A stretch of DNA of 39,111 nt from Alphaproteobacteria bacterium. GTDB lineage: Bacteria; Pseudomonadota; Alphaproteobacteria; ATCC43930; CGMCC-115725. Numbering within the stretch: the first letter of the stretch is position 1; each line of letters opens with the position of its first letter. A model generated the notes under the pieces. That model was not told where the DNA came from and made no database searches. It saw nothing but the letters and a program-made list of their open reading frames with translations. The translations under genes and the position numbers were made by a program. Shown one piece after another: positions 1 to 39,111 of this stretch. Where the stretch lies: the NCBI GenBank assembly GCA_018971215.1, contig JAGXBG010000003.1, positions 1 through 39,111 of the forward strand. Reading direction: 5' to 3'.

Positions 1-2153
1 GCATCGACGACGAAGGCGAAGTCGCGGCTCACCGGCTGGAACGGCGACAGTTTGAGCAACGGCCGCGCCGTGCCTTTGGCGCGCGGCTCCGGCACCGCGT
101 CGAGAAAGACTTCGAAGCCGGCGACCGGACCCTCCACCGCCATCGACCGCAGCACGCCCGGATGGATTTCGCCGAACGTTGCGAGGACCTTGGGCCCCTG
201 GCGCAGCGTGCCGGAGCGGCCGGGGTGATACCAATCCGGCGCCGATGCTTCGAGCTGCATCGCGTCGGATGCCACGCCGGCGGCGGCCAAGGCGACGAGC
301 GCGTCTTCCTTGGCGTCGAACGCGCTTGCAGTACGCGCGGGTTCGTTCCACGCCTTGCGCCGAACGGCGCCGGCACGGATGCCGGCGGCGACCAGGTCCT
401 GGCCGTTTTCGGTGTCGTCGCGATACTGCGGTCCGAGCTCGAACAGCGCGACGTCGGCGAGGCCGCGATCGGCGTTGCGCCGCGCGGCGGCGAGCAGATT
501 GGGCAGGATCGACGGTCGCATCGCGTCGAGATCGGCGCTGATCGGATTGAGCAGCATCAGATTCGCCGCGCCGCCGCCGAACAGCGCGGCATCCTTGAGC
601 GCGAGGAACGAGAAGCTCGCCGCTTCGACCAGGCCATGCGCCGCCAGCGTGCGCCGGACCATGCCGGCGCGGCGTTGCGCCGGGTTCAGCGCCGGCGGCG
701 GCACGGCGCCGTCGCGCGGCAACGACACCGCTGGAATCGCGTCGTAGCCATGGATGCGCAGTACCTCTTCGACCAGGCAGGCCTCGCCTTCGATGTCGGC
801 GCGCCACGATGGCGGCTCGACGTCGAAATGATCGCCGCTTTCGCGCACGGCGCAACCGAGCGCCTGCAGGATGCGGCGCTGTTCGCCGGCGGCGACTTCG
901 ACGCCGCCAAGGCTGCGCACGCGATCGGGCCGGAAACGGATGGTGCGCCGCCAGGACGGCACCGCCCCAGCGACGCCGACCTCCGAGACCGCGCCGCCGC
1001 ACAGTTCGAGGATAAGGCGCGTCGCGATTTCGAGACCCGGCCGGACGAATTCGGGATCGAGCCCACGCTCGAAGCGATAGCGCGCATCGCTTTGCAGGTT
1101 GAGTTTGCGACCCGTTGCTGCGGTTCGTACAGGGTCAAACAACGCCGCTTCGATGAAGACATTCGTCGTGGTCGCGGTACAACCGGACGATTCGCCGCCG
1201 ATGACGCCGCCGAGGCTGAGCACGCCGCTGGCGTCGGCGATCACCGTCATGTCGGGTTCGAGCGCGTAGCTCTTGCCGTTGAGCGCCGCCAGGGTTTCGC
1301 CCGCGCGGGCGCCGCGCACCGCGAGATCGCCCTTGAGTTTATCGGCATCGAAAACATGCAGCGGCCGGCCGAGATCGAAGGTCAGCAAATTGGTGATGTC
1401 GACCAGGGCCGAAATCGGCCGCAAGCCGATCGACGTCAGCCGCTCTTGCAGCCACGCCGGGCTCGGCCCGTTCTTGAGACCGCGCACCACGCGGCCGAGG
1501 AACAGCGGACATGCCTTGTCGTCCGGACCGGCGAGATGAACGGCAATCGGGCACGGGAAGGTGCCGGCGACCGGCGCCGTATCGAGCGGCGCGAGCTTGC
1601 CAACGCCGGCGGCGGCCAAGTCGCGGGCGAGGCCGCGCACGCTCAGGCAATCGGCGCGATTAGGCGTCACCTTGACGTCGAGCACCGGATCGCCGAGACC
1701 CGCCGCCTTGACGAAGCTGTCGCCGGGACGCGGGCCGTCGGCTAACTCAATGATGCCCGTGTGATCTTCCGACAGCATGAGCTCGTAGCCCGAGCACAGC
1801 ATGCCGTTCGACACCACGCCGCGGATCTTGCTTGCCTTGAGCGCCTGACCGGAGCGCGGAATCACCGCGCCCGGCGGCGCGAACACGCCGAGCAGGCCAG
1901 CGCGCGCGTTGGGCGCGCCGCACACCACCTCGACCTTGGCTTTGCCGGTGTCGACCAGGCAGAGCTTCAACTTGTCGGCATCGGGATGCGGCTTCGCCTC
2001 GAGCACGCGCGCGACGACGAACGGCGCGAGCGGCTTGCTGCGGTCGACAACGCTTTCGACCTCGAGACCGAGCATAACCAGCTTGGCGACGATCGCGTCG
2101 AGCGCGGCGTCGGTTTCGAGATGCGCCTTGAGCCAAGCGAGCGTCGTCTTCAT
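1..2153 (-). CDS. pheT: Phenylalanyl-tRNA synthetase beta subunit, C-terminus truncated by window start
   Basis: Reverse translation from ATG at 2153: [86 protein letters not shown]..., with PheT tRNA-binding and B5-type regions. Open to the left edge, so missing from the ORF track. ATGA overlap with pheS. Confidence 0.95.
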
Positions 2154-3229
2154 CGCGCCAGGCCCCCGGCGAGCGTCGGCACGTCCAGCGGCACGAAGCC
2201 GTAGTGCCGGAGCCAGCGCAGATCGCTGTCGTAGAAGGTGCGCAGATCGGGGATGCCGTATTTCAGCATCGCGATGCGCTCGATCCCCATGCCGAAGGCG
2301 AAACCCTGGTACGCGTCGGGATCGATGTTGCAGTTGCGCAGCACCTTGGGGTGGACCATGCCGCAGCCCAAAATCTCGAGCCAGTCAGCACCGGCACCGA
2401 TCTTGAGGCCGCCGCCTTCGCGCGAGCAGCCGATATCGACCTCGGCCGACGGCTCGGTGAACGGGAAATAGCTCGGCCGGAAGCGCACCGGCAGGTCGGC
2501 CATGCCGAAATAGGCGCGGCAGAAATCGATCAGGCAGCCCTTGAGATGGCCCATGTGCGTGGCACGGTCGATGATCAGGCCTTCGACCTGATGGAACATC
2601 GGCGAGTGCGTCGCGTCGTGATCCGAGCGGAAGGTGCGGCCGGGCACGATGATGCGGATCGGCGGCTTCTGCTTCAGCATCGTGCGGATCTGCACCGGCG
2701 AGGTGTGGGTGCGCAGCACCTTGCGGCTGCCGTCGGCCGCCGTCGCCGCCAGATAGAACGTGTCCTGTTCCTGCCGCGCCGGATGCTCGGGCGGAATGTT
2801 AAGCGCGGTGAAATTGTGGAAATCGTCCTCGATGTGCGGGCCTTCGGCGACGACGAAGCCCATGGCGCCGAAGATCGCGACGATCTCGTCGGTCGTCTGG
2901 CTCACCGGATGGATGCGACCGGCGGGCGTCGCCTCGACCGGCAGCGTCACGTCGACGCGCTCCTGCGCCAGCCGCGCGTTGAGCGCCGCGTCGTTCAGGC
3001 GCGCATGCGCTTCGGCAAGCGCCGCCTCGATCTCGTCCTTGAGCTGGTTGAGTGCGGCGCCGCGCGCCTTGCGCGCTTCGGGCGCCAGCGCGCCGAGTTC
3101 CTTCAACAGGCCGGTGAGCCGGCCCTTGCGGCCGAGCGAGCCGACGCGGACCTGCTCCAACCCCTCGAGGCTGGTCGCACCTTTCACCAGGCGCAACAGC
3201 TCGTCGCGGATGTGGTCGAGGCTTTCCAT
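2150..3229 (-). CDS. pheS: Phenylalanyl-tRNA synthetase alpha subunit
   Basis: [46 protein letters not shown]...; class II motifs [47 protein letters not shown]. Start at MESLD chosen over upstream in-frame ATG. Confidence 0.96.
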
Positions 3230-3328
3230 CGCCGCGTGCACGCTCCTCAGGCAGAAGACGCCGACCGGCCCGCGCTCGCCGCCGGGACGATCCGGTCCGG
3301 CATATTACGCAGAGCCCGGCGCGGCAGC

Positions 3329-3691
3329 CTAGGCTTTGGGCAGGGCGTCGCGCGCCTGGGCAACGATGGCCTTGAACGCGGCCGGCTCGCGCATGGCGAT
3401 GTCGGCCAGCATCTTGCGGTCGAGCGTGACGCCGGCGAGCCGCAGGCCGTTCATGAACTGCGAGTAGGTCAGGCCTTCTTCGCGCGCGCCCGCGTTGATG
3501 CGCTGGATCCACAGCGCGCGGAAATTGCGCTTCTTCGCCCGGCGGTCGCGATAGGCGTAGCGCAGACCCTTTTCGACTTTCTCGATCGCAATGCGGAACG
3601 ACGACTTGGCGCGGCCGCGGTAGCCCTTGGCCAGGCCGAGTACCTTTTTGTGACGGGCGCGGCCAGTGACGCCGCGTTTGACGTGTGCCAT
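3329..3691 (-). CDS. rplT: 50S ribosomal protein L20
   Basis: [67 protein letters not shown]..., canonical L20. Confidence 0.97.
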
Positions 3692-3700
3692 GGCGCGCTC

Positions 3701-3904
3701 CTAGCCCCTCATATAAGGCATGTAAGTCATCACCAGCTTGGCGTCGCCCGGCTGGAGCGTGACCGTGCCCTTGGCGTTGCGCTTGCCGCGCTTCGACTTG
3801 TTGATGAGGAGATGGCGCTTGTGCGCGTTGGCCGCCTTGATCTTGCCCGAGGCAGTGCGGCCGAAGCGCTTTTTCGCCCCGGATTTGGTCTTGAGCTTGG
3901 GCAT
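3701..3904 (-). CDS. rpmI: 50S ribosomal protein L35
   Basis: MPKLKTKSGAKKRFGRTASGKIKAANAHKRHLLINKSKRGKRNAKGTVTL..., canonical L35; start at MPKLK. Confidence 0.96.
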   Translation of the reverse strand: MPKLKTKSGAKKRFGRTASGKIKAANAHKRHLLINKSKRGKRNAKGTVTLQPGDAKLVMTYMPYMRG

Positions 3905-3910
3905 TTGATT

Positions 3911-3946
3911 GCCTTTCCGAATTGGGTTCGTTTTGCAGAAAAAGGC
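3911..3946 (-). promoter_or_regulatory. Candidate rpmI leader hairpin masking the Shine-Dalgarno (GCCUUU pairs with AAAGGC)
   Basis: On the minus strand, GCCTTT (3946-3941) is complementary to AAAGGC (3916-3911), which carries the only purine-rich SD-like sequence upstream of the rpmI ATG (3904). Folding not computed. Confidence 0.35.
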
Positions 3947-3988
3947 GGTCAAGGCATGCCCGCAAGCCCGCCGCCCGGTTCGGCGCGG

Positions 3989-4017
3989 GTTATACAGTCC
4001 GAAGGGTGGAATGGCAA
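3989..4017 (-). promoter_or_regulatory. Candidate sigma70-type promoter for rpmI-rplT
   Basis: Minus strand TTGCCA (4017-4012), exactly 17 nt spacer, TATAAC (3994-3989); 5/6 matches to each consensus box, in the infC-rpmI spacer. Confidence 0.6.
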
Positions 4018-4065
4018 GCGGCCGGGACGCGGCGCGCCGACAAGCCCGCCGCCCCGGTTTGCGCC

Positions 4066-4614
4066 CTATTTGGGCGACATCACCATCGTCATCTGGCGGC
4101 CTTCGGTGCGCGGCGACTGCTCGATCTTGGCGACCTTGTCGAGGCCGTCTTTGACCCGCATCAGCACGCCCATGCCGAGCTCCTGGTGCGCCATCTCGCG
4201 GCCGCGGAAACGCATGACGACTTTCACCTTGTCGCCTTCTTCGATGAATTTGAGCATCTGGCGCATCTTGACGTCGTAATCGTGGTCGTCGATGCCCGGC
4301 CGGAGCTTGATCTCCTTGACGTCGATGACCTTCTGTTTCTTGCGCGCTTCGCTTTTGCGTTTCTGCTCCTCGTACTTGAATTTGCCGAAGTCGAGGATCT
4401 TGCAGACCGGCGGGTTGGCTTGCGGTGCGACCTCGACCAGATCGAGGCCGGCTTCTTGGGCGCGGGTCAGGGCTTCGTGTCGGGTGACGACGCCCACCAT
4501 GTTGCCACGTTCGTCGACGAGGCGCAGACGCGCCGCGGCGATCTCGTCGTTGACGCGAGGACCATCATGCGCGGCCCCTCGATGCGCAACGGCGGGGGGT
4601 AGTCTAGGCGGTAT
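4066..4614 (-). CDS. infC: Translation initiation factor IF-3, predicted AUA start
   Basis: [105 protein letters not shown] is IF3. The frame continues upstream through the conserved [22 protein letters not shown] to ATA at 4614, with SD GGAGGT at 4625-4620. The ATG at 4500 would remove part of the N-terminal domain. Confidence 0.88.
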
Positions 4615-4643
4615 GAAACACCTCCAACACGCTCCTTGCTTGC

Positions 4644-6611
4644 CTAAGAAGTGGGCGCCGCGGATGGCACGGCTGCCTCGCCTTTCAATCTAGCGATGGC
4701 TTCGCCCAGCGCAAGGATTTCCTGATCTTTTCCGCCCAACCGGCGCAGCGCAACGCTTTGGGTTTCGGCTTCGCGGGCACCCACGACCAGTAGCAGCGGC
4801 ACTTTGGCGAGACTGTGCTCGCGTACCTTGAGGTTGATCTTTTCGTTGCGCAGGTCGGCCGTCGCCCGCAGTCCCGCCCTGGTTAAGGCCTCGAGCACCA
4901 TGCCGGCATAGGCATTGGCGTCCGAGGTAATCGTCGCCACCACCGCCTGCACCGGCGCCAGCCAGAGCGGGAACCGGCCGGCATGCTGCTCGATCAGGAT
5001 GGCGATGAAGCGTTCGAGCGAACCCAGGATCGCGCGATGCAGCATCACCGGCCGATGACGTTGACCGTCTTCGCCGATGTAGTTGGCGTCGAGCCGTTCG
5101 GGCAGGACGAAATCCACCTGCAGCGTGCCGCATTGCCAGTCGCGGCCGATGGCGTCGCGCAGCACGAATTCGAGCTTGGGCCCGTAGAACGCGCCTTCGC
5201 CGGGATTGAGCGTGTAGGGCAGCTTTGCCGCCTCGACCGCAGTTTTGAGCGCGGCCTCCGCCTTGTCCCAGACTTTGTCGTCGCCGGCGCGCTTCGCCGG
5301 CCGGTCGGAAAATTTAACCGAGACGTCCTCGAAGCCGAAATCGCGATAGACCGAACGCAGCAGATCGCAGAAGGCGACGCTCTCGGCCGTGATCTGGTCT
5401 TCGGTGCAGAAGATGTGCGCGTCGTCCTGGGTGAAGGCGCGCACGCGCATGATGCCGTGCAGCGCGCCGGACGGTTCGTTGCGATGGCAGGCGCCGAACT
5501 CGGCCATGCGCAGCGGCAGCTCGCGATAGGAATGCAGATGCTGACGATAGATCTGCACGTGGCCAGGACAGTTCATCGGCTTGATCGCGAGCACGCGCTT
5601 GACGCCGGTGTCCTTGTCGGCGTTCTCGACGGTGAACATGTGCTCGCCGAATTTTTCCCAGTGGCCGGATTCCTCCCACAGCTTGCGGTCGATGAGCTGC
5701 GGTGTCCGCACCTCGACATAGCCGGCGCACGCGAGCCGCATGCGGATGTAATTCTCGATCGTGCGATAGAGCGTCCAGCCTTTGGGGTGCCAGAAAACGC
5801 TGCCGGCGGCTTCTTCCTGCTGGTGGAAGAGATCGAGCTCGCGCCCCAAGCGACGGTGATCGCGCTTCTCGGCCTCTTCGAGCTGGAACAGGTACTGCTT
5901 CAGGTCCTTCTCGTGCGCCCACGCCGTGCCGTAGACGCGCTGCAGCTGGGCGTTGCGCGCGTCGCCGCGCCAATAGGCGCCCGCGACCTTGGTCAGCCTG
6001 AAGGCGTGGCCGAGCTTGCCGGTCGACGGCAGATGCGGCCCGGTGCAGAGATCGACGAAGCGGCCCTGGCGATAGAGGCTGATCGCCTCGTGCGCCGGGA
6101 TTTCGTGAATCCACTCCGCCTTATATTTCTCGCCCTGGTCGGCGAAGAATTGCACCGCCCGGTCGCGTTCCCATTCCTCGCGAGTGATCGTCTCGTCGCG
6201 ATCGACGATCTCGTGCATACGCTGCTCGATCTTCGCCAGATCGTCGGGCGTGAACGGCGTGTCGCGCGCGAAATCGTAATAGAAGCCGGTGTCGGTCGCC
6301 GGACCGAAGGTCACCTGGGTTTCGGGATAGAGCTCCTTCACCGCTTCGGCCATGACGTGCGCTGCGTCGTGGCGGATGATCTCGAGCGCCGGCGGCGAAT
6401 CGCGTGTCAGGATGGCGATCTTCGCATCCTGCTTGATCGGCGCGGCAAGATCCTTGGGCGTGCCGTCGACCGCGACGGCAAGGGCCGCCTTGGCGAGGCC
6501 CGGACCGATCGCCTTGGCGATCTCGGCGCCGGTGACACCGCGCGGGAAGCTGCGCGCAGCGCCGTCAGGTAGCGTAACGGTGACCGAATCGGCGGCCTTG
6601 GCATCGGGCAT
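4644..6611 (-). CDS. thrS: Threonyl-tRNA synthetase
   Basis: [50 protein letters not shown] (TGS domain), [72 protein letters not shown]. Confidence 0.97.
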
Positions 6612-6621
6612 GGGCGCCGGT

Positions 6622-7542
6622 TTATCGCAAGGGAAGCGTCGCGGCAACCGCCTCGACCGGCAGCTCGCTAAGGTCGTCGCGGCGCAGAACCGTGACGCGT
6701 GCGCCGCGCGGCGCGGTCAGCGCGGGATCGGACGCGGCGGAATAAAGCACGGTCGCCGGCGCGCCGCCGGCGACGATCAAGTGCATCGGACCGGTGTCGT
6801 TGCCGACGGCATAGAAACAGGCGCGGCCGAGCGCCACCAGGTCGCCGAAACCGGTGCGGCCGATCAGATTGCGGACCGTCGGACAATCGCGTGCGATTTC
6901 GGCGCCGGCACCGGCATCGTCGGGTCCGCCAACCAACACGGGCGTCAGGCCGACGGTGGTCAGAAACGACGCCAGCCGCATGTAGCGCCCGGCGGGCCAG
7001 CGCTTTTCCGGCCGGTGCCTGGAGCCGCCCGGCACCAGCAGGACGAAACGGTCCGGCAACTTGAACCGCGCGATGTCGGTTGTGGCCCACGACAAATCCG
7101 GTGGCGGCACCGCATCGATTCCGGCCATCGCCAGCTGGTCGCGTTGACGGTCGATGGTGTGCATCCGGTCGCGGTCGGGATTGGCGTGCGGATGCGAAGC
7201 GCCGGCGGCGATGCCCGACCATTGCGGATGCCGCGGCCACAGCAGATGGAAATAGAGACTGGAGCGGTCCGAGGTCTGCAGGTCGTAGACGCGATCGAAC
7301 GAAGCCGCGCGCAGCCGCCGCGCGAGCGCGAGCAGCGTCCAGGGCCGCAACCAACCCGGCCGTTCGTCGGTCCACACCGCATCGAAATAAGGCGCCTGCC
7401 GGCCGAGCTCACCATAGGCCGGCGCGGTCAGCAGCGTGATCCGCGCCTGTGGATGATGCGCGCGGATCGCCGCCGCAGGTCCCATCGCCTGGACGAAATC
7501 GCCCAGCGCGCCGAGTTTGATGACGAGGATACGTTCGGTCAC
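6622..7542 (-). CDS. Glycosyltransferase family 9 (heptosyltransferase-like)
   Basis: [48 protein letters not shown]... with [24 protein letters not shown] and [24 protein letters not shown] start chosen at the conserved N-terminus; the longer ORF to 8157 is a shadow extension. Confidence 0.87.
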
Positions 7543-7556
7543 GCGGCTGCGTTCGC

Positions 7557-8759
7557 TTATACTGCGACGGTTGCCGTGACCGGCGCCGACGTGGCGCCCA
7601 AAAGCTCCTGATATACGGCGATCGTGCGCGCCACCATCGCCGCCGTGGTGAAGTTGGTGCGGACGTGGGCGATCGCGCGGGCGGCAAGTTGGGCACGACC
7701 CTCGGTGTCGAGTGCCAGCGCCGCCGCGATCGCACCGCTCAGCGCATCTGCATCGTTGGGCGGCACCAGCCAACCGGTCTGGCCGGGAACGACGGTCTCG
7801 ACCGCGCCGCCATGTGACGTCGCCACGACCGGCCGACCCATGGCCTGTGCCTCGACGATGACGCGGCCGAAGCCCTCCGGCTCGGTCGAGGCTGAGACGA
7901 CGACGTCGGCCAGCATGTACGCCGCCGGCATGTCGCGGCACTCGTCGAGCACGCGGAACGTGACCGCCGATCCGGCGCGCGCGATCGCCCCGTCGAGTCG
8001 CGCCCGATAACCGTCGCCGCCGCCGGCGCCGACGATCAGCGCGTGGATCTGCGGCCGGTTGAGCCGCTTCATCGCCTCGATCAGGACGAAATGCCCTTTC
8101 CAGCGCGACAGCCGCCCCGGCAGCATCACCACCGGCACGCCGTCGGCCAAACGCCATTCCTGCACCAGACGCGCCATGCGCTCGGCGCTGACCTTTTCTG
8201 GGTCGAACCGCGTCACGTCGACGCCGCGATGGATCACGCGCAGCCGCTCGCGCGGAACGCCATAGGTCGCGGCGGCGTGGTCGGCGACGAAATTGGAATT
8301 GGCGATGACCAGCTCGCCGCGCGCCATCACCGCGTTGTAGCGCCGCTTGAGCCAGGATTTGGCGCCGTAAGCGTTATGGAACGTGGTCAGGAAATGGACG
8401 CCGGCATTCTGCGCGGCGGCGCGCGCGCTCCACGCCGGCGCCCGCGAGCGCACATGGACGATGTCGACCTCGTGGGCGCGGATGAGCGCCGCCAGCCGGC
8501 CGACATTGGCGTGAATGACCAACGGATTTTTCGACGCGAGCGGCAGGGTGACATGCGTCGCGCCGGCCCGCTCGAGCTCGCGCGTCATCGGGCCGCCGGC
8601 GCTGGCCACAAGCGAGCGCCAACCGGCGGCCGCGAGCGCCGCCGCAACGTCGACGGTGCCGCGCTCCACCCCGCCCGCGACCAGCGCGGGCAGAACCTGC
8701 AGCACGGTCGGGCGTCGTTTCGCGTCCGCAGCCTGGATGCTAGGCTCGGTGTCCTTCAT
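7557..8759 (-). CDS. Glycosyltransferase family 4
   Basis: TVLQVLPALVAGGVERGTVDVAAALAAAGWRSLVAS..., LSRWKGHFVLIEAM, ASTEPEGFGRVIVEAQAMGRPVVATSHGGAVETV (GT4 C-terminal motif). Confidence 0.9.
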   Translation of the reverse strand: MKDTEPSIQAADAKRRPTVLQVLPALVAGGVERGTVDVAAALAAAGWRSLVASAGGPMTRELERAGATHVTLPLASKNPLVIHANVGRLAALIRAHEVDIVHVRSRAPAWSARAAAQNAGVHFLTTFHNAYGAKSWLKRRYNAVMARGELVIANSNFVADHAAATYGVPRERLRVIHRGVDVTRFDPEKVSAERMARLVQEWRLADGVPVVMLPGRLSRWKGHFVLIEAMKRLNRPQIHALIVGAGGGDGYRARLDGAIARAGSAVTFRVLDECRDMPAAYMLADVVVSASTEPEGFGRVIVEAQAMGRPVVATSHGGAVETVVPGQTGWLVPPNDADALSGAIAAALALDTEGRAQLAARAIAHVRTNFTTAAMVARTIAVYQELLGATSAPVTATVAV

Positions 8760-8780
8760 GCAGCGTTCACCGGATCGACG

Positions 8781-9542
8781 ATGGCTGAAATTGAAAACCT
8801 TTCGCCGTCTATTTTAACACGCGAGGACGGCGCCACAATCGCCTACCATCGCCGGCGCGGCCGCGGCCCCGGCGTCGTGTTCCTCGGCGGATTCATGTCG
8901 GACATGTCGGGAACCAAGGCGCTGGCGCTCGATCGCTTCTGCGAATCGCGCGGCCAGGCGTTCGTCCGTTTCGATTATTTTGGGCATGGACGGTCGTCGG
9001 GCGCGTTCGCCGACGCGACCGTGAGCCGCTGGCGCGACGATGCGCTCGCGGTGTTGGACACGCTGACCGACGGGCCGCAAATCGTGGTCGGATCGAGCTT
9101 CGGCGGCTGGATCATGCTGCTGCTCGCGGCGGCGCGGCCGCAGCGCGTCAAGGCACTGATCGGCATCGCCGCGGCGCCCGACGCGACCGAGGACCTGATG
9201 TGGGCCCAGTTCCCGCCTGAAGTGCGCCAGCGCATTGAACGCGACGGCGCGGCCGCGATTCCGTCGGCCTACAGCGAACAGGGTTATCTCATTACCCGGC
9301 GGCTGATCGAGGACGGCCGCAAGCATTTACTCATGCGATCGGCGATCGCGTTCGACGGTCCGGTGCGTCTGCTGCACGGCATGTGCGATAACGACGTGCC
9401 GTGGCAGCGCAGCCTGGCGCTCGCCGAGCGTCTCGCTGCCGCCGACGTGCGAATCACGCTGGTCAAGGACGGCGATCATCGCCTGTCGCGCGACGCCGAC
9501 CTCGGGCTGTTGATGCGGACGCTTGGCGCTTTGCTCGACTGA
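8781..9542 (+). CDS. Alpha/beta hydrolase
   Basis: MAEIENLSPSILTREDGATIAYHRRRGRGPGVVFLGGFMSDMSGTKALALDRFCESRGQAFVRFDYFGHGRSSG..., nucleophile elbow GSSFGG, C-terminal DGDHRLS. Confidence 0.9.
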   Translation: MAEIENLSPSILTREDGATIAYHRRRGRGPGVVFLGGFMSDMSGTKALALDRFCESRGQAFVRFDYFGHGRSSGAFADATVSRWRDDALAVLDTLTDGPQIVVGSSFGGWIMLLLAAARPQRVKALIGIAAAPDATEDLMWAQFPPEVRQRIERDGAAAIPSAYSEQGYLITRRLIEDGRKHLLMRSAIAFDGPVRLLHGMCDNDVPWQRSLALAERLAAADVRITLVKDGDHRLSRDADLGLLMRTLGALLD

Positions 9543-9545
9543 CGG

Positions 9546-9989
9546 TCAGTTGCGCAAAGTGGGATGCAGTTCGAACCCGACGCCGAGACGATTGTAGGCG
9601 TTCATCGTCGCGATCACGAAGGTCAGGTCGGCGAATTCCTTGTCGGAAAAGGCGCGCTGGGTTTCCGCGCGCACCGTCGCACTCGGCGGCTCGATGGCCT
9701 GCCGCGTCAATGCTTCGGCCCAGGCGAGCGCAGCGCGTTCGCGCGGCGAAAAGAACGGCGCCTCGCGCCATACGGTCATGTTGTAAAGCTTCTGGGGTTT
9801 CTCGCCGGCGGCCAGCAGATCGTGCGTATGGAGATCGACGCAGTAGGCGCAACCGTTGAGCTGCGAAATGCGCAAATAAATCAGGTCGACCAGCGTCGCC
9901 TCGATCGACGAATTGCGCATCAGCTTGTGCACGGCGCCGAGCGCGCGATAGGCGTCGGCGGCAAGCTCGCGGTAATTCGGATGTGCCAT
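9546..9989 (-). CDS. Carboxymuconolactone decarboxylase / AhpD-like alkylhydroperoxidase family protein
   Basis: MAHPNYRELAADAYRALGAVHKLMRNSSIEATLVDLIYLRISQLNGCAYCVDLHTHDL... with CxxC (CAYC) and downstream His. Confidence 0.88.
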   Translation of the reverse strand: MAHPNYRELAADAYRALGAVHKLMRNSSIEATLVDLIYLRISQLNGCAYCVDLHTHDLLAAGEKPQKLYNMTVWREAPFFSPRERAALAWAEALTRQAIEPPSATVRAETQRAFSDKEFADLTFVIATMNAYNRLGVGFELHPTLRN

Positions 9990-10223
9990 CGGAAACTCCG
10001 TTGTGACGAAACGGCTCGACGCTAGAGCCGCCTGCCGACCGGCAGCAACCCGCAATCCGACAGCCCTGCCATGAAGCGCGGCTGACCGAAGCCGCCATGC
10101 CCAACACCGGCAAAATCCCGAGGGATAGACATTCGCATCCTGGCATATGACCGAATGGGCCAGTATAGTGCGGGATCAATGTTAAACTATTGGCGCCAAG
10201 GGCGCTTTTCGGGCTTGCGCCGT

Positions 10224-11345
10224 ATGGCAGTCGTCGAAAAAGCGGGCCACCGCATCCGCCTTGTCGTGTGGTTGGGCGCGAGCGCCGCCGTCGCGCTCGT
10301 GGTCGCCGTCAGCTATGCCGTCCTGGCGCCACCGCGCGTTGCGACCGCACCGGCGCAGCCGCCGGTTCCGATCATGGTCGCCGCCGTGACACAACAGCCG
10401 ATGCCCGTGCGGATCGACACCATCGGCACCGTTCAAGCAATCGCCAACGTCGTCGTCAAATCGCGCGTCGATGGCTACATCACCGATGTCCTCATCAAGG
10501 ACGGCCAGTTCGTCAAGACTGGTGAGGTGATGTTCAAGCTCGACGATCGCGCGGCGCGCGCGCAGCTCGAGCAGATGAAGGCGCAGCTCGAAAACGCCAA
10601 GCGCGACGTGGCGCGTTACAAGCCGCTGGTGTCGCAGGCGTTCGTCTCGCGGCAGGTTTACGACACCGCGATGGCGAATGAACGGGCGCTCCAAGCGCAG
10701 GTCGACGATCTCCAGGCGCAGCTGAGCTATTACACGATCGTCGCGCCGATCGACGGCCGCGCCGGCACCATCAACATCAAGGCCGGCAACAGCATCAAGG
10801 CCAATGACCTGCCGTTCGTCACCATCAACCAGATCTCGCCGATCTATGCCGGCTTCACCTTGCCGCAAGCGGAATTGCCCGGCCTGCGCGACGCCATGGC
10901 GAAAGGGCCGGTGGAGGTCCAAGTGAAGCCGAGCGGCGACGGCGGCGACGCGATCGCCGGCACGCTTGCCTTCTTCGACAACACCGTCGACGTCAATTCC
11001 GGCACGATCGCGGCGAAGGCGGTCTTCGACAATGCGCAGCAGCGGCTTTGGCCGGGACAATTCGTCAACGTCTCGGTGACCGAACGGGTCGATCCCAACG
11101 CGCTCACCGTGCCGGCGTCGGCCGTGCTCGTCGGCCAGAACGCCACCTATGTCTACGTAATCAAGGACGGCGGCGTCGCGCACATGCAGCCGGTGACGGT
11201 CGCGCGCACCATCGACGGCGTCAGCGTCATCGGCGCTGGACTCGCCGCCGGCGATCAAGTCGCCACCGACGGCCAGCTGCGCCTGACCAACGGCAGCAAG
11301 GTCGAGATCCGCCATCCCGGAGCGAAACCGGACTCGCCGTCATGA
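10224..11345 (+). CDS. RND efflux periplasmic adaptor (membrane fusion protein)
   Basis: N-terminal TM segment, then PVPIMVAAVTQQPMPVRIDTIGTVQAIANVVVKSRVDGYITDVLIKDGQFVKTGEVMFKLDDRAARAQL and YTIVAPIDGRAGTI. Start uncertain (in-frame ATGs at 10155 and 10179). Confidence 0.92.
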   Translation: MAVVEKAGHRIRLVVWLGASAAVALVVAVSYAVLAPPRVATAPAQPPVPIMVAAVTQQPMPVRIDTIGTVQAIANVVVKSRVDGYITDVLIKDGQFVKTGEVMFKLDDRAARAQLEQMKAQLENAKRDVARYKPLVSQAFVSRQVYDTAMANERALQAQVDDLQAQLSYYTIVAPIDGRAGTINIKAGNSIKANDLPFVTINQISPIYAGFTLPQAELPGLRDAMAKGPVEVQVKPSGDGGDAIAGTLAFFDNTVDVNSGTIAAKAVFDNAQQRLWPGQFVNVSVTERVDPNALTVPASAVLVGQNATYVYVIKDGGVAHMQPVTVARTIDGVSVIGAGLAAGDQVATDGQLRLTNGSKVEIRHPGAKPDSPS

Positions 11346-14300
11346 CGTTGCCGGAGACCTGCATACGTCGTCCGGTGATGACGACGTTGCTGATGATGGC
11401 CTTCGTGATCTTCGGCTTGTTCGGCTACCGGCTGCTGCCGGTGGCGGCGATTCCACAGGTCGATTTTCCCACCATCGTGGTTGCGGCGCAGCTGCCGGGC
11501 GCCTCGCCTGAGACCATGGCGTCGTCGGTGGCGACGCCGCTCGAACGCCAATTCTCCACCATCGCCGGCCTCGATTCGATGGTGTCGACCTCGGGCCAAG
11601 GCGTCACCAGCATCACGATGCAGTTCGATCTCGGCCGCAATATCGATGGCGCGGCGCTCGACGTGCAGGCGGCGATGACCACCGCCGCCAAGAAACTGCC
11701 GGTCGAGATGACGACGCCGCCGAGCTTCCAGAAGGTCAACCCGGCCGATCTGTCCGTCATCCTGCTGGCCCTGCATTCGGACACGTTGCCGCTGTCGATG
11801 CTCGACGAATATGCCGAGACGATGATGGCCGAGCGCATCTCGACCTTGCCCGGCGTCGCGCTGGTCAACGTTTTCGGCGCCGCGAAATACGCGCTCCGCG
11901 TCCAGGCCAATCCCGAGGCGCTGGCCGCCAAGGGCCTGACGTTGCAGGACGTTCAGAACGCCGTCGCCGCGGCCAATTCCAACACGCCGGTCGGCACGCT
12001 CATGGGGACCGACCAGAGCTTCACGCTGCAGATGAAGCAGCATCACCGTGCGGCCGACTTCAAGCCGATCATCATCGCCTATCGTGACGGTGCGCCGGTG
12101 CGGCTTGAGGATGTCGCCACGGTCGCCGATAGCGTCGAAAACGACCAGGTCGCCGCTTGGTACAATGGTCAGCGTTCGATCATCCTCGGCATCCAGAAAC
12201 AGCCCAACGCCAACACCATCGAGGTTGTGGATTCGATCAAGCGGCTGCTGCCCGTGTTCGAGGCGCAGCTGCCGGCGGACGCCAAGCTCAACGTGATGGC
12301 CGACCGCTCGGTGTCGATCCGCAATTCGGTCGACGACGTCCAGTTCACGCTGATGCTGACGGCGTTTCTGGTCGTGCTGGTGATCTATCTGTTCCTGCGC
12401 AACGCAACCGCGACAATCATTCCGGCGCTCGCGTTACCGGTGTCGATCGTCGGCACCTTCGCCGGCATGTACGTCATGGGATACAGCATCGACAATTTGT
12501 CGCTGCTGGCGCTGACGCTATCCGTCGGCTTCGTCGTCGACGACGCCATCGTCATGCTCGAGAACATCGTGCGCCATATCGAACGCGGCGAGCGCGTGAT
12601 GGACGCCGCCTTTCGCGGCGCGCGCGAGATCGGATTCACCATCATATCGATCACCTTCTCGCTGGTGGCGGTGTTCATTCCCGTGCTGTTCATGGGCGGC
12701 GTGGTCGGCCGCGTCTTCCGCGAATTCGCCGTCACTATCAGCATGACCATCCTGATCTCGGGCCTCGTGTCGCTGACGCTGACGCCGATGCTGTGCTCGC
12801 GGCTGCTGAAGCCGCATCGCGAGGACGAGAAGCAATTCATCGTGCTGCGCTGGTCCGAGGCGGGGTTCGAAAAACTGCGCGCCGGCTACGAATGGGCGCT
12901 GACGCGGGTGATGCGGCGGCGGCGCGCCGTGCTGGGCATCACCATCCTGTCGATCGTCCTGAGCGCCGTGCTGTTCACGGTCGTGCCCAAGGGGTTCTTC
13001 CCCAACGTCGACACCGGCTATCTGTTTGCCTTCACCGAAGGACCGCAGGACGCGTCGTTCCAGTCGATGGTCGATCATCAGCAGCAGGTGGCGAAGATCA
13101 TCCACGACGACCCCAACGTTTCCGACGTCAGCTCGATCATCGGCGCGACGAATTTCAGTCCGGCGCTTAACAACGGCCGTCTGTTCATCCAATTGAAACC
13201 GCGCAACGAGCGCAGCCTGACGGCCGACGAGGTCATCCAGGAGTTGCGGCCCAAGCTCGCGACGGTGCCCGGCATGCGGACGTTCCTGCAAAGCCTGCAA
13301 GACATCCGGCTCGGCGGACGTCTGTCCAAGAGCACCTATCAATACACGTTGCAGGACGCCGATACCGACGAACTCTACCGCTACGCCACCGAAATGGAAG
13401 GCCGGATCACGCACCTGTCGGGCTTCCAGGACGTCAATTCGGATCTCGAACTGCGCAATCGCCAGGCGATCGTCCACGTCGACACCGACAAGGCCGCGTC
13501 ACTCGGCATCACCATCGACCAGATCCGCAATACGTTTTACAGCGCCTTCGGCGCGCGGCAGATCTCGACCATCTACGAGCCGTCGGACGATTACGAAGTC
13601 ATCCTCGAGCTCGACAAGCGCTTCCAGCAGTCGCCGTCGGACCTGTCCAAGATCTACCTGAAGAGCGCCAACGGCCAGGCGGTGCCGCTCGGCGCGGTCG
13701 CCACGATCGCGTCCGGCGTCGGTCCGGTGACGGTCAACCATCAGGGCCAGCTGCCGTCGGTCACCATTTCGTTCAACCTCGCGCCGGGCGTGTCGCTCGG
13801 CACCGCGGTCAACGCGATCAGCCGGCTCGAACGGCAGGTCAACCTACCGGTCACCGTCAACACCGGCTTCCAGGGCAACGCCCAGGTCTTCCAGGCCGCG
13901 CTCAAGGGCCAGGGTCTACTGCTGATGGCAGCGATCCTGGTGATCTACATCGTGCTTGGCATCCTGTACGAGAGCTACATCCACCCGATCACGATCCTGT
14001 CCGGCCTGCCGGCGGCGGGGCTCGGCGCGCTCGGCACGTTGATCGTGTTCCATGAGGACCTCAGCATCATCGCCATCATCGGCATCGTCATGCTGATCGG
14101 CATCGTCAAGAAGAACGCGATCATGATGATCGACTTCGCGCTCGAACGGCAGCGCGCTGGCGATGTCACCGCCGACCAGGCGATGTTCGAGGCCTGCCTG
14201 CTCCGCTTCCGCCCGATCATGATGACCACCATGGCCGCGATCATGGGCGGCTTGCCGATCGCCATCGGCGTCGGCGCTGGTTCCGAGTTGCGCCGGCCGC

Positions 14301-14479
14301 TGGGTCTCGCGGTGGTCGGCGGCCTGATCGTGTCGCAGGCGCTGACGCTGTTCATCACGCCAGTGATCTATCTCTATCTCGAAAAGGTGCGGCTGTGGTT
14401 TGCGCCCGCCCCGGCCGCGCCGGTTTCCGCCCGCGGCGATGCCATCGACCGGGATCATGCAGCGCAGGCGGGCGAATAG
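11342..14479 (+). CDS. RND efflux permease, MdtB/MdtC-like
   Basis: MTLPETCIRRPVMTTLLMMAFVIFGLFGYRLLPVAAIPQVDFPTIVVAAQLPGASPETMASSVATPLERQF...; GFVVDDAIVMLENI, IGIVMLIGIVKKNAIMMIDFAL. 1045 aa; ATGA overlap with the adaptor gene. Confidence 0.95.
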   Translation: MTLPETCIRRPVMTTLLMMAFVIFGLFGYRLLPVAAIPQVDFPTIVVAAQLPGASPETMASSVATPLERQFSTIAGLDSMVSTSGQGVTSITMQFDLGRNIDGAALDVQAAMTTAAKKLPVEMTTPPSFQKVNPADLSVILLALHSDTLPLSMLDEYAETMMAERISTLPGVALVNVFGAAKYALRVQANPEALAAKGLTLQDVQNAVAAANSNTPVGTLMGTDQSFTLQMKQHHRAADFKPIIIAYRDGAPVRLEDVATVADSVENDQVAAWYNGQRSIILGIQKQPNANTIEVVDSIKRLLPVFEAQLPADAKLNVMADRSVSIRNSVDDVQFTLMLTAFLVVLVIYLFLRNATATIIPALALPVSIVGTFAGMYVMGYSIDNLSLLALTLSVGFVVDDAIVMLENIVRHIERGERVMDAAFRGAREIGFTIISITFSLVAVFIPVLFMGGVVGRVFREFAVTISMTILISGLVSLTLTPMLCSRLLKPHREDEKQFIVLRWSEAGFEKLRAGYEWALTRVMRRRRAVLGITILSIVLSAVLFTVVPKGFFPNVDTGYLFAFTEGPQDASFQSMVDHQQQVAKIIHDDPNVSDVSSIIGATNFSPALNNGRLFIQLKPRNERSLTADEVIQELRPKLATVPGMRTFLQSLQDIRLGGRLSKSTYQYTLQDADTDELYRYATEMEGRITHLSGFQDVNSDLELRNRQAIVHVDTDKAASLGITIDQIRNTFYSAFGARQISTIYEPSDDYEVILELDKRFQQSPSDLSKIYLKSANGQAVPLGAVATIASGVGPVTVNHQGQLPSVTISFNLAPGVSLGTAVNAISRLERQVNLPVTVNTGFQGNAQVFQAALKGQGLLLMAAILVIYIVLGILYESYIHPITILSGLPAAGLGALGTLIVFHEDLSIIAIIGIVMLIGIVKKNAIMMIDFALERQRAGDVTADQAMFEACLLRFRPIMMTTMAAIMGGLPIAIGVGAGSELRRPLGLAVVGGLIVSQALTLFITPVIYLYLEKVRLWFAPAPAAPVSARGDAIDRDHAAQAGE

Positions 14480-15272
14480 GATCGCGCTTTTCTTCGTCCT
14501 GCCGTTGCTGACTGGCGCGGCGCCGGCGCCGGCGCCGGTCATCCCGGTTCTGCCGCCGTCGCAGCGCTACGATTCCTGTCTGGCGGATACGCGGCGCGAT
14601 CCGGCCGCCGCGCTCAAGAGCGCGGAGGTGTGGCGCCAGCTCGGCGGCGGCTTCCCGGCCGAGCACTGCGCGGCGATCGCGCTGATCGGGCTCAAGCGTT
14701 ATTCCGAAGCGGCGCAAAGTCTCGAAGCGCTCGCCGGCCAGATGATGAACGAGCCGGCCGAGCTGCGCGGCGATGCGCTCGACCAAGCCGGCCAGGCCTG
14801 GCTGCTCGCCGACCAGCCGGACCGCGCCAAGGCGGCATTCGACGCGGCGTTGAGCTTGGTGCCGCGCAAGCCGGATTTCCTGATCGACCGTTCCGAAGCG
14901 CTCGCCGACGGCGGCCGCTATTGGGAGGCAATCGACGATCTCAACCGCGCGCTCGAGGCCGATCCCAAGAACGTCGACGCGCTGGTGTTCCGCGCCTCGG
15001 CCTACCGCCATGTCGGCGGTACCGACGCGCTCGAGCTGGCGCAAGCCGACGCCGATCGCGCGCTCGTGCTGTCGCCCAATTCGGTGCCGGGCCTGCTCGA
15101 GCGCGGCAACATCCGGCGGCTGCGCGGCGATAACGCCGGCGCCAAGGCCGATTGGCAACGGGTGATCGTGCTCGCGCCCCAATCGGAGGCGGCGCGTTAC
15201 GCGCGAGACAATCTGGCGCACGTCGACGATCGCACGCCGCAAAGTGACACGCCGCAGACGCCGCCGCGCTGA
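14457..15272 (+). CDS. TPR-repeat secreted/periplasmic protein
   Basis: MQRRRANRIALFFVLPLLTGAAPAPA (signal-peptide-like), then TPR-like helices AAFDAALSLVPRKPDFLIDRSEALADGGRYWEAIDDLNRALEADPKNVDALVFRASAYRHVGG. Overlaps the RND 3' end by 23 nt. Confidence 0.8.
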   Translation: MQRRRANRIALFFVLPLLTGAAPAPAPVIPVLPPSQRYDSCLADTRRDPAAALKSAEVWRQLGGGFPAEHCAAIALIGLKRYSEAAQSLEALAGQMMNEPAELRGDALDQAGQAWLLADQPDRAKAAFDAALSLVPRKPDFLIDRSEALADGGRYWEAIDDLNRALEADPKNVDALVFRASAYRHVGGTDALELAQADADRALVLSPNSVPGLLERGNIRRLRGDNAGAKADWQRVIVLAPQSEAARYARDNLAHVDDRTPQSDTPQTPPR

Positions 15273-15283
15273 GCGGCACCGAT

Positions 15284-15952
15284 TCAGAAATCCAGATCGG
15301 CGTAGTGCTTGGGCGGCGGCGCGCCGGGAATGTGATCCGCCAGCAGCGGCCGGAAGGACGGGCGCGACTTGACCCGGGCGTACCATTCCTTCGCCGGTTC
15401 GTGCAGGTCCCACGGCACGTCGCCGAGATAATCGACCACCGACAGGTGCGCCGCCGCCGCGATGTCGCCGAGCGAGAAATGATCGCCCGCCAGCCACCGC
15501 CGCCGCTCAGCCAGATAGGTAATGTATTCGAGGTGATAGCCGAGATTGGCCTTCGCCGTGCGCAACACCACGGAGTCGGGCGTACCGAAGCCAAGAAACC
15601 GCTTCATGATTTTTTCGGTGACGAGGCCGTCGGTCACTTCGCTGTTCATCTTGTGGTCGAACCACGCGGCGACGCGGCGAACCTCGGCGCGGTCCACCGG
15701 ATTGAGTCCAATCAGCAGCTTGTCGCGATAGACCTCGTCGAGATACTCGGCGATCGGCCGCGCACCGGCGAGAACGACACCGTCGGGCTCGATCAGCACG
15801 GGCACCTCGCCGGCCGGATTGAGCGCGAGAAATTCGGCGCGCCGCTCCCAAATCTTCTCCACCTTCATGGAGAACTCGAGGCCCTTCTCGGCGAGCACGA
15901 GACGGATCGCGCGCGAAAAGGGCGACAGCCAGAGATGATAAAGCACGCGCAT
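15284..15952 (-). CDS. Glutathione S-transferase family protein
   Basis: MRVLYHLWLSPFSRAIRLVLAEKGLEFSMKVEKIWERRAEFLALNPAGEVPVLIEPDGVVLAGARPIAEYLDE, GST N-terminal thioredoxin fold; C-terminal GDHFSLGDIAAAAHLSVVDYLG. Confidence 0.92.
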   Translation of the reverse strand: MRVLYHLWLSPFSRAIRLVLAEKGLEFSMKVEKIWERRAEFLALNPAGEVPVLIEPDGVVLAGARPIAEYLDEVYRDKLLIGLNPVDRAEVRRVAAWFDHKMNSEVTDGLVTEKIMKRFLGFGTPDSVVLRTAKANLGYHLEYITYLAERRRWLAGDHFSLGDIAAAAHLSVVDYLGDVPWDLHEPAKEWYARVKSRPSFRPLLADHIPGAPPPKHYADLDF

Positions 15953-16028
15953 GACGGCCTATGATAACGCGATCCGCCGCGCCGCGTCAGTCGTGCGCTG
16001 CGCCGATCGATTCGCGGTGTAGCGGCGG

Positions 16029-16976
16029 TTAGACCGCGGTTTCGTCGGTGACGCCGCCGCGCCGGAAGCGATTGAGATAGGTCGGTAGGATCAGGTCGAG
16101 CGCCGTCGGTTCGATGCCGAGCGCCGCGAGGCCCGGCGCATCGGATGTCGGCACCGAATCGCGCTGCAGCATGCGCACCTGGTCGCGCGTGAGCAACGGC
16201 CGCGGCATGAGCCCCGTAAACAGCGTCAGCATCGTCGCCAGGCTGAACGGCACCGGCAGTAGCAGACGGCGGCGATTGGTCGTGCGCAGGATCAGCTCGA
16301 ACAGCGCGCGCAGCGTTTCGATATTCGGTCCGCCGAGTTCGTAAGTGCGGCCGGGTGCGTCCTCGCGATCGAGCGCCGCGGCCACCGCAGCCGCGACGTC
16401 GCCGACGAACACCGGCGCGAAGCGCGTGCGGCCGCCGCCGATCAGCGGCAGCACCGGCGATACGCGCGCGATCGCAGCGAAGCGGTTGAAGAACAAATCC
16501 TCGGGTCCAAAAATCAACGACGGTCGCAGGATCGTGGCACCCGGAAACGCCGCGCGCACCGCCGCCTCGCCGGCCGCCTTCGAGCGGCCATAGAGTGCCG
16601 GCGACGTCGGATCGGCGCCGAGCGCCGAAATATGTACGAAGCGCCGGACGCCGGCGGCGGCGGCCAGCGCTGCAAGGCCAGCAGGACCGGTTTCGTGCAG
16701 CGTTTGGAACCGCTGCGCGCGGCGTTGATAGAGGATGCCGGTGGCGTTGATCACGCCCTCGGCCCCTTCCATCAACGGCGCCAGACGATCGCGATCGGCG
16801 ATATTGGCGTCGATCAGCGCGATCTGGCCAACATCGCCCATCGGCCGGAGAAAGCCGGCGGTACTCGCCGTCCGACTGACCGCGGCGATCACGGCGCCTT
16901 CCGCCGCGAGACGCTTGACCACATAGCGCCCGACGAAGCCCGAGGCGCCGACAACGACAAAACGCCGATACCGCAT
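16029..16976 (-). CDS. NAD(P)-binding complex I NDUFA9-like family protein
   Basis: MRYRRFVVVGASGFVGRYVVKRLAAEGAVIAAVSRTASTAGFLRPMGDVGQIALIDANI...; GASGFVGRYVV Rossmann motif; YGRSKAAGEAAVRAAFPGATILRPSLIFGPEDLFFNRFA. Confidence 0.87.
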   Translation of the reverse strand: MRYRRFVVVGASGFVGRYVVKRLAAEGAVIAAVSRTASTAGFLRPMGDVGQIALIDANIADRDRLAPLMEGAEGVINATGILYQRRAQRFQTLHETGPAGLAALAAAAGVRRFVHISALGADPTSPALYGRSKAAGEAAVRAAFPGATILRPSLIFGPEDLFFNRFAAIARVSPVLPLIGGGRTRFAPVFVGDVAAAVAAALDREDAPGRTYELGGPNIETLRALFELILRTTNRRRLLLPVPFSLATMLTLFTGLMPRPLLTRDQVRMLQRDSVPTSDAPGLAALGIEPTALDLILPTYLNRFRRGGVTDETAV

Positions 16977-17064
16977 GGTTTCTGCCTGCTGTTTGCGGCG
17001 CTGTTTTACAACAGGCGGCGGCACCAGGCGAGCCCGGCCGGCAGCCTGGAATTGCGGAGATTCG

Positions 17065-17093
17065 TTGACAGAGCGGGACCGCATCTCTAAGTC
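17065..17093 (+). promoter_or_regulatory. Candidate promoter for tRNA-Leu
   Basis: Perfect -35 TTGACA at 17065-17070; poorly matching -10 (TAAGTC) after 17 nt; tRNA 5' end at 17105. Confidence 0.4.
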
Positions 17094-17104
17094 ACAGACC
17101 GATT

Positions 17105-17191
17105 GCCCAGGTGGCGGAATTGGTAGACGCGCTAGATTCAGGTTCTAGTGGCCGAAAGGTCGTGGAAGTTCGAGTCTTCTCCTGGGCACCA
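17105..17191 (+). tRNA. tRNA-Leu, anticodon CAG, CCA encoded
   Basis: GCCCAGG/CCTGGGC acceptor stem (7 bp), CTAGA-TTCAGGT-TCTAG anticodon arm, long class II variable arm, GTTCGAGTC T-loop, ACCA 3' end. Confidence 0.97.
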
Positions 17192-17235
17192 TCGCTCTCC
17201 GGCGCGACGCGGGCGGTTCCGACATGGCGAGACCA

Positions 17236-17847
17236 ATGACCATCCACTTGCATCGCGGCGATCTTCCGTCGGGCCTCGCGCTCGGCACGTCCATCGCCAT
17301 CGACACCGAAACGATGGGTCTCGATCCGGCACGCGATCGTTTATGCCTCGTGCAGCTGTCGGCCGGCGACGGCAACGGCCATCTGGTGCAATTCGCGCCC
17401 GGACAGTACGACGCGCCGCGGCTGAAGGCGTTGCTCGCCGACCCGAAGGTTCTCAAGATCTTCCACTTTGCGCGCTTCGACTTGGCGATGATCCAGCGCT
17501 ATCTCGGCGTGCGCGCCGCGCCGGTCTATTGCACCAAGATCGCATCGAAGCTGGCGCGGACTTTCACCGACCGCCATGGACTCAAGGATCTGTGCCGCGA
17601 GATTCTCGGCATCGAACTGTCGAAGCAGCAGCAATCGTCCGATTGGGGTGCGGCCGAGTTGAGCGAGGAGCAGAAGCGCTACGCCGCCGCCGACGTCGAA
17701 CACCTGCACGCGCTCAAGGCGCGGCTCGACGCGATGCTGGCGCGCGAAGGACGCGCCGCCTTGGCCCAAGCGTGTTTCGATTTCCTGCCGACGCGCGCGG
17801 CGCTCGATCTCGCGGGTTTCCCGGGCCCCGATCTTTTCGAGCATTGA
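17236..17847 (+). CDS. rnd: Ribonuclease D (short form, 3'-5' exonuclease domain only)
   Basis: MTIHLHRGDLPSGLALGTSIAIDTETMGLDPARDRLCLVQLSAGDGNGHLVQF (DEDD motif I DTET), KIFHFARFDLAMI, YAAADVEHLHAL (motif III). About 203 aa, no room for HRDC domains. Confidence 0.9.
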   Translation: MTIHLHRGDLPSGLALGTSIAIDTETMGLDPARDRLCLVQLSAGDGNGHLVQFAPGQYDAPRLKALLADPKVLKIFHFARFDLAMIQRYLGVRAAPVYCTKIASKLARTFTDRHGLKDLCREILGIELSKQQQSSDWGAAELSEEQKRYAAADVEHLHALKARLDAMLAREGRAALAQACFDFLPTRAALDLAGFPGPDLFEH

Positions 17848-17900
17848 AAGCAAGTTTTAACGCGATCAAGCAAATAATGTGCCGTTCGTGCCCCGTTCCG

Positions 17901-17929
17901 TTGATTTCGGGGGATCGCGGGAGCATATT
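17901..17929 (+). promoter_or_regulatory. Candidate promoter for the kdsD-lpt operon
   Basis: TTGATT (17901-17906), 17 nt, CATATT (17924-17929); 4/6 matches each. Confidence 0.3.
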
Positions 17930-18007
17930 GCGCCTATGATGAGGGGGAATTTCCGTTCCCGCACCCCGGTTATAGCCGTCGGAGACGCTCGCAGCGGGAG
18001 ACCATCG

Positions 18008-18991
18008 TTGCGCCGAACCATCGCCAAACCGAAAGAGTCGCCGGATATCGCCGTTGCCCGTCGCGTGCTCGACACCGAGATCGTCGGACTCGAGGCGTTG
18101 GCGGCCGAGCTCGACGCGAGCTTCGCCGAGGCGGTCGACAAGCTTGCCGCGATCACCGGCCGCGTCACCGTCACCGGCATGGGCAAGAGCGGCCACGTCG
18201 CGCGCAAGATTGCATCGACGCTCGCTTCAACGGGCACGCCGGCGCAGTTCGTTCATCCCGCCGAGGCGAGCCACGGCGATCTCGGCATGCTCGCCGCCGG
18301 CGATGCAGTGCTGGCGTTATCGAATTCCGGCGAGACCAACGAGCTCGCCGACATCCTAGCGCACGCGCGGCGCTTCGGCTTGCCGCTGATCGCGATCACC
18401 GCGCGCGAACAGAGCGCGCTGGCCGACGCCGCCGACGTGACGCTGCGCCTGCCGGCTGCCGCCGAAGCGTGCTCGATGGGTTTGGCGCCGACGACATCGA
18501 CGACGATGATGATGGCGCTGGGCGACGCACTCGCGGTGGCGCTGCTCGAACGCAAAGGATTTTCCGCCGACGATTTCCAACAGCTGCATCCGGGCGGTCG
18601 GTTGGGCCGCCGCCTGCTCAAAGTCGCCGACATTATGCACGAAGGACCGACGGTGCCGCTGATCCCGATCGAAACCGCGATGGCGGACGCGATTCTGGCG
18701 ATGACGGCAAAAAGCTTCGGCTGCGTCGGTATCGTCGACGGCACCGGCCGTTTGGCCGGCATCGTCACCGACGGCGACTTGCGCCGTCACATGGGCGACG
18801 GCCTGCTGCGCGCCGGCGTCGCCGAGGTGATGAGCCGGCGGCCGAAGACCATCCGACCGCAGGCGCTCGCCGCCGAGGCGCTGGCCAAGATGAACCAGAG
18901 CGCCATCACCAGCCTGTTCGTCGTCGACGCCGCCAACAAGCCGCTCGGCATCGTGCACATTCACGATTGCCTGCGCGCGGGAATCGCGTGA
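18008..18991 (+). CDS. kdsD: Arabinose-5-phosphate isomerase, KpsF/GutQ family (SIS plus CBS domains)
   Basis: DIAVARRVLDTEIVGLEALAAELDASFAEAVDKLAAITGRVTVTGMGKSGHVARKIASTLASTGTPAQFVHPAEASHGDLGML; CBS pair VADIMHEGPTVPLI and VAEVMSRRPKTIRP. TTG start preferred for its GGGAG SD; ORF is open to ATG 17879/17936/17939. Confidence 0.9.
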   Translation: MRRTIAKPKESPDIAVARRVLDTEIVGLEALAAELDASFAEAVDKLAAITGRVTVTGMGKSGHVARKIASTLASTGTPAQFVHPAEASHGDLGMLAAGDAVLALSNSGETNELADILAHARRFGLPLIAITAREQSALADAADVTLRLPAAAEACSMGLAPTTSTTMMMALGDALAVALLERKGFSADDFQQLHPGGRLGRRLLKVADIMHEGPTVPLIPIETAMADAILAMTAKSFGCVGIVDGTGRLAGIVTDGDLRRHMGDGLLRAGVAEVMSRRPKTIRPQALAAEALAKMNQSAITSLFVVDAANKPLGIVHIHDCLRAGIA

Positions 18992-19650
18992 AGACCCAGA
19001 TCGACCTGGCGCAGGCGCGCCCATTGGGTCCCGAGCGCGGCACGATCGCGCTGCGCCGCTATAGCCGTTTCGTCGGCATCGCCAAACGCATCCTGCCGGC
19101 GACCGCCTTGGCGCTGTTGCTGCTGGTCGCGGTCTGGCCGCGGATCCAGGGCGCGATCGACGGCATGCATTTCGCGCGGATGCCGAAGATCGACGTTAGC
19201 CAGGCGCGCCAAGTGCGCATGGTCGATCCGCACTATACCGGCGTCGATCGCGACAACCGCCCGTTCGTCGTCACCGCCGATGCCGCCAGCCAGATGCCCA
19301 GGGTCGACGACGCGATTTCGCTCGATGCGCCCAAGGCGGACCTGACGACCAACACCGGCGATTGGGACGAGCTCACCGCCTATGTCGGCCTCTACCAGCC
19401 GCAGCAGCAACAGCTCGACCTCTTCGGCAACGTCGAGCTCTATCAGGACAAAGGCAACGCGCTGCATTCCGACAGCGTGACCATCAACATGGCGCAAGGC
19501 ACGGCGGTCAGCCACGACCCGGTCGAAGGCGACGGCACCTTCGGCCACGTCAAGGCGCAAGGGCTGCGCATTCTCGACCGCGGCCAGACCATGATCTTCA
19601 CCGGCCATGCGTCGCTCGACCTCAATGCGCGGCAAAAGGCGACGCCGTGA
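18988..19650 (+). CDS. lptC: LPS export system protein LptC
   Basis: GTG start in GTGA overlap with kdsD; single N-terminal TM, IDVSQARQVRMVDPHYTGVDRDNRPFVVTADAASQ..., NVELYQDKGNALHSDSVTINM, GHASLDL; between kdsD and lptA. Confidence 0.87.
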   Translation: MKTQIDLAQARPLGPERGTIALRRYSRFVGIAKRILPATALALLLLVAVWPRIQGAIDGMHFARMPKIDVSQARQVRMVDPHYTGVDRDNRPFVVTADAASQMPRVDDAISLDAPKADLTTNTGDWDELTAYVGLYQPQQQQLDLFGNVELYQDKGNALHSDSVTINMAQGTAVSHDPVEGDGTFGHVKAQGLRILDRGQTMIFTGHASLDLNARQKATP

Positions 19651-20567
19651 TTTTGCGGTTTGCGCCGGCATTGCTGGTCGCGGTCGTGGCCGCCGGCGCG
19701 GCGGCGCCATGCGCCCAGGCGCAACTCGCCGGCACGCAAGCGAGCGAGCGTCCCATTCACATCGAAGCCGATCGCGGCATCGAGTGGCAGCAGGCGCATA
19801 ACGTCTATATCGCACGCGGCAACGCCTCGGCCACCCGCGGCAACGCGACCGTGACCGCCGACATTCTCTATGCCTATTACCGTCCGGTCGGACAAGGCGC
19901 CGATCATCCGGCTGGTCCGCCCGCGGCGACGAGCAAGGAAGGCCAACGCGCCCAAAACCCGCTGCAAGGCGGTTCGTCGACGGAAATCTACCGGATGGAG
20001 GCCGACGGCCACGTCCATTTCATCGACGGCGATCAGCAGTCCTTCGGCGACCACGCCGTGTACGACATCGACCAGGCGGTCATGGTGCTCACCGGCAACA
20101 ATTTGCGCATCGTCACGCCGAGCGAAACCATCACCGCGCGCGATTCGCTGGAATGGTACGACAAGAAGCAGATCGCCGTGGCCCGTGGCAATGCGCTGGT
20201 GGTTCGCGGCGATCGCCGTATGCGCGCCGACTTGATCACCGCCGACGTCGAGAAACAAGGCGATCAGCCGGCGCAGATCACCCGCGTCAACGGCTACGGC
20301 AACGTGCTGATCTCCGCGCCGGGGCAGATCGCCCACGGCGACGAGGGCGTCTACAATGTCGGGCCGCAAATCGCGACGCTGATCGGCCATGTCCGGCTGA
20401 CCAAAGGCGACAACGAGCTGCACGGCCAGTACGGCGTCGTCGACATGAAGAGCAACGTCAGCCAGATTCTGGCCGCGCCGCCGAATCAGATTGCAACCGG
20501 TCCGGCGCCACGCGTCGAAGGCTTGCTGGTGCCGAACCGCAAGCCGGCCGCGAACGGCGGGCAATAG
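19647..20567 (+). CDS. lptA: LptA/OstA family LPS transport protein, extended form
   Basis: GTG start in GTGA overlap; signal peptide; RPIHIEADRGIEWQQAHNVYIARGNASATRGNATVTADILYAYY (OstA), second region DSLEWYDKKQIAVARGNALVVRGDRRMRADLITADV, GHVRLTKGDNELHGQYGVVDMKSNVSQIL. Confidence 0.87.
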   Translation: MILRFAPALLVAVVAAGAAAPCAQAQLAGTQASERPIHIEADRGIEWQQAHNVYIARGNASATRGNATVTADILYAYYRPVGQGADHPAGPPAATSKEGQRAQNPLQGGSSTEIYRMEADGHVHFIDGDQQSFGDHAVYDIDQAVMVLTGNNLRIVTPSETITARDSLEWYDKKQIAVARGNALVVRGDRRMRADLITADVEKQGDQPAQITRVNGYGNVLISAPGQIAHGDEGVYNVGPQIATLIGHVRLTKGDNELHGQYGVVDMKSNVSQILAAPPNQIATGPAPRVEGLLVPNRKPAANGGQ

Positions 20568-20573
20568 GACGCC

Positions 20574-21410
20574 ATGACCAAGCCGCCGGCGGACCATAAT
20601 CCGACAACGAGCCACGCTGCGGACGGCGCATACGCCCATGCGGCGCCGGCGTCACGACGCGACGCGACGCCGCGTCTCGTCGCCTCGAACGCCGGCCTGG
20701 TGGCGACCAATCTCGGCAAGAGCTTCAAGAAGCGTCCGGTGCTGCGCGCGGTCAGCGTCGCGGTTCAGCGCGGCGAGGCGGTCGGTTTGCTCGGACCCAA
20801 CGGCGCCGGCAAAACCACGTGCTTCTACATCATCACCGGCCTGGTGCGGCCCGACGTCGGCACCATCGCCCTCGACGGCGAGGACATCACCGAACTGCCG
20901 ATGTATCGCCGCGCGCGCCTCGGCATCGGCTATCTGCCGCAAGAAGCGTCGATTTTCCGCGGCCTGTCCGTCGAACAGAACATCCGCGCCGTGCTCGAAG
21001 TGGCCGAGCCGGAGCCCGAGACGCGCGAAACCATGCTCGACGCGCTGCTGGCCGAATTCTCGATCACTCATTTGCGCCGGGCGCCGGCGATGGCGCTGTC
21101 CGGCGGTGAGCGGCGGCGCGTCGAGATCGCGCGCGCGCTGGCGACGCGGCCGCATTTCATTCTGCTCGACGAGCCGCTGGCCGGTATCGACCCGATTGCC
21201 GTCGGCGACATCCGCGATCTCGTCGCCCATCTGAAGGATCGCGGCATCGGCGTTTTGATCACCGACCACAATGTCCGTGAGACGCTCGAGATCGTCGACC
21301 GCGCCTATATCCTGCACCAGGGCCAGGTGCTGATGGAGGGCGCGCCCGACGAAATCGTGCGCGATGCGAACGTGCGGCGCGTTTACCTGGGCGAAAGGTT
21401 CAGCCTGTAG
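20574..21410 (+). CDS. lptB: LPS export ABC transporter ATPase LptB
   Basis: [95 protein letters not shown]. Confidence 0.95.
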
Positions 21411-21419
21411 GTCGCCGCC

Positions 21420-22925
21420 ATGGCTCTTACGCCACGACTGGATCTGCGCCAAGGCCAGGCGCTCGTCATGACGCCGCAACTGCAGCAGGCGATCAAGCTG
21501 CTGCAGATGTCGAGCATTGAGCTCACGGCCTATGTCGAGAGCGAGCTCGAGCAGAATCCGCTGCTGGAGCACGATGAGACGTCCGATGAGAGCGGTGGCG
21601 CGGACGGCTCCACAACCGATGGCGCGACGACCGAGGCGCCGGCCGAAGGCGAAACGCCGCCGGACGAGCGCCGCGACGCCGTGGCCGGCGCCGACACCGC
21701 GGACGCCGCCGAAACCTGGCACGAGGAAGCCGGCCGCGAAGGCGAGGGCAATCTCGACTACGCCGGCGATCCGGAAGCCTGGAAAACTCGCAGCAGCGCC
21801 GCGCCGGCCGACGGTCTGCCCGGGCTCGATCAGACGCTGACGCGGCCGATCAGCCTGCGTGAGCATCTGCTCGAGCAGCTGGCGGTTGAGATCCACGATC
21901 CCGCCGACCGCGTCATCGGCAGCCATCTCATCGACATGGTGGACGACGCCGGCTACATCACCGGTGACTTCATCGTCATCGCCGAACTGCTGTCGTGCGA
22001 CGTGGCGCGCATCGAAAAAACGCTGACGCTGCTGCAACGGTTCGATCCGGCCGGCGTTTTTGCGCGCAACCTCGCCGAATGCCTGGCGTTGCAGCTCAAG
22101 GAGCGCGACCGGTTCGATCCGGCGATGCAGACGCTGGTCGAAAACCTGCCGTTGCTCGCCAACCGCGACGCGCAACAGCTGATGCGCGTCTGCCGCGTCG
22201 ATGCCGGCGACCTCACGCAGATGGTCGCCGAGATCAAGGCGCTCAATCCGAAGCCTGGCCTCGCCTTCGACAAGGCGGCGCCGGAAATCGTCGTGCCCGA
22301 CGTGCTGCTGCGCGCGCTGCCGGACAGCAGCTGGGCGGTGGAGCTCAACAGCGAGAGCCTGCCGCGCGTCCTGGTCAACAATCGCTATTACGCCGAAGTC
22401 AGCGGCGCAACCAAGAACAAGAACGAGAAGGAATATCTCTCCGAGCGCTACCAGTCGGCCAATTGGCTGGTCAAGGCGCTGCACCAGCGGGCGACCACGA
22501 TCCTGAAAGTGTCGCGCGAGATCGTCCGCCAACAGGACGGCTTCCTGCGCCACGGCGTGCAGCATTTGAAGCCGTTGGTCCTGCGCGACATTGCCTCGGC
22601 CATCGAGATGCACGAAAGCACCGTCAGCCGCGTCACGACCAACAAATACATCATGACGCCGCGCGGGATTTACGAGCTCAAGTACTTCTTCACTTCGGCC
22701 ATCGCGGCGGCTTCAGGCGAGGCACATTCGGCCGAAGCCGTGCGCTTCCGCATCCGCACGCTGATCGAGGCGGAATCGGGCGAAATTTTGTCCGACGATC
22801 GGATCGTGGAAATTTTGCTGAAAGAAGGTATAGACATCGCCCGCCGGACGGTCGCCAAATACCGCGAGGCGATGAACATCCCCTCGTCGGTCCGGCGCCG
22901 CCGCGAGAGGACCCTGCAATTGTGA
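21420..22925 (+). CDS. rpoN: RNA polymerase sigma-54 factor
   Basis: LRQGQALVMTPQLQQAIKLLQMSSIELTAYVESELEQNPLLE region I, acidic region II, HESTVSRVTTNKYIMTPRGIYELKYFF, RpoN box ARRTVAKYREAM. Confidence 0.97.
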   Translation: MALTPRLDLRQGQALVMTPQLQQAIKLLQMSSIELTAYVESELEQNPLLEHDETSDESGGADGSTTDGATTEAPAEGETPPDERRDAVAGADTADAAETWHEEAGREGEGNLDYAGDPEAWKTRSSAAPADGLPGLDQTLTRPISLREHLLEQLAVEIHDPADRVIGSHLIDMVDDAGYITGDFIVIAELLSCDVARIEKTLTLLQRFDPAGVFARNLAECLALQLKERDRFDPAMQTLVENLPLLANRDAQQLMRVCRVDAGDLTQMVAEIKALNPKPGLAFDKAAPEIVVPDVLLRALPDSSWAVELNSESLPRVLVNNRYYAEVSGATKNKNEKEYLSERYQSANWLVKALHQRATTILKVSREIVRQQDGFLRHGVQHLKPLVLRDIASAIEMHESTVSRVTTNKYIMTPRGIYELKYFFTSAIAAASGEAHSAEAVRFRIRTLIEAESGEILSDDRIVEILLKEGIDIARRTVAKYREAMNIPSSVRRRRERTLQL

Positions 22926-23416
22926 CCGGGCAACGAGCAAGCAAACCAGCAATGCGGATTTCGGACCTGCTGACGCAGACATCGGTGACGACCCGTCTCA
23001 AGGCGGCCAACAAGAAGCAAGCCTTGCAGGACTTGGCCAAGCGCGCGGCGTCCGTGATCGGCGTCGGCGAGCGCGTCCTGTTCGAGACCCTGATGGAGCG
23101 TGAACGCCTGGGCTCGACCGGGATCGGCAACGGCGTGGCGGTGCCGCACGGCCGACTGCCCGGCCTGTCGGCGCCGCGCGGCTTCTTCGCCCGGCTTGAA
23201 AAGGCGGTCGATTTCGAGGCGGTCGACAACCGCCCCGTCGACCTGATTTTCCTGCTGGTCACGCCGGAAGGCGCCAGCGGCGATCATCTGAAGGCGCTGG
23301 CGCTAGTTTCGCGCCTGCTGCGCGACCGCAAGATCTGCGAAAAGCTGCGCGGCACCGACCGCGCCGACGCGCTTTACGCGCTGCTCGTCGACCACGCCGC
23401 GAGCGACGCCGCCTGA
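22922..23416 (+). CDS. ptsN: PTS IIA-like nitrogen regulatory protein PtsN
   Basis: MRISDLLTQTSVTTRLKAANKKQALQDLAKRAASVIGVGERVLFETLMERERLGSTGIGNGVAVPHGRLPG. GTG at 22922 overlaps the rpoN stop (GTGA); alternative ATG at 22952. Confidence 0.93.
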   Translation: MTGQRASKPAMRISDLLTQTSVTTRLKAANKKQALQDLAKRAASVIGVGERVLFETLMERERLGSTGIGNGVAVPHGRLPGLSAPRGFFARLEKAVDFEAVDNRPVDLIFLLVTPEGASGDHLKALALVSRLLRDRKICEKLRGTDRADALYALLVDHAASDAA

Positions 23417-23455
23417 GGCGGCAGCGATTTCACGATCGGTGTCGGAACGAACGGC

Positions 23456-23677
23456 TCAGTGAACGCTGAGCGGTTCCAGGTCGTTCTGGCGGACGGCCGC
23501 GGCGGCAACTTCCGGCGTATTCATCACCGCAACCTGGGTGCCGTCGGCGGCGTGGACCGCATAGGCCTTTTGGCCCTCGATCGTCACGGGACGAATGTAG
23601 GCGATGTCCTGGATGCCCCACAGCGCGAATTCCTTCGCCGAGATGTTCTTCAGCCGTACAAGTTCGGGGTTATTCAT
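23456..23677 (-). CDS. DUF1150 family small protein
   Basis: MNNPELVRLKNISAKEFALWGIQDIAYIRPVTIEGQKAYAVHAADGTQVAVMNTPEVAAAAVRQNDLEPLSVH, resembling DUF1150 proteins adjacent to hsp20; overlaps hsp20 by 8 nt. Confidence 0.82.
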   Translation of the reverse strand: MNNPELVRLKNISAKEFALWGIQDIAYIRPVTIEGQKAYAVHAADGTQVAVMNTPEVAAAAVRQNDLEPLSVH

Positions 23678-24116
23678 GGTCGCCTGCCTTTCCGTTGATC
23701 GGACTACCCGAGCCGCGGATTTCGACGCGCTTCACCCGTTGCTCCGCCGCGCGACGCGCGAGATCGACGTGGAGGAGGCCATTTTCGAGCCAGGCGCCGG
23801 CGACTTCGATGCCGTCGGCGAGGACGAACGAACGCTGAAACTGACGCGCAGCGATGCCGCGGTGGAGATAGATCCGGTCCTTGTCGTCGCTCTGCTTGCC
23901 GCGGATGATCAGCTGGTTGTCTTCGATCTGGACCGCCAGGTCGTCCATGGTAAAGCCGGCGACGGCGAGTGTGATGCGCAGGGCGTTGTCGCCGCGCTGT
24001 TCGACATTGTAGGGGGGGTAGCCGTCTGCGGTTGCCTTGGTCACGCGGTCGAGCGCACGCTCGAACTGGTCGAATCCCAGCAACAACGGCGAATTGAAGA
24101 CCGACAAACGTGCCAT
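23670..24116 (-). CDS. Small heat shock protein, Hsp20/alpha-crystallin family
   Basis: MARLSVFNSPLLLGFDQFERALDRVTKATADGYPPYNVEQRGDNALRITLAVAGFTMDDLAVQIEDNQLIIRGKQ...RIYLHRGIAARQFQRSFVLADGIEVAGAWLENGLLHVDL; SD AGGAGG 5 nt upstream of ATG. Confidence 0.95.
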   Translation of the reverse strand: MARLSVFNSPLLLGFDQFERALDRVTKATADGYPPYNVEQRGDNALRITLAVAGFTMDDLAVQIEDNQLIIRGKQSDDKDRIYLHRGIAARQFQRSFVLADGIEVAGAWLENGLLHVDLARRAAEQRVKRVEIRGSGSPINGKAGDHE

Positions 24117-24118
24117 CT

Positions 24119-24206
24119 GGACCTCCTCGAGCGAGCTAAGTCCCCTGTCCGAGACCCCGTTCCGGGCGCCTCTTGCAACCATCGGACGCGCCAATCGGCC
24201 GCGTCC
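24119..24206 (-). promoter_or_regulatory. Candidate RNA thermometer (ROSE-like three-hairpin 5' UTR of hsp20)
   Basis: Minus strand: hairpin I GGACGCG/CGCGTCC (24206-24184); hairpin II GAGGC(g)CCCG-GAA-CGGGGTCTC (24172-24151); hairpin III GGACTT...AGGTCC enclosing CTC-GCTC-GAG (24143-24119), which contains the SD GAGGAGG. Confidence 0.55.
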
Positions 24207-24216
24207 CACGAGCGAC

Positions 24217-24245
24217 ATATGGGTCGACGCGCCGGTCTTATCAAG
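24217..24245 (-). promoter_or_regulatory. Candidate sigma32 (RpoH) promoter of hsp20
   Basis: Minus strand CTTGATA (24245-24239), 15 nt, CCCATAT (24223-24217); resembles CTTGAAA-N13-15-CCCCATNT. Confidence 0.6.
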
Positions 24246-24274
24246 ACTGGCAGCACGGTCCTGGACGACGCCGT

Positions 24275-24313
24275 AAAAGACGAAGGCCCGGCGCGGACGG
24301 CGCCAGGCCTTCG
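24275..24313 (-). terminator. Intrinsic terminator downstream of tRNA-Ala
   Basis: Minus strand CGAAGGCC-T-GGCGC-CGTCC-GCGCC-G-GGCCTTCG followed by TCTTTT: 13 bp stem with one mismatch, 5 nt loop, U-rich tail. Confidence 0.85.
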
Positions 24314-24318
24314 ATTGG

Positions 24319-24394
<76 letters not shown>

Positions 24395-24446
24395 GAAGCG
24401 AGCGTGTTCCGCGGCGGGAACGCGGGAAATCTAGCGCGGCGAGCGA

Positions 24447-24465
24447 CGGCGGGAAAGACCCGCCG
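24447..24465 (-). terminator. GC-rich hairpin after the TIGR02300 gene (terminator-like, no U-tract)
   Basis: CGGCGGG-TCTTT-CCCGCCG, perfect 7 bp stem starting 2 nt after the stop codon; no poly-U follows. Confidence 0.35.
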
Positions 24466-24467
24466 GA

Positions 24468-24938
24468 TCAGCGATCGTCCTCCTCGTCGACGTTCTCGAT
24501 GACCTCGGCCATGTCGTCCTCGTCTTCGCCGAGCTCCGAGGCGTCCTCGACGAGGACCTCTTCGTCCTCTTCGTCCTCGTCGCCGCCCTTCTTCTCGTCG
24601 TCAGCGCCCTTGCCGCGACCCTTGCCCTTGCCGGCTTTCGCGGGCTCGGCGGTTTCCTCGGCCCCCTCCTCGCCTTCGTCGCCGGCCGGGATTTCGGTCA
24701 CGGCCTCGCCCGCCTCGTCGGGCTCGGCCGCCAGATCGGCTTCGAGCTCTTCCTCGAGCGGCGCCACATCCTCGACCGCCGCCGGTGCAGCCGCGCGCGA
24801 TTTCCGTGTCTTGACCAGGAACTCGGCGTCGAACGGCGCGCCGCATTTCGGACACGTGATCGGATCGCGGCGCATGTCGTAATAGCGCGTGCCGCAATTC
24901 GGGCAGATCCGCTTAGTACCCCACTCAACCTTCGTCAC
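24468..24938 (-). CDS. TIGR02300 (FYDLN acid) family protein: zinc ribbon plus acidic tail
   Basis: MTKVEWGTKRICPNCGTRYYDMRRDPITCPKCGAPFDAEF with two CPxCG knuckles, then a long Glu/Asp-rich tail ending EDEDDMAEVIENVDEEDDR. Confidence 0.87.
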   Translation of the reverse strand: MTKVEWGTKRICPNCGTRYYDMRRDPITCPKCGAPFDAEFLVKTRKSRAAAPAAVEDVAPLEEELEADLAAEPDEAGEAVTEIPAGDEGEEGAEETAEPAKAGKGKGRGKGADDEKKGGDEDEEDEEVLVEDASELGEDEDDMAEVIENVDEEDDR

Positions 24939-25122
24939 AGTGCCTCCGCTACGTATGCGAACGCCAAATCCATATTTCCCGGCCCTTTGCCACGACGGCG
25001 GGCCGCTGTCAAAAGCTAATTCGCGGTCGTCGTCGGGCTGCCGTCATGCCGCCGGGCGCGGTCCGGTCGCACCGGCGACCGCGCTGTGCTAAAGACACCG
25101 CACCATCGAGGACACCGCATCC

Positions 25123-26454
25123 GTGACTGCGCTTTCATCCGGCTCGTCGCGTCCGCTGCACGGCCGTTGCCGCGTACCCGGCGACAAATCGATCTCGCAC
25201 CGGGCGCTGATCCTCGGCGCGCTCGCCGTCGGCCGAACGCGCATCCGCAATCTGCTCGAAGGCGACGACGTGCTGCGCACGGCAGCGGCGTTGAAGGCAC
25301 TCGGCGCGCGCATCGCGCGCGACCGGAACGGCCAATGGACCGTGCACGGCGTCGGTGTCGGCGGATTGGTCGAGCCGGGCGAAATCCTCGACCTCGGCAA
25401 CTCGGGCACCGGCGCGCGGCTGCTGATGGGCGCCGTGGCGACGCATCCGTTCACCAGCTTCTTCAGCGGCGACGAGTCCCTGCGCCGCCGGCCGATGGCG
25501 CGCATCGTCGAACCGCTGACGCGGATCGGCGCGCGCTTCGTTGCCCGCGACGGCAGCCGCCTGCCTTTGGCCGTGGTGGGAACCGCATCGCCGATGCCGA
25601 TCGCCTACACGCTGCCGGTGCCGTCGGCGCAGGTGAAGTCGGCGGTGCTGCTGGCCGGCCTCAACGCGCCGGGCGAGACGACGGTGATCGAGCCGGTGGC
25701 GACGCGTGACCACACCGAGAACATGCTGCGGCACTTCGGCGCGCAAATCACGGTGACGGCAACCGAAACCGGCGGCAAACGGATCGTGTTGACCGGCCAG
25801 CCCGAATTGAAGCCCGCCGATCTTGCTGTGCCGGGCGATCCGTCGTCGGCCGCGTTTCCGATCGTCGCGGCGCTGATCCGCCCCGGCTCGGCGATCACCA
25901 TCGAAGGCGTCGGCACCAATCCGCTGCGCACCGGGCTCTATCAGACGCTCGCCGAAATGGGCGCGCAGCTCGGCGTTGCCAAGGCGCGCATCGCCGGCGG
26001 CGAACCCGTCGCCGACATCACGGTCAAAGCCGGCGATTTGCACGGCGTCAACGTTCCCGCGGCACGCGCGCCGAGCATGATCGACGAGTATCCGATCCTC
26101 GCGGTCGCCGCCGCCTTCGCCAAAGGCCGCACGGTGATGCGCGGTCTCGGCGAGCTGCGCGTCAAGGAAAGCGACCGGCTGGCGGCAATCGCCGGCGGGC
26201 TGCGGAAATGCGGCGTCGCCGCGACGATCGACGGCGATACGCTGACCGTCGAAGGCAAAGGCGCGCCGCCTAAAGGCGGCGCGCTGGTCGCAGCGCAGCT
26301 CGATCACCGCATCGCCATGGCGTTTCTGGTACTCGGCGGCGCGGCGCGCAAACCGGTGCGCATCGACGACGGCGAGACCATCGCCACCAGCTTTCCCGGC
26401 TTCGTCAAGCTGATGAACCGGCTCGGCACCCGCATCGTCGAGGCGCGGCGGTGA
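25123..26454 (+). CDS. aroA: 3-phosphoshikimate 1-carboxyvinyltransferase (EPSP synthase), class II-like
   Basis: [135 protein letters not shown]. Confidence 0.97.
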
Positions 26455-27080
26455 TCATCGCCGTCGACGGTCCGGCCGCTTCCGGCAAGGGCACGCTGGC
26501 GCGCCGGCTCGCGCAGCATTTCGGCCTCAATCACCTCGATACCGGGTCGCTCTATCGCGCCGTCGCCTTCCGGGCGCTGGCCGCAGGCGCCGATCCGGCC
26601 GATCCCGACGCCGCGGTGGCGGCCGCCCGGCAGATCGAACCGTCCGACCTTGCCGACCCGCGGCTGCGCGACGACAAGGTGGCCCAGGCGGCCTCGCTCG
26701 TCGCCGCCATTCCCGGCGTCCGCACCGCGCTACTGGCCTTCCAGCGCGATTTCGCCCGCCGGGGACCGGGCGCCGTGCTCGACGGCCGTGATATCGGCAC
26801 CGTGGTCTGCCCCGACGCCGACGCCAAGATCTTCCTGACGGCCACGGTCGAGGCCAGAGCTTTGAGGCGATTCAAAGAGTTGCAGGCTGCGGGCGGCCCC
26901 GCTATATACGAGCGCGTCCTGCAGGACATGATGCTTCGTGACGCGCGCGACCGGGAGCGCCGAACCGCCCCGCTGCAGCGCGCTTCAGATGCGTTCGAGC
27001 TCGATACCACCGCGCTCGATGCCGATGCCGCTTTCGCGGCCGCTCTCCGCTATGTCGGGGGGCTCAAGCCGCGGCGTTAG
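26451..27080 (+). CDS. cmk: Cytidylate kinase
   Basis: [80 protein letters not shown] start, GTGA overlap with aroA. Confidence 0.96.
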
Positions 27081-27148
27081 GCTTGCCCTGCTCCGACGAC
27101 GGGTTCACGCCGCCGCGCCCGATCCTGCGGCGGCCGGCTGCGGTTCTC

Positions 27149-27180
27149 TCCCCGTGAGGTCGCGGTCTTCGTTACGGGGA
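27149..27180 (+). promoter_or_regulatory. Stem-loop in the rpsA leader
   Basis: TCCCCGT (27149-27155) / ACGGGGA (27174-27180), perfect 7 bp stem, ending 6 nt before GGAG (27187-27190) and 15 nt before the rpsA ATG. Confidence 0.4.
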
Positions 27181-27195
27181 AGTTCCGGAGTTCGC

Positions 27196-28926
27196 ATGGC
27201 CGCTCGTCAATCCGCAGTTTCGCAGGACAAAGGCAAGGAGAGCTTCGCGGCGCTCCTCGACGAAAGCCTCGGCGCCGCCTCGGGCCTCGAAGGCACGGTG
27301 GTCAAGGGCCAGGTCGTCGCCATCGAGAACGACATGGTGCTGATCGACGTCGGCCTCAAATCCGAAGGCCGCGTGCCGTTGAAGGAATTCGGCGGCGGCG
27401 GCCGCACCGCCGAGATCAAGGCGGGCGACACGGTCGAAGTCTTCCTCGAGCGCATGGAAGGCAAGAACGGCGAGGCACAGCTGTCGCGCGAAAAGGCGCG
27501 GCGCGAGGAAGCGTGGTCGCTGCTCGAAAAGAGCTTCCAGGCGAACGAACGGGTTCAGGGCGTCATCTTTGGCCGCGTCAAAGGCGGCTTCACCGTCGAT
27601 CTTTCCGGCGCCGTCGCGTTCCTGCCTGGCAGCCAAGTCGACATTCGGCCGGTGCGCGACATCACCCCACTGCTGGGCTCGCCGCAGCAATTCCAGATCC
27701 TCAAGATGGACCGCGCGCGCGGCAACATCGTCGTATCGCGCCGTGCCGTGCTCGAAGAGAGCCGCGCCGAAGCGCGCTCCGAGCTCGTCGCCTCGCTCAA
27801 GGAAGGCCAAATCCTCAACGGCGTGGTCAAGAACATCACCGATTACGGCGCGTTCGTCGATCTCGGCGGCGTCGACGGTCTGCTGCACGTCACCGACATC
27901 GCCTGGCGGCGCATCAACCATCCGTCCGAGGCGCTGCATATCGGCCAGACCGTGAAGGTCCAGGTCATCCGCTTCAATCCCGAAACCCAGCGCATCTCGC
28001 TCGGCATGAAGCAGCTCGAAGCCGATCCGTGGGAAGGCGTCGAGCTCAAGTATCCGGCCAGCGCCAAGTTCAAGGGCCGCGTGACCAACATCACCGACTA
28101 CGGCGCGTTCGTCGAGCTCGAGCCCGGCGTCGAAGGGCTGGTCCATGTCTCGGAGATGAGCTGGACCAAGAAGAACGTGCATCCCGGCAAGATCGTCTCG
28201 ACCAGCCAGGAGGTCGAGGTCATGGTGCTCGACGTCGATCCGCAGAAGCGCCGGATCTCGTTGGGCCTCAAACAGTGCCTCGCCAATCCCTGGGAGAACT
28301 TCAAGGAAAAGTACCCCGTCGGCACCGATCTCGAAGGCGAGATCAAGAACATCACCGAATTCGGCGTCTTCGTCGGTCTGCCTGGCGACATCGACGGCAT
28401 GGTCCATCTCTCCGATCTCGATTGGCAGAAGGCGGGCGAAGAGGCGATCAAGGACTACAAGAAGGGCGACATGGCCCGGGTGCGTGTGCTCGACGTCGAC
28501 ATCGAGAAGGAGCGCATCTCGCTCGGCGTCAAGCAGCTTCAGGCCGAGCCGGCTTCGGCTGCCGAGGTCGCCGGGATCAAGAAGGGCGACGTCGTGACCT
28601 GCACGGTCTCGGCCGTCACCGACAGCGGCATCGAGGTGAATCTTGCCGGCGGCATGTCGGGCTTCATCCGCAAGGCCGAGCTGTCGCGTGATCGCGCCGA
28701 GCAACGGCCCGACCGCTTCGCCGTCGGCGAAAAGGTCGACGCCAAGCTCACCGGCTTCGACCGCAGCGGGCGCAAAGCCACGCTGTCGATCAAGGCGCGC
28801 GAAATCGACGAGGACAAACAGGCGATGGCCGAATACGGCTCGTCTGATTCCGGCGCCAGCCTGGGCGATATCCTGGGCGCGGCATTGAGCCGAAAGAACG
28901 AAAAGGACGAGAAGTCCGACGGCTGA
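27196..28926 (+). CDS. rpsA: 30S ribosomal protein S1
   Basis: [24 protein letters not shown]..., repeated S1 domains ([104 protein letters not shown]). Confidence 0.97.
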
Positions 28927-29023
28927 AACCCGGCCGCCGGCCCGCGCCGCATTTCTTGACGGGGCGGGTTGGATTTGGCAGGGTTTCCAATGCTTTAACG
29001 CGGCGGGGGGCCTGGGCTGCGCA

Positions 29024-29308
29024 ATGACCAAATCCGAACTGATTCAGCGGCTGGCTGAGCGCAACCCGCACCTCTACCAGCGCGACGTCGAGCGCATCGT
29101 TTCAACGGTTTTTGACGAGATTGCCGCCGCCTTGTCGCGCGGCGACCGGGTCGAATTGCGCGGATTCGGCGCCTTTTCGGTCAAGCGGCGCGGCGCACGG
29201 ATGGGCCGCAATCCGCGCACCGGCGAAAGCGTCCAGGTCGGCGAGAAGCACATCCCTTTCTTCAAGACCGGCAAGGAGCTGCGCGAGCGGCTCAACGAGC
29301 GGCCTTGA
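29024..29308 (+). CDS. ihfB: Integration host factor beta subunit
   Basis: [91 protein letters not shown]; classic IHF/HU, downstream of rpsA. Confidence 0.95.
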
Positions 29309-29426
29309 GCAACAGCGCGGCCACGCCGCGCGGATGGGGCGGAAGCGGCAGGCGCGACCGCTCGCATTTGCCTTGGCCGCGTGAGCAGGGTTGGTGTGGC
29401 GGCTACGAATGCGGCCGGGACCGAGC

Positions 29427-29750
29427 ATGAAACTGTTTCATTGGTTGGTGACGGCGCCGTTGGCGCTGGTTCTGGTGGTGTTCGCGGTCTCGAACCGGGC
29501 GCGCGTCAGCGTCACGTTGTGGCCGTTCCCGTTCGAAATTGAGACACGGCTTTTTCTCGTCATCCTGTTGTCGCTGCTGGTCGGCTTGCTGATCGGCATG
29601 CTGCTCGCCTGGCTGAGCGGCGGCGCGGCGCGGCGGGAATCGCGGGCGCGCGCCAAACGGATTGCCGCACTCGAACGCGAGATCGATGGTTTGCGCGCCA
29701 GCCGGCCGGCCGGTCCGCCGCCGCGGTCGCTGCCGGGGACAGACGGCTAG
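29427..29750 (+). CDS. LapA-domain (DUF1049) membrane protein
   Basis: MKLFHWLVTAPLALVLVVFAVSNRARVSVTLWPFPFEIETRLFLVILLSLLVGLLIGMLLAWLSGGAARRESRARAKRIAALEREI; two TMs plus coiled coil. Confidence 0.85.
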   Translation: MKLFHWLVTAPLALVLVVFAVSNRARVSVTLWPFPFEIETRLFLVILLSLLVGLLIGMLLAWLSGGAARRESRARAKRIAALEREIDGLRASRPAGPPPRSLPGTDG

Positions 29751-29751
29751 G

Positions 29752-30699
29752 ATGCGCGTCTTCGGCTGGAGCGAGGCCGTCGATGTGCTTGAGTTCCCGT
29801 CACTGATCGAAGCCCTGCGCCAGGCCTTCCGATCCGCCGATACCAGCGCGCCGTCGCCGCATCAGCACACGATCCCGGCGCCGCAAGGTGCGTCCGGCAC
29901 GTTGCAGCTGAGCCCGGCCTGGCGGATTGGCGACAAGCTCGGCGTCAAGATCACGACGACGGTTGCCGCCGAAGCACCCGGCAGCGAGCCGACCTCCGAC
30001 GGCGCCTACGTTCTGCTCGACGCGCGCAGCGGCAAGCCGCTGGCGATCTTCGACGCCGCCGCCCTGACCGCGCGCCGCACCGCCGCCGCCTCGGCGCTGG
30101 CCGCAAGCTATTTGGCGCGGCCGGATTGCGAACGGCTGCTGATGATCGGCAGCGGTCTATTGGCGCCGCACCTGCTTGCCGCGCACGCGAGCGTGCGGCC
30201 GATCCGCAACGTCCTGGTCTGGGATCGCGACACGGAAAAGGCCGAGCGGCTGGCGCACCGACTGACGCGGCGAACGCTCAAGGTCGCGGCCACCGACGAT
30301 CTGCAGCGCGCAGTCAATGGCGCGCATATCGTCTGCTGCATCGCCGCCGAGGCCGAGCCGATCCTTAAAGGCCATTGGCTGCCGCTCGGCGTCCATCTCG
30401 ATCTGGTCGGCGGCGCCACGCCGGTGCTGCGCCAGGCCGACGACGAAACCCTGCATCGTGCCCGCGTCTTCATCGACACGCGCGAAGCGGCGCTGGCCGA
30501 GGCCGGCGACTTGGTGCAACCGATCCGCGCCGGCGCGTTCAACGCCGACGACGTCGCCGGCGATCTCTTCGACCTGACCCGCGGCACCCGCGCCGGACGC
30601 CGCTTTCACGACCAGATCACGCTTTTCAAGTCGGTCGGCCATGCGCTGGAGGACCTGGCGGCGGCGAAGCAGGGGCTGGAAAATGCGCTCGCGCCGTGA
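29752..30699 (+). CDS. Ornithine cyclodeaminase / mu-crystallin family protein
   Basis: GTLQLSPAWRIGDKLGVKITTTVAAEAPGSEPTSDGAYVLLDARSGKPLAIFDAAALTARRTAAASALAASYLARPDCERLLMIGSGLLAPHLLAAHA; Rossmann IGSGLLAPH. Confidence 0.9.
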   Translation: MRVFGWSEAVDVLEFPSLIEALRQAFRSADTSAPSPHQHTIPAPQGASGTLQLSPAWRIGDKLGVKITTTVAAEAPGSEPTSDGAYVLLDARSGKPLAIFDAAALTARRTAAASALAASYLARPDCERLLMIGSGLLAPHLLAAHASVRPIRNVLVWDRDTEKAERLAHRLTRRTLKVAATDDLQRAVNGAHIVCCIAAEAEPILKGHWLPLGVHLDLVGGATPVLRQADDETLHRARVFIDTREAALAEAGDLVQPIRAGAFNADDVAGDLFDLTRGTRAGRRFHDQITLFKSVGHALEDLAAAKQGLENALAP

Positions 30700-30727
30700 G
30701 GCGTGAATCCCGTATATCCAGCCTGCC

Positions 30728-31438
30728 ATGAGCGACAAGCCCGCCAATCCGATCCTGTGCGCCATCGACCTGGCCGATCCGGCCAAGGCCAAGACCCTGG
30801 TGCGCGAGCTCAAAGGCGCGGTCGGCGGCATCAAGCTCGGCCTCGAATTCTTCACCGCCAACGGGCCGCGCGCGGTGCGCGACGTCGCCCAGGGCCTGCC
30901 GCTGTTCCTCGACCTCAAGCTGCACGACATTCCCAATACCGTGTCGGGCGCGGTGAAGGCGGCGGCGGCGCTCGAGCCGACGTTCCTGACCGTCCATTGC
31001 AGCGGCGGCCGGGCCATGATGCAGGCCGCGGCCGAGGCGGCGAAGCAGGCGACGCGCAAGACGCGCATGAAACTCCTCGGCGTGACCGTGCTCACCAGCC
31101 TCGACGAACGCGATCTCGAGGCGGTCGGCCAAAAGGCGCCGACAGGCGAGCAGGTCAGACGCCTGGCGATGCTCGCCAAAGAGAGCGGCCTCGACGGCAT
31201 CGTCTGCTCGCCACACGAAGTCGCCGAGCTGCGCCAGCTCGTCGGAACCGATTTCCTGCTGGTGGTGCCCGGCATCCGCGTCGGCTCGCTGGGTCATGGC
31301 GATCAGAAGCGCGTCATGGGCCCACGCGACGCGGTGCAGGCCGGCGCCGATTATCTCGTCATCGGCCGACCGATCACCGGCTCGCCGAGTCCGCCGGCGG
31401 CGGCGCGCGCCATGCTGGCGGAAATCCGCAAGCCGTGA
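30728..31438 (+). CDS. pyrF: Orotidine 5'-phosphate decarboxylase
   Basis: NPILCAIDLADPAKAKTLVRELKGAVGGIKLGLEFFTANGPRAVRDVAQGLPLFLDLKLHDIPNTVSGAVKAA (DxKxxDI), VVPGIRVGS, GADYLVIGRPIT. Confidence 0.96.
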   Translation: MSDKPANPILCAIDLADPAKAKTLVRELKGAVGGIKLGLEFFTANGPRAVRDVAQGLPLFLDLKLHDIPNTVSGAVKAAAALEPTFLTVHCSGGRAMMQAAAEAAKQATRKTRMKLLGVTVLTSLDERDLEAVGQKAPTGEQVRRLAMLAKESGLDGIVCSPHEVAELRQLVGTDFLLVVPGIRVGSLGHGDQKRVMGPRDAVQAGADYLVIGRPITGSPSPPAAARAMLAEIRKP

Positions 31439-32076
31439 GCGTGGCATCCAAGATCTGCGGCCTGTCGACGCCCGACACGGTCGCCGCCGCGGTCGCCGGC
31501 GGCGCGCGCTTTGTCGGCTTCGTGTTCTTCCCGCCGAGCCCGCGCAACCTGTCACCGGCCCAGGCAGGGCCCTTGATCCGCGGCGTGCCGGCGGGCGTAA
31601 CGCGCGTCGGCGTCTTCGTCGATCCCGACGACGATCTGTTGAAGCGCGTGCTGGCGGCCGCGCCGCTCGACCTCGTTCAGTTGCACGGCGACGAGACGCC
31701 GGAGCGCGTCGCCCAGATCAAGCAGCGCTTCGGCAAAAAGACGATGAAGGCGATCAAGGTCGCCGGCGAAAGCGACCTCGACGCGGCGCCGCGCTATTAT
31801 GGCGTCGCCGATTGGCTGATGTTCGACGCGCGGCCGCCCAAGGCGGCAACCCGGCCGGGCGGCAATGCGCTCGCCTTCGACTGGGAATTGCTGCGCGCGC
31901 GCCAGTGGCCGCTGCCATGGATGCTGTCTGGCGGCCTGACGCCGGCGAACGTCGCCGAGGCGGTGCGCATCGCGCGCGCCACCGCGGTCGACGTGTCGTC
32001 GGGCGTCGAAAGCGCGCCGGGGGTCAAGGACCCCGCTAAAATTCGCGCGTTCCTGGCGGCGGTTTCCGCCCTCTGA
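31435..32076 (+). CDS. trpF: Phosphoribosylanthranilate isomerase
   Basis: SKICGLSTPDTVAAAVAGGARFVGFVFFPPSPRNLSPAQA, DLVQLHGDETPERVAQIK, PWMLSGGLTPANVAEAV, AVDVSSGVESAPGVKDPAKI. GTG start; GTGA overlap with pyrF. Confidence 0.96.
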   Translation: MSVASKICGLSTPDTVAAAVAGGARFVGFVFFPPSPRNLSPAQAGPLIRGVPAGVTRVGVFVDPDDDLLKRVLAAAPLDLVQLHGDETPERVAQIKQRFGKKTMKAIKVAGESDLDAAPRYYGVADWLMFDARPPKAATRPGGNALAFDWELLRARQWPLPWMLSGGLTPANVAEAVRIARATAVDVSSGVESAPGVKDPAKIRAFLAAVSAL

Positions 32077-32156
32077 AGCGCGAAATGAGCCTTTGAGGCT
32101 CAAGGGTTTAGGGGTAAAACTGCCGTCCCCAGGCGACCCCAGGCATATTTTTCGAG

Positions 32157-33368
32157 ATGGCCGGTCCCAACACCTTTCGCGGCGGACCCGACGACCGCGG
32201 CTTGTTCGGCATTCACGGCGGACGCTTCGTCGCCGAGACGTTGATGCCGCTCGTCCTCGAAGTCGAGCGCGCCTACGAAGCGGCGAAGCGCGACCCCAAT
32301 TTCGCCGCCGAGCTGCGCTATTACCTCGAACATTATGTCGGCCGGCCGTCGCCGCTCTATTTCGCCGAGCGGCTGACGCGGCAATGCCGCGGCGCCAAGA
32401 TTTATCTCAAGCGCGAAGACCTCAATCACACCGGCGCGCACAAGGTGAACAACACGCTCGGCCAGATCCTGCTGGCGCGGCGCATGGGCAAGCGCCGCAT
32501 CATCGCCGAGACTGGCGCCGGTCAGCATGGCGTCGCCACCGCCACCGTTTGCGCACTCTTTGACCTGCCGTGCGTAGTCTACATGGGCGCCACCGACATC
32601 GAGCGCCAGAAGCCCAACGTCTTCCGCATGAAGCTGCTGGGCGCCGAGGTGCGGCCGGTGACCTCGGGCACCGCGACGCTGAAAGACGCGATGAACGAGG
32701 CGCTACGCGACTGGGTCGCCAATGTCGACGACACCTATTATCTCATCGGCACGGTCGCCGGGCCGCATCCCTATCCGGCAATGGTGCGTGACTTCCAGAC
32801 CGTGATCGGCGACGAAGTCCGCGTCCAGATGATGCGGGCGGAAGATCGGCTGCCCGATACGCTCATCGCCTGCGTCGGCGGCGGCTCGAACGCGATGGGC
32901 CTGTTCCATCCGTTCCTCGACGATCCCGACGTCGCGATGATCGGCGTCGAAGCCGCCGGCGAAGGATTGTCCACCGGCCGTCACGCCGCGTCGCTCAACG
33001 GCGGCGCGCCCGGCGTGCTGCACGGCAATCGCAGCTATTATCTCCAGGACGAGGACGGCCAGATCCTCGACACCCATTCGATCTCGGCCGGTCTCGACTA
33101 TCCCGGCGTCGGACCGGAGCACGCCTGGCTGTTCGAACAGAAACGCGTCGAATACGTGACGGTGACCGATCGCGAGGCGCTGACCGCCTTCCAGCTTTTG
33201 ACGCGCCTCGAGGGCATCATTCCTGCGCTCGAATCGGCGCATGCGGTGGCCGCGGCGACCAAACGCGCGCCCAACCTGCCGCGCGACCATCTGCTGGTGA
33301 TCAATCTGTCCGGCCGCGGTGACAAGGACGTCAACACTGTGGCGGCGACGCTTGGGGTGAAGCTGTGA
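32157..33368 (+). CDS. trpB: Tryptophan synthase beta chain
   Basis: [88 protein letters not shown]. Confidence 0.98.
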
Positions 33369-34213
33369 GCCGCATCGCCGCGCGTTTCGCCAAGCTGCAG
33401 ACCGAAGGCCGCGCCGGCCTCGTCACCTATCTCACCTGCGGCGATCCCGACCGCGCAACCTTCGAGAAGATCCTGGCCCGCCTGCCCAAGGCCGGCGCCG
33501 ACCTGATCGAGATCGGCATGCCGTTCTCCGATCCGATGGCCGACGGTCCGGCGATCCAGGCGGCGAGCCTGCGCGCACTCAAGGCCGGCATGACTCTCGC
33601 CAAGACACTCGACGTCTTGCGCCGCTTCCGCAAGGCGGACAACGACACGCCGGCGATCCTGATGGGCTATTACAATCCGATCTATCGCTATGGCGTGTCG
33701 CGGTTCCTCAAGGACGCCAAGGCAGCGGGTTGCGACGGGCTGATCGTCGTCGACCTGCCGCCCGAGCACGACGACGAGTTGTGCCTGGCGGCGCGCGCCG
33801 CCGGCATCGATTTCATCCGCCTGGCGACGCCGACCAGCGACGACAAACGCCTGCCGGCGATCCTCACCAACGCCGGCGGCTTTCTCTATTACGTCGCCAT
33901 CGCTGGCATCACCGGCACCAAGTCGGCGCGCGCCGAAATCGTCGCCGCCGCGGTCGCACGGCTGCGGCGCCATACCGGCCTGCCGATCGCCGTCGGCTTC
34001 GGTATTCGCACGCCGACCCAGGCCGCGGAGGTCGCGCGCGTCGCCGACGCCGCGGTGGTGGGCTCGGCGCTGGTCGACCGGCTGGCCAAGAATCTCGACA
34101 GGCGCGGCAAGGCCAAGGCAAGCCTGGTGCCGGCGGTGCTCAAGGACGTACCCGCGCTCGCCGCGGGCGTACGCAAGGCGCGACCGCGCCATCCGGCGAG
34201 GGCGGCACAATGA
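33365..34213 (+). CDS. trpA: Tryptophan synthase alpha chain
   Basis: [92 protein letters not shown] start; GTGA overlap with trpB. Confidence 0.97.
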
Positions 34214-35112
34214 ACTGGCTTACCAATTTCGTCCTGCCGAAGATCCGCGCCGTCGTCGCCAAGAAAGAGGTGCCGGACAATCTCTGGCACAAATGCCCGG
34301 GCTGCGGGCAGATGCTGTTCCACCGCGAGCTCGAGGCCAACCTCCACGTCTGCGCCGCCTGCGGCCACCATCTGCGGCTGGCGCCGGACAGGCGGCTGGC
34401 GATGCTGTTCGACGACAGCAAATACACACTCATCGAGTTACCCAAGACGCTGGCCGATCCACTCAAGTTCCGTGACCGCAAACGCTATGCCGAACGGCTC
34501 AAGGAGGCGCAAGGCACCAAGGGCGCGACGCGCGACGCCGCCTTGGTGGCGCACGGCACGGTCGGCGGCGCGCCGACGGTGATCTGCGCCTTCGATTTCG
34601 GCTTCATGGGCGGCTCGATGGGCATCGCGGTCGGCGAAGCCCTGCTCGCGGCAGCGCGACTCGCGGTGCTGCAGGAGGCGGCGCTGATCGTCATCCCGTC
34701 CTCCGGCGGCGCGCGCATGCAGGAAGGCATCCTGTCGCTGATGCAGATGCCGCGCACCACGCTCGCCGTCGAGATGGTCAAGGAAAGCGGCCGGCCCTAC
34801 GTCGTGCTCCTGGCCGATCCGACCACCGGCGGCGTCTCGGCGTCGTTCGCCATGCTCGGCGACGTGACCTTGGCCGAGCCGGGCGCGGTGATCGGCTTCG
34901 CCGGCGCGCGGGTGATCGAAGAGACCATTCGCGAGAAACTGCCCGACGGCTTCCAACGCTCGGAATATCTGCTCGAGCATGGCATGGTCGACATCGTCGT
35001 CCACCGCCGCGACCTCAAGGCGACGCTCGACCGCATCCTCGGCTTGCTCTTCCGCAAGGGGCCGCCGGCGATCGCGGCGCCGGCGGCGGGACGCGGATGG
35101 GATCGCGCCTGA
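34210..35112 (+). CDS. accD: Acetyl-CoA carboxylase carboxyltransferase beta subunit
   Basis: [57 protein letters not shown] zinc finger; [30 protein letters not shown]. Confidence 0.97.
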
Positions 35113-36392
35113 CCGGGCGCCGGGCGCCGAGCGACCGCATTCTCGAGCGTCTGCTGACGCTCCATCCCAAGCTGATCGACCTGTCGCTCGACCGCGTCCT
35201 CCGGCTGCTGAAGACGCTCGGCGATCCGCAGGACGAATTGCCGCCGGTGATCCACGTCGCCGGCACCAACGGCAAGGGCTCGACCGTCGCGTTCCTGCGC
35301 GCGTTCCTCGAAGCCGCCGGCAAGCGCGTGCATGTCTACACCTCGCCGCATCTGGTCCGCTTTCACGAGCGCATCCGGCTCGGCGGCAAGCTCATTCCCG
35401 AGAAAATGCTGGGCGCGCTGCTGGCGGAATGCGAACGCGCCAATGCCGGCCAGCCGATCACCTTCTTCGAGATCACCACGGCAGCCGCCTTTCTCGCCTT
35501 CGCGCGTGAGAGCGCCGATATCGCGCTGATCGAAGTCGGTCTCGGCGGCCGCTTCGACGCCACCAACGTCATCCTCAGACCGGCCGCGGCGGTGCTAACG
35601 CCGATATCGCTCGACCACCAGCATTTCCTCGGCGAGACCATCGCCGCGATCGCCTTCGAGAAGGCCGGCATCCTGAAACCCGGTGTGCCGGTTGCGGTCG
35701 GACCGCAAACACCCGAGGCCGCCGCGGTAATCGCCGCACGCGCCGCTGAGCTGCGCGCGCCGCTCTATCGTCACGGCCGCGAATGGTCGGTCGAACAGGC
35801 GGAAGGCGGCGGCCTGATCTATCGCGGCCGGCAGACGCTCAATCTGCCGGCGCCGGGCCTCGCCGGTGCGCATCAATACGACAATGCCGGCGCCGCGTTG
35901 GCTGCGCTCGAATGCCTACCGGGCCTCACGCTCGATGCAGCGGCGCTGGCGCGCGGCGCGGCCAAGGTCGAATGGCCGGCGCGGCTGCAAAAGCTACGGC
36001 GCGGACCGTTGATCAAGGCGTTGCCGAAAGACGCCGAGCTGTGGCTCGACGGCGCACATAACGCGGCCGGCGGCGAGGCGCTGGCGCGGTTCGTTGCCGG
36101 CTGGCGCCGGCCGACCGGCCTCGTCTTCGGCATGCTGAAGACGCACGATGCCACGGCCTTCCTCAAGCCGCTGGCGCCGTACGTGGCGCGCTTGAGCGCC
36201 GTGGCGATTCCGGGCGAGGCCAACACGCTGAGCGCGGAGGAAAGCGCGGCGGCGGCGCGGCAGGTCGGCATCGACGCCACGCCCGCGAAAACGCTGCGCG
36301 ACGCCGTCGGCGCGGCGAGCGCGCCAGGCAATCGCACCCTGATCTGCGGTTCGCTTTATCTGGCGGGCAGGGTCCTGGCCGCCAACAGCTAG
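35097..36392 (+). CDS. folC: Bifunctional folylpolyglutamate / dihydrofolate synthase
   Basis: PPVIHVAGTNGKGSTVAFLRAFLEAAGKRVHVYTSPHLVRFHERIRLGGKLI; FFEITTAAAFLAFARE; LIEVGLGGRFDATNV; LDGAHNAAGG. Confidence 0.96.
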   Translation: MGSRLTGRRAPSDRILERLLTLHPKLIDLSLDRVLRLLKTLGDPQDELPPVIHVAGTNGKGSTVAFLRAFLEAAGKRVHVYTSPHLVRFHERIRLGGKLIPEKMLGALLAECERANAGQPITFFEITTAAAFLAFARESADIALIEVGLGGRFDATNVILRPAAAVLTPISLDHQHFLGETIAAIAFEKAGILKPGVPVAVGPQTPEAAAVIAARAAELRAPLYRHGREWSVEQAEGGGLIYRGRQTLNLPAPGLAGAHQYDNAGAALAALECLPGLTLDAAALARGAAKVEWPARLQKLRRGPLIKALPKDAELWLDGAHNAAGGEALARFVAGWRRPTGLVFGMLKTHDATAFLKPLAPYVARLSAVAIPGEANTLSAEESAAAARQVGIDATPAKTLRDAVGAASAPGNRTLICGSLYLAGRVLAANS

Positions 36393-36396
36393 CGGC

Positions 36397-36717
36397 CTAA
36401 AGGACCGACTGGACCCATTCGACCAGCTTGGATTTGGGCAGCGCGCCGATCTTGGTCGCCGCCACCTGGCCGTTCTTGAACAGCATCAACGTCGGAATGC
36501 CGTGCACGCCGTATTTGCTTGGCGTCTGCGGATTCTCGTCGATGTTGAGCTTGGCGACCGTCACCTTGCCGCCCATCTCGGCGGCGATGTCGTCGATGAA
36601 CGGCGCGATCATCTTGCATGGACCGCACCATTCGGCCCAGAAATCGACCAGCACCGGGCCCGGCGCCTTGAGCACATCGGCGTCGAACGACGAGTCGGTC
36701 ACCTTGTTCGGTTTCAT
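36397..36717 (-). CDS. trxA: Thioredoxin
   Basis: [90 protein letters not shown] active site and cis-Pro. Confidence 0.97.
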
Positions 36718-36829
36718 GCGTGCCTTGCTCCACGATCCATCGGAGGCCGCAGCTTAGGCGAGCGCCGGAAATCGGGTCAAGCGAGGCTCCCGCGCAATGG
36801 CCGCATGGCTCGGCCCTTGAAATTCCGCT

Positions 36830-39111
36830 TCAAGCGGCGCGTCCGTCCAGCGAAGCCGTTGAAATCCACATCAGTTTCGGCCCCTCGGTCCATAAGAGCG
36901 CGCAGCGCACGGTCTTGCCGGGATAGACGCGCGCCAGCGCCGCCCGGTAAGCGGCGAGCTGGTCGAGATAGGCCTCAGGCACCTCGGCTTCGGTCGGCGG
37001 CACCGGCCGCATCGTCTTGTAATCGACAATGGCGACTTCGTTGTCGGTCACCAGTAGCCGGTCGATGCGGCCCGACACCGCCCGATCGCCCAGGAGACCG
37101 ACGACGGGCACTTCGGCCTCGGAGCCGGGCCCGAACAACGCGGCAAATTCGGGCGCGGCCAGTACGGCGAGGGTCTCGGCGGCGATGTTCTCCTGCTCGG
37201 CTGGCGCGAGGCCGAGCACCGGCCGCGCCAGGAACCGCCGCGCCGCCGCCGCGCGTTGATCCGGCGCGACGCGCGGCAGGGTTTGCAGCAGCCGGTGGAC
37301 GACCAGGCCTTTGCGGAAGATGTGGCCGTCGTCAACGCCCAACGGCGAACGCGTCGGGGGCTCGGCATGCGACGGCCGCGACGGTTGCAGCGGCTTGGGC
37401 GGCGCCGGTTCGGGCGGCGGCGGCTTGGTCGCCCAGGGCGGCAGCGTGCCGGCCACCGGCGCGCCGGCACGACGCGCGGGAGGCTCCTCGCGTTTGGCAC
37501 GCTGCTGCGTGACCAGCCGCAAACCTTCGCCACGCCAGCCGGCGGCGCCGATAAGTTCGGTCGCGTTGAAGTCGAACGGCTTGCCGCCGGCCGCCTTGAG
37601 TCCGGCGCGGACAAACGGATACCACGCATCGTCGGACGGCTTGCGCTGGCCGGTCCAGCCGCAGACATAGAGCCGGTCCGCGGCCCGCGTCAGCGCAACA
37701 TAAAGCAGCCGGCGGTATTCCTCGTCGCGGCGCCGGTTGGCAAGTTCGAGCGCCGCGCTCGCCGCCGGCGCATCGCCGTCGGCGAGCCACAACGGCAGCC
37801 TGTCGTCGGTCCAGACGATGGCCGGCGATTGTTGCGGCACCGCCAGCGTGTCGGGCAGGAAGACGATCGGCGCCTGCAACCCCTTGGCGCCGTGCACGGT
37901 GATGACGCGCAGCTCGTTGCGACCGGCCTCGTTGTTGAGGTCGCGCTTGACCTCGAGCTCGCCGAGCACCAGCCAATGCAGGAATCCTTGCAGCGATGGA
38001 CCGTGATCGCGCTCGAAGGCGAGCGCGGCCGCGAGCAGCTCGTCGAGCGGATCGTTCGCCTCGGCGCCGAGCCGTGCCAGGATCTTGCGCCGGCCGCCCC
38101 GCGCGCCCAACACCTCGGCGAACAATTCGAACGGCGGAATGAAATCGGCGCGCGCCAACAGCGCCGCCAGCTCTTCGGCCGCAAATTTGAACGTCGGGTT
38201 CTCGCCGGCGCGTTGCCGCAATTCGTCCCACAGGCTGCCGGTGCGCTTCCACGCAAGGTCGAACAGCCGGTCCTCGTCGAAGCCGTAAAGCGGGCTTTTC
38301 AACACCGTGGCCAGCGTCAGATTGTCCGCCGGCAGCAGCAGAAATTGCGCCAGCGCGACCAGGTCCTGCACTGCGAGCTGATCGGCCAGAACCATGCGGT
38401 CGACGCCCGCCACCGGCACGTCGCGCTCCTTGAGCGCACGCACCAACGCGCCGACGAACGGATCGCGCCGCCGCACCAGCACCAGGATGTCGCCGGCATG
38501 GATCGGCCGGCCGCTGGATTCGAGCGGCTCACCGGCGTCGATCCACGATTTGACTTTCGCGGCGATCGCCTCCGCGAGTCGGGCGCGCGGCAGCTTGAGC
38601 CGCGCTTGGCTCAGCGGCGCGTCCCACGGCGTCGGCGGTTCGCCGCCTTCGGGGACGACCGGCGGCCACAGTTCGACCAGGCCGGCGACGCCCAAGCGGC
38701 TCGGCTCGTGCCGGATCGCGTCATCGGCAAAGACAACGCCGGTGGCGATACGCTGATCGGCGAACACCGCATCGACCGTACGCAACACCGCGGCGACCGA
38801 ACGGAACGACAGTTCGAGCTTGAGCCGTCGCCATTGCTGCCGGGCCGCTTCGACGCGCGCGCGGAAATGTTCCTGCATAGCGACGAACTTGGCGGGATCG
38901 GCGCGCTGGAAGCTGAAGATCGACTGCTTCGGGTCGCCGACCGCGAACACGGTGCGCAAACCATCGCGCGCGCCTTCGCCGGCGAAGAATTCCTCGGCCA
39001 GCGCTGCGACCACCTCCCATTGATCCGGATTGGTGTCCTGCGCCTCGTCGATCAGGATGTGGTCGATGCCGCCGTCGAGCTTGAACAGCACCCACGGCGC
39101 AACGCCGGGCC
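36830..39111 (-). CDS. addA: Double-strand break repair helicase-nuclease AddA, N-terminus cut by window end
   Basis: HILIDEAQDTNPDQWEVVAALAEEF (UvrD motif II), VFAVGDPKQSIFSFQRADP, VITVHGAKGLQAPIVFLPDTL, YVALTRAADRLYVCG, C-terminal RecB-like nuclease GRIDRLLVTDNEVAIVDYKT. Frame open to 39111. Confidence 0.94.
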   Translation of the reverse strand, partial: PGVAPWVLFKLDGGIDHILIDEAQDTNPDQWEVVAALAEEFFAGEGARDGLRTVFAVGDPKQSIFSFQRADPAKFVAMQEHFRARVEAARQQWRRLKLELSFRSVAAVLRTVDAVFADQRIATGVVFADDAIRHEPSRLGVAGLVELWPPVVPEGGEPPTPWDAPLSQARLKLPRARLAEAIAAKVKSWIDAGEPLESSGRPIHAGDILVLVRRRDPFVGALVRALKERDVPVAGVDRMVLADQLAVQDLVALAQFLLLPADNLTLATVLKSPLYGFDEDRLFDLAWKRTGSLWDELRQRAGENPTFKFAAEELAALLARADFIPPFELFAEVLGARGGRRKILARLGAEANDPLDELLAAALAFERDHGPSLQGFLHWLVLGELEVKRDLNNEAGRNELRVITVHGAKGLQAPIVFLPDTLAVPQQSPAIVWTDDRLPLWLADGDAPAASAALELANRRRDEEYRRLLYVALTRAADRLYVCGWTGQRKPSDDAWYPFVRAGLKAAGGKPFDFNATELIGAAGWRGEGLRLVTQQRAKREEPPARRAGAPVAGTLPPWATKPPPPEPAPPKPLQPSRPSHAEPPTRSPLGVDDGHIFRKGLVVHRLLQTLPRVAPDQRAAAARRFLARPVLGLAPAEQENIAAETLAVLAAPEFAALFGPGSEAEVPVVGLLGDRAVSGRIDRLLVTDNEVAIVDYKTMRPVPPTEAEVPEAYLDQLAAYRAALARVYPGKTVRCALLWTEGPKLMWISTASLDGRAA

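Follow-up and report, generated by a model that had tools for sequence, protein, structure and literature searches.

We propose that the small heat shock gene hsp20 and the larA gene behind it form a heat-controlled operon, which most probably combines an RpoH-type promoter with a leader resembling the ROSE RNA thermometers. Both genes lie in a 39,111 nt stretch of DNA (hereafter the window), which forms contig 8 in an alphaproteobacterial assembly of 2.5 Mb. The ROSE-like thermometer in the window leader is very probably functional. A preliminary description of this DNA had postulated two layers of heat control of hsp20, a promoter and hairpins masking the Shine-Dalgarno (SD) sequence, and both layers stand as predictions.

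In the proposed mechanism the RpoH-type promoter would start a transcript near 24210, with a 94 nt leader predicted to fold into two stable GC-rich hairpins with a bulged G each, and then a weaker, imperfect hairpin over the SD. At growth temperature hairpin III would exclude ribosomes; heat would open it and permit translation of hsp20, with translation of larA possibly coupled through the overlap with the end of hsp20. The chaperone is very probably made only when the cell is hot, and perhaps the same applies to an activator of the Lon protease. Two-layer control of small heat shock proteins (sHsps) by RpoH and ROSE elements is already known, for instance for Pseudomonas ibpA (PMC3669281).

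As a more tentative suggestion, somewhat short of an even bet, a single thermometer with a core intermediate between ROSE and ROSE-G (AG facing G) may govern both the holdase and LarA via the overlapping genes, so that chaperoning and proteolysis are jointly released by heat, and a leader family unlisted in Rfam may run through much of the Alphaproteobacteria. The hsp20 thermometer as such would widen the reach of ROSE-type control to an sHsp leader that is widely conserved in the Alphaproteobacteria and that current Rfam models miss. It would also imply that a sensor core can drift while the hairpin over the SD stays, and would connect an RNA thermometer, in a form that can be tested, to the activation of the Lon protease by heat via LarA. 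The features concerned, all on the minus strand, are as follows.

24239..24245, minus strand: -35 element CTTGATA of the predicted RpoH-type promoter, from the sequence, conserved in orthologs
24217..24223, minus strand: -10 element CCCATAT, 15 nt after the -35 element, from the sequence, conserved in orthologs
24117..24210, minus strand: predicted 94 nt 5' leader, start site placed from the -10 element
24184..24206, minus strand: hairpin I, 7 bp, bulged G24199 and CC/GG, tetraloop GAUU, from the minimum-energy fold
24151..24172, minus strand: hairpin II, 5 bp, bulged G24167 and 4 bp, loop GAA, from the minimum-energy fold and covariation
24119..24143, minus strand: hairpin III, predicted to mask the SD, GGACUU/AGGUCC and CUC/GAG around an AG-by-G internal loop, loop GCUC, from the fold and family covariation
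24134..24139, minus strand: UUAGCU, anti-SD strand replacing U(U/C)GCU in the genus of the window, from the structure-guided alignment A6, invariant in L002, L004, L005 and L006
24122..24128, minus strand: Shine-Dalgarno sequence GAGGAGG, 5 nt before ATG 24116, mean unpaired probability 0.19
23670..24116, minus strand: hsp20, IbpA-type small heat shock protein of 148 aa (PF00011)
23456..23677, minus strand: larA, DUF1150 protein of 73 aa ending in SVH (PF06620), 8 nt overlap with hsp20

The operon and its promoter

Read along the minus strand, the order is a tRNA-Ala gene that has its own terminator, hsp20 (PF00011) and then the DUF1150 gene (PF06620). The terminator-like element, a strong 14-bp hairpin with a T-run at 24281-24313 (minus strand), lies 3' of the tRNA-Ala(GGC) gene and stands between this gene and the hsp20 promoter. 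Weak Rfam matches to FsrA, BTH_s1 and P17 upstream were rejected, as they correspond to this hairpin behind the tRNA gene.

DUF1150 proteins are known as LarA, an allosteric Lon activator encoded in a sigma32-controlled operon with shsp2 in Caulobacter, the only organism in which Lon activation by LarA has been shown (PMC10665427). The window gene has the DUF1150 domain, a C-terminal His and a position behind an sHsp gene. In 98 of the 104 orthologous loci larA is found behind hsp20, its protein usually ending in His, and the 8 nt overlap of the two genes is present in all four congeners. Since the larA start lies within the 3' end of hsp20, the two genes may be translationally coupled, and through such coupling LarA would come under control of the thermometer.

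The RpoH-like sequence CTTGATA-N15-CCCATAT, pointed out in the preliminary description, is indeed located on the minus strand upstream of hsp20 and is conserved in the orthologous leaders. There it recurs as CTTGAT-N15/16-CCCAWAT, at a varying distance of about 57 to 146 nt from the start codon. A promoter score of at least 11 of 13 was reached by 58% of the 104 orthologous leaders versus 0.3% of shuffles. RpoH itself is encoded in the same genome (L144, 817-1713; TIGR02392, 364 bits against a cut-off of 323), and direct sigma32 regulation of the shsp2-larA operon is established in Caulobacter (PMC10665427). With CTTGAW and CCCAWAT-like elements at fixed spacing and conserved at orthologs, the predicted hsp20 promoter qualifies as an RpoH (sigma32) promoter by its sequence. 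We infer from this that hsp20 would depend on RpoH in the organism of the window, with transcription starting near 24210.

Further along, the interval 22925-22960 (plus strand) between rpoN (21420-22925) and a ptsN-like frame ending at 23416 is without a hibernation-promoting factor gene. Neither the genome of the window, searched as a whole, nor the sister genome G002 yielded a Ribosomal_S30AE (PF02482) protein. Such a protein is present in 19 of 21 genomes searched, often near the orthologous hsp20, and in the sister genomes G001 and G003 it is located elsewhere.

The leader fold and its conservation

The minimum-energy fold of the leader contains exactly three stems. Stem I pairs GGACGCG (24206-24200) with CGCGTCC (24190-24184); these 7 bp had been recognised before, but the stem is longer than then described, with CC/GG and a GATT loop beyond the bulged G24199. 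Stem II, with its single bulged G, and stem III, tying up the SD GAGGAGG 5 nt before the ATG, were found in the fold just where they had been proposed. In stem II, GAGGC (24172-24168), the bulged G24167 and CCCG (24166-24163) are followed by the GAA loop and CGGG+GTCTC (24159-24151). The arms of stem III are GGACTT (24143-24138) and AGGTCC (24124-24119), with CTC (24135-24133) and GAG (24128-24126) inside. The predicted fold also agrees with the SD masking expected at low temperature, the SD being largely paired in the ensemble (mean unpaired probability 0.19).

Taken alone, the window leader has a folding z of -1.72, and 12 of 200 shuffles fold as well as it does; likewise, SD masking of the same degree is seen in 10-17% of shuffled leaders. 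Single-sequence folding is thus only weakly and non-significantly above chance, and the case for the leader structure is a comparative one. Stem III has a formation probability of at least 0.95 in the window leader, whatever length of coding sequence is included. In three congeners stem III meets competition from alternative pairings in silico once 15-30 nt of coding sequence are added, and this modelled competition counts against the thermometer reading.

For the comparison we collected 104 distinct orthologous hsp20 leaders. U(U/C)GCU, or UUAGCU as in the genus of the window, occurs 15-40 nt before the start in 99 of them versus 6.4% in shuffles, and the bulged-G hairpin module (a bulged G before CC...GG) in 83 of them versus about 4% of shuffles. 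Owing to the varying lengths of loops and spacers, no useful consensus emerged from 36 leaders treated with MAFFT and RNAalifold, and a covariance model was required in which the pairs were set by hand. This model, R1, describes hairpins II and III and was built from 10 seeds; it retrieved orthologous leaders, that of the window among them. In the derived alignment of 41 leaders, which was fitted to the structure and thus leans towards it, 91.7% of the cells pair versus 49-57% with slid partners, and two-sided pair changes were counted in 56 cells versus 20.1 +/- 3.4 in shuffles.

Swapping the 3' arms between genomes, a test independent of alignment columns, showed that the leaders' own hairpins are the more stable, with z -4.5 for III and -6.4 for II. 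Swapping just the outer flank duplex had a weak effect (overall z -2.3, within-family z -0.6). SD accessibility was 0.18 with own leaders versus 0.40 with shuffled leaders. Pair changes and arm swaps together indicate that stems II and III covary across the orthologous leaders, which is the covariation looked for since the structure was first described. Among the congeners, stems I and II show paired changes and stem III is invariant; the covariation of stem III consequently stems from other genera, and it is across genera that the SD-masking hairpin shows compensatory change.

A rebuilt covariance model, R2, was trained on the orthologous hsp20 leaders. It gave one strong match per genome in 37 of 61 genomes, including that of the window (match on the leader at 24117-24174), and by coordinates the strong matches sit directly upstream of the orthologous hsp20; elsewhere in the 61 genomes the best E was 0.0026. 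It should be noted that, as R2 was trained on the same leaders, its specificity is informative and its recovery is not. At the Parvibaculum-type loci (L119, L123, L124, L125, L128 and L130) an alternative masking stem, AAAGUCGCU...GGGACUUU, is seen in the last 50 nt before the start, and the masked site appears to be GGGA instead of GGAG.

In the majority of orthologs the partner of GAGGA is UCGCUC or UUGCUC, with the G left unpaired. The preliminary description had read the UCGCU beside the SD as the ROSE signature strand in the window as well, but this assignment could not be maintained, as UCGCU falls in the loop and is absent from the congeners L005 (UCGAG) and L006 (UCGAU). Moreover UCGCUC directly abuts GAGGAG in the window with zero bases between, making pairing in the usual register impossible. 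No U(U/C)GCU pairing strand is found in the window leader itself; UUAGCU pairs instead. The covariance-model alignment places UUAGCU against UC-GCU with the A as an insertion, and with this strand paired the inserted A results in the AG-by-G internal loop of stem III. The four congeners have GGACUUAGCUC in common with loops GCUC, GCUC, GAGC and GAUC, and the hairpin energy is -9.1 kcal/mol in all four. Judged by its sequence, the predicted sensor core of the window leader is genus-specific.

Temperature response and alternative explanations

ViennaRNA does not predict opening of the window leader up to 60 C. The loci above the Rfam ROSE cut-off largely show the same lack of opening in silico, and folding energies do not predict opening of E. 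coli ibpA by heat either, hence these energies cannot decide the question. They would fit hairpins that merely stabilise the mRNA and lower translation constitutively, with heat control purely transcriptional via RpoH, and the strong conservation of the RpoH-type promoter points the same way. We consider this explanation unlikely, as the anti-SD core has been conserved in its imperfect state instead of being perfected, the layout matches that of an E. coli thermometer shown to act in translation (PMC3669281), and known ROSE elements likewise do not melt in silico. A further possibility is that Hsp20, bound to its own structured leader, keeps translation repressed until it is drawn off by aggregates, with or instead of thermosensing. 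E. coli IbpA represses via its 5' UTR and needs Arg93 and Tyr34 to do so (PMC10474464); since the window Hsp20 retains both (in AARQF and YPPYN, respectively), such feedback is a live complementary reading. Nevertheless we rate it as improbable: E. coli K98 is Ser in the window Hsp20, self-repression by IbpA has been tested only in gamma-proteobacteria, and feedback alone would leave the conserved SD masking by an imperfect helix unexplained.

The other two explanations concern the nature of the leader itself. The hsp20 frame is open from ATG 24218 in the window, a start that a longest-ORF rule would call and that would yield a protein of 182 aa. This ATG lies inside the -10 element, however, and the last 90 nt are open in 42 of the 104 orthologs, the same as in shuffles (0.42). 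An in-frame start at the position of 24218 is also absent from the congeners L004-L006. On frame openness in the orthologs and the unshared start we rejected a coding origin of the leader, which seems extremely improbable. Several strong stems in a leader could also suggest a transcription attenuator, but a terminator-like stem with a U-run was not found in the leader, the sole one being that at 24313-24281, upstream behind the tRNA gene; the attenuator was rejected on this ground, and we see hardly any chance of it. As for the thermometer that we favour, thermosensing by the window leader is suggested by its likeness to tested ROSE elements.

Relation to ROSE and other known thermometers

ROSE-like elements are defined as leaders of sHsp genes, about 60 to over 100 nt long, with two to four stem-loops (PMC10474464, PMC4166951). 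The window has a predicted leader of 94 nt with three stems before hsp20, and the SD is imperfectly paired in the 3'-proximal hairpin, around the AG-by-G internal loop of stem III. The architecture of serial hairpins with the last one occluding the SD, which had led to the ROSE proposal, is borne out as conserved, covarying and SD-masking, with a layout as in E. coli ibpA.

The Rfam comparison put forward along with that proposal left the window leader unmatched: it lies below the reporting level of RF00435 and below the thresholds of RF01832 and RF02523. Throughout scans of the window and 20 related loci, ROSE was never above threshold at the orthologous hsp20 leader; in four relatives a sub-threshold ROSE_3 puts this leader first. 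The sole RF00435 match in the genome of the window is at a second hsp20 on contig 105 (E 0.004; 32.9 bits, under the curated threshold of 45). This second hsp20 (11926-12433, plus strand; L001/L047) has the promoter elements CTTGAC/CCCATCT in its leader. RF00435 matched at E<=1 in 41 of the 61 genomes, by coordinates mostly at the second-hsp20 paralogue. R2 matches 6 of the 12 loci fetched for RF00435 matches, at the ROSE position and strand. At the locus L140 (G031 contig 746) R2 matches both 313-370 (minus strand) and 511-546 (plus strand), about 140 bases apart, and one of the two coincides with an RF00435 match; the arrangement looks like a pair of divergent genes, each preceded by a ROSE-like leader. 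Leaders of sHsp genes from other Alphaproteobacteria may be listed in the ROSE survey by Waldminghaus et al. (2005).

At the level of the operon a close parallel is shsp2-larA of Caulobacter, with the same gene order, a DUF1150 protein ending in His and sigma32 control as predicted for the window; the main text of PMC10665427 makes no mention of a thermometer, and the likeness is one of genes and regulation. For the leader it is E. coli ibpA (RF01832, ROSE_2), also an sHsp leader in which the last hairpin covers the SD. Its hairpins 1 and 2 share their predicted dot-brackets and their order with stems I and II, have a bulged G each, and end 63 and 33 nt ahead of the start codon, compared with 67 and 34 nt in the window. 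Among 2000 shuffled window leaders the hairpin-I shape appeared in 2, the hairpin-II shape in 3 and both in 0; the window structure was already known when the two leaders were compared, but a single chosen reference was used. In contrast to E. coli ibpA, the GC-rich window leader is unmatched by the RF01832 model, its anti-SD strand is UUAGCU instead of UCGCU, and stem III has the AG-by-G internal loop where E. coli has a lone unpaired G. Searching the E. coli ibpA leader with R2 gave no match.

A fourU thermometer is not indicated, as just two U stand opposite the SD in stem III. ROSE-G (PMC12857270) shares with the window a G of the anti-SD strand opposite an unpaired SD G. However, ROSE-G has CUGCU with one G on each side and was described for ABC transporter genes, whereas the window has UUAGCU with AG facing G before hsp20; the extra A and a U-G pair set its core apart and the leader outside ROSE-G. 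Rhizobial ROSE (RF00435) has in common with the window both the bulged-G 5' hairpin (GYGCC...GGG) and the anti-SD hairpin. The ROSE-like elements of Pseudomonas ibpA likewise couple sigma32 with translational control of an sHsp, and have a GC-rich stable first hairpin and a sensor as the second (PMC3669281), akin to the window; they differ in having two hairpins within 61-62 nt, against three in about 94 nt, and the canonical U(U/C)GCU. As the window leader lacks the signature in its usual geometry and stays below the Rfam thresholds, we file it as a variant that would work in the manner of ROSE and not as a strict member, its tie to ROSE lying more in layout and core motif than in sequence.
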